The notes under the pieces: generated by a model
Told to the model about the DNA's origin: nothing
Seen by the model: the letters and a program-made list of their open reading frames with translations, nothing else
Database searches by the model: none
Shown: piece after piece, positions 1 to 44,709 of the stretch
Layout: each line of letters opens with the position of its first letter
How positions within the stretch are numbered: position 1 is the first letter of the stretch
Position numbers and translations under genes: made by a program
Origin: a virus
Reading direction: 5' to 3' (one strand)
Virus record (IMG/VR): IMGVR_UViG_3300029985_000069
Coordinates: 1 to 44,709 of that record
Length of the DNA stretch: 44,709 nucleotides

Positions 1-138
1 TACGTCACAATGTGCGATGAAACTGGTGCCCCAATTCCCGACGAAACTGGTGCAAATGTGACCTACAAAACCACTCGTATAGAGTTAGATACTGATGTAA
101 TTGTCAGACACATACTTTGTACGCAGGTGATTACCTAG
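1..138 (+). CDS. C-terminal end of an unidentified gene (partial)
   Basis: Frame 1 is open from the window edge to a TAG at 136-138, giving 45 residues that end ILCTQVIT. The next gene's GTG start overlaps this stop (TAGTG), as expected for adjacent genes in a phage structural operon. From its place just before a tail-completion candidate it may be a head-tail connector, but the fragment has no motif I recognise. Its true start lies outside the window. Confidence 0.55.
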   Translation, partial: YVTMCDETGAPIPDETGANVTYKTTRIELDTDVIVRHILCTQVIT

Positions 139-680
139 TGGTTGCATTCAAAGTTAAGATCCTTAAATTCGAAGTTCCGAGAGAGGATTTAGACAAGTTA
201 GCTACTCTTCCAGAAAGAATGGAAAAAGTGTGGCTAAACATCGTAATTAAAACGATACTAAACATTCAACGAGATTCGCAAGGTTTTGTGCCGATAGATC
301 AGGGCGTTGCGAAAGCATCTCATTACATAGTTTATAAAGACGGTCCCGACTCATTTACTCAAGCTGTTGCAGATGCGATGGAAGAGACTCACAATGACTC
401 AAGATGGGGCCACAAACATCGTAGGACCGAAGGACTATTTTTTGATAGTGCGCTTTCGGTAGAAGATGAATCAAGAGTTTTGTCCAATAGCAACTATCTT
501 TGGGGGTTCGTTTGTATAGCGGTTACTTACGGATTTGAACTAGAAACTGGTTTCGAATCTGGTTCGTTAAACGTGGTAGCAGATAACCCCGGAGCTTCAC
601 GACCATTTTTAACTCCTGCTGTGATTGAAAATGAGGAACCATTTCTATCAGCCTGTCGATTGTCTTTTGGAGCAGTATAA
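138..680 (+). CDS. Putative tail-completion / neck protein (HK97 gp10-like position)
   Basis: This 180-residue protein sits directly before the tail terminator and tail tube genes, where HK97-gp10-type neck proteins normally lie. I chose the GTG at 138, which overlaps the upstream TAG and is preceded by AGGTG about ten bases away; an in-frame TTG at 117 is less likely. The N-terminal half is charged and probably helical (VPREDLDKLATLPERM). The middle has HNDSRWGHKHRRTEG and the C-terminal half is richer in beta-type residues. No catalytic motif is visible. The role is inferred from gene order and size, not from a clear family signature. Confidence 0.6.
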   Translation: MVAFKVKILKFEVPREDLDKLATLPERMEKVWLNIVIKTILNIQRDSQGFVPIDQGVAKASHYIVYKDGPDSFTQAVADAMEETHNDSRWGHKHRRTEGLFFDSALSVEDESRVLSNSNYLWGFVCIAVTYGFELETGFESGSLNVVADNPGASRPFLTPAVIENEEPFLSACRLSFGAV

Positions 681-1153
681 TGTCAGTACCAATAACCGAT
701 ATTGCGCAAGTAAACGCGGCCATTTATCAGCTACTTCTCAACGTCACTGAGTTAGCTACATTGGTCGGCGTCCATCCAGAGACAGGTGTGCCTCAAATTT
801 ACTTCAATAGTGCCCCTCTTAAAGCGACCTATCCTATGTGCATTTTTAGGTACATGGGAGGTGGGTATAAACGAGGTGGTGGTGCCAAGAAAATATTCAC
901 AAAAATGACGTACAATATTCAGATCGTCACAGATGATACTTCTTTGGCATCCATTCTTCCTGCATACACAGCAATGGAACCTGTACTTCAACACGATCAA
1001 ACTGTAACAGATACCGTGTTTATTGGAATGCATTTAGACTCACCGATTTCTCACTCGCAAAATGACAATGGAATTGTCGTACAGTTTCTAGGCTATCAGG
1101 TAAATCTTATGGCGTACAATAACGCGACTAAATTCCTAGCTCCTGCGGGTTAG
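680..1153 (+). CDS. Putative tail terminator (DUF3168-like)
   Basis: The 157-residue product has the layout of tail terminators, which cap the tail tube and join it to the head. It has an N-terminal helix with a short-subunit start (ITDIAQVNAAIYQLLLNV), a region around residues 30-60 resembling the 'P.i.y...P....yP...' stretch of DUF3168, and alternating beta segments. ATG 680 overlaps the preceding TAA (TAATG) and has GGAG seven bases upstream. Its place between the neck gene and the tail tube gene supports the call. A direct family match could not be checked. Confidence 0.65.
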   Translation: MSVPITDIAQVNAAIYQLLLNVTELATLVGVHPETGVPQIYFNSAPLKATYPMCIFRYMGGGYKRGGGAKKIFTKMTYNIQIVTDDTSLASILPAYTAMEPVLQHDQTVTDTVFIGMHLDSPISHSQNDNGIVVQFLGYQVNLMAYNNATKFLAPAG

Positions 1154-1201
1154 ATGTATAATGAAACGTAAGCAGGTTTAAGTAGTGTGAGAACAAATTA
1201 A

Positions 1202-2425
1202 ATGAGTAACGCGAATCTCTCAAGAGCATCAATTTACCAAGGCGTCTATATCGGCTGGGAAGCTACGCCTGGAACTATTGTTCCGCCGACAAAACGACTG
1301 ATCGGAATGACCATTAATCAGGTCCCAAATATTCCGATTAAAACAGTCAAAAACATGGGTGCGAAAGGCGCTGTAGGTTCTCAGCGTGGAATGCAGTTCA
1401 CTGAGGCCAAAACAGAGGGTGTTGTTGACTTCAATAACTTCGCATATCTTCACACGATGGCGTGGGGTGCTTCACAGCTTTCTTCTGACGAAAATGCAAA
1501 CGTCGCTTACACGCGATTTTGGAACCCGTCTTCGACACAACCCGCGAACCCTCCTGTCGTCGCTTCTGTACTCCAGGGATCGGTCGCTGGTGCAGAGCAA
1601 TTTGGCTACGGATTTATGCCAAATTTCGACATCAAATGGACAAAAGATGAACTCACTTTTAGCGGTGAACTTACCGGCCAAAAACAGGATAGAGATGCGT
1701 CGTTCACTCCTAGCATCCAATGTACGGTAACTTCACCGGCGGCGGCGGCGGCAATTGGTGTCACAATTGGCGCAAATGTCACGGACGGAACTGTGCCGCT
1801 CGGTGTGTACTACACAAATCTCGGAAACCCTATCCATGTAACTGGCGGAAATACGATTGCTATGGGCGCGGCAGAACTTGTCGTTACTGCACTCGTTAAT
1901 GCACTCGTAGATAACGAGTATTTTGAGACGATTGCAGAGGTTCCTGCTGTACCTGCCGATCCGGACGTTTGGGGCGTCTACATTTCGTTAGACGGTTCAA
2001 CATTTACGCGACTGGTGGACACTCTCGAAGGCGGCATCACTTGTAACGGAATGTGGGCTCCTGTTTTTCATGCAGACGATAACCCTGCTTCGCCGTCATA
2101 TCAGACGTTTGATCGAATTGCCGAAAAGCAACCAGAAATCAGCGCAACTTTGACGACAGAAGAAGGCACAGAAGCTGACAACTGGATGACCTATCTTGAG
2201 GACGGAATTAAGGTCTGGTTGGGCGTCAAAGTTTTGGGTCCAGTTATCGACACAGACGGGGCCACAAACTATATGTGGAAACTCAACATTCCGTTCCTAG
2301 TAACTAAGCCTGATCCTGGCGATAAAGGCGACGTTTATGGAAACACATTTACGTTCGAACTTTGCCACGATCCTGAGTTTGGTTTGTTCCAATGTACTTT
2401 GGTCAACAAACTCCCAACTCTGTAA
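1202..2425 (+). CDS. Major tail protein (tail tube subunit)
   Basis: This 407-residue protein lies between the terminator and the chaperone genes, the position of the tail tube subunit that polymerises around the tape measure. The N-terminus (YIGWEATPGTIVPPTKR) and the C-terminal domain with acidic/Trp stretches are typical of phage tube proteins of the 'EATPGT' kind. Residues of about 180-285 look like an inserted, Ala/Val-rich beta domain that begins after a GC-rich run encoding five Ala; tube proteins often carry such decorations. Ribosome binding site is weak (GAGAAC). A strong hairpin follows the gene, as expected for a product needed in high amount. Confidence 0.8.
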   Translation: MSNANLSRASIYQGVYIGWEATPGTIVPPTKRLIGMTINQVPNIPIKTVKNMGAKGAVGSQRGMQFTEAKTEGVVDFNNFAYLHTMAWGASQLSSDENANVAYTRFWNPSSTQPANPPVVASVLQGSVAGAEQFGYGFMPNFDIKWTKDELTFSGELTGQKQDRDASFTPSIQCTVTSPAAAAAIGVTIGANVTDGTVPLGVYYTNLGNPIHVTGGNTIAMGAAELVVTALVNALVDNEYFETIAEVPAVPADPDVWGVYISLDGSTFTRLVDTLEGGITCNGMWAPVFHADDNPASPSYQTFDRIAEKQPEISATLTTEEGTEADNWMTYLEDGIKVWLGVKVLGPVIDTDGATNYMWKLNIPFLVTKPDPGDKGDVYGNTFTFELCHDPEFGLFQCTLVNKLPTL

Positions 2426-2447
2426 ACAAAAACTGAATACAGGATAT

Positions 2448-2488
2448 AATAAGGAGGATGGCGTTTACCGTGCGCTATCCTCCTTATT
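2448..2488 (+). terminator. Long hairpin after the tail tube gene
   Basis: A 16-bp stem (one G-T pair) with a 9-nt loop: the arms are 2448-2463 and 2473-2488. The right arm ends in TTATTTG, so it could be a partial terminator that lowers expression of the chaperone and tape measure relative to the tube protein. The left arm contains AAGGAGG, a perfect Shine-Dalgarno sequence, but no start codon is suitably placed behind it. Confidence 0.6.
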
Positions 2489-2528
2489 TGTCGTAAACGG
2501 TTTAGCAGCTAAAAGTAGGTAAAAGCAG

Positions 2529-2972
2529 ATGCCAGTACCAATTAAAAAAGTCAATAAAAATAAGGGTCTTAGGACTCTTAAAATGAAGTTCGGAGAGGAC
2601 ACTCTCAACATCGTTTATGATCGCTCGAAATATACACCGAAAGCGGAGCGAGAACTTAACGAGCGAGTTGCCGAACAAAATCTCATTGGAAGTCTCTTTT
2701 CAGGATTCCTCGGACAACTCGTTGTCGGATGGGATATTATGGACGTCCATCCAGAGGATACTGAGAAAGCCGAAAATCTCGAAAATTCGATGGAAACTCC
2801 TCCTGGAATGAAGGACTACGAAAACGCCGGAATTCGAATGGTTCCAGTTCCTCTTACTGACGAAGCATTTGATGCTTTTCTTTCGATCGAATTCCAAGGC
2901 GAATTGATGATCGAACTTGGGAAAGATCAGCGCCCAAACCAGAAGACGTCAGACTCTATGAACAATTTCTAA
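2529..2972 (+). CDS. Tail assembly chaperone, short form (gpG-like)
   Basis: The 147-residue zero-frame product lies just before the tape measure gene, where the lambda G / G-T chaperone pair sits. It is acidic and mostly helical. The short form ends in DSMNNF after the slippery site. The short and long products together are thought to coat the tape measure during tube assembly (established for lambda). AGG lies about nine bases before the ATG. Confidence 0.75.
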   Translation: MPVPIKKVNKNKGLRTLKMKFGEDTLNIVYDRSKYTPKAERELNERVAEQNLIGSLFSGFLGQLVVGWDIMDVHPEDTEKAENLENSMETPPGMKDYENAGIRMVPVPLTDEAFDAFLSIEFQGELMIELGKDQRPNQKTSDSMNNF

Positions 2973-3190
2973 CTAATAGGGGAAAAAGCGGTAAAGTTTT
3001 ACCTGAATTTACGGATATAGAAGCTGCTAAAGAAGGTGGTATGCCTTGGATGAAAGGAAGCATCGACGATAATCCATCATGGGTGCGCAATTATATAATT
3101 GCAAAACTCGGAGCAGAAAGAAGGGTAGAAGTAGTCGCTTTAGATAGAGCGAGACGAGAAGCAAAAAGAAACACAAATAAGAGACGATAA
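2529..3190 (+). CDS. Tail assembly chaperone, frameshifted long form (gpG-T-like)
   Basis: A minus-one slip at C CCA AAC joins codons 2529-2939 to the overlapping frame from 2939 to the TAA at 3188-3190, predicting a 220-residue fusion. The second frame is open well upstream of the slip and continues as PEDVRLYEQFLTNRGKSGK and then a Trp-rich, strongly basic tail ending NTNKRR. It has no start codon or ribosome site of its own near its beginning, so frameshifting is the simplest way to make it. The basic C-terminal part would contact the tape measure, by analogy with lambda gpG-T. Confidence 0.75.
2933..2939 (+). promoter_or_regulatory. Minus-one ribosomal frameshift site (C CCA AAC)
   Basis: CCCAAAC is read in the zero frame as C CCA AAC, the classical X XXY YYZ form. 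After slipping, both tRNAs still pair in their first two positions (CCC AAA). It lies 11 codons before the zero-frame stop at 2970-2972. GGGAAAG at 2919-2925 is also present but sits in the wrong register for a lambda-type slip. Confidence 0.8.
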
Positions 3191-3194
3191 AGAG

Positions 3195-6100
3195 ATGACT
3201 ACAGCGGCTCGTTTACTTGCGGAAGTCGGCATTGATCCTAGCGATTTTAATGCCGGACTTAAAGATGTACGTCAACGGCTTATTGACGTCGCTAAAGATG
3301 TTGATGTTGCGAACAAAGCAATTGATCGCACAAACAAGCAACTTACCTCAAGTAACGAGTCGCTTACAAAATCTCTCGTAACTGTTGAAAACTCTGCTGA
3401 CAGATTAAGCACTTCCGAGAAGAGTTTAACTAAAGCACACATTGACGCAGAATTGGCCGCTCACAAGCTGGCAACTGCCATCGAAAATGTTCTCCAGAAA
3501 AGAGGTGCGTTAGCGGCAGAAACTGAAGATGTTGCAGGGGCCGAATATGCTCTGGCTCGTGCAACAGAACAAGCGGCGATTGCTTATCTGCAAATGGCGA
3601 AAGCAGAGTTGACGCTTGAAAATGCTCAGAATTCTCTAAATATTACACAGAGAACTGGGTACGAAACAACTCGCCGACAAATGCTGATTACCTCTCAAAA
3701 TGCTGAGGCACAAGAAGCGGCGGCACAAGCGGCTCAGGTTCAAGCAGCGTCCCAAGCCACTCTAGCGGCAGAAGTTAAGGCCGCAAATAGAGCTTTATTT
3801 GAGCAGTCGCAATTTCAGTTAGCGGCGGCGGCTTCTTCTGCTGAACAAGCACTCAGATTTCAGGCCATGCAAAGGTCCGCAAATCCTAACCCAAGTGGTG
3901 CTATGCAAATGGCCGTACTTGGCGCTATGGGTGAGGGTGCAATCATCCCTCAAATTGCGGCTTATAACAGGCTTCAACAAGCATACGAAACTGCGTGGGG
4001 AACTCAGACAGCAATTAAGCTGAAAAATTTTGCAACTGGCGTAAACTCTGCGGCAGTACAAATGAGGCATTTTGGAACTGCCGCAACGATGGGAGTTACT
4101 GTACCTATCGCGGCGGTTGGTGCGGCCTTATTTATGTCGGCTGTTCAGGTCGATAAATGGAAGACAACTCTTGCTACTGCAATGCACTCTGCAAGTAAGG
4201 ATTCCGCAGAAGTAAGTTCAGCATTTAATATGCTCGCAGAGGCAGCAAAAGCACCGGGACTTGAAATAGAGTCTACGGTGCAGACTTATTCACGAATGCT
4301 TTTGCAGAATGTTGGCTCACAAGATGCGCTAACAATTGTAAAGGAATTCGGTAACCAATTAGGTCTTGTAAATGCAACGGCAGATCAGACGCGCAGAGTC
4401 TTCCTAGATATTACGAAAGCAATCGGAACAAAAACCTTTAATGGTCAAGAGTTTCGAATCATGGCGCAACAGATGCCTACTTTGCTCGAAGGATTGCGGG
4501 CAGTTTTTCACACAATTGATACTAAAAAGATTGGTGAAATGGGCTTCTCTGGAAAGGATGTTATGCTTGCCTTGGCGCATTACTTCCAGGGAACTGCAAG
4601 GGCCGCCGATTCTGCACAAAATGACATCAAGAAATTGAAGCAGGAATTGCTTCTAATGGCAGCAGGAATTGGTAAAGATTTACTGCCAGTTTTTCACGAG
4701 TTAGTTCCGGTAATTACTGGCTTTGCAGATGCCGCAAAACACGCCTTCGAGTCACTTACTCCTGAGACTAGAAGATTCGTAATTGAGGCACTTGCCGTAG
4801 CTGCATTAGTTGGTCCTCTTTCGACGCTTGCAAGTGCATTTTTAAGACTAGGTTCTTTTGGAATTAGAGGCATTGCTGGAATCATCGGTTTAATGTCTAA
4901 AATGCAGTACCAAATGGCTCTTGTTACTGAGGGCTGGACTGAGATGGAAGCGGCTGAAATTGCATTCGGTACAGCTTCGCTCGGAGTTTTAGGTCCTATT
5001 GCGTTAGCTATTGGTGCAATTGCTGTAGCTGTTTATGGAGCCATAAAAGCTGACGAGTACCTTCGAAACGATACGTCACTCAGTATTAAGAGTTTGAGCT
5101 TACTTTGGCAGGAACACGCAAGGGTAGCAAATTCTCAAGTTGCAAATACCGTAAAAGTTAGAGAACTTGTTGACGAGTATGGTGAGCTTCAAAAGAGTCA
5201 TATAAACACTAAAGATAAGGCTGAACAGATGCGTCGAATTTATGACGAAATCTATCAACTAAATCCGTTGCTGACTAAGGGTTACGACGATCAACTTAAA
5301 CCTCTTGGACTTATCGCAGATGCTCACAAAGCAATTGCAGAACAACTTGAGCGTCAAATAAGGGCGCAAAAAGAGCAACAAACTCTTGCAAGCTACGGCC
5401 AACCGATCAACGAAAATCTTCAGAAAAAAGCATCATTAGAAAGCGCAATAAATTTCATCAATGCTAAGGGAGTTCAAACACCTTTACCTGCTGGAAAAAC
5501 TGCGGCAGATTATCCCGGAAATGCGCATCTATATCAGAGCGTAATGCCGGGTGTAGATTACAACCCAAATGCTGTAGGAGGAAACGTCAATACAGACGCC
5601 TCTTCTGGCAAAATTTTTATCTGGGATAAAAGCGTAGAAGCACGTCAAAAAGCTATCACAGCTTTGAAGCTACAAATTCGTCAACTTGACGATCAAATGA
5701 GTGACGTCACTAAGAAGGCTAAAGACGCAATAAATCCTAAAGCTAACGGTCTAACTCTTCCTGCCGAACTTCCCTCACCTTATGCCGGAGGACTAAAGGA
5801 ACTTTTGAACGTAACTAAGGAGTCCGCTGATAAGTGGAAATCTCTTGAAAATTCGTGCGCAAGAGTTACTAGCGATGTTCTTCGTGCGACAGGCTTTCAA
5901 GTTAAGTGGACTGCGAGTGCCGCAGAGCTTAAAAAACAACTCGATGATGCGGTCAAATTAGGTCATGCCGCAATCGTTCCAAGAGGTAAAGAAAAACCCG
6001 GCGATGTTGTGTTCACTCCAGGGACAGGTCCTAGTGGAATTCACGCAAGTATTTACGCAGGAAAAAATACTCTTGAAAGTGCTCGTGGATCGTCACTAAC

Positions 6101-8270
6101 TAACTGGAAAGATGCGACAACTTATCGGCCAGATAGAACTGATTTCGATGTTGATTCTTTCAAGGAACAGCAAGACTCTAAAATGGCCGATGCAAAGCGT
6201 GCCGTTCGTGACGCTACTAGAGAGGCAACTGCGGCTGAAAAAGAAGATCAAAAGTTTAGAGAACTTTCCCTAAGTACCCTTGAAGATGTTAAGGCAAAAC
6301 ATGCCGAACTTATTCGAGAAATTCAGGGCGGTATCCGAACGACAAAAGAGGACACTAAAGCCGACCAACTTGCTGATGAATATCGGAAGTCTAATATTGC
6401 TCGTTTTTATGAATTAAACGACATCACAAGTCAGTTGACATTGACGACGAATAAGCATCTATTAGCGGTTATGAATTCCGTAATTGCAGAGCAGCAAAGA
6501 AATGTATCAGCTCAGCGATATATTGACACGTTAAAGCGTGTTGCTGAAATGGAAGAAACTGTTGCAAATAAAACCAAAAAAGCGAAACAAGAAGCGCAAC
6601 TTGCAACGATGACTGAACGGCAACAAAAAGCAATCAAAGAATTTGGTACCGAACAGGACGGTTCTTACACTGCTATGGATACGTCACTTATGGCGATTCC
6701 TAGAGTTAAGAATCTGTATGCTCAAACTCAGGTAGCTTCTAATCAGGAAGAAGACGCAAAACATCTTCAAGAAGCCGTCAAAGCTACACGAGAAGCCTTG
6801 ATGGAAGGAAAAGATGCGGCAAGTGCATACGAAAAAGCGATTGCAAAGATCGCCGAAATGGATGAATATTGGTTAGAAAATGGCCTAGCACTTCCCGAGT
6901 ATCTAAAGGCTATGAATGACGAGCTTGAGCGCAAAGCAAAACTCGAAGATCGTAAGCCTTATTTTAAGGCGTTTAATCAAGCCAACAGACCCCTACAGAA
7001 TTCTATCCAGGAAGGCCAGACTTGGCAGGGTGGAAAAGTCGATCAAAAATCGCAAGCAGTTGATAACTTTAAGGCAACCAATAGTGAGTATCTAAAACTC
7101 ATGAAAGGTTCTGAAAACGGCGAGAACTTTGTAGCTCAGGCAAATGAGCTTGCAGATGCGTTCGCTAGAGACTGGGATTTGAAGGACAAGAATCGCCAGA
7201 TTGCGGAGATGAATAAGACACTATTTGAAGTGGTGCATACTTCGCAAATGTTGGCGGCAACTGATCCGTTTAAGAAATGGCAACTTAGTCACCAACAGTA
7301 TGACCCTCAAAAGAATGCTGTAACTAATCCATTTTCTGAAGCGGCACAGACAGCAGGAGTTAGTGAAAAATCTATCTTCGATGTTGAGCAAGCAAACCTG
7401 GCTCAACAGAAGCTAAATGAGATGCGCGCTACGATGCTTAAAACATCGGCAGAAATGTCGGCGCAATCTCCATTTGAAGTGTGGAAACTTCAATTCGAAT
7501 ACTTCAATGAAGAGACGAAAAAATGGGAACTTCCTGAGTCTATGCGCACATTCGCAAATCAGGGTGGTTTACAGAAAATTTTTCAGTTCCAACAGACCGA
7601 AGCAATGATGAAGCAGTTCGCGGATAATACTGCGGACATTATGACGAGTTTATTTAGTCAAATTGCTAATGGTGCAAAGGTCAGTTGGTCGTCGATTGGA
7701 CGTCAGTTCGAAGTCATGCTATTTAAGATGGCTCAAGAGATGGCGAATAGTCAGATGAAACAGTTCTTCCAGTCGCAGATTTCTAAAGCGATTCCGGGAA
7801 TGCCGGGAGCAAACGGCGCAATGAACACCGCATCAATGACACAATTTAACGCTTCTTTAACTCAATTTAGCGCCACAATGCCGACGTCTATTTCTCTGTT
7901 CCAGGAAGCGGTAATGAATTTCTCAACTGCGGTCGCTGGAATGGGTGGAAGTACGGGGGCAGGTATGTTGCCGGGAATGGGTTCTGGTGGAAGCAGTTCT
8001 GATCCTCTTGATGGGTTCGCATTAAACGGTGAAGGAATTGGGCCATTTGGAGTGACACGGATGACTCCTAAAGCTACACCAATTTACGGTCCTTCTAGCG
8101 CACTTTCTGGAGCAGGAGAATCTCACATTTCTAACTCAGAAGCAACGACCACAAACAACTTCCATTATCACATTTATGGACGTGATGATAAGACAATTAG
8201 AAACACTGTAACTCAGTCGGTTTCTGATCTGACAAAACTTCAGGCTTCGACGAAAAAAAGAGTAGGTTAA
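3195..8270 (+). CDS. Tail tape measure protein with an internal peptidoglycan-peptidase-like domain
   Basis: The 1691-residue length predicts a tail of roughly 250 nm if the usual 0.15 nm per residue holds. Residues of about 1-260 are Ala/Gln-rich coiled coil. A TP901-type tape-measure core follows at about 310-440 (from VQVDKWKTTLATAMH to the FNGQEFRIMAQQMP region). Two hydrophobic stretches lie near 530-555 and 600-625. Between about 875 and 985 there is a segment with the look of an NlpC/P60-type fold: Cys888 in NSCARVTSDVLRATGF, PGDVVF, and His950 in GIHASIYAG. The remainder is helical, with a Gly/Met-rich stretch before the C-terminus. Such internal muralytic domains help tails pass the cell wall. 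The start ATG follows the chaperone stop by four bases with only a weak ribosome site. Confidence 0.92.
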   Translation: MTTAARLLAEVGIDPSDFNAGLKDVRQRLIDVAKDVDVANKAIDRTNKQLTSSNESLTKSLVTVENSADRLSTSEKSLTKAHIDAELAAHKLATAIENVLQKRGALAAETEDVAGAEYALARATEQAAIAYLQMAKAELTLENAQNSLNITQRTGYETTRRQMLITSQNAEAQEAAAQAAQVQAASQATLAAEVKAANRALFEQSQFQLAAAASSAEQALRFQAMQRSANPNPSGAMQMAVLGAMGEGAIIPQIAAYNRLQQAYETAWGTQTAIKLKNFATGVNSAAVQMRHFGTAATMGVTVPIAAVGAALFMSAVQVDKWKTTLATAMHSASKDSAEVSSAFNMLAEAAKAPGLEIESTVQTYSRMLLQNVGSQDALTIVKEFGNQLGLVNATADQTRRVFLDITKAIGTKTFNGQEFRIMAQQMPTLLEGLRAVFHTIDTKKIGEMGFSGKDVMLALAHYFQGTARAADSAQNDIKKLKQELLLMAAGIGKDLLPVFHELVPVITGFADAAKHAFESLTPETRRFVIEALAVAALVGPLSTLASAFLRLGSFGIRGIAGIIGLMSKMQYQMALVTEGWTEMEAAEIAFGTASLGVLGPIALAIGAIAVAVYGAIKADEYLRNDTSLSIKSLSLLWQEHARVANSQVANTVKVRELVDEYGELQKSHINTKDKAEQMRRIYDEIYQLNPLLTKGYDDQLKPLGLIADAHKAIAEQLERQIRAQKEQQTLASYGQPINENLQKKASLESAINFINAKGVQTPLPAGKTAADYPGNAHLYQSVMPGVDYNPNAVGGNVNTDASSGKIFIWDKSVEARQKAITALKLQIRQLDDQMSDVTKKAKDAINPKANGLTLPAELPSPYAGGLKELLNVTKESADKWKSLENSCARVTSDVLRATGFQVKWTASAAELKKQLDDAVKLGHAAIVPRGKEKPGDVVFTPGTGPSGIHASIYAGKNTLESARGSSLTNWKDATTYRPDRTDFDVDSFKEQQDSKMADAKRAVRDATREATAAEKEDQKFRELSLSTLEDVKAKHAELIREIQGGIRTTKEDTKADQLADEYRKSNIARFYELNDITSQLTLTTNKHLLAVMNSVIAEQQRNVSAQRYIDTLKRVAEMEETVANKTKKAKQEAQLATMTERQQKAIKEFGTEQDGSYTAMDTSLMAIPRVKNLYAQTQVASNQEEDAKHLQEAVKATREALMEGKDAASAYEKAIAKIAEMDEYWLENGLALPEYLKAMNDELERKAKLEDRKPYFKAFNQANRPLQNSIQEGQTWQGGKVDQKSQAVDNFKATNSEYLKLMKGSENGENFVAQANELADAFARDWDLKDKNRQIAEMNKTLFEVVHTSQMLAATDPFKKWQLSHQQYDPQKNAVTNPFSEAAQTAGVSEKSIFDVEQANLAQQKLNEMRATMLKTSAEMSAQSPFEVWKLQFEYFNEETKKWELPESMRTFANQGGLQKIFQFQQTEAMMKQFADNTADIMTSLFSQIANGAKVSWSSIGRQFEVMLFKMAQEMANSQMKQFFQSQISKAIPGMPGANGAMNTASMTQFNASLTQFSATMPTSISLFQEAVMNFSTAVAGMGGSTGAGMLPGMGSGGSSSDPLDGFALNGEGIGPFGVTRMTPKATPIYGPSSALSGAGESHISNSEATTTNNFHYHIYGRDDKTIRNTVTQSVSDLTKLQASTKKRVG

Positions 8271-8277
8271 ATAGTTC

Positions 8278-9573
8278 ATGTCGCTTTCAATAGATTCATT
8301 CTCTTATATAGCAACAACTGGCGTATCAGTTGCGACGTGGAATCATACGTGTTCTGGTACTAACAGAATGCTGTGTGTTTCTGTAAGCTATAATGACTGG
8401 CACATTGACGAAGTTGCGCCAGTTACTTACGGAGGTATCCCATTAACTTATGTGCCGGGTTCTGAAATTATTTTCGGAGATCTTAGTATAGCAACAAGAC
8501 TCTACTATTTAGTCGCTCCTCCAACTGGGACTTTCCCTATAGTTGTAACCCTTACCGGATCGTTCCCTATGATTAACTTTGCGACAAGTTACAATGGAGC
8601 TTCTGGCACAATAGGGACTACTAACAATGATGCCGAATATGGTAGCTCATATAACCCGACAATGGGTAGCGAACAGTACGGCGGTTGTGTCGTAGGTGTC
8701 GATCGGATATTTTTTAGCGTAACTTACAACGGAAATGGCGCTCCGACAATGGGCACCGGAAATATCGCTTTATTATCTGAAGATAATGGCGCATCTTTTG
8801 GTGCTACTCTCGTCGATATTAATCCTACTGGAACGATCGGTGGAGCATGGGCACCTGCTATTCCAGGAACGGGTTTTATTAATACGGGAGTTGTAGTGCA
8901 AGGAGGCATTCAGGTCCTTCCAGCTTTTCATGAAATTCGTATGGACCCAAGGATCGTTTATGATTCGACAGTTTCTCACGAATATTCGACCGCTATTGTG
9001 CCAGTTCCTTCTGGAGATGAGTACCGCAAACAGTTCTGGGCAACTGGTCGAAGAAAGTGGACAATTTCTAAGCAGATGTTGGACAACGATGCAATGGCTT
9101 CTTTGGTCACATTTTTTCGTGGTCGAAGAGGACGTGCTTATGGGTTCAGAATTCGTGACTGGAGTTTCTATAAAGTCACTGATATTCCGCTGCCAATTAT
9201 GACCGGTACTGGCGGACTTAATGCGCAACTACAGTACACGTATGACGACCCTATAAATCCTGAGACAATTTGCATCACCAAACCTGTGCTTGTTAGTGAC
9301 GTAAATAACGACATAACTCAGCCGGCATGGAACTACTCACCAGACATCACTTTGAAGAACGGTGGAGTGGCTTGGGATTCTGCTGGAAATTGGACGTTAG
9401 ATCGAACCACAGGTTTGCTTACTTATGCGGCAGATCAAACTGATTCCACAATCACATGGTCTGGTAGCTTTGATTTTCCCGCAAGATTTGACTCGGATGC
9501 CGCAGCATTTAAGCGCGAAGATTTGAACATTCAGAACTGGGACGATATTCAGATCGTACAGTTAAAATTCTAA
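8278..9573 (+). CDS. Distal tail protein (DUF2460 / GTA g12-like) with an N-terminal beta-sandwich extension
   Basis: The C-terminal half (about residues 220-431) carries the DUF2460 signature: a YRKQFWATGRRKWTIS stretch, then FFRGRRGRAYGFRIRDWSFY, and a C-terminal DIQIVQLKF strand. In the Rhodobacter gene transfer agent this family forms the distal tail ring. The first 215 residues are not part of that family. They are Gly/Thr/Ser-rich beta sequence (a VTYGGIPLTYV stretch resembling adhesin-like sandwiches) and could be a host-surface or decoration domain. The gene follows the tape measure by seven bases and starts the tip module. Confidence 0.85.
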   Translation: MSLSIDSFSYIATTGVSVATWNHTCSGTNRMLCVSVSYNDWHIDEVAPVTYGGIPLTYVPGSEIIFGDLSIATRLYYLVAPPTGTFPIVVTLTGSFPMINFATSYNGASGTIGTTNNDAEYGSSYNPTMGSEQYGGCVVGVDRIFFSVTYNGNGAPTMGTGNIALLSEDNGASFGATLVDINPTGTIGGAWAPAIPGTGFINTGVVVQGGIQVLPAFHEIRMDPRIVYDSTVSHEYSTAIVPVPSGDEYRKQFWATGRRKWTISKQMLDNDAMASLVTFFRGRRGRAYGFRIRDWSFYKVTDIPLPIMTGTGGLNAQLQYTYDDPINPETICITKPVLVSDVNNDITQPAWNYSPDITLKNGGVAWDSAGNWTLDRTTGLLTYAADQTDSTITWSGSFDFPARFDSDAAAFKREDLNIQNWDDIQIVQLKF

Positions 9574-9583
9574 GGAAGTTTGT

Positions 9584-10519
9584 ATGAGACCAATAAGCAC
9601 TAAGTTACTCGCAGATATTCAAAACGGCGTACAAACTACTGCGACGTGTTTACGTATCGTTCGAGCAGACGGTACTCAGCTAGGATTTACTACTGCTGAT
9701 GCCGGATTTAGCTACGAATTTTTGACCGTTACAGATGCCTACGGCTCGATCTATTACTCACCAGTTTCATCATTCGACCCGTCTGCACAAAGATCGACAG
9801 AAGACCTCGCAGTTGACAACCTTGAAATTATTGGCATTTTATCCGACGATGCGATTACAGTAGAGGACCTAGTTTGTGGCAAATATGATGAGGCTATTGT
9901 CACCATATTTACTGTTAACTATTTGGCGTTAAGTCACGGCGAATTAATCAAGGAACATGGATACGTTGGACAGGTCATAAAAACAGACGGCATGTATAAG
10001 GTAGAAATCATGTCTCTAATTGGCCTTCTGAAACGATTCCTAGGAATTGTAACTCAGCCTACCTGCCGTGTGAAAGTTTTTGCTGATGGAGTGGCAGGAC
10101 CTTTCACCACAGTAAACGGACTTTCTTATGGCACTTGCGGACAATGTAAATTGAACCCAACTCCATTCACTTATGAAGAAACTATTTCATACGTAAACGA
10201 TGAGTATCGTTTTGGTTTTAATGACACTCAAGCAACGGGATATTTTACAGATGGTATAATAACATTTACCTCTGGAATGAATAACGGAGTTTCGAGAGAA
10301 ATTAACACACATACTAACGTCAGTGGTGTTGCCGAATTAGTTCTCGCAGAATCGTTTCCTTTAAGCGTAGAAATTGGTGACACTTGCACCGTGATTAAGG
10401 GATGCCCAAGATCATTTTCTTTTTGCAAAGCATTAGGCAACGCGATAAACTTTCGCGGTGAACCATTCCTTCCAGGAAATCAGGTCACAACTCAAGTCGG
10501 ACGAGCCCCGAGCAAATGA
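9584..10519 (+). CDS. Baseplate hub protein (DUF2163 / phage BR0599, GTA g13-like)
   Basis: The 311-residue product opens like DUF2163 (an MRPISTKLLADIQNG start followed by LRIVRADGTQLGFTTAD) and closes with the BR0599-type C-terminus (GCPRSFSFCKALGNAINFRGEP). Cysteines are conserved in position: one after QPT, a GTCGQC pair, and two in GCPRSFSFC. In the gene transfer agent homologue such cysteines hold an iron-sulphur centre in the hub. AAGGAAG lies five bases before the ATG. The stop overlaps the next start (ATGA). Confidence 0.85.
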   Translation: MRPISTKLLADIQNGVQTTATCLRIVRADGTQLGFTTADAGFSYEFLTVTDAYGSIYYSPVSSFDPSAQRSTEDLAVDNLEIIGILSDDAITVEDLVCGKYDEAIVTIFTVNYLALSHGELIKEHGYVGQVIKTDGMYKVEIMSLIGLLKRFLGIVTQPTCRVKVFADGVAGPFTTVNGLSYGTCGQCKLNPTPFTYEETISYVNDEYRFGFNDTQATGYFTDGIITFTSGMNNGVSREINTHTNVSGVAELVLAESFPLSVEIGDTCTVIKGCPRSFSFCKALGNAINFRGEPFLPGNQVTTQVGRAPSK

Positions 10520-10944
10520 ACCAAATAAACCCTGAAGATTTTGTCAAAAATGCACGTTCACTAGTCCCTACAAGATGGGTACACGGTGGACGTTCAAAAG
10601 ACCTCGGAATTGATTGCGTGGGTCTTGTGCTTCTTGCGGCCAATATGTCTGGTGCAGAGGTTACTGTAGATTTGACTTATTCTAAAGGTGACGAATTTGT
10701 TAAACTTATTCGAGTTTTGAACGAATTTTGTGACAGAGTTGATTGCTCTTGGAATGCGGTAGAACTTGGTGACGTTTTAGTTTTCCGATCAGGTACGATG
10801 ACAAACCATGTCGGGATCTACAGTGGAAACTCAAATTTTATACACTCACAAAATGGCGGGACTCGATGTGTTATTGAGCAACCGTTTTTGGGACAGTGGC
10901 GAATTGATTTAGTTCACGTTTATCGCTACAAAAAGGTTCAGTAA
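10516..10944 (+). CDS. Tail-tip NlpC/P60 peptidase (GTA g14-like)
   Basis: A 142-residue NlpC/P60 papain-like peptidase. The catalytic Cys34 is in GIDCVGLVLL, the His98 in TNHVGIYSG, and a third polar residue His110 in NFIHS. GDVLVF before the His is the usual strand. The protein is the right length for the stand-alone tail peptidase that cuts peptidoglycan cross-links at the tail tip. It is translationally coupled to the hub gene by a 4-base overlap. Confidence 0.92.
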   Translation: MNQINPEDFVKNARSLVPTRWVHGGRSKDLGIDCVGLVLLAANMSGAEVTVDLTYSKGDEFVKLIRVLNEFCDRVDCSWNAVELGDVLVFRSGTMTNHVGIYSGNSNFIHSQNGGTRCVIEQPFLGQWRIDLVHVYRYKKVQ

Positions 10945-10946
10945 TT

Positions 10947-13625
10947 ATGTCAACAGTCGCATTCGGAGTTGCAGGTGCAGTTGCAGGTTCAGTTATACCC
11001 GGAGTAGGTACTGCTTTAGGGTGGGAAATTGGCACACTTTTGGGGGGAATGCTAGACCCTCAAAACAACATGAATCTACTCAAAGATTTACGTGTTGGAG
11101 GATCTTCTTACGGTTCTTCAATTCCCAAACTTTGGGGTCGAAATAAAGTAGCCGGAAACGTTATCTGGATTGCTAACTACGTTAACAACAAAACTCTTGT
11201 TCCTTCTACGACATATATGGTGTTCACAATCAACACTACCTATGCCGCAGGAATTACTACTTTTGTAGCTACTTGTAATCAGCAAACTGGAACCGTCCCT
11301 CCCGGCACATACTACACCACAGTTTATAAGCCTTCTGGTGACCCCGCATACTACGTAACTATTCGCGTAACTGCGGCGGCAACTGTTGCGTTAAGTGAAG
11401 CTACTTTTACGTGCGCACCGACGAACGGAGTTTTGTTCCCAGGCATGGTGTTTGCAACGTCCTCAACTGTGACACAATTGCTCTATTATCCTGTCCAGGA
11501 AGGTGGTGGAGGTTCTGGTGGTTTAGGAGCTAATAATGCTTATCACTATACCTGCTCATTAATGGCTTCTTTTGGAGAGTCAAGTACGTTCATTCAAAAG
11601 GACGGAAGTTTCACAACTAGAAACCCTGTTGTTAAACGACTTTGGTGCAACGATCTTCTTTATTATGACGTCAATTATCCGAACATAACCCCTAGTGAAA
11701 CAACTATCAGAATTCGTTACGGCGCGGAAGATCAAGAACCGGACTCTTTAGTGTGCGCGGCTGAGGCCGCTGGAAATGCGTTTAATTGCACCGCAGAAAG
11801 AGGGCTGATTACTGTCGTTTTTGAGACATTAAATCTCACACCTTTTGGCAACACCATCCCCACTATTACTGCTGAAATTTGGACTGATGTTGTTGAGGTT
11901 GGAGATGTAATTACTGACATCGTAAGTCAGGTCGAACTTCCCGGACTTTCAATCGACGTTTCTGCCTGCACAATGACGTTAACAGGATGCGCAATTGCTT
12001 CACGAGTTGCGGCGCAAGATGCTTTAACGCAAATTTTGCCGTACTATTTTATTGATGTTTGCGAAGCTGGCGGTAAGATTATATTCGTCCCCAGGGGAGG
12101 CACTTCTGTAATGACTATTGACGCAAATGATGTAGGCGCATTTGCTGAAAATTCCGAGGCTTCTGCAATTGTAACGATGACCCGAACTAGAGGTATTCGT
12201 GGCGACATTCCAGGTCGAGTAGATTTAACGTACATTGACGTTGATGCAGGATATGCTCAAAATATGCAACCTGCGATTAAATATACTGGAGATTTTTTCA
12301 ACCCGTCGCAGGTCACTGTTCAGCTATCTTTGCACGCTTCTGAGGCTCTTCAAATGGCCTACACGTTGCTGTACTCTGCCTATCTTTCTATGGAGACTTT
12401 TGAGTTAAGTGTTCCGTGGAATTATGACATACTTACACCGACCGATCCTGTTACTGTAACTGACCCAGATTTGCTCGAACCGTTTCAGGTAAGAATTGTC
12501 GAAACAGATGCTACAGATTCTGCCGAAACTAAACTCAAATGTATTCCAGATACTTTTGAGATTTATAATCTGACCCATACTGCTTCTTCTGGAGCTGGGA
12601 TTGGTAACGTAAAAGTGTCTTCTGTAGGCATTCCCGTAGTGTTTGCGGCGTGGTCTGATTTTGCGCTAAGAACTCAGGATAAGGAAACAGCCGGATTTTA
12701 CGCATGGGCAGACTGGCCTACAATCGCGGCAGGTGGAACACTTTATTACTCGTCAGATGGCGGAACAACTTGGATTCAAGGACCGACGTTTACTCAGCAA
12801 TCTGCAATAGGTCTTACGACGTCAGATTTACCTGCGGCTACTGGTCACAATTATTGGGACTCAACTAACTCAGTTGATGTCACACTAAATGATGACGGTG
12901 GATTGTTCGAATTTGGCACAGTTACGGCGGCCGAAGTTCTCTCTGGAACTAACGTCGCTTTGATCGGAAATGAAGTAGTTGGATTTGAGACAGTTATTAG
13001 CACAGGATACGGACAATATACTCTGAGTAACTTGTATCGCGGATCGTTCGCTTCTGGTGGAGCAGATAACCCGATTGGTTCGCAGTTTTTACTGCTAACT
13101 TCTGCGGCACAATTTGTTCAAGTTAACAGCGATTTAGTCGGAACCTCAATCGACGTAATTGTTGTTGCACCAGGACAAGAAATTGCTGACGTTGGAGCGA
13201 TTAGTGTGACTGTCGCGACTCCGACCGTAACTTCTAACACCGCTGACATTGCTACAAACACTACAGATATTGCCACAAATACTTCTGACATTGCGACACT
13301 AACTGCTGAAGTTTCTAGCTTAACAAGTCCTACAAGAACACCTGTAAACGACGTCAACTATACTACAGTCTCTAGCGATAGAATTGTGGCTGTGACTGCG
13401 TTAACAGCTTCTCGCACAATAACACTACCGACACCGGGTAGCGGTGGTGCAATTCCTGCCGACATTATTATGTACCTAAAAGATGAATCTGGAGATGCTA
13501 CAACTTATCCAGTTGCAATCACTCCTACTGGTGCGACGATAGATGGACTTACAACCCTTCCACTATCGACGAATTTTCAGTCAATTGCTATTTATCATAA
13601 CGGAACAAATTACTTCACGATTTAG
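10947..13625 (+). CDS. Tail-tip host-contact protein (GTA g15 'megatron'-like)
   Basis: This 892-residue protein completes the g12-g13-g14-g15 order. It opens with a Gly/Ala-rich hydrophobic helix (GVAGAVAGSVIPGVGTALGW), then a Gly-rich loop region. The middle has hub-like beta domains (ASRVAAQDALTQILPYYF near residue 350, Gly-rich strands after). Residues of about 755-790 are a heptad-like repeat built on ADIATNTTDIATNTSDIAT, a short trimeric coiled coil. The last roughly 100 residues form a separate beta domain ending YHNGTNYFTI, typical of phage receptor-binding tips. It therefore looks like hub plus short central fibre in one chain. Confidence 0.85.
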   Translation: MSTVAFGVAGAVAGSVIPGVGTALGWEIGTLLGGMLDPQNNMNLLKDLRVGGSSYGSSIPKLWGRNKVAGNVIWIANYVNNKTLVPSTTYMVFTINTTYAAGITTFVATCNQQTGTVPPGTYYTTVYKPSGDPAYYVTIRVTAAATVALSEATFTCAPTNGVLFPGMVFATSSTVTQLLYYPVQEGGGGSGGLGANNAYHYTCSLMASFGESSTFIQKDGSFTTRNPVVKRLWCNDLLYYDVNYPNITPSETTIRIRYGAEDQEPDSLVCAAEAAGNAFNCTAERGLITVVFETLNLTPFGNTIPTITAEIWTDVVEVGDVITDIVSQVELPGLSIDVSACTMTLTGCAIASRVAAQDALTQILPYYFIDVCEAGGKIIFVPRGGTSVMTIDANDVGAFAENSEASAIVTMTRTRGIRGDIPGRVDLTYIDVDAGYAQNMQPAIKYTGDFFNPSQVTVQLSLHASEALQMAYTLLYSAYLSMETFELSVPWNYDILTPTDPVTVTDPDLLEPFQVRIVETDATDSAETKLKCIPDTFEIYNLTHTASSGAGIGNVKVSSVGIPVVFAAWSDFALRTQDKETAGFYAWADWPTIAAGGTLYYSSDGGTTWIQGPTFTQQSAIGLTTSDLPAATGHNYWDSTNSVDVTLNDDGGLFEFGTVTAAEVLSGTNVALIGNEVVGFETVISTGYGQYTLSNLYRGSFASGGADNPIGSQFLLLTSAAQFVQVNSDLVGTSIDVIVVAPGQEIADVGAISVTVATPTVTSNTADIATNTTDIATNTSDIATLTAEVSSLTSPTRTPVNDVNYTTVSSDRIVAVTALTASRTITLPTPGSGGAIPADIIMYLKDESGDATTYPVAITPTGATIDGLTTLPLSTNFQSIAIYHNGTNYFTI

Positions 13626-13639
13626 TCTGGAAGTGTATA

Positions 13640-13963
13640 ATGTTACTAGTCATGCCGAATACAAATACTGAATGGTATATGCCGTTCGTTCCGTATCTTT
13701 TTGGGGCCACCGTTACTGCTATTGCAGGACTCGTCAAAATGTGGGCAGATGTTAGAGATTTAAGACGTTCTTCTGATCGTTTAGAAGTCTCGCAAACAGC
13801 GACTATGTCGAAGATGGAAGTCGAGTTTACTGCAAAGATACTTGAAATCAAGCAAGAAGTTCATGCCCAGGAAGCAGATATTCGCGGGCTCGGTGGGACG
13901 CTTAAAGGAATTCAGACTGATATAAGTTGGATAAGAGAAACACTGGGAAAACTGACAAAGTAA
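13640..13963 (+). CDS. Small membrane-anchored coiled-coil protein (holin-accessory candidate)
   Basis: The 107-residue product has one membrane segment near the N-terminus (FVPYLFGATVTAIAGLV), then a long charged helix with coiled-coil character to the C-terminus. Proteins with one N-terminal membrane helix and a coiled coil commonly stand beside holins in phage lysis cassettes. GGAAG lies six bases before the ATG; an in-frame ATG at codon 5 is a possible alternative. The role is inferred from topology and place. Confidence 0.6.
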   Translation: MLLVMPNTNTEWYMPFVPYLFGATVTAIAGLVKMWADVRDLRRSSDRLEVSQTATMSKMEVEFTAKILEIKQEVHAQEADIRGLGGTLKGIQTDISWIRETLGKLTK

Positions 13964-13975
13964 GTGAGGTCACTA

Positions 13976-14221
13976 ATGGAGCAGAAGACAAAGGCTTGGT
14001 ATCTGTCGAAAACGGTGTGGTTGAATCTAGTATCTTTTCTGGCATTAGCAATCTCGCTTCTGGAAGAGGATTCGTGGGTGAAGCAAAACCCCCAAATGAT
14101 GGTTCGTTTGGGCACAATTTTGACATTCTGTAATCTGATTCTACGAATAAGCAGTAAGTCAGTTCTTACAGTCAGTCAGAAATCTAACACAAACGAGGTT
14201 CAGAAATGCCACCAAAAATGA
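13976..14221 (+). CDS. Putative holin
   Basis: An 81-residue membrane protein with two hydrophobic segments: KTVWLNLVSFLALAISLL, and VRLGTILTFCNLILRI after a short charged loop. The KTVWLN start is seen in many small phage holins. The ATG at 13976 has AGTGAGG six bases upstream and is preferred over an in-frame GTG at 13964. The gene is preceded by a membrane/coiled-coil protein and overlaps the cell-wall hydrolase gene that follows, forming a lysis cassette. Direct holin activity is inferred. Confidence 0.65.
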   Translation: MEQKTKAWYLSKTVWLNLVSFLALAISLLEEDSWVKQNPQMMVRLGTILTFCNLILRISSKSVLTVSQKSNTNEVQKCHQK

Positions 14222-14853
14222 GAGGTTTTGATACCGCAGATTCGACCGAAGGAATTGCTCACATTATTGCGAGTAAGTTCCGAAACGAAGACGGAACTCA
14301 AGCACAAGTTGTCGCAGGACTTTATCTGCGAAAAGATCGAACAACTCTCTCTGAAATTGAGGGACTTTTTAGCGTTCAAGATACTGCTGGCAACGGGGTA
14401 TTTAGTCTCGTATTTTTTCACGAGAATGGTTACCCAACAACTCCCGATTATTTCACTGATGACCAGGCGAAAATTAACGGTGAAGCAATTCTCACTCTTG
14501 CGGATTACTACAATTTTCCAAAAGAAATGGCAATTTTTGATTGCGCAGATTACGATTCAAAGATCGACGATCTTGACAGTTATCTGAGAATTTTGCACGG
14601 CATTCTTTATCCAGAAAATCGGTACCTCGGTTTGTATGGAAACTGGACGTGCATTAATCATTTCAAGAACACAGTTGCGGACGATAATCACAACGTAATT
14701 CACGCTGGAATTCTTTCGCAATCAACCGGCTTCAAACCATATCCGAACGATCTCTCAGTTGTCGATGCTTGGCAGGGTCCTACTGTCAAAATTTGCGGCA
14801 TGGATTGTGACGAAGAAAACGTTAACAATCTCGATATTCTTTGGAGGCCGTAA
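14206..14853 (+). CDS. DUF1906-type glycoside-hydrolase-like protein, probable endolysin
   Basis: The 215-residue product begins with the GFDTADS motif of the Rv2525c/DUF1906 TIM-barrel family. It continues with strands ending in acidic residues expected of that fold (AIFDCADYDS near residue 122, GLYGNW, then VVDAWQG near the end). Related domains act on cell-wall glycans or are presumed to. It follows the holin candidate, and its ATG at 14206 lies inside the holin's last codons with GAGG upstream. An in-frame ATG at 14218 overlaps the holin stop (ATGA). No signal peptide or cell-wall-binding domain is seen. Confidence 0.75.
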   Translation: MPPKMRGFDTADSTEGIAHIIASKFRNEDGTQAQVVAGLYLRKDRTTLSEIEGLFSVQDTAGNGVFSLVFFHENGYPTTPDYFTDDQAKINGEAILTLADYYNFPKEMAIFDCADYDSKIDDLDSYLRILHGILYPENRYLGLYGNWTCINHFKNTVADDNHNVIHAGILSQSTGFKPYPNDLSVVDAWQGPTVKICGMDCDEENVNNLDILWRP

Positions 14854-15116
14854 TCGAAGACCCTATCCTTGAACTAATTAAGGCCATAGTTTCGGCCTTA
14901 GTTGATACACCGGATAGGGTCACTTACTTTGTCCATGATTGCCCTGATAAAGTTGTGTACTACATTACACCTTTATCGACCGAATTAGGACAGGTCATTG
15001 GACAGAAAGGAATGCTTGGAAATAGTATTCGTCATGTAGTCAAATGTGCGTCAAGAAAATACGGTGGAAAAAACGTGTATATTGACGTCGTAAACGAAAG
15101 ACAGGACCCCTTCTAG
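14841..15116 (+). CDS. KhpA-like single-KH-domain RNA-binding protein
   Basis: The 91-residue (or 87-residue) product matches the layout of bacterial KhpA/YlqC. There is a short N-terminal helix (LELIKAIVSALVDTPDRV), a strand pair, the GxxG loop as VIGQKG, the following helix IRHVVKCASRKYGG, and a last strand VYIDVV. KhpA proteins bind RNA and work with KhpB in cell-division and small-RNA control (known in pneumococcus and clostridia). The only canonical start is TTG 14841, which lacks a ribosome site. GGAGG at 14843-14847 is instead well placed for ATC at 14853, next to the upstream TAA. It is the last gene of the late operon. Confidence 0.8.
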   Translation: MEAVIEDPILELIKAIVSALVDTPDRVTYFVHDCPDKVVYYITPLSTELGQVIGQKGMLGNSIRHVVKCASRKYGGKNVYIDVVNERQDPF

Positions 15117-15300
15117 GGTAGTGACCCCGAAAAATCGAAGGGTGTCCGGTACTGCAACTTTTTGACTTTCCTTGAACCTACTGGGACGACTCGGACCCCA
15201 TCGGACCCCGGTTTACCCCCAAAATCGACCCCTGAGACGGGTAACCGGGGGGGTGTATTCATAGGTCGGGCCCCTCAGACCCCCCATTTTTGAGAATAAC
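15117..15300 (+). repeat. GC-rich structured element R1
   Basis: A gene-free, GC-rich stretch unlike its AT-rich surroundings. It contains GGGACGACT at 15183-15191 and CCCCTCAGAC at 15271-15280, both shared with elements R2 (28.1 kb) and R3 (35.0 kb). It also has a long stem, CCCCGGTTTACCC (15206-15218) with GGGTAACCGGGG (15239-15250), one base bulged. GTCCGGTAC at about 15147 recurs inverted in R2. It separates the late operon from the replication operon. Confidence 0.6.
15247..15291 (+). terminator. Terminator at the end of the tail/lysis operon
   Basis: Seven Gs (15247-15253) can pair with six Cs (15280-15285), with GGTC/GACC pairing inside, and the stem is followed by ATTTTTG. This would end transcription behind the KhpA-like gene. 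It competes with the neighbouring CCCCGGTTTACCC/GGGTAACCGGGG stem, so the two folds may be alternatives. Confidence 0.55.
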
Positions 15301-15305
15301 AGGAC

Positions 15306-15334
15306 TTGATTTCGGTTCCTTTTGAGGGTATAAT
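15306..15334 (+). promoter_or_regulatory. Sigma-70-type promoter for the replication operon
   Basis: TTGATT (15306-15311), a 17-base spacer and a perfect TATAAT (15329-15334). It directs transcription into the gene at 15355. The -35 lies in GGACTTGATTTCGGTTCC, which resembles the AAGGAACTGATTTTGGTTCC stretch at the start of element R2. Confidence 0.8.
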
Positions 15335-15354
15335 GATGGTGCAAGGAAAAAAGC

Positions 15355-16095
15355 ATGACATTTGCCGATAAAAATATCAGAACATATTCGTATAAAGAAC
15401 TTCAAGAATTGAATGAAGTTCCTGAGCGATTTTTGGACGTTGCAAAGACGATGTTAAAGTGTATCGAAGGATACGAATATAAATCGACAAAAAGTCAATG
15501 GGTAGTTACTGGCGCAAACCAGATACTTCTAGGCTCGATCGACGTGAATCCTAAATCAATGAATAGTCCGCATCTTGATTCGTTCGGATATTTCACAATT
15601 TCTCTCAGAATTTCGACCAATACGAAGTACGCACTTTCGTTCCTTTCTGGAGCAAGAATTGACGTCACAGATGATAACTCGTATTTCTGTCCAGGAGAAG
15701 AGTACGAAAAGCGACGTCAAACTTCAAATATTCATCTATTAGATGCGTGCGAACAAGCCATCCATAAATTCACATTATTTAGCGAAAATGCGCAGATGAT
15801 GGTGAACTTACTAAAGGCCAAAAAGATAACCGCTATTGATGAAGGATATGGCCTCATTACTTTTGCGGCGGCAAGTAAACTTATGCCGTTCAGAAACATA
15901 GAGTATGTTTGTAAAGAATGGGATGCTTTATGGGCCGTCAAATTTATGGGTAGTGATAAGAGTATTTCTGCTTGGGATTTGTGGAATTGCTTTGAAGTTT
16001 CTTGGACAAAGTTAGGAGCTTGTGATCGTTACGATTTCTTCAAAGGAATTTATCCACTTTTCTCTACCAAATTTCAACTTCCAAGAATCAAGTAA
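15355..16095 (+). CDS. Unknown protein, possibly DUF932-like
   Basis: A 246-residue soluble protein, first of the replication operon, with AAGGAA before the ATG. The C-terminal AWDLWNCFEVSWTKLG stretch and the central aromatic strand region faintly resemble the phage/plasmid DUF932 family ('W.lyNa.t'). The N-terminal part of that family is not evident, so the assignment is weak. There is no signal peptide, membrane segment or nucleotide-binding motif. The next gene begins on the base after its stop. Confidence 0.7.
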   Translation: MTFADKNIRTYSYKELQELNEVPERFLDVAKTMLKCIEGYEYKSTKSQWVVTGANQILLGSIDVNPKSMNSPHLDSFGYFTISLRISTNTKYALSFLSGARIDVTDDNSYFCPGEEYEKRRQTSNIHLLDACEQAIHKFTLFSENAQMMVNLLKAKKITAIDEGYGLITFAAASKLMPFRNIEYVCKEWDALWAVKFMGSDKSISAWDLWNCFEVSWTKLGACDRYDFFKGIYPLFSTKFQLPRIK

Positions 16096-16887
16096 ATGCT
16101 GATAAGAAGAGCCAAAAAGCCTAATCTTGAAGACGAACTAAATCGTCACAAAGAACGTCTACCGAAATCCGCCAACACTTCTCCAGAAGATTTCGGTCCA
16201 AATGTCGTAAGTGATCGAACATCTTTTGCGAAAGATTTTACGACGTATAATGGTAAAGAAGTAGGGATGGAAATTCCTATGGATTATCGTGACGGAATTA
16301 GCTTCACTGATGCCGAGACTTATGGTAGAGTTGGTCAATCTCAGATTAAACCAAGAAATATACCAATTCGAGAACATCATGTGCCAAAAAATTCAAGATT
16401 TTTTGTATGCCAATATGTGAGCATTGCGCCTAACTGGGAATGTGAAACTTGCGGATACATAGTTGTCGGTGTTTTTAAGCGCAAAGATTTTTTCTCAAAT
16501 AGCTACGATGTTAGGTGTCCTGAATGTGATAGACGTTGTGGACTTTTGTTCTTACCATTTGGCTCAAGACCGCTAATAAAGACGCCTGAAAATTTTAGCT
16601 ATTACAGCGATCCAGTTATGTTTGCTAATATGCAGAGAAATCATGCATTGTGGGGAGGGTCCTACGGACTATTAAATGATGAAGAAGATTCGAAAACAAT
16701 TTCTCGAAAACCAGCAAGAAGTTCCGGTACGTCAAATAGAGACTCTAGCGTATCCATTCGAGGATCAAATACTGTCAATAATGGTGTCAAAAAGAATGTC
16801 AAGAAAGTTGAAAAAGATGTCGATGAAATAGATGTATCTACTGCAAAAGTTTTTAAGTCAAAAGTGAGGTTCAAACTCGTTGGCTAA
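16096..16887 (+). CDS. Zinc-ribbon protein of unknown function
   Basis: A 263-residue protein with a four-cysteine zinc ribbon at about residues 115-150: CETCGYIVVG, then about 23 residues, then CPECDRRC. The C-terminal third is Ser/Lys-rich and probably disordered, with KKNVKKVEKDVDE. Its position before an SNF2-like helicase suggests a nucleic-acid role, perhaps loading or partnering the helicase. It starts directly after the previous stop and overlaps the next gene by eight bases. Confidence 0.75.
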   Translation: MLIRRAKKPNLEDELNRHKERLPKSANTSPEDFGPNVVSDRTSFAKDFTTYNGKEVGMEIPMDYRDGISFTDAETYGRVGQSQIKPRNIPIREHHVPKNSRFFVCQYVSIAPNWECETCGYIVVGVFKRKDFFSNSYDVRCPECDRRCGLLFLPFGSRPLIKTPENFSYYSDPVMFANMQRNHALWGGSYGLLNDEEDSKTISRKPARSSGTSNRDSSVSIRGSNTVNNGVKKNVKKVEKDVDEIDVSTAKVFKSKVRFKLVG

Positions 16888-18334
16888 AACTCTTTGGGAT
16901 CATCAAAAAGAAGGTGTCAAATATTGGAACTCTATGGCGCATCCCTCTCTAGTTTGGGAGATGCGTTTAGGTAAGACAGATGTAGCCATTTGCGGGACTC
17001 AAGAATTTGACAGTAAATCTATTTTAGTTGCCGGACCAACAAATATTATGGATGGATGGGAAAATTCGTTGCACGATGCGGGTGAAAGATATGTGCGCGC
17101 ATACGCAACTAAAAAGGTTGATCGAATTCACGCTGTTTCTCAAGGATTTGAAACCAATAAACGCACCTGGGTTTTAATGAATTATGAAGCAGCAAGAACT
17201 GTACCTAGAATAGCTGAACTTCCTTGGGACTCTGTGATTGCTGATGAAAGCGTAAAATTGAAGAATCCTGCCGCATTAGTTTCTAAGCTATTTACTAAAG
17301 GATTTCGACACGTCAAACATAGGTCACTTTTATGCGGTCTTATCGCTCCAGAAAAAGAACTAGATTTGTTCATGCAATTCAAATTCCTTCATGGTAGGTT
17401 TATGGACTGCACTTCTTTTTGGGATTTTCGAAGTTCTTATTTTGAGGTTTCAAGAGATGGATACTCGTGGATTCCGAAACCTGGAATGCGAGATCAGATT
17501 AAAGCGGCTCTGCATCGAAAATCTTCTGTTTTAAGACGCGCAGACGTTGGAATGGATAAGCAAAAAATTTACTCCACTAGAACTGTAGAAATGAATCCAG
17601 AACAGAAGGCTCTTTATCGTATAATTGATAGAGATTTTAGGCACGAATTTGAAGGTCGAACTGTAGATGAAACTGTATGGGCGACTGAGAAAGCAATTTG
17701 GCTATCAAGAGTTGCCGGAGGTTTTTCACCAGATTATGATTTCGTAAAAGGTTTAGGAAGAGTTATCTCAACTGCAAAACCTGACGAGATAGTTTACCTG
17801 CTTACAAATGAACTTGCTGGGCAATCTGTAGTAATATGGTATAGGTTCCGCGATGAACTACTTCACGACGCAGATTTTTTTGAGAAAAAAAGGTTCAATG
17901 TTGCAAGACTTTATGGCGAAGGAATGTCAGTTAATGAGCGCAACAATCAACGTCGTAAATTTAGATCAGGAATGGCGCAATTACTTTGTGTCATGGAGAA
18001 GATAGCAGATAAGGGTGAGGATTTCTCAATTGCATCGACCGCAATGTATCGCTCAAATGAGCCATCATGCGATATGAGAATTCAGTCCGAAGATCGCATC
18101 CTTCATCTCCAGAAAAAAGGTTCGCTTTTTTATATAGATTTTTGTGCCGAAAATACTCTTGATGAACACGCTTTGCGAAATAGTCGAGATAAGTCATTTA
18201 ATGCGAGGGAAATGATGACAGCTTACGGCAAAGGAAGAACGTCACTAAAACAGACATTAGTTGATATTTTTGAAGAGATAAAAGTGGGGTATCCTCAGCA
18301 ACCGCTTTTGGTAGGACTTTCTGGAGAAGAATGA
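16880..18334 (+). CDS. SNF2-like superfamily II helicase / translocase
   Basis: A 484-residue two-domain ATPase. The N-terminus has LWDHQKEGVKYW (Q-like motif), the Walker A variant EMRLGKTDVAI, and the Walker B VIADESVKLKNPAA (DESV in place of the usual DEAH/DESH). The second half has SVVIWYRFRDELL (motif IV) and a motif V/VI region with SEDRILHLQKKGS and a LDEHAL end, as in phage SNF2 proteins. Motif III reads LLCGLIAPEKE instead of the usual TGTP. TTG 16880 is the start: GTGAGGT lies upstream and the gene overlaps its neighbour. It probably remodels DNA during replication or recombination. Confidence 0.88.
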   Translation: MAKTLWDHQKEGVKYWNSMAHPSLVWEMRLGKTDVAICGTQEFDSKSILVAGPTNIMDGWENSLHDAGERYVRAYATKKVDRIHAVSQGFETNKRTWVLMNYEAARTVPRIAELPWDSVIADESVKLKNPAALVSKLFTKGFRHVKHRSLLCGLIAPEKELDLFMQFKFLHGRFMDCTSFWDFRSSYFEVSRDGYSWIPKPGMRDQIKAALHRKSSVLRRADVGMDKQKIYSTRTVEMNPEQKALYRIIDRDFRHEFEGRTVDETVWATEKAIWLSRVAGGFSPDYDFVKGLGRVISTAKPDEIVYLLTNELAGQSVVIWYRFRDELLHDADFFEKKRFNVARLYGEGMSVNERNNQRRKFRSGMAQLLCVMEKIADKGEDFSIASTAMYRSNEPSCDMRIQSEDRILHLQKKGSLFYIDFCAENTLDEHALRNSRDKSFNAREMMTAYGKGRTSLKQTLVDIFEEIKVGYPQQPLLVGLSGEE

Positions 18335-18335
18335 T

Positions 18336-18695
18336 ATGGGAATGAGACACGATTCGAACATACTTTATGGTGCGCCATCTAGCAAATGGAATGGGACTGA
18401 ATCTGACGAACTTATATGGGTTTGTCAGGACGGAATTGAGATGAAAACATCGACGATGAAACCAACTCAAATTGACACTGTTGCACAGGCTATGGATCGC
18501 AAGATGACAAAGGCCATAAATACCGTTCATAAAGTGCTCCAAAAGAATAACATGACGGTAGCCTCTCCCGCACCAGATACTTACATGGATGAAGATGATG
18601 CGAAAGTTTATCGAGAAAACAAACTGATTATTTCCATCAATCGACCAATTATGCAGAGGATTTTAGCTCTTGTTGAAATTCAGAGTCGTCGCTAA
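18336..18695 (+). CDS. Unknown small protein
   Basis: A 119-residue protein with no motif I recognise. It is polar, with a helical C-terminus (PIMQRILALVEIQSRR). It lies one base after the helicase stop and overlaps the RuvC-like gene by one base (TAATG), so it is translated in the same recombination cluster. Confidence 0.7.
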   Translation: MGMRHDSNILYGAPSSKWNGTESDELIWVCQDGIEMKTSTMKPTQIDTVAQAMDRKMTKAINTVHKVLQKNNMTVASPAPDTYMDEDDAKVYRENKLIISINRPIMQRILALVEIQSRR

Positions 18696-19240
18696 TGAAA
18701 GGATTCGGAATACTGTCGATTGATCCTGGTGTATCTGGCACTGGAATTTGTGTCTGGGATTCTGCAACTTGGGGCAAGAAGTCTCAGGTCAAACAAGGAC
18801 TGTCTTTTTCTAACCATTATTCTAACCCAATTCATGTCGAAAACTTCATGCCTCATGGGTACGATAATTGGGTGATTACTTGTGAAAAATTTCATGAAAA
18901 ATTACACACTATTATCAATCGGTATATGGTGCGACGAGTCTTTTGTGAATTCCCTCAATACTTTGCCAGTTCTAAGGGCCATGCCGCAACAGGAAAGGGA
19001 GATATTTACAAACTTAGTTGTCTTGTTGGGGTTTTCGCGGGCTGTGTGTGGGAATATGGTGGAGAATTTAACTGTATTCTTGTCAACGAATGGAAGGGTC
19101 AACTTTCAAAAGATGCAGTCATTCAGCGAATCGGAGTACGATTACCTACTTTGGGATCTTCTGGAATGCACATCGAATCTCACTCTTACGACGCAATAGG
19201 AGTAGGGCTTTTTGCCCAAGGAGAACGCTTTGGAACTTAG
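18695..19240 (+). CDS. RuvC-like Holliday-junction resolvase
   Basis: A 181-residue RNase H-fold nuclease with the RuvC acidic set in order: Asp10 in LSIDPGVSGTGI, Glu85 in RRVFCEFP, and His163 with Asp166 in SHSYDAIGVG. The length fits RuvC-type resolvases. It likely resolves branched replication or recombination intermediates before packaging. It is embedded among helicase, Fe-S nuclease and RecA-fold genes. Confidence 0.85.
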   Translation: MKGFGILSIDPGVSGTGICVWDSATWGKKSQVKQGLSFSNHYSNPIHVENFMPHGYDNWVITCEKFHEKLHTIINRYMVRRVFCEFPQYFASSKGHAATGKGDIYKLSCLVGVFAGCVWEYGGEFNCILVNEWKGQLSKDAVIQRIGVRLPTLGSSGMHIESHSYDAIGVGLFAQGERFGT

Positions 19241-19577
19241 TAAACTTTTGCCTAAAAATGTTAAACCATTTGAGGTTTTTTATAACGGACATACTTTGAC
19301 TGGACACTACGACGAAAGTAAGATTTCTCAGTGGCATATTTCCGGTAATCAAAATGACCTCAGCGACTGCTGCCTAAGAATGTTCGCAATGGTCTGCTCT
19401 GTCATTGTCGATTTAGACCTCGAAATTTCGCCGGGAGTTCCCTATCCTCTCACTCCAGAAGGTCTGCTCAATTTGCACCCTTCAATTGTCGGAGCAATAA
19501 CACTAGGAATTGCTAATGCATTTACGGGAAAAATGCCGACATACCTTGCAAAATTATTATTATTTGGAGAAGAATAG
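19230..19577 (+). CDS. Unknown protein of the recombination cluster
   Basis: The TTG at 19230 is chosen because AAGGAG lies six bases upstream; this gives 115 residues and an 11-base overlap with the RuvC-like gene. The C-terminal half (PLTPEGLLNLHPSIVGAI) is Leu/Pro-rich. No family is recognised. The stop overlaps the GTG start of the nuclease gene. Confidence 0.7.
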   Translation: MELSKLLPKNVKPFEVFYNGHTLTGHYDESKISQWHISGNQNDLSDCCLRMFAMVCSVIVDLDLEISPGVPYPLTPEGLLNLHPSIVGAITLGIANAFTGKMPTYLAKLLLFGEE

Positions 19578-20686
19578 TGCTTCTAAAAAAGGCCAAACCA
19601 TCGACTCAAAATTTGCCAGTTCCATTGACGCATCCAGGAGAAATAATAGTATCTCCTTTGGGGCTCTCACCCTCACTTCAAATTGAGTCAAGAAAACCGC
19701 AAGAAGGACTCTGGAATCTATATCGAGATGGTATCACTTGTTCGATGCTTACCGACTGGATGATGTGTCCTGAGAAAGCGCGCCTAAAATACATTGAAGG
19801 TTTGTATCCAGTGAAGGATAGTAGCGAAGCAATGGATTTCGGCACAATGCTCCACGATTGCCGCGAAGGAGTTTGCAGTCTTTATATGCGCCTAAATACA
19901 GCTTATGAGCGCAAACAATTTGTCGAAGATATTGACCACTGGTGCGAAGTCGTAACTAACCAATATTGGGACATTAAATTTGAAGAGATGAATATAGTCG
20001 GAGATGATTGGGGAAATCTCGATTTAGTTCATTCTCTTGTCCGTGAAATGCTCCCTCGTTATTTCAAGCATTACGAGTCCGATTGGACGAAGATTAATTG
20101 GAAATGTCTTGAGCGAGTTTTTGACGTCACAATTATGGTGCGTGGAGTGCCTATTAGACTTCGCGGAAAGATCGACGGAGAGTTTGAAGAAAAAGGAATC
20201 AAACTTTTTGAAATGAAGTCAAAAGGTCGAATCAACGAAGAGGCTATCGCTGACAAGCTATCAATTGATCTTCAAGTCGGTATCTATCTTTACGCCATGT
20301 GGAAGAAATGGAATACGCATCCAAACGGTGTACTTTATGACATTGTTCGTAAGCCAGGAACTCGAAGAAAAACTGACGAAAAAACTCAGGTTTATGCCGA
20401 AAGGTGTGCGGTCGAAATTGATAAAGACCCTGCTCATTATTTCATTAGAATTCCTGCTGATGTTTTTCCGTCCGATATTACAGGTTTTGAGACGGAACTT
20501 ATCGGAATTCTTGAGTGTGTAATGGACTGGTTTAACGGGCATTACCATTACAAAAATACGACTGCGTGTATGGCCTATGGGAAACCGTGCGATTTTCTAT
20601 TACTATGTGGAAGAGGTAACATGAGTTATTATAAGAAAGGACGGCAACTAATGCGAGAACTTCAAGCACTGCCGATTAGGGCTTAA
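19577..20686 (+). CDS. PD-(D/E)XK nuclease of the Cas4/RecB type with a probable Fe-S cluster
   Basis: The 369-residue protein has the PD-(D/E)XK core: Asp200 in GKIDGEF, Glu212 and Lys214 in FEMKSKG, and the following QVGIYLYA helix. Cys64 (MMCPEKARL) and Cys331, Cys338 and Cys344 near the C-terminus (ACMAYGKPCDFLLLC) reproduce the one-plus-three cysteine arrangement of Cas4 and AddB, which hold a 4Fe-4S cluster. It is thus a likely 5'-3' or end-processing exonuclease feeding recombination. GTG overlaps the preceding TAG. There are no cas1/cas2 genes or CRISPR repeats nearby, so it is a phage replication enzyme and not part of an array. Confidence 0.85.
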   Translation: MLLKKAKPSTQNLPVPLTHPGEIIVSPLGLSPSLQIESRKPQEGLWNLYRDGITCSMLTDWMMCPEKARLKYIEGLYPVKDSSEAMDFGTMLHDCREGVCSLYMRLNTAYERKQFVEDIDHWCEVVTNQYWDIKFEEMNIVGDDWGNLDLVHSLVREMLPRYFKHYESDWTKINWKCLERVFDVTIMVRGVPIRLRGKIDGEFEEKGIKLFEMKSKGRINEEAIADKLSIDLQVGIYLYAMWKKWNTHPNGVLYDIVRKPGTRRKTDEKTQVYAERCAVEIDKDPAHYFIRIPADVFPSDITGFETELIGILECVMDWFNGHYHYKNTTACMAYGKPCDFLLLCGRGNMSYYKKGRQLMRELQALPIRA

Positions 20687-20696
20687 AAATGACCCC

Positions 20697-20725
20697 TTGA
20701 CTTTAACGGTCAAATGGGGTATAAA
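20697..20725 (+). promoter_or_regulatory. Sigma-70-type promoter overlapped by a dyad
   Basis: TTGACT (20697-20702), a 17-base spacer and TATAAA (20720-20725). The -35 lies in a dyad ACCCC-TTGAC-7-GTCAA-AT-GGGGT (20692-20720), so a dimeric regulator bound there would cover the promoter. Transcription should start near 20732. Confidence 0.75.
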
Positions 20726-20732
20726 TATAGAC

Positions 20733-20776
20733 GGACTTTGGAGGGTTTCGGCATGGAGCCCAAAAAAGTCCAACCC
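20733..20776 (+). promoter_or_regulatory. Leader RNA with pseudoknot-type pairing
   Basis: GGACTTT (20733-20739) pairs with AAAGTCC (20765-20771), and GGGTT (20743-20747) pairs with AACCC (20772-20776). The order is A-B-A'-B', the topology of an H-type pseudoknot. It lies at the very 5' end of the predicted transcript and covers the ribosome site and codons of the leader ORF. Confidence 0.45.
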
Positions 20777-20791
20777 AAATCGCGGCTTTAG
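20753..20791 (+). CDS. Twelve-codon leader ORF (MEPKKVQPKSRL)
   Basis: ATG at 20753 has GGAGGG seven bases upstream, one of the best ribosome sites in the window, and is followed by 12 codons and TAG. It lies between a strong promoter and the RecA-fold ATPase gene and overlaps the potential pseudoknot. It may be a regulatory leader peptide or a small basic peptide. Its reality rests only on the ribosome site and position. Confidence 0.5.
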   Translation: MEPKKVQPKSRL

Positions 20792-20814
20792 CAACCGGAT
20801 TTAAGAGAAGAAAA

Positions 20815-21849
20815 ATGTTAATTGGAAAAACTAAAAAAGTAGAAGAACCAAAACCAGACAATACGAGTAAAAGTTCAGGTTCAAAAGCAAAAGAAACTAA
20901 GACAGCAACTTCAAGTTACTCTCTTCCAACAAAACCTCTCGCCTCAGTGACCGATCTTGGGCAGTTGACAATGCTCATTTATGGTGAGAGAAAGATTGGA
21001 AAAACCTCCCTTGCCGCGCAGTTCCCAGGATTCTTTCTTTTCGCGTTCGAAAAAGGATTCTCTGGAATGAATGGCGTTTACGGCGAACTAATTACCGATA
21101 AAGAAGGTAAACCCGGCACGGCAGAATGCTGGACGAAATTCAAGCAAATCGTTGACGCTCTTGTTCGCGAAGAACACGAGTTTAAGACTATGGGAATCGA
21201 CACAATTGACGTCTGTTATGACTCTTGTGTTGCATACGTCTGTTACACGAACGGATGGGACCATCCTACTGATGCGGCTTATGGCAAAGGTTGGACCGCC
21301 GTTTCCGATGAGTTTATTAAGACTATCGGAAGGCTTGTAAACAAGTTTGGAGTGATCTTTATTTCTCACGCTACAGAGCGAGAGTTTAAGGATCGTTTTT
21401 CCGGCACTTACGACAAGATCGTACCGACTATGACTCAGCAAGCGAAAAAGTACGTTTCGTCAGTAGTAGACCTTATCTGCTATTACGGCTATCACGGACA
21501 CAAACGTTTGATGACAATTCGCGGTTCAGATTCTGTCGAATCCGGAAACAGACTTCAGAACAACTTTTTCGTCCAGGGAGGTAAGACAAAATATGAAGGC
21601 TTAGTTAAACAACTTCGAGAGCTAAAAGACAGCAATGAATTGACTCCAACCCTCGAAGCACAAATCAATGAAGAAGTATCACTGTATCGGGTGCATTCTA
21701 TTCCATGTGGGATTGACGCAGAAGATGCTTACGGAAACTTCTTGCGGGCATTTAAGAATATGCAACCCAATAATGGTGCGCCGGATAGCAGAGAGAATGC
21801 GAATTTGGAAACCCGTGCGCCGATGACAAGTGGAAAAGGTAAGAAATGA
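20815..21849 (+). CDS. RecA-fold ATPase (AAA_24 / Sak4-like recombinase)
   Basis: The 344-residue protein has a disordered Lys/Ser-rich first 40 residues and then a RecA-type core. Walker A is GERKIGKTS (residues 57-65), Walker B lies around MGIDTIDVCYDS, and VIFISHATE is the sensor strand. This is the AAA_24 family found in phage recombination modules (Sak4-like), usually beside an SSB-like protein, as here. The expected role is ATP-dependent strand annealing or exchange on ssDNA. It overlaps the next gene by four bases (ATGA). Confidence 0.85.
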   Translation: MLIGKTKKVEEPKPDNTSKSSGSKAKETKTATSSYSLPTKPLASVTDLGQLTMLIYGERKIGKTSLAAQFPGFFLFAFEKGFSGMNGVYGELITDKEGKPGTAECWTKFKQIVDALVREEHEFKTMGIDTIDVCYDSCVAYVCYTNGWDHPTDAAYGKGWTAVSDEFIKTIGRLVNKFGVIFISHATEREFKDRFSGTYDKIVPTMTQQAKKYVSSVVDLICYYGYHGHKRLMTIRGSDSVESGNRLQNNFFVQGGKTKYEGLVKQLRELKDSNELTPTLEAQINEEVSLYRVHSIPCGIDAEDAYGNFLRAFKNMQPNNGAPDSRENANLETRAPMTSGKGKK

Positions 21850-22763
21850 ATTTTGGAAACGTAGTAGGCGGCGCCAAACCCGCTAACAAAAGAACAGCAA
21901 GCACGACCTCTACCGGTGCTACAAAAAAGGTAGAAGAAAAACCGGTCCAACAGGCACCGAAAAAGGAAACAACAACAATGGCAAAATCAGACCTCGAAAA
22001 GTGGTTAGACGGCGTAGAAGATACCGCGATCGAACAGCTTGAAGAAGCGAAGGAAACAGCGCCAAAAGATTTCGACGACGGAACCTACGTCGGTTTGTTC
22101 ACTCAGCATGAATACAAAATGTCGAAAGCGGATAACCCCGGAATCGCCACAAGTATCATGTTTCTTGAGAGCCTTAATGACGAGTCGTATATCGGCGAAT
22201 CTAGGTTCGATTGGCAGGGTCTTGATCGTGACGATGCATTCAAGTATTTTGGATGGCGTCTTGCGTCGATGGGAGTCGGCGAAAATCTCGAAGCAAGGGA
22301 CATCATTGCCGAGATGCGAAAAAATCCCGGCGATCTATTCCATGTTGTGAAGGACAAACTTGTCGTCAAATTCAAGTTGGTTACGACCAAGGTGAAGGAA
22401 GGCGCAAACAAGGGCAGAGAGTTCCAGAATATCAGCATCATTAAGGTGCTAGAAGGTTACGACCTTTCTGGTGCTCCAGAACCCAAGAAACGAGGCGAAT
22501 CCAGCAAGCATGATTCCGGCGGAAATTCTGCCGTAGAAGAGGAAGAAGAACCGGTAGTCGCCAAGCCCGGTATGAGCGTCAAGTTCAAGACCGAAGTTAC
22601 CGACATAGTTCGCGGCAAGAAGATCAAGTCAGAAATCGAAGGAATTGGCATCATCAAAACCATCGACAATGAGGGTGGCCGAATCTCGATTATGTTCGAA
22701 GGCGACGAGCTTGAAATGGCTCAAGCAGACGTGATCGAATTGGTTGACGAACCAGCCGTCTAA
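21846..22763 (+). CDS. Probable ssDNA-binding partner (DUF669-like)
   Basis: A 305-residue protein with a Lys/Thr-rich tail (1-45), a central domain (about 75-210) with DDGTYVGLFTQHEYKMS and KVKEGANKGREFQNISI, an acidic linker (VEEEEEP), and a C-terminal beta domain (about 235-305). The 'G.y......k...s..G.....l.f.v' pattern and position behind an AAA_24 ATPase fit the DUF669 family of phage SSB-like proteins. The extra C-terminal domain (GMSVKFKTEVTDIVRGKK) is SH3-like in look. A terminator follows, so it ends a two-gene transcript with the ATPase. Confidence 0.7.
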   Translation: MNFGNVVGGAKPANKRTASTTSTGATKKVEEKPVQQAPKKETTTMAKSDLEKWLDGVEDTAIEQLEEAKETAPKDFDDGTYVGLFTQHEYKMSKADNPGIATSIMFLESLNDESYIGESRFDWQGLDRDDAFKYFGWRLASMGVGENLEARDIIAEMRKNPGDLFHVVKDKLVVKFKLVTTKVKEGANKGREFQNISIIKVLEGYDLSGAPEPKKRGESSKHDSGGNSAVEEEEEPVVAKPGMSVKFKTEVTDIVRGKKIKSEIEGIGIIKTIDNEGGRISIMFEGDELEMAQADVIELVDEPAV

Positions 22764-22789
22764 ATCGGTCCAAAATAGCCCTAAAAAAG

Positions 22790-22825
22790 AAACCGTCTTG
22801 GGACCAGTTTTCCAAGACGGTTTTT
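22790..22825 (+). terminator. Rho-independent terminator
   Basis: A perfect 12-bp stem AAACCGTCTTGG / CCAAGACGGTTT (22790-22801 with 22812-22823) with a 10-base loop, preceded by A-runs and followed by TT. It can act in both directions. Confidence 0.9.
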
Positions 22826-22844
22826 AAGGCAGTAAAATCACATC

Positions 22845-23384
22845 ATGCTAACCTCTCCACTTTCCGATTTTATTCCAGTTGATCGAATTTCGCTGAAAAT
22901 TGCAGAGAAATTTTTGGTCGAATTCGTAGGCAAAACGCCTCAAAAAACCATCGAACATTTTTATGCTTTTGGATTCGCACAAATTGACATAGCTACGAAC
23001 CATCTTCCTATCAATCAGTACCCACTTATTACACCGGCTTTGAACGAGGCTGAAATGGAGAAAATAGCAGAGCTTCGCGCACGGATATACCATACCGGCG
23101 CATTCGCTGTGGAAAGGCAGGTTGAACGTGTGGCATCAATCATCACAAATGGTGCCGAAAATTACGGCAATTGGGAGATCATGGAGATCATGGAAAAGTA
23201 CGGTGAAACTGCCGGACAAATGCAGGTGATTAAGCATCTTCTTAGAAAGCCAAGAGCGGACAGGTTTGTGGGTGCGTCTGACGCGGAAAAAGTAGCGCGA
23301 ATTCAAGACCTCAAAAAGGCCCTCAACTATCTATCCAGAGAGGTAGACATTTTGGAAGGTCGTTACGTTTCAGTAATCAAGTAG
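22845..23384 (+). CDS. Unknown helical protein
   Basis: A 179-residue soluble protein, largely helical, with a Glu/Met-rich centre where GAENYGNWEIMEIMEKYG holds a short repeat (WEIMEIME). No family is recognised. It lies between a terminator and the DNA polymerase gene and has only a weak ribosome site. No clear promoter is seen in front of it, so it may depend on read-through. Confidence 0.7.
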   Translation: MLTSPLSDFIPVDRISLKIAEKFLVEFVGKTPQKTIEHFYAFGFAQIDIATNHLPINQYPLITPALNEAEMEKIAELRARIYHTGAFAVERQVERVASIITNGAENYGNWEIMEIMEKYGETAGQMQVIKHLLRKPRADRFVGASDAEKVARIQDLKKALNYLSREVDILEGRYVSVIK

Positions 23385-23399
23385 AGAATTCGTCACACC

Positions 23400-25826
23400 A
23401 TGCCGCCTATTAGATTCAACAGAATAAACCCCGCAGACATTGATTTTGGAGACGAAGAAATTGCATTTGATGGTGACCGAATTGTGTTACCTACAAAGAA
23501 GCGAGGACGTCCCGCTGGAGTAACGTATCGCGATCCAGATAAACCTGCTAGAAAACCGACCGAGAAAGGGAAAGTAACGGATAGAAGTAATCGAGTAAAA
23601 ACTCAGTCAGAACTTTTATCAGGACCTATACCGTTAATTTCCGCAGATTTAGCCCTTAGATTTCCTAATCAACAACTCGATCTAAATGCCAGCAATGGTA
23701 GGATCGGAATTGACACAGAAACTACGGGTCTTTTGCCGCGTCATGGTGATATGCCGTGGATGATTTCAATGGCAGACATGAGAAGACATTCTTGGTGTAC
23801 GTCCTTTCCCGTCGATGTTCACACAAGAATTGTTCACTATTCGGAGACAGAAGAATTCCTGTATCTGAAACGAATATGTGAAGATCCTTATGTAGACAAA
23901 ACTTTCTGGCATAGAAAGTTCGATGTTAGAATGCTTAAAGTAATGGGGATTGTGTGCCGAGGTAACATCCTAAATATGGGCATTTCTGGACATGATGCTT
24001 CACTTGCCGCCAGAGTCTTTAAGACTGACGAATTTAACTACAAACTAAAGACACTTTCGCATTACTATAAGCGATTGTCTAATGATGACGAAACTGAGCT
24101 TAAAGAAGGCACTACTAAACTTCGCCGGCGAGCTAAGAAATTTGGTTGGAAAATATTCGATCCAGATTCAACGTCTAATAGCAAAGCTAAAGACGACAAA
24201 TCAGCACCAGATTACTGGCTTTGTATGTACGCGCATCTTCTCTTTCCAGAGGATCTAGTTTTTGCCGAAAGAATGAAGAAACTTGCTGAGGAATATTGCC
24301 GAAAAGATACCCTCAGAACAGTGGTCATGGATGACTTCTATGATAAAGAGTTCAAAAAGAATCCAGATACGGGCAGATTTTATGCGTTTGAATTGATGCT
24401 CAGTCCTCTAGTTGAGGATATGGAAGATAGAGGTATTAGAACTTTCCGAGAAATAGCTGTTGCGGAGCGCGATCATTGTAAAGAAATGTCGGCTACTTTA
24501 CTTGCCGAAATTCGAGACGAAACTAAGAATCCAGTATTCAATCCTGCGTCGTCAGAAATGTATTCTAAGTTTCTGTTCGATAAAGTACCTCAAGGATTGG
24601 GACTTCCGCCTACACAAACTACTGTTGGTGGACAGCACAAAACTGGGTACAAAGATATTGCCCATCTTGCTTGGCATCCTTTCATTCAAAAAGTCACAAA
24701 ATACAATGCGGCTGAGAAAGCAGTTTCACTGTTTTTTGATAAGTACATTGATGTTATGATTTGGGATGATGAAAAGAAGATTTGGATTGTGAATGCTGAG
24801 ATTAATCAGAACAACACAAGAACGTTCAGATTTTCTATGTCTAATCCGAATCTACAACAGGCTTCTAATCCTGAAAGTTCGGCCCGTGGAGCTAACGTAA
24901 TTCAGGTAAGAAATGCGTTCGGTCCTAGAGACGGTTACGATTGGTGGCTTTACGACTATTCCGGACAAGAATTAAGACTGCTCGGCGGTCTAATGAAAAT
25001 TCCTGCAATTCTTGACGCTGTAAAGCACGGTCGAGATATTCCTACAGAGCTTGGAAATAAGGCTTGGGGTGGTAAGGGAAATTCTGCCGCAATTTCACAG
25101 GCTATTGAGAGCTTAGAACTTAACCAAAGAGAGCCAAGTGCAGAAGAAGTAAAACACTTCTGGGAGACAATCGGCTGGTACCCTGGAAAGACAAAGGATC
25201 AGGCTGTTAAAGAATCCATTGCCGATACTGTTCTCGCAGACCATAAATATGAGATAGTTTATCTCGAAAAGAAACTCAATAAAAAGACTGTTCGAACCCG
25301 TACTAAGATGTGCCTTTATGGTAAGGCTTACGGTGCTGGTTGGAAGGGAGTTGTCGGTCTACTTTTATGCCAGGAAGAACAAGCAAAATCTTGGCTCAGA
25401 GGACTCGACGAAGCATTCCCCGAAATGAACAAAAATGCTACGGCTTGGTCTTCGTTTGCAAGGCAGAATGGTTATATAACTAATGCCTACGGACGCAAGC
25501 TAAACGTAGATCCAGATTTTGCTTATCGTGCGACGAACTATAGAATTCAAGGATCAGCCGCAGAAATGATGAAAATTTCAATGCTTAAATGCAACGAATA
25601 TCTCAAGTCTACAGGCTTAGATGCTCATATCATTCTTACCGTCCATGACGAGTTGATATTCGAGATAAATAGAAAGCACGCTTATCCTTGGTTATTACGT
25701 GAGCTAAAACGCATCATGGAAGATCACGAAAAATACGTGCATATCCCAATGTCTGTTAACATCTCTCGCGTTAGAGAAAGATGGGATATTGAAGAAGAAG
25801 GATGGGAGGACAAAATTGCAGCTTGA
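23400..25826 (+). CDS. Family A DNA polymerase with 3'-5' exonuclease domain
   Basis: The 808-residue protein has a basic N-terminal arm and then the proofreading domain: ExoI GIDTETTG (Asp105, Glu107), ExoII FWHRKFDVRML, ExoIII YCRKDTLRTVV. The polymerase domain follows: motif A YDYSGQELRLLGGL (DYSG where Pol I has DYSQ), motif B KMCLYGKAYGAGW, a QGSAAEMMK helix, and motif C LTVHDELIFE. There is no 5'-3' exonuclease domain, as usual in phage versions. It is the replicative polymerase and stands directly before the primase-helicase. Confidence 0.95.
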   Translation: MPPIRFNRINPADIDFGDEEIAFDGDRIVLPTKKRGRPAGVTYRDPDKPARKPTEKGKVTDRSNRVKTQSELLSGPIPLISADLALRFPNQQLDLNASNGRIGIDTETTGLLPRHGDMPWMISMADMRRHSWCTSFPVDVHTRIVHYSETEEFLYLKRICEDPYVDKTFWHRKFDVRMLKVMGIVCRGNILNMGISGHDASLAARVFKTDEFNYKLKTLSHYYKRLSNDDETELKEGTTKLRRRAKKFGWKIFDPDSTSNSKAKDDKSAPDYWLCMYAHLLFPEDLVFAERMKKLAEEYCRKDTLRTVVMDDFYDKEFKKNPDTGRFYAFELMLSPLVEDMEDRGIRTFREIAVAERDHCKEMSATLLAEIRDETKNPVFNPASSEMYSKFLFDKVPQGLGLPPTQTTVGGQHKTGYKDIAHLAWHPFIQKVTKYNAAEKAVSLFFDKYIDVMIWDDEKKIWIVNAEINQNNTRTFRFSMSNPNLQQASNPESSARGANVIQVRNAFGPRDGYDWWLYDYSGQELRLLGGLMKIPAILDAVKHGRDIPTELGNKAWGGKGNSAAISQAIESLELNQREPSAEEVKHFWETIGWYPGKTKDQAVKESIADTVLADHKYEIVYLEKKLNKKTVRTRTKMCLYGKAYGAGWKGVVGLLLCQEEQAKSWLRGLDEAFPEMNKNATAWSSFARQNGYITNAYGRKLNVDPDFAYRATNYRIQGSAAEMMKISMLKCNEYLKSTGLDAHIILTVHDELIFEINRKHAYPWLLRELKRIMEDHEKYVHIPMSVNISRVRERWDIEEEGWEDKIAA

Positions 25827-26028
25827 AATACAGGAAGTAAAGGACTGGGACGACGCAAGACTTGGAGAAATTTATCGTCTTACAATTTCACGGAATAGAA
25901 CTGAGTTAGCAATTGCCGCAAACTCGGCCACGACAACAGAAGAACTTATGGAATTACTGAAACCAGTTGAGATCAAAATTGCGCGAGAATTTTTGGCCCT
26001 GGCAATTAACGTAATCGCGATAGAATAA
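25816..26028 (+). CDS. Small helical protein between polymerase and primase
   Basis: TTG 25816 has GGGAGG six bases upstream and gives 70 residues; it overlaps the polymerase end by 11 bases, and its stop overlaps the primase start (TAATG). The product is acidic and helical with Ala/Leu-rich segments (ELAIAANSATTTEELMEL). No family is recognised. A replisome accessory role is possible from its place alone. Confidence 0.7.
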   Translation: MQLEIQEVKDWDDARLGEIYRLTISRNRTELAIAANSATTTEELMELLKPVEIKIAREFLALAINVIAIE

Positions 26029-28142
26029 TGCCAGCAAAATCATTCGAGAAAACGTATCCATTTAATATGCTGGGATTCGAGACTTCAAAAGTCGCGGGTT
26101 CGGAGCATCTTGGTAACTGTGTTTTCTGCGGTAAACCTAAGTGTTACATTAACGAAGAAACCGGTAAGTGGTCGTGCAAATCTGGAGGCTGTATGGCCGA
26201 AGGAAATGTTTACACTTATATTCAGAAATACTATGACGATGTTTGTGTCACACCTTCTGACGATCCTACTTGTCTAAAAAAGTTTTCAGAACTGTCTGAA
26301 AATAGAGGATTCTCAGTCGATGAAATGATCGAACTTGGTGGTGTCAAATACTCCCAAGATTTAGAGCGTTTTATCATGCCTGTTCGTAACGAAAAAGGCG
26401 CGATTGTAAACCTCCGCATCTATCTCCCTGGAAAGAAGACATACTCGTTGACGGGTTTGAAGCTATTTCCAGACGGTCTAAAACAGCTTAAAGATCATCC
26501 AGATTGGGACGTCTATATTGTAGAAGGAGAATGGGATGCCATTGCCCTTAGACTTGTGCTTCAAAGTGCCAGCGTAGATGCGATTGTAATTTGCATTCAT
26601 GGTGCCGGAGTTTTCGCTAAAGAATGGGCGATTCATTTCAAGGGTCGAAACATCATTTGTTGCTACGATGGTGACGTTGCAGGTGAGCAGGGCAGAGATC
26701 GTGTTCACAGCAAACTTTTAGGCATTATAGAATCGTTCAAATATGTCAAATGGCCGAAGGATTTACCTCCCGGTTTTGATATGCGAGATTTTTATCGAAG
26801 AGCGGGCACTTTTGTGATCCTTTCTGAGATGATTGAGAACTACGAATACCCCGAAGAAAGAGTAGGCGTAGTTGTCGAGTTTCCGAAGCTAATAGATGGT
26901 GGTCGTCCGTCGTTCGAAAGTGTGATCGAAAAGTATAGCGAACATTTGAAGATGACTCCTGATATGAAAAAGGGGTTAAAACTAATGTACGCTATCTGTA
27001 TGGCGAAGAACATAAAGAGCATACCTGTTTGGCTTCATATTGTTGGTCCTGCGGGATGCGGAAAGACAGAACTTTTGATGACTTTAGACCAAACAAGTAA
27101 CGTCGAAATTCGATCAACAATTACGTCCAAATCTCTCGTATCTGGTTTCTCTCTTCCAGGAGGGCGCGACCCCTCACTTTTGCCAATGCTTTTTGGTAAA
27201 ACTTTTGTCATTAAAGACTACACAGAAATTCTCCAAATGAACAAGACGGAGAAAGATGAAGTTGATAGCATCTTGCGAGGTGCTTATGACGGAGTTGTTA
27301 CTAAGCAATTTGGTAACGGAATTATGCGACACTATGAAGGAACTTTTAACGTCCTAACTGGTGTTACTCAAGAGATTTTTCGCGAGGCCCATACGTCCCT
27401 CGGTGAACGCTTCTTAACCTATCACATGGTTAAGGGTGTTGGAATGGACTACGATGACGTAATTAGAGCTGCTTTAAGTAACTCAGGAAAAGAAGCTGTA
27501 ATGCGAACTGAATTGTGCGAAATGGCAAAGCAATTTTTGTCGTTTAGTTTTGAAGCAAAAGACATTCCTTCCCTGGACAAAGATTACGAGGAAAGAATCA
27601 TCAAACTTGCGCAGGTTGTGGCCCCACTTCGAGGTAGTGTAGCGAGAGATTTTAGAGGAGAAAATATCCTTTATAATCCTCAGCATGAAACGGGCACAAG
27701 AATTGCTAAACAGTTGAAGATTATTCTCATTGCTTTAGGTGTCTGCAATGAGGACCTAAAAGTATCCGAAGAAGATTGGGAGATTATTGTTCGTGTGGCC
27801 CTAGATTCTTGTAAGGGTTTTACGCTCAATGTTGCAGTTCATATTGACTCAAATCCTCATGCTACTTTGAGAGAAATTTCTGACGCTGTAGGTCTTCCAT
27901 TAACGACACTGAGAAACGTCATGGAAGATATGACAAGACTTGGTTTCTTATTTACCATGAAAGTGGACAAAGAAGAACGAGGACGACCGGAGCTAGTTTA
28001 CAACTTCACAGATAGCGCAAGACGTAACTGGGATGGTGCAAATTTAAGCGTAGCTAAAGACTTAAAAACTGAAAAGCCAAAACAGCACATGAAGTTTAAG
28101 AAACAGAGCGTACTTTTGCTCAAACGGGCAAAAACTGCTTAA
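26028..28142 (+). CDS. Primase-helicase
   Basis: A 704-residue fusion. Residues 31-55 form a zinc finger (Cys31, Cys34, Cys50, Cys55). A TOPRIM domain follows, with VYIVEGEWDAIAL near residue 163 and IICCYDGDVAGEQG near 210. A AAA+ helicase domain has Walker A VGPAGCGKTEL near 339 and a Walker B region KTFVIKDYTE near 400. The C-terminus (about 600-650) is a winged helix (LREISDAVGLPLTTLRNV), then a basic tail. It would prime and unwind at the fork with the polymerase encoded just upstream. Element R2 begins at its stop codon. Confidence 0.9.
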   Translation: MPAKSFEKTYPFNMLGFETSKVAGSEHLGNCVFCGKPKCYINEETGKWSCKSGGCMAEGNVYTYIQKYYDDVCVTPSDDPTCLKKFSELSENRGFSVDEMIELGGVKYSQDLERFIMPVRNEKGAIVNLRIYLPGKKTYSLTGLKLFPDGLKQLKDHPDWDVYIVEGEWDAIALRLVLQSASVDAIVICIHGAGVFAKEWAIHFKGRNIICCYDGDVAGEQGRDRVHSKLLGIIESFKYVKWPKDLPPGFDMRDFYRRAGTFVILSEMIENYEYPEERVGVVVEFPKLIDGGRPSFESVIEKYSEHLKMTPDMKKGLKLMYAICMAKNIKSIPVWLHIVGPAGCGKTELLMTLDQTSNVEIRSTITSKSLVSGFSLPGGRDPSLLPMLFGKTFVIKDYTEILQMNKTEKDEVDSILRGAYDGVVTKQFGNGIMRHYEGTFNVLTGVTQEIFREAHTSLGERFLTYHMVKGVGMDYDDVIRAALSNSGKEAVMRTELCEMAKQFLSFSFEAKDIPSLDKDYEERIIKLAQVVAPLRGSVARDFRGENILYNPQHETGTRIAKQLKIILIALGVCNEDLKVSEEDWEIIVRVALDSCKGFTLNVAVHIDSNPHATLREISDAVGLPLTTLRNVMEDMTRLGFLFTMKVDKEERGRPELVYNFTDSARRNWDGANLSVAKDLKTEKPKQHMKFKKQSVLLLKRAKTA

Positions 28143-28270
28143 AGGAACTGATTTTGGTTCCGGTTTTTCTCAAAACAGGGGGGTCTAGGGACATGGACGA
28201 CTAAGAACACACTAGGTACCGGACGGCTGAAAGAACCCTCAGACCGTTCGAAGTACCTGCCGGTGGTATC
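28139..28270 (+). repeat. GC-rich structured element R2
   Basis: It starts at the primase stop with TTAAAGGAACTGATTTTGG, close to the start of R3, and has GGACGACTAAGAAC (28195-28208) and CCCTCAGAC (28236-28244), both shared with R3. A stable stem is visible: GGTAC (28215-28219) with GTACC (28253-28257), and inside it ACGGCTGA with TCAG-A-CCGT. The stretch to 28326 has no gene. Near its 3' end AAAAAGTTGCAATAAGGAG supplies the ribosome site of the next gene. Confidence 0.65.
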
Positions 28271-28326
28271 GGACCGGACATCGCCAGCCGAAACGGGTCA
28301 AAAAAGTTGCAATAAGGAGAATCCGA

Positions 28327-28908
28327 ATGAAAATTGGTACATTTATTGAGTGCGCTTTGCGAACGAATTTATCACAAGAACAGTACGGCAAATGTCACGA
28401 AAATATTCAAGACAAAGTTGTTCTGGCTTTCAAGCTAAAAAGACTGATTCAAATGTCGGTCGCGCTTGGAGTTTTTGCAGACGAAGTGAAGCGAGAAATC
28501 TTCTATTTGAAAGACACAAATAAGGAGACACTTCCGGCATTCTTAGACGAACTTCAAACTGGCTTTACAGTTGAGGAATGCTCTAACATTCATCGTGGAC
28601 TTTTGGGACCAGGATTTACAGTATTTCATTCAATCATTGGGTTGCTTACAGAATCCTGCGAATTAATGGAAGTTATGGAGGCGTATCTTCTGGAAGGAAA
28701 GACACTTGATCTTTCGAATCTAATGGAGGAGTTTGGAGATCAAAATTGGTATCTTGCTACGGGTGTAAAAGGTATCTCTGAATTTGCCGGATTTAGTCCG
28801 GAAGTTATTGCTGATAAAATCCTGGACGACAACATCGAAAAATTGATGAAAAGGTATCCGGAGAAGTTCACTCCAGAAGATGCCTTGGCACGAGCAGATA
28901 AGGAGTAG
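28327..28908 (+). CDS. MazG-like nucleotide pyrophosphohydrolase
   Basis: A 193-residue protein. The C-terminal half has the all-alpha NTP pyrophosphohydrolase signature: ESCELMEVMEAYLL, then LMEEFGDQNWYL (the E..E...E..D metal set), then LDDNIEKLMKRYPEKFTPEDALA, the usual MazG-like ending. The N-terminal 100 residues are helical. Such phage enzymes hydrolyse (d)NTPs or alarmones. The ribosome site AAGGAG is strong. Confidence 0.85.
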   Translation: MKIGTFIECALRTNLSQEQYGKCHENIQDKVVLAFKLKRLIQMSVALGVFADEVKREIFYLKDTNKETLPAFLDELQTGFTVEECSNIHRGLLGPGFTVFHSIIGLLTESCELMEVMEAYLLEGKTLDLSNLMEEFGDQNWYLATGVKGISEFAGFSPEVIADKILDDNIEKLMKRYPEKFTPEDALARADKE

Positions 28909-28911
28909 TAA

Positions 28912-29112
28912 GTGAACCCAAATGATTTACTAGGCACCAAGGTCAAAGCGACCAAAATGTATAACAGCGGATTTGCCAAAGGAAATCCTGAAGTTGTTGG
29001 CGTTCTAATCAGATTTATTGACGGGCATGGATCAGGTTACGCAATTTATGATCGCAACCACAAAAAACCAGTCAAAGTTAGAGAAGATTCTATCGTATCG
29101 TTTACGGAGTAA
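28912..29112 (+). CDS. Unknown small protein
   Basis: A 66-residue basic protein starting at GTG, three bases after the MazG-like stop, with Gly-rich beta segments (GVLIRFIDGHGSGYAIYDR) that could form an SH3-like barrel. No family is recognised. It is tightly packed between MazG-like and ThyX genes. Confidence 0.65.
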   Translation: MNPNDLLGTKVKATKMYNSGFAKGNPEVVGVLIRFIDGHGSGYAIYDRNHKKPVKVREDSIVSFTE

Positions 29113-29115
29113 CAA

Positions 29116-30174
29116 ATGTTTCATACAGAAATTCTAGCAGATTCGATATATAAAGGTAGTCGTTTAGTCACGTTTACCGCTACCTTTCCACGGTCTATTT
29201 TGACTGAGTTTTATACTCATGCATTGGACCCCGTTTGTGTACGAAAAAACCTATCATCAAGTCGAGCAATTCCGACGGCCAAACTTGTCGATATGATTAT
29301 CACGGAACCTTTCGTTCCAAACTTCGCACTAAATAAGCCTGGAATGCAGGCCGGCGATCCCCTGGAAGAACATGATAAAGATGCTGCCGAAGCTATGTGG
29401 GAAAGTCACAAACTTACGACGCTTCAAGTCGTTGGCGATTACCAGAACATGAAGGTGCATAAGCAGTACGTCAATAGACTACTAGAACCTTGGGTGTGGT
29501 GTACGGCAATTATCACCGCAACTGACTGGACCAATTTCTTTGCTCAAAGATACCATTCAAAAGCCGAACCTTCTTTCCAGAAAATTGCTCGGATGATGTG
29601 GGAAGCAATGGAAAAATCAACTCCTAACGAGCCTGAAAAAGAATACAATCCTTTAAGTTTTGAATTCTGGCATCTGCCTCTATGTGCAGAAAAACAAGAT
29701 TGGCAAGATATTTTAAGATATTTAAGCTACGAACCTGTAAAGTCTGAGCTAACTAATAATTTCAAAGAAGTTACTGAAATAGCTAAGAAAGTTTCTGCTG
29801 CAAGATGCGCTAGAGTTTCTTATCTAACGCATGAAGGAATTCGGGACATTGAAGAGGATCTAAAACTCTTTGAATTTCTTACAACAAATAATCCTGGTCA
29901 TTGGAGTCCTTTGGAGCATCAATGTACGCCGGCAAAGTTCGAAGAAATGTCTTGGAAACCAGAGCAACTAGCAGTTCACTATAAACTAGGAGGAAATACT
30001 TTCTTTCTTGAAGATCGCCCAGTAGAACTTCAAAACCTCAGAGTAGACGGTATTTGTATTGCTCCAAAGCGGGGCGAGTTAGGCTACGTCGGAGCATACA
30101 GAGGTTGGAAGCCTTTTAGACACGAATTTCCTGCTGAGATTCACACAACGTTCACACCACCAGACGAGGATTAA
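29116..30174 (+). CDS. thyX: Flavin-dependent thymidylate synthase (ThyX), phage-type
   Basis: The 352-residue protein has a central ThyX core with FFAQRYHSKAEPSFQKIARMMW (Arg145, His147), the phage variant of the RHRxxSxNExSxRY flavin motif. RCARVSYLTHEG and HWSPLEHQCTP follow, the latter being the usual second conserved region, and WKPFRHEFP lies near the end. It converts dUMP to dTMP with folate and FADH2. It is longer than bacterial ThyX (about 220-250), with extra N-terminal sequence. GGAG precedes the ATG. Confidence 0.85.
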   Translation: MFHTEILADSIYKGSRLVTFTATFPRSILTEFYTHALDPVCVRKNLSSSRAIPTAKLVDMIITEPFVPNFALNKPGMQAGDPLEEHDKDAAEAMWESHKLTTLQVVGDYQNMKVHKQYVNRLLEPWVWCTAIITATDWTNFFAQRYHSKAEPSFQKIARMMWEAMEKSTPNEPEKEYNPLSFEFWHLPLCAEKQDWQDILRYLSYEPVKSELTNNFKEVTEIAKKVSAARCARVSYLTHEGIRDIEEDLKLFEFLTTNNPGHWSPLEHQCTPAKFEEMSWKPEQLAVHYKLGGNTFFLEDRPVELQNLRVDGICIAPKRGELGYVGAYRGWKPFRHEFPAEIHTTFTPPDED

Positions 30175-30176
30175 TA

Positions 30177-30392
30177 ATGAAGTTTCTACGTGTAACTTTT
30201 GGTGAAGATTTAAGGGTAGCTTTTCACGACGTCAGTGACATTGGTTCTGTCGTGCAAATTGCCCCCTGCCACTGGAGACTTTACTTTAAGTCTAATAACA
30301 CCGAACCGGTCGATTGTTTTGTCTCAGATCAGGACATATATGAGCAGATGGATAAAATCAACTCTGTGCGTGTAATTAAGGACGGCGATTAA
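30177..30392 (+). CDS. Unknown small protein
   Basis: A 71-residue acidic protein starting two bases after the thyX stop, with GAGG upstream. It is predicted to be beta-rich (LRVTFGEDLRVAFHDV, CHWRLYFKSN). No family is recognised. It is the last gene of the rightward replication block. Confidence 0.65.
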   Translation: MKFLRVTFGEDLRVAFHDVSDIGSVVQIAPCHWRLYFKSNNTEPVDCFVSDQDIYEQMDKINSVRVIKDGD

Positions 30393-30415
30393 AAAGTCAT
30401 TATTTAGACGCAATT

Positions 30416-30465
30416 GAGCCCGGTACTTTTCTCTAAAAGAGATTAGTGACCGGGCTCTTTTTTTT
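30416..30465 (+). terminator. Strong terminator of the replication operon
   Basis: GAGCCCGGT (30416-30424) pairs with ACCGGGCTC (30449-30457), with a smaller TCTCT/AGAGA hairpin inside, followed by eight Ts. It works for rightward transcription; there is no matching A-run for the leftward direction. Confidence 0.92.
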
Positions 30466-30485
30466 GTTTTCTTACGGAACTCTAT

Positions 30486-30905
30486 TTACTTGACGAAACC
30501 GGCGGTAATAAAAATACCCCCACCGAACTCTTTTCCGGTGTCCCAAGAACCGACCAAACCGCCACGTAGATAAACGTTAGTTTTTGGTACAGTAATCTTG
30601 CCGGAAAGAGTGATACCGAACGTGCCGGTAAAGTTCGTCAAATCTGCCCTGTCGGACGTCGTTCCTGCCATGATTCCGAAGTCGAGTCCGATACGGTTAA
30701 GATGAGCTATTTGATAGGTCAGAACCGCACCAGCTTTTTTCGGCTTGGCATTGTAGTAGAAACCGGGCGCAGGTTTCTCCAATTTTGACGTAATTGCCGT
30801 AAACAAATCCTGTTCCAGAGATGGCGGCTTTTGAACAGTAGAAGTTTGCCCCAAACATGAGGCAATACAGGCGGCGAAAGCGACACAAAAAAGCGATCGT
30901 TTCAT
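30486..30905 (-). CDS. Predicted lipoprotein, beta-rich (superinfection-exclusion candidate)
   Basis: A 139-residue protein with a signal peptide: Lys-Arg start, hydrophobic core, and IASC at residues 14-17 that fits a lipobox with Cys17 lipidated and no Asp after it. The mature part alternates polar and hydrophobic residues in Gly-rich strands (LDFGIMAGTTSD, VYLRGGLVGSW, GGGIFITAGF), as in small outer-membrane barrels. Phage lipoproteins of this class (for example T5 Llp) block receptors against further infection; that role here is inference. A plain signal peptidase I site after SCLGQ is an alternative. It is the second gene of a short leftward operon. Confidence 0.7.
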   Translation of the reverse strand: MKRSLFCVAFAACIASCLGQTSTVQKPPSLEQDLFTAITSKLEKPAPGFYYNAKPKKAGAVLTYQIAHLNRIGLDFGIMAGTTSDRADLTNFTGTFGITLSGKITVPKTNVYLRGGLVGSWDTGKEFGGGIFITAGFVK

Positions 30906-30906
30906 G

Positions 30907-31209
30907 TTAGGGATTGTTCACGGTAAGGGTGATCGTCGCATCCAGTGATTCCCAGAGCTTTCCGATGATGGGTCCGACGGCGGTAGGAATGTCGATTGGA
31001 AAGTCTGCAATCTGCTGATTATTGAGGATCTGAAATCCATCAACTTCGAGCGATTCTGTAACGGTTTCTGCCGCAGAATTTCCAGCCACACTCTGAGCGA
31101 CAGCGACGTACTTTCCAGTGAGTACCGGAAGTGAGAAATTCAACTTGTCGGTCACCAAGTTAATTGGCTGTGCAAGTTCGGGCGAATTGAGAGTGAGAGT
31201 GATGGTCAT
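30907..31209 (-). CDS. Unknown beta-rich small protein
   Basis: A 100-residue protein, first gene behind the leftward promoter, with GGAG before the ATG. It begins MTITLTLNSPELAQPINL and ends DATITLTVNNP, suggesting that first and last strands pair in one small beta domain. It has no signal peptide. Its stop lies one base before the lipoprotein start, so the two are probably co-translated and may act together. Confidence 0.7.
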   Translation of the reverse strand: MTITLTLNSPELAQPINLVTDKLNFSLPVLTGKYVAVAQSVAGNSAAETVTESLEVDGFQILNNQQIADFPIDIPTAVGPIIGKLWESLDATITLTVNNP

Positions 31210-31270
31210 TTTTATATCTCCTAGCTAGGGATTTTTTGGTCAATTTCCTGGTGGGAAAAGACACAGTAAA

Positions 31271-31299
31271 AGTATACACCATACTTCGAAGTTCGTCAA
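31271..31299 (-). promoter_or_regulatory. Leftward sigma-70-type promoter
   Basis: On the minus strand TTGACG (31299-31294), a 17-base spacer and TATACT (31276-31271). It drives the beta-rich/lipoprotein pair. The -35 overlaps the GTCAA-AC-TTGAC dyad. Confidence 0.8.
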
Positions 31300-31366
31300 A
31301 CTTGACCCCTTTCGGCCCATTTTGACGTTCAAAAAATCATCACTTTTTTTCGTCAAAGTGATTGAC
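31295..31366. promoter_or_regulatory. Cluster of GTCAA/TTGAC dyads between divergent promoters
   Basis: Three inverted repeats lie between the two -35 boxes: GTCAA-AC-TTGAC (31295-31306), TTTTGA-CGT-TCAAAA (31320-31334) and GTCAA-AGTGA-TTGAC (31352-31366). The outer two overlap the leftward and rightward -35 boxes. The rest of the roughly 300-base gap (31210-31512) holds the two promoters, and near 31433 TTGCAATAAGGA, a 12-mer also found before the MazG-like gene. No ORF is credible there. Confidence 0.55.
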
Positions 31367-31391
31367 CTACTGCAAGCATACCTGATATACT
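31362..31391 (+). promoter_or_regulatory. Rightward promoter with extended -10
   Basis: TTGACC (31362-31367), an 18-base spacer and TATACT (31386-31391) preceded by TGA, giving TGnTATACT. It drives the zinc-ribbon gene at 31513 and leaves a leader of about 115 bases. Confidence 0.75.
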
Positions 31392-31512
31392 AAAGTCAAC
31401 CCCTACGAACGGAATCGCAACACGGTACAAAAGTATTGCAATAAGGATTTTACGCAAAAAGTGTTAGGGAATTGAGCCAAAATTTTCATGCCAAATTGAG
31501 GTAAAAAACAGA

Positions 31513-32124
31513 GTGAGTTTTGTCAGAGTAGTTCAGCTTCTATCAGCTAGAAAAATCGTCACTATAAAGAAAACGTCATACGCATTAGTTGACGGTCGAA
31601 TTCATTGGGTAACTGTGATTGATAACGAGGTTAAATTACTCAATCACGATCCTCAAATGACGATCAACCAATTTGCACTATTTTGTGAACAGTTCGACCC
31701 TTCACAAGAAGGTTCTATTTTAGACATTCCGGAAGAACCAGAAATCTACTCAGAAGATTTCGATTATGTCTTCACAAAAATGCCTAGAAAACAAGAATGT
31801 CCTCACTGTCTTACAATGGTGCTGAGAGAGCGCGAAAAAGAACATAGCGCAATCCTACAAGGAAAGTACGCATACTGCCCAGTTTGCGGACAACAATTAT
31901 ATCGTGGATTACGCGCAGATGGGCAGCGTGAAGATGGGTTAGATTTTAACTCAATCGGACACAGAATTTCAGTCAACCATCCACGTATGCCGCGACCCCC
32001 ACAAGAACCGAAACCGAAGGTAGAAAAACCCAAGGAAAAAACAACGGAAGAAATCATGGAAAGTGGCGAACTAAAACCTATGAAAAAGAAGATGAATTTC
32101 GGAAAGTTCAAGGTACTTGTATAG
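31513..32124 (+). CDS. Zinc-ribbon protein of unknown function
   Basis: A 203-residue protein from a GTG start with GAGGT about ten bases upstream. The N-terminal 70 residues are a small beta domain. A zinc ribbon lies at about 95-125 (CPHC and CPVC, 24 residues apart). The C-terminal third is Pro/Lys-rich and disordered (PKPKVEKPKEK) with a basic end. It may be a nucleic-acid or transcription partner. It is alone with a Pro-rich gene behind the regulated promoter. Confidence 0.75.
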   Translation: MSFVRVVQLLSARKIVTIKKTSYALVDGRIHWVTVIDNEVKLLNHDPQMTINQFALFCEQFDPSQEGSILDIPEEPEIYSEDFDYVFTKMPRKQECPHCLTMVLREREKEHSAILQGKYAYCPVCGQQLYRGLRADGQREDGLDFNSIGHRISVNHPRMPRPPQEPKPKVEKPKEKTTEEIMESGELKPMKKKMNFGKFKVLV

Positions 32125-32153
32125 TTCTGCTATAATGAAGATCGGAGGATCAA

Positions 32154-32432
32154 ATGACCCTAGAGAATGAACCACAGAAACCAGCGGATTTGACAGCAGA
32201 AAACGAGACTGCTAACAAGCCACAATCGTCAGGAATTGGTGGCCCGGTAAGCGTTCCGGTAACACCTATTTCACAACCAGTTCCGGAGCCCCCGGCAAAA
32301 GTAGAACCAAAAACCGAAGTTATCAACCTCGGAACACCGGTCGCACCAGCACCGAAACTCCCGGTAAAAGAAACCGTAGTTACCCATCACGGAAGTGAAA
32401 AATTTCCTGGTGACCCCGGTTACGGTAGTTAG
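32154..32432 (+). CDS. Pro-rich disordered small protein
   Basis: A 92-residue protein rich in Pro, Glu, Lys and Val (PVSVPVTPISQPVPEPPAK), with no hydrophobic core, so probably unfolded. GGAGG lies upstream. A TATAAT occurs at 32131-32136 but without a good -35, so the gene is probably read from the 31.4 kb promoter. A bidirectional terminator follows. Confidence 0.65.
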   Translation: MTLENEPQKPADLTAENETANKPQSSGIGGPVSVPVTPISQPVPEPPAKVEPKTEVINLGTPVAPAPKLPVKETVVTHHGSEKFPGDPGYGS

Positions 32433-32446
32433 TCTAATAAACTGAC

Positions 32447-32490
32447 AAAAAAATAGGGCACTCTCTAATTAAAGAGAGTGCCCTATTTTT
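32447..32490. terminator. Bidirectional terminator between convergent operons
   Basis: A perfect 16-bp stem AAATAGGGCACTCTCT / AGAGAGTGCCCTATTT (32451-32466 with 32473-32488), with A-runs on the left and T-runs on the right, so it works on both strands. The stop codon of the RNase H gene lies inside the right arm. Confidence 0.95.
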
Positions 32491-32965
32491 GCTTTGTTTT
32501 AGCAGCCTCTTTTGCCATCGAATCGACTAGCACGGCATGAGAGTTTGAACATCTATGAATTAGATCAAAATTCACCGATTTGAACTCTGCCATTAATTCC
32601 TTAATTCTTGTAGCTCTTTGGTTCCTGACGTGCGCTACTGCCTTTGACGATATAGTTAGCGGCTTAGTTGCTTTAGAAAGTTGACTTACTGCATACGCAG
32701 AATCACTATGAATGATTACGTCTGATTTTGACGGCTTAAAGAATGGAGCAATTCGCTTATCATTCTTGAGTAGTTTTAGTCCTTCTTCTATAGCTAAAAT
32801 TTCCGCTACATTACTGCCACCTTTTCCAAGGTTGACAGAATGCGAAATGGGACCGTCCTTTCCTGGAAGAAGGACGGCTATTCCGCAACCCATAATTGAA
32901 TGAGTTCTTTTCGTGCCATGTTCGTTGTAATGAGAACATGATCCATCGACATAAATCTCTATTAT
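32483..32965 (-). CDS. rnhA: RNase H (RNase HI type) with a non-canonical start
   Basis: With an ATA start at 32965 the product is 160 residues, the RNase HI length. The four catalytic acids are in order: Asp7 in EIYVDGSC, Glu55 in AEILAIEEGL, Asp88 in IIHSDSAYAV, and Asp148 in VDSMAKEAA. The first ATG in frame (32893) would drop the first strand and Asp7. Between the in-frame TAA just upstream and Asp7 there is no ATG, GTG, TTG or CTG. AGGAGG lies six bases before the ATA. The enzyme would remove RNA primers in RNA-DNA hybrids. It ends at the bidirectional terminator. Confidence 0.85.
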   Translation of the reverse strand: MIEIYVDGSCSHYNEHGTKRTHSIMGCGIAVLLPGKDGPISHSVNLGKGGSNVAEILAIEEGLKLLKNDKRIAPFFKPSKSDVIIHSDSAYAVSQLSKATKPLTISSKAVAHVRNQRATRIKELMAEFKSVNFDLIHRCSNSHAVLVDSMAKEAAKTKQK

Positions 32966-32975
32966 CGTCGTCCTC

Positions 32976-33311
32976 CTAAATTATGGACACAGTCCCCTTT
33001 TGATTGAAGAATGGTTTGTCCTTTCTGCCAGGGAGTTGAATGGTTCCGGTAATCTCCAATAACTCTCCCATTAATGCTTCAACTCTTGTGCTAGGAACTT
33101 CATCCTTAAAGTGAACACTCATTGAGTCGTGTACGACGTCGAATCCGTCGATTTCATCTCGGTGTAAATCGACGAATGTCTGCAAGCGTTTTTGTTGCTC
33201 CGAAGCAATCTTTGCGGATACTGCTTGCTGATTGAAAACTTCTACGGTAGGTTTGCCACCATAAATCTGCGAGAATTGCAGTAGTTTTTTCTGACTTTTA
33301 TTTAGGTTCAT
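32976..33311 (-). CDS. Unknown small protein
   Basis: A 111-residue protein with a basic N-terminus (MNLNKSQKKLLQFSQIYGG) and a mixed alpha/beta C-terminal half. No family is recognised. It overlaps the upstream DUF2786-like gene by four bases (ATGA), and its stop lies at the ribosome site of the RNase H gene, so the three are one operon. Confidence 0.7.
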   Translation of the reverse strand: MNLNKSQKKLLQFSQIYGGKPTVEVFNQQAVSAKIASEQQKRLQTFVDLHRDEIDGFDVVHDSMSVHFKDEVPSTRVEALMGELLEITGTIQLPGRKDKPFFNQKGTVSII

Positions 33312-34090
33312 TCAAACGCCTTTGACGGGGATATGTCAACGTCGCCACCGTCCCGGTACCCATCATTATATCCGGTTCCACGTTTCGACGTAAATCGTTC
33401 ACTAACTAGATTCAATCCCTTCTTTTTAGTGAACGCTTTCACGTTCTCTTTTTGTTGTTCGACAGTTTCGGCCACAACTATAGCAAAAGTTGTTTCCGTA
33501 TCTTTGGTTATAAGATCGGTTAAAGTTGACTGCAAACGAACGCAGATTCTTTGCGCGCATCCCTGCTTCCAAGACGCTGTGTATTCTCTAGGTTTCAGAC
33601 CCCCTGGAAGAAACAGTTCCTTCATGCGCAATCGTCGCTGAACATCGTACAGAGCTTCCTTGGAAAGTTCCTCAATCTGAGTTTCTAACCAGTTGTAGAT
33701 TTGAAGTGTAGCAAATCGGTTGTATTCTGTACCGATTAGTCGCATTTTTCTTACCTGAACTTTGCGTCGAGTTCCGCGCACATAACTGTACTCGTTTTCC
33801 CAGTAGCATAAACATCTATCAATACCCGATATAGTATTAATTAAGACATCTTTCCATGCCGATCTATTCGACACTTCTTTGATGGTTTCTTCGCCTACTT
33901 CTTGAGACACGACGGGAACATCTTCTGATGCTATCTTAACCGTCTCAATATCGGACATAGTTAGCCCGTGTTCAATCATCATCTTTTGGGCAATCATTGC
34001 CGCTGATGTTGCTTCTTCTTCTGTAGCACCATTCTCTACTGTTTTTCGAAGCATTGCTTCAAGCCTTTTTAGTAGCTTTTCTTCTGCCAA
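33308..34090 (-). CDS. DUF2786-domain protein
   Basis: I chose TTG 34090 because GGGAGG lies six bases upstream; the longer in-frame start at 34126 would fall next to the terminator stem. The 261-residue product begins with the DUF2786 helix pair (EKLLKRLEAMLRKTVENG, then EEATSAAMIAQKMMIEHGL), followed by a longer helical domain with YNRFATLQIYNWL and EYTASWKQGCAQRI. This family is common in phages and plasmids; its biochemical role is unknown. Confidence 0.8.
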   Translation of the reverse strand: MAEEKLLKRLEAMLRKTVENGATEEEATSAAMIAQKMMIEHGLTMSDIETVKIASEDVPVVSQEVGEETIKEVSNRSAWKDVLINTISGIDRCLCYWENEYSYVRGTRRKVQVRKMRLIGTEYNRFATLQIYNWLETQIEELSKEALYDVQRRLRMKELFLPGGLKPREYTASWKQGCAQRICVRLQSTLTDLITKDTETTFAIVVAETVEQQKENVKAFTKKKGLNLVSERFTSKRGTGYNDGYRDGGDVDISPSKAFE

Positions 34091-34126
34091 TTTAGTCCTC
34101 CCTTCTCCATACATTTTCAAACGCAA

Positions 34127-34162
34127 AATAAGGCCCCTAACCTGTCGATTAGGGGCCTTATT
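34127..34162 (-). terminator. Leftward terminator
   Basis: A perfect 14-bp stem AATAAGGCCCCTAA / TTAGGGGCCTTATT with an 8-base loop. On the minus strand it continues as TTATTTTG. It ends the transcript of the acidic protein gene at 34183-34545; read-through would feed the DUF2786 operon. Confidence 0.88.
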
Positions 34163-34182
34163 CTAGGGACCGGATTTATCGA

Positions 34183-34545
34183 TTACTCGGCGGCGTCCTC
34201 GTCCTCATCTTCGTCCGCTACGGATGCCCCGCGCTTTTGGTCGAATTCCATCGCATCGCCGACCGGGTGACCCTTCTCATCAACACCCTGGAAAAGAATG
34301 TCCAAACCGATCGTTGGAAGTTCCTTGATTTGAGTGAGGATTTCCTTGCGCTTAGGGTCGTCTTTTTCGAGATCCTTGACAGACAGGCCCATCTGCTTCG
34401 AAAGATAGCGTCGAACCCACTTCTGAAGATCATCCGCGAATGTGTTTGCTTTGCCGGCAGTTGCGAGAGCGATTCCGCCTGCCTTGTCTGTATCCTCAAA
34501 CTGTGCGGGAACGACGATAAAAACACCTTTCAACTTTTTAGCCAT
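34183..34545 (-). CDS. Unknown acidic-tailed protein
   Basis: A 120-residue protein with a strand-like start (KLKGVFIVVPAQF), a helical middle, and a C-terminus of alternating Asp/Glu (ADEDEDEDAAE). Acidic tails occur on DNA mimics and SSB-like proteins, but no family is recognised. It has its own promoter, a strong AAAGGAG ribosome site and its own terminator, so it is a highly expressed single-gene unit. Confidence 0.75.
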   Translation of the reverse strand: MAKKLKGVFIVVPAQFEDTDKAGGIALATAGKANTFADDLQKWVRRYLSKQMGLSVKDLEKDDPKRKEILTQIKELPTIGLDILFQGVDEKGHPVGDAMEFDQKRGASVADEDEDEDAAE

Positions 34546-34624
34546 TTAAGACTCCTTTTTTTGATTCGATTTTTGATTGAAGCAATCAGACCGTTTTACT
34601 TGCCGTTCGCTTCATCTGATTAGT

Positions 34625-34653
34625 ATTATCTCACATTCCAGAAAGGAATGCAA
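34625..34653 (-). promoter_or_regulatory. Leftward promoter with a dyad in the spacer
   Basis: On the minus strand TTGCAT (34653-34648), a 17-base spacer and GATAAT (34630-34625) preceded by TGA (extended -10). CATTCC-AGAAA-GGAATG (34634-34650) is an inverted repeat covering the spacer. The untranslated stretch 34546-34714 holds this promoter and the leader; nothing else is seen. Confidence 0.7.
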
Positions 34654-34714
34654 GGGTTTTGGAAAGAATTTCGAAAAATTCTTTTCAGTGACAAATTAGG
34701 CTCAATGAGACTAA

Positions 34715-35032
34715 TTAAGGACGGTTTGCGCTTTCTACGTCTGTACGTGTAACCGGCGGTATAACGTCTTGACTTGTATTAATGGCGCGTGTTGGGTCAT
34801 TGACGGGGATTTCGGCACCCTGTTCTTTAACCGTCGTTAAAACGGCTGTAGCTTCTCGGATAGCTGTACCGGTTCGAATCCCGGTATCTGCCCTGAGATA
34901 TACAGAACAATTTGCGTCCATCAAATTCCGTCTAATTGCGTCCGCTTTAACTACTGCTAAAACTTCTTCAATTGAGTAGGTGAGAGTGCTTTCAGACTTG
35001 CTATTTAAGATCATCTTACTTAAAGGAACCAA
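34715..35032 (-). CDS. Unknown small protein
   Basis: A 105-residue protein if it starts at TTG 35032 (AGGA seven bases upstream), or 99 residues from ATG 35014. It has a helix (SIEEVLAVVKADAIRRNL) and a Thr/Val-rich second half. No family is recognised. The start region lies in element R3. Part of the gene, read on the other strand, looks like a tRNA T-arm (see rejected items). Confidence 0.55.
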   Translation of the reverse strand: MVPLSKMILNSKSESTLTYSIEEVLAVVKADAIRRNLMDANCSVYLRADTGIRTGTAIREATAVLTTVKEQGAEIPVNDPTRAINTSQDVIPPVTRTDVESANRP

Positions 35033-35120
35033 TTTTGGGTCCTGTTATTGTGACAGGACCCCGCTAGAAGGACGGGACGACTAAGAACCCGTCTCAGTAC
35101 CCCCCTCAGACGTCCGGTTC
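35020..35120 (+). repeat. GC-rich structured element R3
   Basis: It starts TTAAAGGAACCAATTTTGG (compare R2) and has GGGACGACTAAGAAC (35074-35088) and CCCTCAGAC (35103-35111). Two stems are visible: GGGTCCTGT/ACAGGACCC (35037-35045 with 35053-35061), and GACGGG with CCCGTC around the ACGACTAAGAA loop. It is in the same orientation as R1 and R2 although the genes here run leftward. It supplies the last codons of the next gene. Confidence 0.65.
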
Positions 35121-35587
35121 CCCCGTCCCTTACCATGATGGTCTACCGTGGGTATCGTTTCTGAGGTTTCCGCGACCTCAGACGTTTGGAGCTTTTCGGG
35201 CTCAATTTGCGGGTTATTATTTGATGTTTCTTCCGCTTCAATTGCCTTGGTTTTTGTCGCAACAATTGAGTCGAATTCATCCATCAAAAACTCCTGAAAG
35301 TATCCTTCACTTCCAGAGAGTGAAATGTAGTCCTCAGCAGGGACCTCAATTTGGTCGTAATTGATCTCGTCCAAACGAACCGGAACAAGACCCAACAATT
35401 GAGCGCCAATTGCGTTGAAGTTTGGTATATCAACTTCTGGTGGAAACCCGATCACCTTTTTATATGCCCGAACGATGCCACGTTTTACCAGATCGTGAAA
35501 CTGTTTTGCTTGATCTTGATTAGCGAATGTGAATGGTACACTTTCGCTCAATCGAAGCGCCATAATTAGCTTCTTGCGCTTTGCCAT
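35081..35587 (-). CDS. Unknown protein
   Basis: A 168-residue protein with AAGGGAGG before the ATG. Residues 1-105 form a compact acidic domain (LVKRGIVRAYKKVIGFPPEV). The C-terminal 60 residues are low-complexity Glu/Thr/Ser and end GKGRGNRTSEGGTETGS, where the coding sequence runs into element R3. No family is recognised. Confidence 0.7.
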   Translation of the reverse strand: MAKRKKLIMALRLSESVPFTFANQDQAKQFHDLVKRGIVRAYKKVIGFPPEVDIPNFNAIGAQLLGLVPVRLDEINYDQIEVPAEDYISLSGSEGYFQEFLMDEFDSIVATKTKAIEAEETSNNNPQIEPEKLQTSEVAETSETIPTVDHHGKGRGNRTSEGGTETGS

Positions 35588-35588
35588 T

Positions 35589-35699
35589 CTAACCTCCCTT
35601 ATCCTTTTGAATTTGGATAATATACTTGTCGAGTTTCACCATTCCCCAGTGACAGATAAAGCCACCGGTAAACGTGATACAGAATTGAACGAATGTCAT
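35589..35699 (-). CDS. Tiny hydrophobic protein (36 residues)
   Basis: An ORF of 36 codons that begins MTFVQFCITFTGGFICHWG and ends in a basic tail. AAGGTGG lies eight bases before the ATG, and the ATG overlaps the stop of the preceding gene (ATGA), which supports real translation. The N-terminal half could enter a membrane. Function unknown. Confidence 0.6.
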   Translation of the reverse strand: MTFVQFCITFTGGFICHWGMVKLDKYIIQIQKDKGG

Positions 35700-36166
35700 A
35701 GGTCTAACCACCTTTGGAAGTTTCCGTCGATATGTGCGAACGGACGGTCAAAATACTTAGGGTCTTTATTTTCGGAAAATTTAAGACCTTCTTCTGGACG
35801 TAAAACAGAGCCTTTTACTTTCGCGGCACGTTGGCAAACTTGACGTATCTTTAACGCCAATCTTGTCTGCCATCCTTTAACGCGAGTTGTGTAAGGAACT
35901 TTGCCCTTCACATTAGACCATGCTTCGACGCCATTTTTGTTGCTCAAATACTGTAGATAAATCCGTATGGAATCTTCGCCGGTTGCGTCTGCGATTTCGT
36001 TCGCTCCGACCGATGATCTAACCAGTATTCTGAGTTGCGGATTAGGCAGAATCATAGCGTAGATATGCTCGTTTTGATTCATGCCTAAATGAGTGAATTG
36101 ATTGCCCTTAGTAGGCTTAGGTAAAGCGGCTTCAAAATCCGCCTTACTAAATGCCTCAGTTGCCAT
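35696..36166 (-). CDS. Unknown basic protein, possibly nucleic-acid binding
   Basis: A 156-residue protein with mixed strands in the first half (NEHIYAMILPNPQLRILVRS) and a basic helical second half (TRVKGWQTRLALKIRQVCQRAA). The overall look could suit an SSB-like or DNA-binding fold, but no signature is clear. It follows the AAA+ ATPase gene in the same operon. Confidence 0.7.
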   Translation of the reverse strand: MATEAFSKADFEAALPKPTKGNQFTHLGMNQNEHIYAMILPNPQLRILVRSSVGANEIADATGEDSIRIYLQYLSNKNGVEAWSNVKGKVPYTTRVKGWQTRLALKIRQVCQRAAKVKGSVLRPEEGLKFSENKDPKYFDRPFAHIDGNFQRWLDL

Positions 36167-36171
36167 GCTTT

Positions 36172-37419
36172 TTACCTCTTACCCATGTTGGGTTTGATGT
36201 TGAGAACCTTCATAACTTCTTTCGGTTTTGAAGGAGTTTTTATAGCTCCATTCATAACGTCTTTTATGCTTTCAGGTCCCATACATTCTTCTAGCATTTC
36301 TTGATACCTTCCGGTAACAAGTTCTTGACCACCAGAAAGACAGATTGCAGTAACTTGTCTTGGATCATTCATATTATGATCCAAAGCAAACTTAATTGCG
36401 GGTTTTATCCACTGTCTAGCATCGGCCAAAAAGTCTGGGTTTTCAGCGTCCGGTAAGCGTTCTATTTCACGGGTCAAAATTCGTGTAAGAATTGCTTCAT
36501 TTGGGCGCGGACAATAAATCTTATGGGCGAATCGACTAGCGAGAGCGCCATACATGAGCTTAGAAAACAGTTCAAAATCGTTGACAGTTGCGATACATAA
36601 CAACTTGATTTCTCGTTGCACCGTTTCGCGGTAGTTTGTCTTACGAATTTCGGCCCTATGATCTAGCAAAGCTAAGAGCCATCGAAGCGCCGATTCTTCT
36701 GTCTTTTCAATTTCTTCGACAACTAGGATTCTAGGTGTATTTTCACGTTCCTTTAGATCCTTAATTGCACCGGCTTGAGTTGTTGCAGTTGCGTCATACT
36801 CTAAAACCGCTTCATCACCGAACATAGAAACGAACGTTCTAGTTATCTCAGTTTTACCGCAAGCGGCAGGGCCATATAGGACGACGTGAAACCTGTTTTC
36901 ATAACGGCTTTGAATTGCCGCATTGATAGCACTCATAACCATCTTAATTTGCGGTTCACGCTCGTAAATATGACTGAAATAAGCACCGTACCAATCTTCC
37001 GGTACAACCAGTTCGATAGGTTGCTTTTCAACGATGAATATTTCATCCCCATATTTGGAGAGTTGCCAGCGTTGTGTATTCGCGGCAGTTTCGACGTATT
37101 CTTTCACCGTATTAAACTGCGTTTCGGTCTTACCCTCAATGTAGTTTTTAGGTGTCAATTTGAACGTCAGTTTGTATGTTGTTGTACGGGTCTTTTCGAC
37201 ATAAGAAGAAGGTTCTTCTTTCCAGTCAACGTCCCACACTTTTTGGCGTCCGCCGGTAAGGATTCTTTCGACGACATAATTCGCCTGTTCTTTCACTTTA
37301 GACGGTTGCAAAGTTCGTTGAGATTCTTTCACCAATTCAAGAGTGAAAGTAGGGATGATTTTTTCCTCAGTTTTTTGGACGATTGAGGCACGTTGTTCGT
37401 CGTCAGTTAGTTCTACCAT
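36172..37419 (-). CDS. AAA+ ATPase (MoxR/clamp-loader-like core)
   Basis: The 415-residue protein has a unique N-terminal 150 residues, then a AAA+ module. Walker A is YGPAACGKTEIT (residues 183-190), Walker B ILVVEEIE (231-238), then IATVNDFELFSK (sensor 1) and LASRFAHKIYCPRPNEA (arginine-finger helix), and a lid with DPRQVTAICLSGG. Such ATPases load or remodel protein complexes. The neighbours are unknown proteins, so the partner is not evident. It overlaps the upstream gene by seven bases. Confidence 0.85.
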   Translation of the reverse strand: MVELTDDEQRASIVQKTEEKIIPTFTLELVKESQRTLQPSKVKEQANYVVERILTGGRQKVWDVDWKEEPSSYVEKTRTTTYKLTFKLTPKNYIEGKTETQFNTVKEYVETAANTQRWQLSKYGDEIFIVEKQPIELVVPEDWYGAYFSHIYEREPQIKMVMSAINAAIQSRYENRFHVVLYGPAACGKTEITRTFVSMFGDEAVLEYDATATTQAGAIKDLKERENTPRILVVEEIEKTEESALRWLLALLDHRAEIRKTNYRETVQREIKLLCIATVNDFELFSKLMYGALASRFAHKIYCPRPNEAILTRILTREIERLPDAENPDFLADARQWIKPAIKFALDHNMNDPRQVTAICLSGGQELVTGRYQEMLEECMGPESIKDVMNGAIKTPSKPKEVMKVLNIKPNMGKR

Positions 37420-37829
37420 TTTAGGTCCTTAACAGTGTCCACAAGTATGAAGATAGCTATGCCTCTTTTTGAGAGAACATTATCGTTCAAATTTTTGACT
37501 TGTGTTTTATCGGTTTTAATCTTCATGACCTTAAAACCGAAACCGGTTAGTAAGTTTACCACATACCGGTAGTCTTTTCCTTCCAGAGAAGCGCAAAGTT
37601 TTACCCACGATTGAAACACTTTTGATGATTCAATATCGTCTGTAATTCCTTCAAGCTGAATTTCACGTACTCGCAAACCAGACGGGAACCGTCTTTCCCT
37701 GGAAAGAAGTTGTCTCTTAAAGGTGTCAAAATCGACTGTCGGAAGTTCCGTAATTACGGTGTCTTTTGGGAACCCTTTTTGGATTGAAAATTTTCCAATA
37801 ACAGGCTTGCCGATCATCTTAAACTTCAT
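37413..37829 (-). CDS. Unknown protein upstream of the AAA+ ATPase
   Basis: A 138-residue mixed alpha/beta protein that overlaps the ATPase gene start and so is probably translated together with it. No family is recognised. A helper or substrate role for the ATPase is possible from coupling alone. Confidence 0.7.
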   Translation of the reverse strand: MKFKMIGKPVIGKFSIQKGFPKDTVITELPTVDFDTFKRQLLSRERRFPSGLRVREIQLEGITDDIESSKVFQSWVKLCASLEGKDYRYVVNLLTGFGFKVMKIKTDKTQVKNLNDNVLSKRGIAIFILVDTVKDLKW

Positions 37830-37832
37830 GGT

Positions 37833-38108
37833 CTAATAGACCTCAATGACCTTGTATTGGACGTCCGAGTAACCAGTCATTGGAATCAGACCTCCTTTAG
37901 TGCCGGATGCGTTAACTTTATAGACGTCATAAGAGCGCACAATACGGTCACTTAAACATGACTCTCTTGCGTCGTCATAGCACCGAACGATTTTGAGCGG
38001 TGTTTCGAGAGTTGCGTCCATCTTCTCAAGACCGAACTTTAGACGTATCCCGATAATGAGATGACATTCCTGTAGTTTGTGCCCTTGTTCGTACTGAGTT
38101 CTCATCAT
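37833..38108 (-). CDS. Unknown small protein
   Basis: A 91-residue protein whose ATG overlaps the stop of the basic 40-residue ORF upstream (ATGA). It has a beta-rich look (ECHLIIGIRLKFGLEKM, VQYKVIEVY). No family is recognised. Confidence 0.65.
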   Translation of the reverse strand: MMRTQYEQGHKLQECHLIIGIRLKFGLEKMDATLETPLKIVRCYDDARESCLSDRIVRSYDVYKVNASGTKGGLIPMTGYSDVQYKVIEVY

Positions 38109-38227
38109 CGCCCACCCTTGCGCATTACGGCCCGTTCGGTTCGGTAGTTTTTAGCGGTAGCGTTCCGCTTATCACGTCGATTGTATCGCTGAATATCAGC
38201 ACTTCGAATTAGTTTGACTTTAGGCAT
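38105..38227 (-). CDS. Tiny, very basic protein (40 residues)
   Basis: An ORF of 40 codons in which about a third of the residues are Arg or Lys (QRYNRRDKRNATAKNYRTER). Its stop overlaps the next start (ATGA). GGGGAT lies a few bases before the ATG. A nucleic-acid-binding peptide is plausible. It follows a leftward terminator and so is the first gene of the next unit, although no promoter is obvious. Confidence 0.6.
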   Translation of the reverse strand: MPKVKLIRSADIQRYNRRDKRNATAKNYRTERAVMRKGGR

Positions 38228-38300
38228 AGTTTTATCCCCACTTACTAAGTGGCTTTTCCTTCCAGAAAACGCACGATTTTCACGCCCGATAAAACAAGAA

Positions 38301-38338
38301 ACCCGTCTACTATTTTCGCAGCCAGCGAGTAGACGGGT
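38301..38338 (-). terminator. Leftward terminator
   Basis: A perfect 11-bp stem ACCCGTCTACT / AGTAGACGGGT with a 16-base loop; on the minus strand it is followed by TTCTTGTTTT. Confidence 0.8.
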
Positions 38339-38384
38339 AACACGACAAAAACAATGGTCTTTTTACTCTAGGTTATAGCCCCTG

Positions 38385-38573
38385 TTACAGATAGCGAATC
38401 TTCCACATACTCCACACTTGAATACGGGAAATTGGTCGTATGTTTTTGGAGAGGTATACGTCAAGAACTATAGTGTATAAGTTCTTGACGTAAATCACGC
38501 AGTCAAACCAGCCAAACATAGGCCGATAGACTATGCGAAACCAGTTGAAAATAGTGGTGTAAGTAAAGGTCAA
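38385..38573 (-). CDS. Doubtful small hydrophobic ORF (62 residues)
   Basis: TTG 38573 overlaps the stop of the upstream ORF and has GGGGG six bases before it. The product is rich in Trp, Phe, Tyr and Ile (FNWFRIVYRPMFGWF) with no charged core. A perfect 12-bp inverted repeat lies inside it, so the stretch may instead be a regulatory spacer. Confidence 0.35.
   Translation of the reverse strand: MTFTYTTIFNWFRIVYRPMFGWFDCVIYVKNLYTIVLDVYLSKNIRPISRIQVWSMWKIRYL
38458..38491. repeat. Perfect 12-bp inverted repeat
   Basis: ACGTCAAGAACT (38458-38469) and AGTTCTTGACGT (38480-38491) are separated by ten bases (ATAGTGTATA). No T-run follows on either strand. The arms contain the GTCAAG/CTTGAC core also seen at the 20.7 and 31.3 kb promoters. 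Confidence 0.75.
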
Positions 38574-38698
38574 AACTTACCCCCATTATCCTTCAAAAAA
38601 TTGCGAAAATAGATGAACAAAATGGCTAAGATTATAGAGCCAAAAAGATAGGCCAAAGGTTCCAAGGCAGAAAGTATTTGATAGTTGTTATAATTCAT
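38570..38698 (-). CDS. Small single-pass membrane protein (42 residues)
   Basis: An ORF of 42 codons: a polar start (MNYNNYQ), one membrane helix (LAYLFGSIILAILFIYF), and a basic end (RNFLKDNGGKF). Its ATG overlaps the previous stop (ATGA) with ACGGAGG a short way upstream. The topology is convincing for a small inner-membrane peptide. Function unknown. Confidence 0.7.
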   Translation of the reverse strand: MNYNNYQILSALEPLAYLFGSIILAILFIYFRNFLKDNGGKF

Positions 38699-38844
38699 GC
38701 CATAAAACCTCCGTAATCCCAGTCTCTTTGTGTCATGCAAACTTCATCGAATCTCGGTACAGAAGCAAGCCACGTACCCATTATATCAACATTTGGAAAG
38801 ATCCAATAAGCGATACCGTTTCTAATGCGGATTTGAATTCTCAT
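38695..38844 (-). CDS. Unknown small protein (49 residues)
   Basis: An ORF of 49 codons with GAGGAC before the ATG. It has a compact aromatic sequence (NGIAYWIFPNVDIMGTW, then RDWDYGGFMA). Its end couples to the membrane peptide gene. Confidence 0.65.
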   Translation of the reverse strand: MRIQIRIRNGIAYWIFPNVDIMGTWLASVPRFDEVCMTQRDWDYGGFMA

Positions 38845-38945
38845 TTTGTCCTCATAAAATGTGCCGGTTTCTTACCACCACCGGCAAGGTGTAGCGCACT
38901 GATAAACCGCTAGACTCCTAGAACGGTAACCGGCTGTAAGACGTG

Positions 38946-40472
38946 CTAGTTTCGCGGTTTAGGCGATACCAAAAACTCTTGATTAATGGCGCGTGTAAAC
39001 GCTACCCATTGAATGTTAGTTTCTTGCGCTCGTTGGTTGTCAGTTTTTGCCATAGGATGCGGCATATTTGACGGGTCCAAAATGAATACCGTATCGGCCT
39101 CAGTACCCTTGGACTTATGGACGGTTGAAAGTGTGACGCAACCCGTGATTTTTTCGTCAAAGAATTGGTGAATCCACTTGCCGAAAGATTCCAACGAATT
39201 CACGTTATCACATAACGCAGCATTGGACAAGATTTCGAGCGATTCCGCACGGTCTTGTAAGTTAGCGATTTTGGCCTCAGTTGCAGGGTTTGGATGCGCC
39301 CTTAAACGCATGGATTCTGACATCACATAAGCGTCAAGATGTAGGGTCAGTTCACCCCACGGCTTTTTACCCTTCAAAGCGAGCTTTGCAAGTCCGGTAA
39401 TAGACGCCATAATATCCTTACCCTTAATTTTGGCAGGAATGCGTTGACTTATGAGTTCAAAAGCAAGCGCAACTAATGGAGCAGTTACGCGACTCAAAAT
39501 CATGTCGCCACGTCTGGCTGAAACTTTCGCCGCAATATCCTTATAAGAGATGCTATCAACGATACCTTTATGGGCACTATCAGCGGCAACCATAGTCCCT
39601 GGATAGAACTGGTCCGCATAGGCCACAATATCGGAACCGCAACGATAACAAATATCAAGCGGTAATTCGAGTCCTTCAATCCGATTTTTGACGTTATGAA
39701 AGGCGTCTTGAGCGGCGCCGGCAAACCCGTAAATTGACTGTCTTGGATCACCGACTAACAGGATGCGAGAATCTTCCCTACATAGACCCAAAATTAACTC
39801 GGCTTGTGCCGCATTTAAGTCTTGTCCCTCGTCGATTAAGACGTTCGAATATGTCGGAATCTGCATATTCAAAGCAATAGGCAGATAGATCATATCATTG
39901 AAGTCAATACAGACGCCTTTTTTGGCAACTCTAACACCCTCAACTAATGCTTCTTTTACGACGCTTTGAATCTCATAAATGTCGCCATTTACAGACACGT
40001 CATAGTCCGCGCACATTCCAGAAAAAGCGGCAATATCTGGAACATCGCAAAGCGTTAATTGCGCCATTCCAAGGGCCTTTTCAGCCGCTATAAACTTACC
40101 CATATCATCGGTCTTATCCCAGCCTCTTTCAAAGCCAATCTCTTCGATGATGTTTCGGTACTTATATGGTTTCACCCAATCACGACCGGCATGGCGACCA
40201 TTAAGCAGGTGTTTATCGCATACCGATTTACCGATTTTATGAATGTTCCAAACATTCGTCCCGGCGGGGAATTTCTGGATCATAACGTCACGAATGTCAA
40301 CGTTAAAACACGTTGCCATCGTATCGTAGAAATCCATCGGTTCTACGCACTCATTTACAGTCCCTACTAGAGTGGTTGTTTTACCACTACCGGGACAAGC
40401 GTTTACAGCCACCCTTGCACGAGGTTTTTTGAACGCTTCGAACACGGCATTTTGCCGCATTGAGAACTTCAT
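38946..40472 (-). CDS. UvrD/Rep-like superfamily I DNA helicase
   Basis: The 508-residue protein has the SF1A motifs in order: Q-like MRQNAVFEAF, motif I ACPGSGKTTTL (residues 25-35), motif II VLIDEGQDLN (Asp214, Glu215, Gln217), motif III GDPRQSIYGFAGA, motif IV CYRC, motif V TVHKSKGTEADTVF and motif VI WVAFTRA. It is shorter than cellular UvrD (about 720), lacking most of the 1B/2B insertions, as in phage Dda-like helicases. It likely moves 3'-5' on ssDNA. AGGAG lies six bases before the ATG. The 38845-38945 spacer behind it holds no convincing gene. Confidence 0.92.
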   Translation of the reverse strand: MKFSMRQNAVFEAFKKPRARVAVNACPGSGKTTTLVGTVNECVEPMDFYDTMATCFNVDIRDVMIQKFPAGTNVWNIHKIGKSVCDKHLLNGRHAGRDWVKPYKYRNIIEEIGFERGWDKTDDMGKFIAAEKALGMAQLTLCDVPDIAAFSGMCADYDVSVNGDIYEIQSVVKEALVEGVRVAKKGVCIDFNDMIYLPIALNMQIPTYSNVLIDEGQDLNAAQAELILGLCREDSRILLVGDPRQSIYGFAGAAQDAFHNVKNRIEGLELPLDICYRCGSDIVAYADQFYPGTMVAADSAHKGIVDSISYKDIAAKVSARRGDMILSRVTAPLVALAFELISQRIPAKIKGKDIMASITGLAKLALKGKKPWGELTLHLDAYVMSESMRLRAHPNPATEAKIANLQDRAESLEILSNAALCDNVNSLESFGKWIHQFFDEKITGCVTLSTVHKSKGTEADTVFILDPSNMPHPMAKTDNQRAQETNIQWVAFTRAINQEFLVSPKPRN

Positions 40473-40485
40473 TTTATGCTCCTAT

Positions 40486-40557
40486 TTAAGTGTGAGTTAC
40501 ACTACTGATAACGGACTTGAGACGGCCATCGTCAGGCACCGCATTACGGTACTTCAC
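40486..40557 (-). CDS. Possible tiny ORF (23 residues)
   Basis: GTG with AGGG seven bases upstream, 23 codons, product MKYRNAVPDDGRLKSVISSV plus three residues. It is the only ORF in the 150-base gap before the helicase. Weak support; it may be a leader peptide. Confidence 0.3.
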   Translation of the reverse strand: MKYRNAVPDDGRLKSVISSVTHT

Positions 40558-40624
40558 TACATTACCCTGTTAAGGAACCGTTTATAGGTATAGTGATTCG
40601 GCCTTATTATAGAGTTCTAAATTC

Positions 40625-40783
40625 TCACCCTCCCTCACGTACTGTAATGGCGTAAATTGGGCGTTTTTCTTTCTTAATTATGCGTAGTGCTTTAGTCCAC
40701 GCACTATTTACGGTTTTTGCATACACCGTATAGTTAGTAAAGTAGACACTATTCCATTTAACCCTGAACGTGTACTTATTCAC
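40625..40783 (-). CDS. Unknown small basic protein (52 residues)
   Basis: GTG start overlapping the upstream stop (GTGA), with AGGAG six bases upstream. The product is basic and beta-rich at first (NKYTFRVKWNSVYFTNYTVY), then helical (SAWTKALRIIKKEK). The middle resembles the small phage proteins that carry a 'v.A.s..eA...i' pattern. No function known. Confidence 0.65.
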   Translation of the reverse strand: MNKYTFRVKWNSVYFTNYTVYAKTVNSAWTKALRIIKKEKRPIYAITVREGG

Positions 40784-41040
40784 GTCAAACTCCTATCGTA
40801 CTTGCGGACGAAATAGCCTTCATCAATGGAGTAGAAAAACTCCTTGCAAAGCCATGCCAGAATTCGCTTTTTACTCCACTTATAGTTGACTGCAAAGTTA
40901 CTCCCATTACGACTGCTAAATCGCAGGTTATAGCCTGCGACGACGGACGGCGCGTTATAACGATAGCAAATTACCTCAGTAATTTTGCAAGCATTATAGT
41001 CATTTATGACCGTGCCTTTTGCCTTGAAAATTTTGCTCAT
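40780..41040 (-). CDS. Unknown small basic protein
   Basis: ATG 41040 has AAGGAGG five bases upstream and is preferred to an ATG seven codons earlier; 86 residues. It is rich in Tyr, Lys and Arg, with WSKKRILAWLCKEFFYSIDEGY near the end. It overlaps the upstream gene by 41 bases. Confidence 0.65.
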   Translation of the reverse strand: MSKIFKAKGTVINDYNACKITEVICYRYNAPSVVAGYNLRFSSRNGSNFAVNYKWSKKRILAWLCKEFFYSIDEGYFVRKYDRSLT

Positions 41041-41248
41041 GATTGCCTCCTTTTTCGTCAAGATAAAGATTAGTGACTACTGACAGAAGTTTGTCTGTAT
41101 ATCCGACAATTCCTTCCCAACAAAGATAAGCGTCTAAACACTCCCTGGAAGTAAGGAAGTTATACTCGTTATCGTGATCTAACATGAGATAACTTCTGAC
41201 GCATTCTTGCTGTCTTTTTGACAGCCTATCAAATGGCGATTTTGGCAT
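41000..41248 (-). CDS. Unknown small protein
   Basis: An 82-residue protein with AGGGAG upstream of its ATG. It begins SPFDRLSKRQQECVRSYL, reminiscent of a short helix-turn-helix or recombinase N-terminus but too short to assign. Its final residues are encoded across the next gene's ribosome site. Confidence 0.65.
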   Translation of the reverse strand: MPKSPFDRLSKRQQECVRSYLMLDHDNEYNFLTSRECLDAYLCWEGIVGYTDKLLSVVTNLYLDEKGGNHEQNFQGKRHGHK

Positions 41249-41252
41249 GATT

Positions 41253-41366
41253 TTAGCTCCCTTTATTCACCGCTTCCCAGTCGATTGCGGGCATCTTCAT
41301 AAACCCGTGAATGTCGATGCTTTCATAGATAGTTCTAAGTCCGCGACTATACGCCAAAAATTGCAT
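41253..41366 (-). CDS. Tiny protein (37 residues)
   Basis: ATG 41366 with GGAGG seven bases upstream and 37 codons (MQFLAYSRGLRTIYESIDI, then MPAIDWEAVNKGS). A second in-frame ATG 24 bases upstream comes from a 19-base direct repeat. It ends just before the ribosome site of the next gene. Confidence 0.6.
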   Translation of the reverse strand: MQFLAYSRGLRTIYESIDIHGFMKMPAIDWEAVNKGS

Positions 41367-41399
41367 GATTAAGCCTCCGTAAAATTGCATGATTAAGCC
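41357..41399. repeat. 19-base direct repeat around a start codon
   Basis: AAAATTGCATGATTAAGCC occurs at 41357-41375 and 41381-41399. The 24-base period keeps both copies of the ATG in one frame, so a duplication has doubled the translation start of the 37-residue gene. The upstream copy includes the stop of the preceding gene. Confidence 0.85.
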
Positions 41400-41713
41400 A
41401 ACGTTACGTCGTCAATTAGTGTGAACTTTGCGTGATCAAAGTCCCGCATAAGTTCCCAATTAGTGATTCCAACATAAGCGACACAAGAATGACCATTTTC
41501 ACCCCTTCCAGAAAACTGAATAGGGTTAACGTGAACATACGGTCTAAACAGGGTTACTGTCTTATCGTTTATGTTCACGCAAGTATAGAAGTTGTAATAC
41601 CCCGCAGTATCTAAGGGTACAACCGTGTCGCCAAGCTGCATTGTTGCAGGGGTGACTATGTCACCTTTTTTGCGTCCATCTTTCATATTTTTCCAAACGG
41701 GATTTCGTTTCAT
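41393..41713 (-). CDS. Unknown small protein
   Basis: A 106-residue protein with a basic N-terminus and a beta-rich body (GDTVVPLDTAGYYNFYTCVN, VTLFRPYVHVNPIQF). The ribosome site is weak (GTGAGTA). No family is recognised. Confidence 0.65.
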   Translation of the reverse strand: MKRNPVWKNMKDGRKKGDIVTPATMQLGDTVVPLDTAGYYNFYTCVNINDKTVTLFRPYVHVNPIQFSGRGENGHSCVAYVGITNWELMRDFDHAKFTLIDDVTLA

Positions 41714-41921
41714 TACTCACGTCCGTATTTCGTCTTAACGCACTCTGTAAAATGTTGACAGTTTGCGACAATACTAACTATGTTTCAAGTGTTCTCTTTG
41801 GCTACTTTGGCCCGCTTCCATTACTTATAGAATCCGCACCACGAAAAGGTACCCGTTATGCGCCCAAATTTCGCCACGTTTTTACAGTAGAACGGGCGGG
41901 CAAACTACCGTGATTATAGCG
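41714..41921 (-). other. Spacer with only fragmentary ORFs
   Basis: Two hundred bases without a credible gene. On the minus strand there are three very short reading frames of 15-22 codons (one ending CVKTKYGRE at the next start, TAATG), none with a ribosome site. A TATAAT lies near 41913 on the minus strand with no recognisable -35. Confidence 0.4.
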
Positions 41922-42326
41922 TTAAGAATTGCCAGTTACAGAACCGTCGTATCTAACGCCAACCATACATAGATACTTTCCAGAAAATAGTATGCCGAAA
42001 GTACCGTCCGCATGTAGATGATCTAAGGACCATTCTTTTTGACCGAACCCGTAAATCATTACGACTCGGAAAAATTCCTTCAAAATTGCTTCTTGGAATT
42101 CGTGTCTAAGTTGATGTTGATTCTTTTGCTGATTAACGGGAATTGATTCGTCGTAAATCGGCTCATAATCTTTTGCAGGATCAGGGTCAATAGGGTACTT
42201 ATGGCAGGCAATTACGCCGGTGCACATTTGCACCACTTCTAAGAAACCGCCAATCGTTTTTGGGATATGACGGTAATACTGTAAATCGTCAGCATCAAAC
42301 GGTCGTTTTGGATTACTTTTATCCAT
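41922..42326 (-). CDS. Unknown protein
   Basis: A 134-residue protein with a helical centre (QKNQHQLRHEFQEAILKEFF) and strands at the end (GTFGILFSGKYLCMVGVRYD). No family is recognised. Confidence 0.7.
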   Translation of the reverse strand: MDKSNPKRPFDADDLQYYRHIPKTIGGFLEVVQMCTGVIACHKYPIDPDPAKDYEPIYDESIPVNQQKNQHQLRHEFQEAILKEFFRVVMIYGFGQKEWSLDHLHADGTFGILFSGKYLCMVGVRYDGSVTGNS

Positions 42327-42341
42327 GATTATTCACTATTA

Positions 42342-42764
42342 CTAACCGAAAGTGTAAGACCACCATTTTACCGGTAGTTTCTTGTTGTTTCGAGTACGAT
42401 TATACGATGATTGACCGCGATAAGCGTAAGGAATTGAGTCGGCACCACGATTACGTACTTTTACCGCTTCAATCGCTTCTTTTTGTGTACTTGCGTTCAC
42501 AGTAAAGAAGTAATTGAAACCGTATTCAAGATTGAATTCGCGGCATCCAAAACCTACGTCCGGTATTTGCTGGATTTCGGGCACCATGATTGCAGTACCT
42601 TTTTCCAGTGTCGGCATAGGCTTTTGTTTCCAGTATTTACCGGCAATTGCGTCCTTATGTAAGGCATGATTGTCAGGGTCCAAGACCTTATAACAAACTA
42701 TGGTACCATAAGTTTTGGCATTTTGCCGGTTAATACTTACTGAGAAAATGTATGTTTTTGACAT
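42342..42764 (-). CDS. Unknown protein
   Basis: ATG 42764 is preferred (GGAG seven bases upstream) over an ATG seven codons earlier; 140 residues. It is basic, Tyr/Asn-rich and beta-rich, with a SNF-like 'FTVNASTQKEAIEAVKVRNR' stretch of a strand followed by a helix. A similar 'V.A.s..eA...v' pattern is seen in the 52-residue gene at 40.7 kb, hinting at a shared small fold. Confidence 0.7.
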   Translation of the reverse strand: MSKTYIFSVSINRQNAKTYGTIVCYKVLDPDNHALHKDAIAGKYWKQKPMPTLEKGTAIMVPEIQQIPDVGFGCREFNLEYGFNYFFTVNASTQKEAIEAVKVRNRGADSIPYAYRGQSSYNRTRNNKKLPVKWWSYTFG

Positions 42765-42783
42765 TGTTTTACTCCAGAAAAGC

Positions 42784-42826
42784 ACCCTTCAAAAAGGGTA
42801 ATGGTACTCCCTGGATTAAGAGTACC
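42784..42826 (-). terminator. Possible leftward hairpin pair
   Basis: On the minus strand GGTACTC/GAGTACC and then ACCCTT/AAGGGT with a TTTG loop, followed by GCTTTT. Together they may slow or end transcription from the 42872-43162 gene. A CCTAAGA/TCTTAGG hairpin also lies at about 42866-42885. Confidence 0.45.
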
Positions 42827-42871
42827 ACCAGCACGATTCTTACGCCTGCTGATTGCTGATTGTCCTAAGAA

Positions 42872-43162
42872 CTAAATCTTAGGAGTAGGGTTGTAGTGAT
42901 CTTCGGTGAGATCGACACCGGCGTTAAACGCCAATTCGAGGACATAGAAGAACTTTTCAAGTTCAGCATTTTTGCGCGAATCTTCGATGCGCTTTTGTCC
43001 CGTAATTCGAGCATGTTCGCAGATAATGTAATCCGCGAGTTCACCGTTACAAGAAAGGACTTCCGAAAGTACGTCAGAAATGCCATCGGACTTCAGTACC
43101 GAAACGGTACTCTCTTTTCGTAGCGGGGAGATCACTTTTGAAGCAATTTTGATTGAATACAT
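42872..43162 (-). CDS. Unknown helical protein
   Basis: A 96-residue acidic, helical protein with AAAGGA eight bases before the ATG. It is the first gene of the leftward region. The C-terminal half (KNAELEKFFYVLELAFNAG) is a likely dimer helix. No family is recognised. Confidence 0.65.
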   Translation of the reverse strand: MYSIKIASKVISPLRKESTVSVLKSDGISDVLSEVLSCNGELADYIICEHARITGQKRIEDSRKNAELEKFFYVLELAFNAGVDLTEDHYNPTPKI

Positions 43163-43186
43163 GGTTGTTTTCCTTTATTGCGTCCT

Positions 43187-44131
43187 ATACGCAAAATTCA
43201 ACGTACCTTAATACGCTCAATTTTGAGTATCTAACTTATAAGGCAAAACATGATTAAGTACCGCTATATAAGTAATCAATGATGACACGCAAGAACGCGC
43301 CATACTTTCGCTAGAGTAAACTCTTTGCGATTGTATGGCGTTTTGATGTTCGTTTTGTGGTTATGTTTGACTACCGCAAACGGTACTTAATCGTTGTTTT
43401 ATAGTTTTGACGAACGGTAAACGCTACGCATAGCGTTGAATCCATAGTGATTATGTACTGTTTTTAGCTAAACAGTTAACTGTATTTTGAATGATTGTTT
43501 CTTGAAGTTCATTCGTACTTTAGTAGTGTTGAGTCGTTACGGTTTAGAGTGACGATTACTGTTAGTTCTGATTCTTACAAAAAGTGTTACTTTTGTTGAC
43601 AAGAAACGTACCATAGTAGCTTAATTCTTTAGTGATTTAGCCTTAACTATGCGCTACTTTATACTAATGCGCATTTTAGTCCTATTAAACACCCTGATTA
43701 CATTACGATAAACGACGTGATTAAAAGATCATTTTAACCCGTTTCGCTTACTTTCGTTTAAGCAGGTAATAGACGTATGTTTAGGTAACTATTTTCTTAC
43801 GGTTACTTGCATAAGGTACAGCTTTAATAAGGACACGTCCTTACTACTTTTGTTTTACACGTTTCACCATAGCGGTTAGTAGTTACTTTTTTACGTGATT
43901 GTTTAGGACAAGGTATTGCATCACGAACTGTTTATGGTTTACAGTTAACCCTAAGAGTGATTAACGATATGTATGAGGTCCTATACGTCATACATACTTT
44001 CCTATGGGGAAAATACGTTTCACAATCACATTTTGCGTTTCAAAATGCGGAAAACTTTTAAGACTCCAAGGACGCCGGGGGATTCGTTTCTTACCCCTCT
44101 TTCGAAATCAGCTAACCGTTAACTGATTTCG
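43187..44131. other. Gene-free region with a dense series of hairpins and palindromes
   Basis: About 0.95 kb with no credible ORF on either strand. Inverted repeats found by eye include: GATTAAGTACCG/CGGTACTTAATC (43252-43263 with 43381-43392) enclosing CGCCATAC/GTATGGCG (43298-43305 with 43333-43340) and AGAGT/ACTCT (43313-43324); AACGCTA/TAGCGTT (43420-43437); ACTGTTT/AAACAGT (43457-43476); ACAGTTAACTGT (43472-43483); AATGCGCATT (43666-43675); TAAGGAC/GTCCTTA (43828-43843); AACTGT/ACAGTT (43926-43946); TATGTATGA/TCATACATA (43968-43996); CATTTTG/CAAAATG (44029-44047); CGAAATCAG/CTGATTTCG (44103-44131). Function unknown; an origin, a packaging or control region, or structured RNAs are possible. 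Confidence 0.65.
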
Positions 44132-44264
44132 CCTGTCCATGTTCCAGTCCTTCCCGTTACCGGTTCCGACTGACACAAACATGATGCGCCATTCGAAGAA
44201 ACTTTGCAAGCCTTTTTTGAGAAAAAATAGTAAGAATTTTCTAACCTTAATTTGAATCGAAATA

Positions 44265-44273
44265 TGCTATTAT
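44265..44273 (+). promoter_or_regulatory. Possible extended -10 element
   Basis: TGCTATTAT (44265-44273) fits TGnTATNNT, with no convincing -35 in front. It could start transcription toward the gene at 44450 across the alternating purine-pyrimidine tract. Support is weak. Confidence 0.3.
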
Positions 44274-44314
44274 CGCGCACGCTTTTACTGGACGCAAAAA
44301 GGTTGCAAAATGCT

Positions 44315-44342
44315 TACGCGTATGCGCGTGTATGTGCGCGTG
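44315..44342. other. 28-bp alternating purine-pyrimidine tract (Z-DNA-prone)
   Basis: Every step from T44315 to G44342 alternates pyrimidine and purine, mostly CG and TG steps, the composition most prone to left-handed Z-DNA. A second 15-base alternating run lies at about 44352-44366. The stretch has a local excess of GCGC unlike the AT-rich flanks. ORFs crossing it on both strands look like composition artefacts. Confidence 0.75.
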
Positions 44343-44449
44343 AATTGCGCGATACGCACGTATGTAAAGTTTGCGCGGATATGTGAACAAACAGGACGCG
44401 CAAAAAAGTTTGCATTTTTTGGCTCAAATTGTAGTAAGATATTCGAACG

Positions 44450-44709
44450 ATGCAAACATATATGCAAACTGAGAAAACGATTCCAAGTTTCGAACCGTCT
44501 AGCGTGAATTTAGGCAACGTTCGAAACGGCTCAAACCATTACAACAAAAACGACGTCGAAATCAAGCGCAAAATTACTGCAAAGAAAGCGATAAATTCAG
44601 ACTGGCTATTCAACTTCGAACGGTTGCAAACGGTACAGAGTAAGACTCGTTTAATTGCGCAATTGCGAAAAATCGCCAAAATGCATGGTTATAAAATCGA
44701 CTGCATAGA
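44450..44709 (+). CDS. N-terminal part of an unknown protein (truncated by the window)
   Basis: From ATG 44450 the frame is open for 86 codons to the window end. The product is basic and polar (SNHYNKNDVEIKRKITAKKA), with a helical later part (RLIAQLRKIAKMHGYKIDC). An in-frame ATG at 44462 follows a repeated ATGCAAAC. No ribosome site is clear. A DNA-binding or terminase-small-subunit-like role cannot be judged from this fragment. Confidence 0.6.
   Translation, partial: MQTYMQTEKTIPSFEPSSVNLGNVRNGSNHYNKNDVEIKRKITAKKAINSDWLFNFERLQTVQSKTRLIAQLRKIAKMHGYKIDCI

Follow-up and report, generated by a model that had tools for sequence, protein, structure and literature searches.

What does a phage keep in nearly 1 kb of DNA that has no credible gene and is crowded with hairpins? 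Such a locus lies at 43187-44131 of virus record IMGVR_UViG_3300029985_000069, whose 44,709 bases were analysed at full length and are referred to below as the window. The initial annotation offered three answers: an origin, a control region, or an array of structured RNAs. Structured RNA is the best supported of these, in the form of one ~1-kb leader rather than an array, and an origin of the DnaA type found no support. We give about an even chance to the reading that the leftward operon has here a ~1-kb structured RNA, either its 5' leader or a non-coding RNA. Few long structured RNAs are known from phages, and among the best-known classes there are some that have no known function. If real, this one would be a ~1 kb candidate from a phage lineage without close relatives in the searched collections, and its location would match that of the early takeover RNAs of mycobacteriophages.

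Gene setting and non-coding character

The proteins encoded in the window include tape-measure, DUF2460 and GTA-like tail proteins, DNA polymerase A, a Toprim primase, helicases, an RNase H-like protein and a weak thymidylate-synthase-like match. No terminase or capsid genes were seen among the window proteins examined, and the record therefore probably represents part of a genome. The genome is probably that of a tailed phage, a virus of bacteria. No tRNA or tmRNA genes were found in the whole 44,709-base window. The genes run rightward from 1 to ~30 kb and mostly leftward from ~33 to 43 kb. The hairpin-rich region divides the leftward block, consisting mostly of unknown genes, from a rightward ORF truncated at the contig end. 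This position, upstream of the leftward genes and left of a rightward gene, is as the initial annotation described it (Table 1). Structure models of the two proteins encoded on either side were of low confidence.

At 956 nt, the gap exceeds every other gene-free gap that one rule picked out in 43 stretches of related contigs and the window. The window's genes were said to abut or overlap, but they do not do so everywhere: an 837-nt gap at 38109-38945 contains small ORFs. This gap lies in the leftward block and carries a 13-bp hairpin (38457-38492) and an 11-bp hairpin (38301-38338); several short ORFs in it, leftward and of 32-62 codons, may be genuine small genes. Strong perfect hairpins are also found between leftward genes at 34127-34162 (14 bp), 34663-34684 (9 bp) and 35037-35061 (9 bp), and are possible processing or terminator sites. 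At 32449-32490, where convergent genes meet, lies an 18-bp perfect stem whose ends carry A and T runs; it is likely a bidirectional terminator.

The region 43187-44131 is non-coding by open-frame, period-3 and ribosome-site tests. Stop-free runs in 43163-44190 reach at most 62 codons against a shuffled mean of 77, and the longest open frames also fall below shuffles when TAG, TGA or TAA is read as sense. The period-3 power of 1.16 is under the shuffled 95th percentile of 1.33, indicating no codon periodicity; 13 windows sampled elsewhere gave values of 1.07-16.9, and 12 of them exceeded 2. No start codon in 43163-44190 combines an SD-like site with a frame of more than 20 codons. The absence of a credible ORF reported initially is borne out by these results, and a coding gene, including one with altered stop codons, is ruled out by the open-frame lengths and the period-3 power.

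Several sequence patterns were noted to the right of the region. An alternating purine-pyrimidine stretch rich in CG/TG (ACGCGTATGCGCGTGTATGTGCGCGTG...) occupies 44310-44400, upstream of the rightward ORF, and a 12-bp unit is repeated 2.5 times in tandem at 44323-44351. CGCGCA occurs six times in 44132-44460 versus 16 times in the first 43 kb. TGCAAA is found seven times (either strand) and ATGCAAAC three times in 44203-44630; these repeats may represent a binding motif around the rightward gene start.

Hairpin excess and predicted fold

The region contains more hairpins than its shuffled sequences. When perfect stems with loops of 3-12 were counted, five stems of at least 7 bp were observed versus 0.83 expected (P 0.0025), and ten of at least 6 bp versus 3.0 expected, a number reached in 0 of 2000 shuffles. 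The stem excess proposed by the initial annotation thus survived shuffling, and its estimate of fewer than one chance 7-bp hairpin was right. The 12-bp palindrome ACAGTTAACTGT is present where it had been placed, and the 12-bp pair 43252-43263/43381-43392, 117 nt apart with a nested hairpin inside, is real. Taken singly, these features are not significant: palindromes of at least 12 bp have a P of 0.30, and the 12-bp pair a P of 0.05. A strand-neutral inverted-repeat score allowing mismatches is only ~2 sd above shuffles. Because single features are not significant and the mismatch-tolerant score is this low, the hairpin excess is considered real but moderate. Bins at 34021-35910 equal the region in the number of 6-bp stems.

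Folding of 43163-44190 gave a minimum free energy of -273.3 on the minus strand compared to -220.8 (sd 8.2) in shuffles, a z of -6.4; the plus-strand fold has a z of -4.8. The minus strand forms 332 base pairs versus 294 in shuffles (z 4.1) and the plus strand 322 versus 310 (z 1.35). Nucleotides paired at p > 0.6 number 478 on the minus strand versus 316 (sd 71) in shuffles (z 2.3), and 310 on the plus strand versus 350 (z -0.5). Within the region, the confident-pair excess is restricted to the minus strand; by the same measure, coding strands of the phage also exceed shuffles, with z of 0.2 to 1.65. The energy excess of the region, -48 kcal/mol, is beyond all 45 other 945-nt window-strand samples of the phage (mean -13.6 kcal/mol; lowest -43.9). 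Coding windows also out-fold dinucleotide shuffles, one of them at z -8.3 (12 shuffles), and therefore the energy signal by itself stands out only moderately: it is the most extreme, yet not far outside.

Base composition also bears on the strand. The A/T skew of 43187-44131 is -0.117, similar to that of the leftward genes (-0.107) and opposite in sign to that of the rightward genes (+0.075); the 38109-38945 gap departs from this rule. The GC skew does not track the leftward genes, and counts of G-T versus A-C mismatches in imperfect stems favour neither strand.

The structure begins near 44181, ~50 nt beyond the interval first described, with a 5' hairpin that reads CAGUC GGAA CCG GUAA CGG GAAG GACUG. 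In the predicted minus-strand fold the flanks are more certain than the middle part, which includes the hairpins 43750-43709, 43476-43457 and 43437-43420, and folding in 150-nt steps across the central part (43500-43950) shows no local excess. A covariance model of the rod, R1, scores 191.9 bits on the minus strand and 45.4 on the plus strand, a difference that arises by construction. The terminator scan gave 5 terminator-like sites compared to 2.2 in shuffles, none of them within 44190-43163 on the minus strand. On neither strand was a promoter found that exceeds the shuffle level.

Table 1. Features of the hairpin-rich region and its borders (p, pairing probability; a dot marks features assigned to neither strand)
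Feature	Position	Strand	Basis
Rightward ORF, truncated at contig end	44450-44709	+	ORF list
Possible rightward promoter, TG-extended -10 (TGCTATTAT)	44247-44273	+	Not above shuffles
Candidate ~1-kb structured leader/non-coding RNA of leftward operon	43163-44190	-	No ORF, hairpin excess, z -6.4; putative 5' end
5' hairpin, purine internal loop and GUAA loop	44134-44181	-	p 0.84-0.98; outside initial interval
12-bp hairpin CGAAAUCAGUUA/UAGCUGAUUUCG	44103-44131	-	p 0.99; contains 9-bp perfect stem
Hairpin GCAUUUUG/CAAAAUGU	44028-44048	-	p 0.91
9-bp perfect inverted repeat TATGTATGA/TCATACATA	43968-43996	.	Confident on plus strand only, p 0.97
Hairpin pair TAAGCGA/TCGTTTA, inner CGGGTTAAAA stem	43709-43750	-	p 0.93-0.94
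7-bp hairpin ACTGTTT/AAACAGT (43476-43457), overlapping palindrome ACAGTTAACTGT (43472-43483)	43457-43483	.	Stem scan, pairing
7-bp hairpin AACGCTA/TAGCGTT	43420-43437	.	p 0.92 minus, 0.87 plus
156-nt rod: long stem with 12-bp pair, nested stems to CGCCAUAC/GUAUGGCG	43245-43400	-	Main stems p 0.97-1.00
Closing hairpin, 25 nt ahead of first start codon	43187-43230	-	p 0.94-0.98
First leftward gene, 96 aa	42872-43162	-	AAAGGA precedes ATG; no family found
Terminator-like hairpin 3' of first leftward gene	42799-42830	-	Terminator scan

A proposed structured leader RNA and its rivals

A leftward RNA is favoured because of the strong minus-strand fold, the confident-pair excess on that strand only, and an A/T skew like that of the leftward genes. 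We infer that the region is transcribed, that transcription is leftward, and that the RNA has approximately the boundaries given in Table 1. Transcription would start from a promoter lying right of ~44181 and yield a ~1-kb non-coding structured RNA running into the leftward gene block, either as a long 5' leader or as a leader that releases a stable RNA by cutting. The RNA would fold in order from a series of hairpins through the 156-nt rod to the closing hairpin just before the start codon of the first gene. Its function is a matter of speculation: a likely role would be early in infection, as a stable RNA or as an element of the nascent RNA that controls how the leftward genes are expressed. 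It might do so by protecting from decay, by processing, or by antitermination beyond the terminator-like hairpin at 42830-42799. As a new large phage RNA the region is a credible candidate. The more ambitious claim, that it encodes a new class of ornate ~1 kb phage RNA, unrelated to GOLLD, ROOL or Rfam families and cut from the leader of the leftward operon, is unlikely.

The main rival is a DNA-level control region for divergent transcription, in which the palindromes would be operators for phage or host regulators and the RNA structure a by-product of dyad symmetry. Placement between divergent genes fits this arrangement, as do the structure excess on both strands and the lack of strand bias in the mismatch counts. 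The dyads that could be such operators include ACTGTTT-N6-AAACAGT with ACAGTTAACTGT; ACTGTTT...ACAGTTAAC at 43927 resembles it in part. However, the stem sequences mostly differ from one another, confident pairing rises above shuffles on one strand only, and the long rod is unlike an operator. The 8-mer CAGTTAAC occurs at three sites and was considered as an operator repeat, but it is not significant, since an 8-mer was found at three or more separate sites in 288 of 500 shuffles. Furthermore, ~1 kb is long for an operator region, and a control region here would be an unusually long one. On balance this is a genuine but minor possibility.

That the region serves phage replication, as an origin or for primase loading, is less likely than that it is a control region, and quite improbable. 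The A+T-rich composition (36% GC), the location between divergent genes and the nearby change in the sign of the GC skew are consistent with an origin, and hairpins are found in single-strand initiation sites. Against this, the region has neither DnaA boxes nor iterons, and the skew change is accounted for by gene direction. Only one DnaA-box-like 9-mer (1-mismatch) was found nearby, and it lies outside the region, at 44382. With no cluster of DnaA boxes or iterons in the region, an origin of the DnaA type was rejected; a tandem-repeat RNA antitoxin or iterons were likewise rejected, as no fitting arrays were found.

The region might also be a relic or a neutral spacer, with hairpin numbers that reflect a moderate fluctuation by chance, as the modest strand-neutral score and the comparable numbers of 6-bp stems in other phage bins would allow; the hairpin P of 0.0025 or less and the z of -6.4 on one strand argue against it, and phages rarely retain 1 kb of idle DNA, making this reading very improbable. 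The slimmest chance is given to an RNA read from the plus strand, rightward or antisense, which would agree with the plus-strand fold energy but not with the smaller pair excess, the lack of a confident-pair excess, or the A/T skew of leftward genes.

Relatives and known phage RNAs

The proposed leader RNA has no recognizable relatives in the collections searched. No nucleotide match to 42865-44709 was found in 50,697 phage records, Mycobacterium phages included, and no sequence homologues of the region were found in plasmid, phage or E. coli records. Exact-pattern matches in IMG/VR and GTDB were mostly within long open frames and did not extend. The nearest phages, identified through six proteins or alignments, have replication genes in common at ~22-39% identity, and none closer than ~39% over shared replication genes was found in collections that may lack near records. 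Conserved stems could thus be sought only in distant relatives, and no homologue of the region was found there; single-sequence covariance models of the rod (R1) and of the 5' part (R2) produced no convincing match in related contigs. A 692-nt gene-free stretch of one distant relative (L155:3543-4234) folds weakly (z about -2.7). Another distantly related phage contig (L151, 8888-9300) carries, within a 413-nt gap free of genes, a giant imperfect hairpin with z -9.4; no covariance-model link between this hairpin and the region was found.

The HK022 put RNA is a nascent-RNA antitermination leader. As in the present region, hairpins are located at the start of a phage operon and a terminator-like hairpin lies further on; the put sites are ~70 nt, in contrast to ~1 kb here.

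GOLLD and ROOL RNAs (Rfam; PMC12286853) are, like the candidate, phage-borne, hundreds of nucleotides long and rich in hairpins. The region matches no Rfam family at the gathering score, and 43000-44500 has only chance-level matches (E 1.5 or above), so GOLLD, ROOL or any other known RNA family was rejected. The fold of the candidate is a predicted one. There are also no tRNA genes here; proximity to tRNA islands is frequent in GOLLD and ROOL without being strictly required, and the window probably covers only part of a genome.

The closest parallel in position is with the mycobacteriophages L5, D29 and StarStuff, in which an abundant, processed non-coding RNA is made from Pleft upstream of the leftward early operon (PMC5712189). 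In these cluster A mycobacteriophages the Pleft transcribed region is ~500 bp, has no ORF longer than ~30 codons, and was reported by the authors to be toxic to the host (PMC5712189). Like the Pleft RNA, the candidate would be large and would come from a non-coding stretch without long ORFs directly upstream of a leftward gene block; both sit at the right end of the sequence or close to it. The Pleft RNA is a ~500-nt abundant transcript with a promoter and a termination/processing zone, whereas the candidate is ~1 kb and predicted from sequence; the phage has a different gene set, and the region has no nucleotide match in the phage collection. The likeness is an analogy of place and kind, not of descent.
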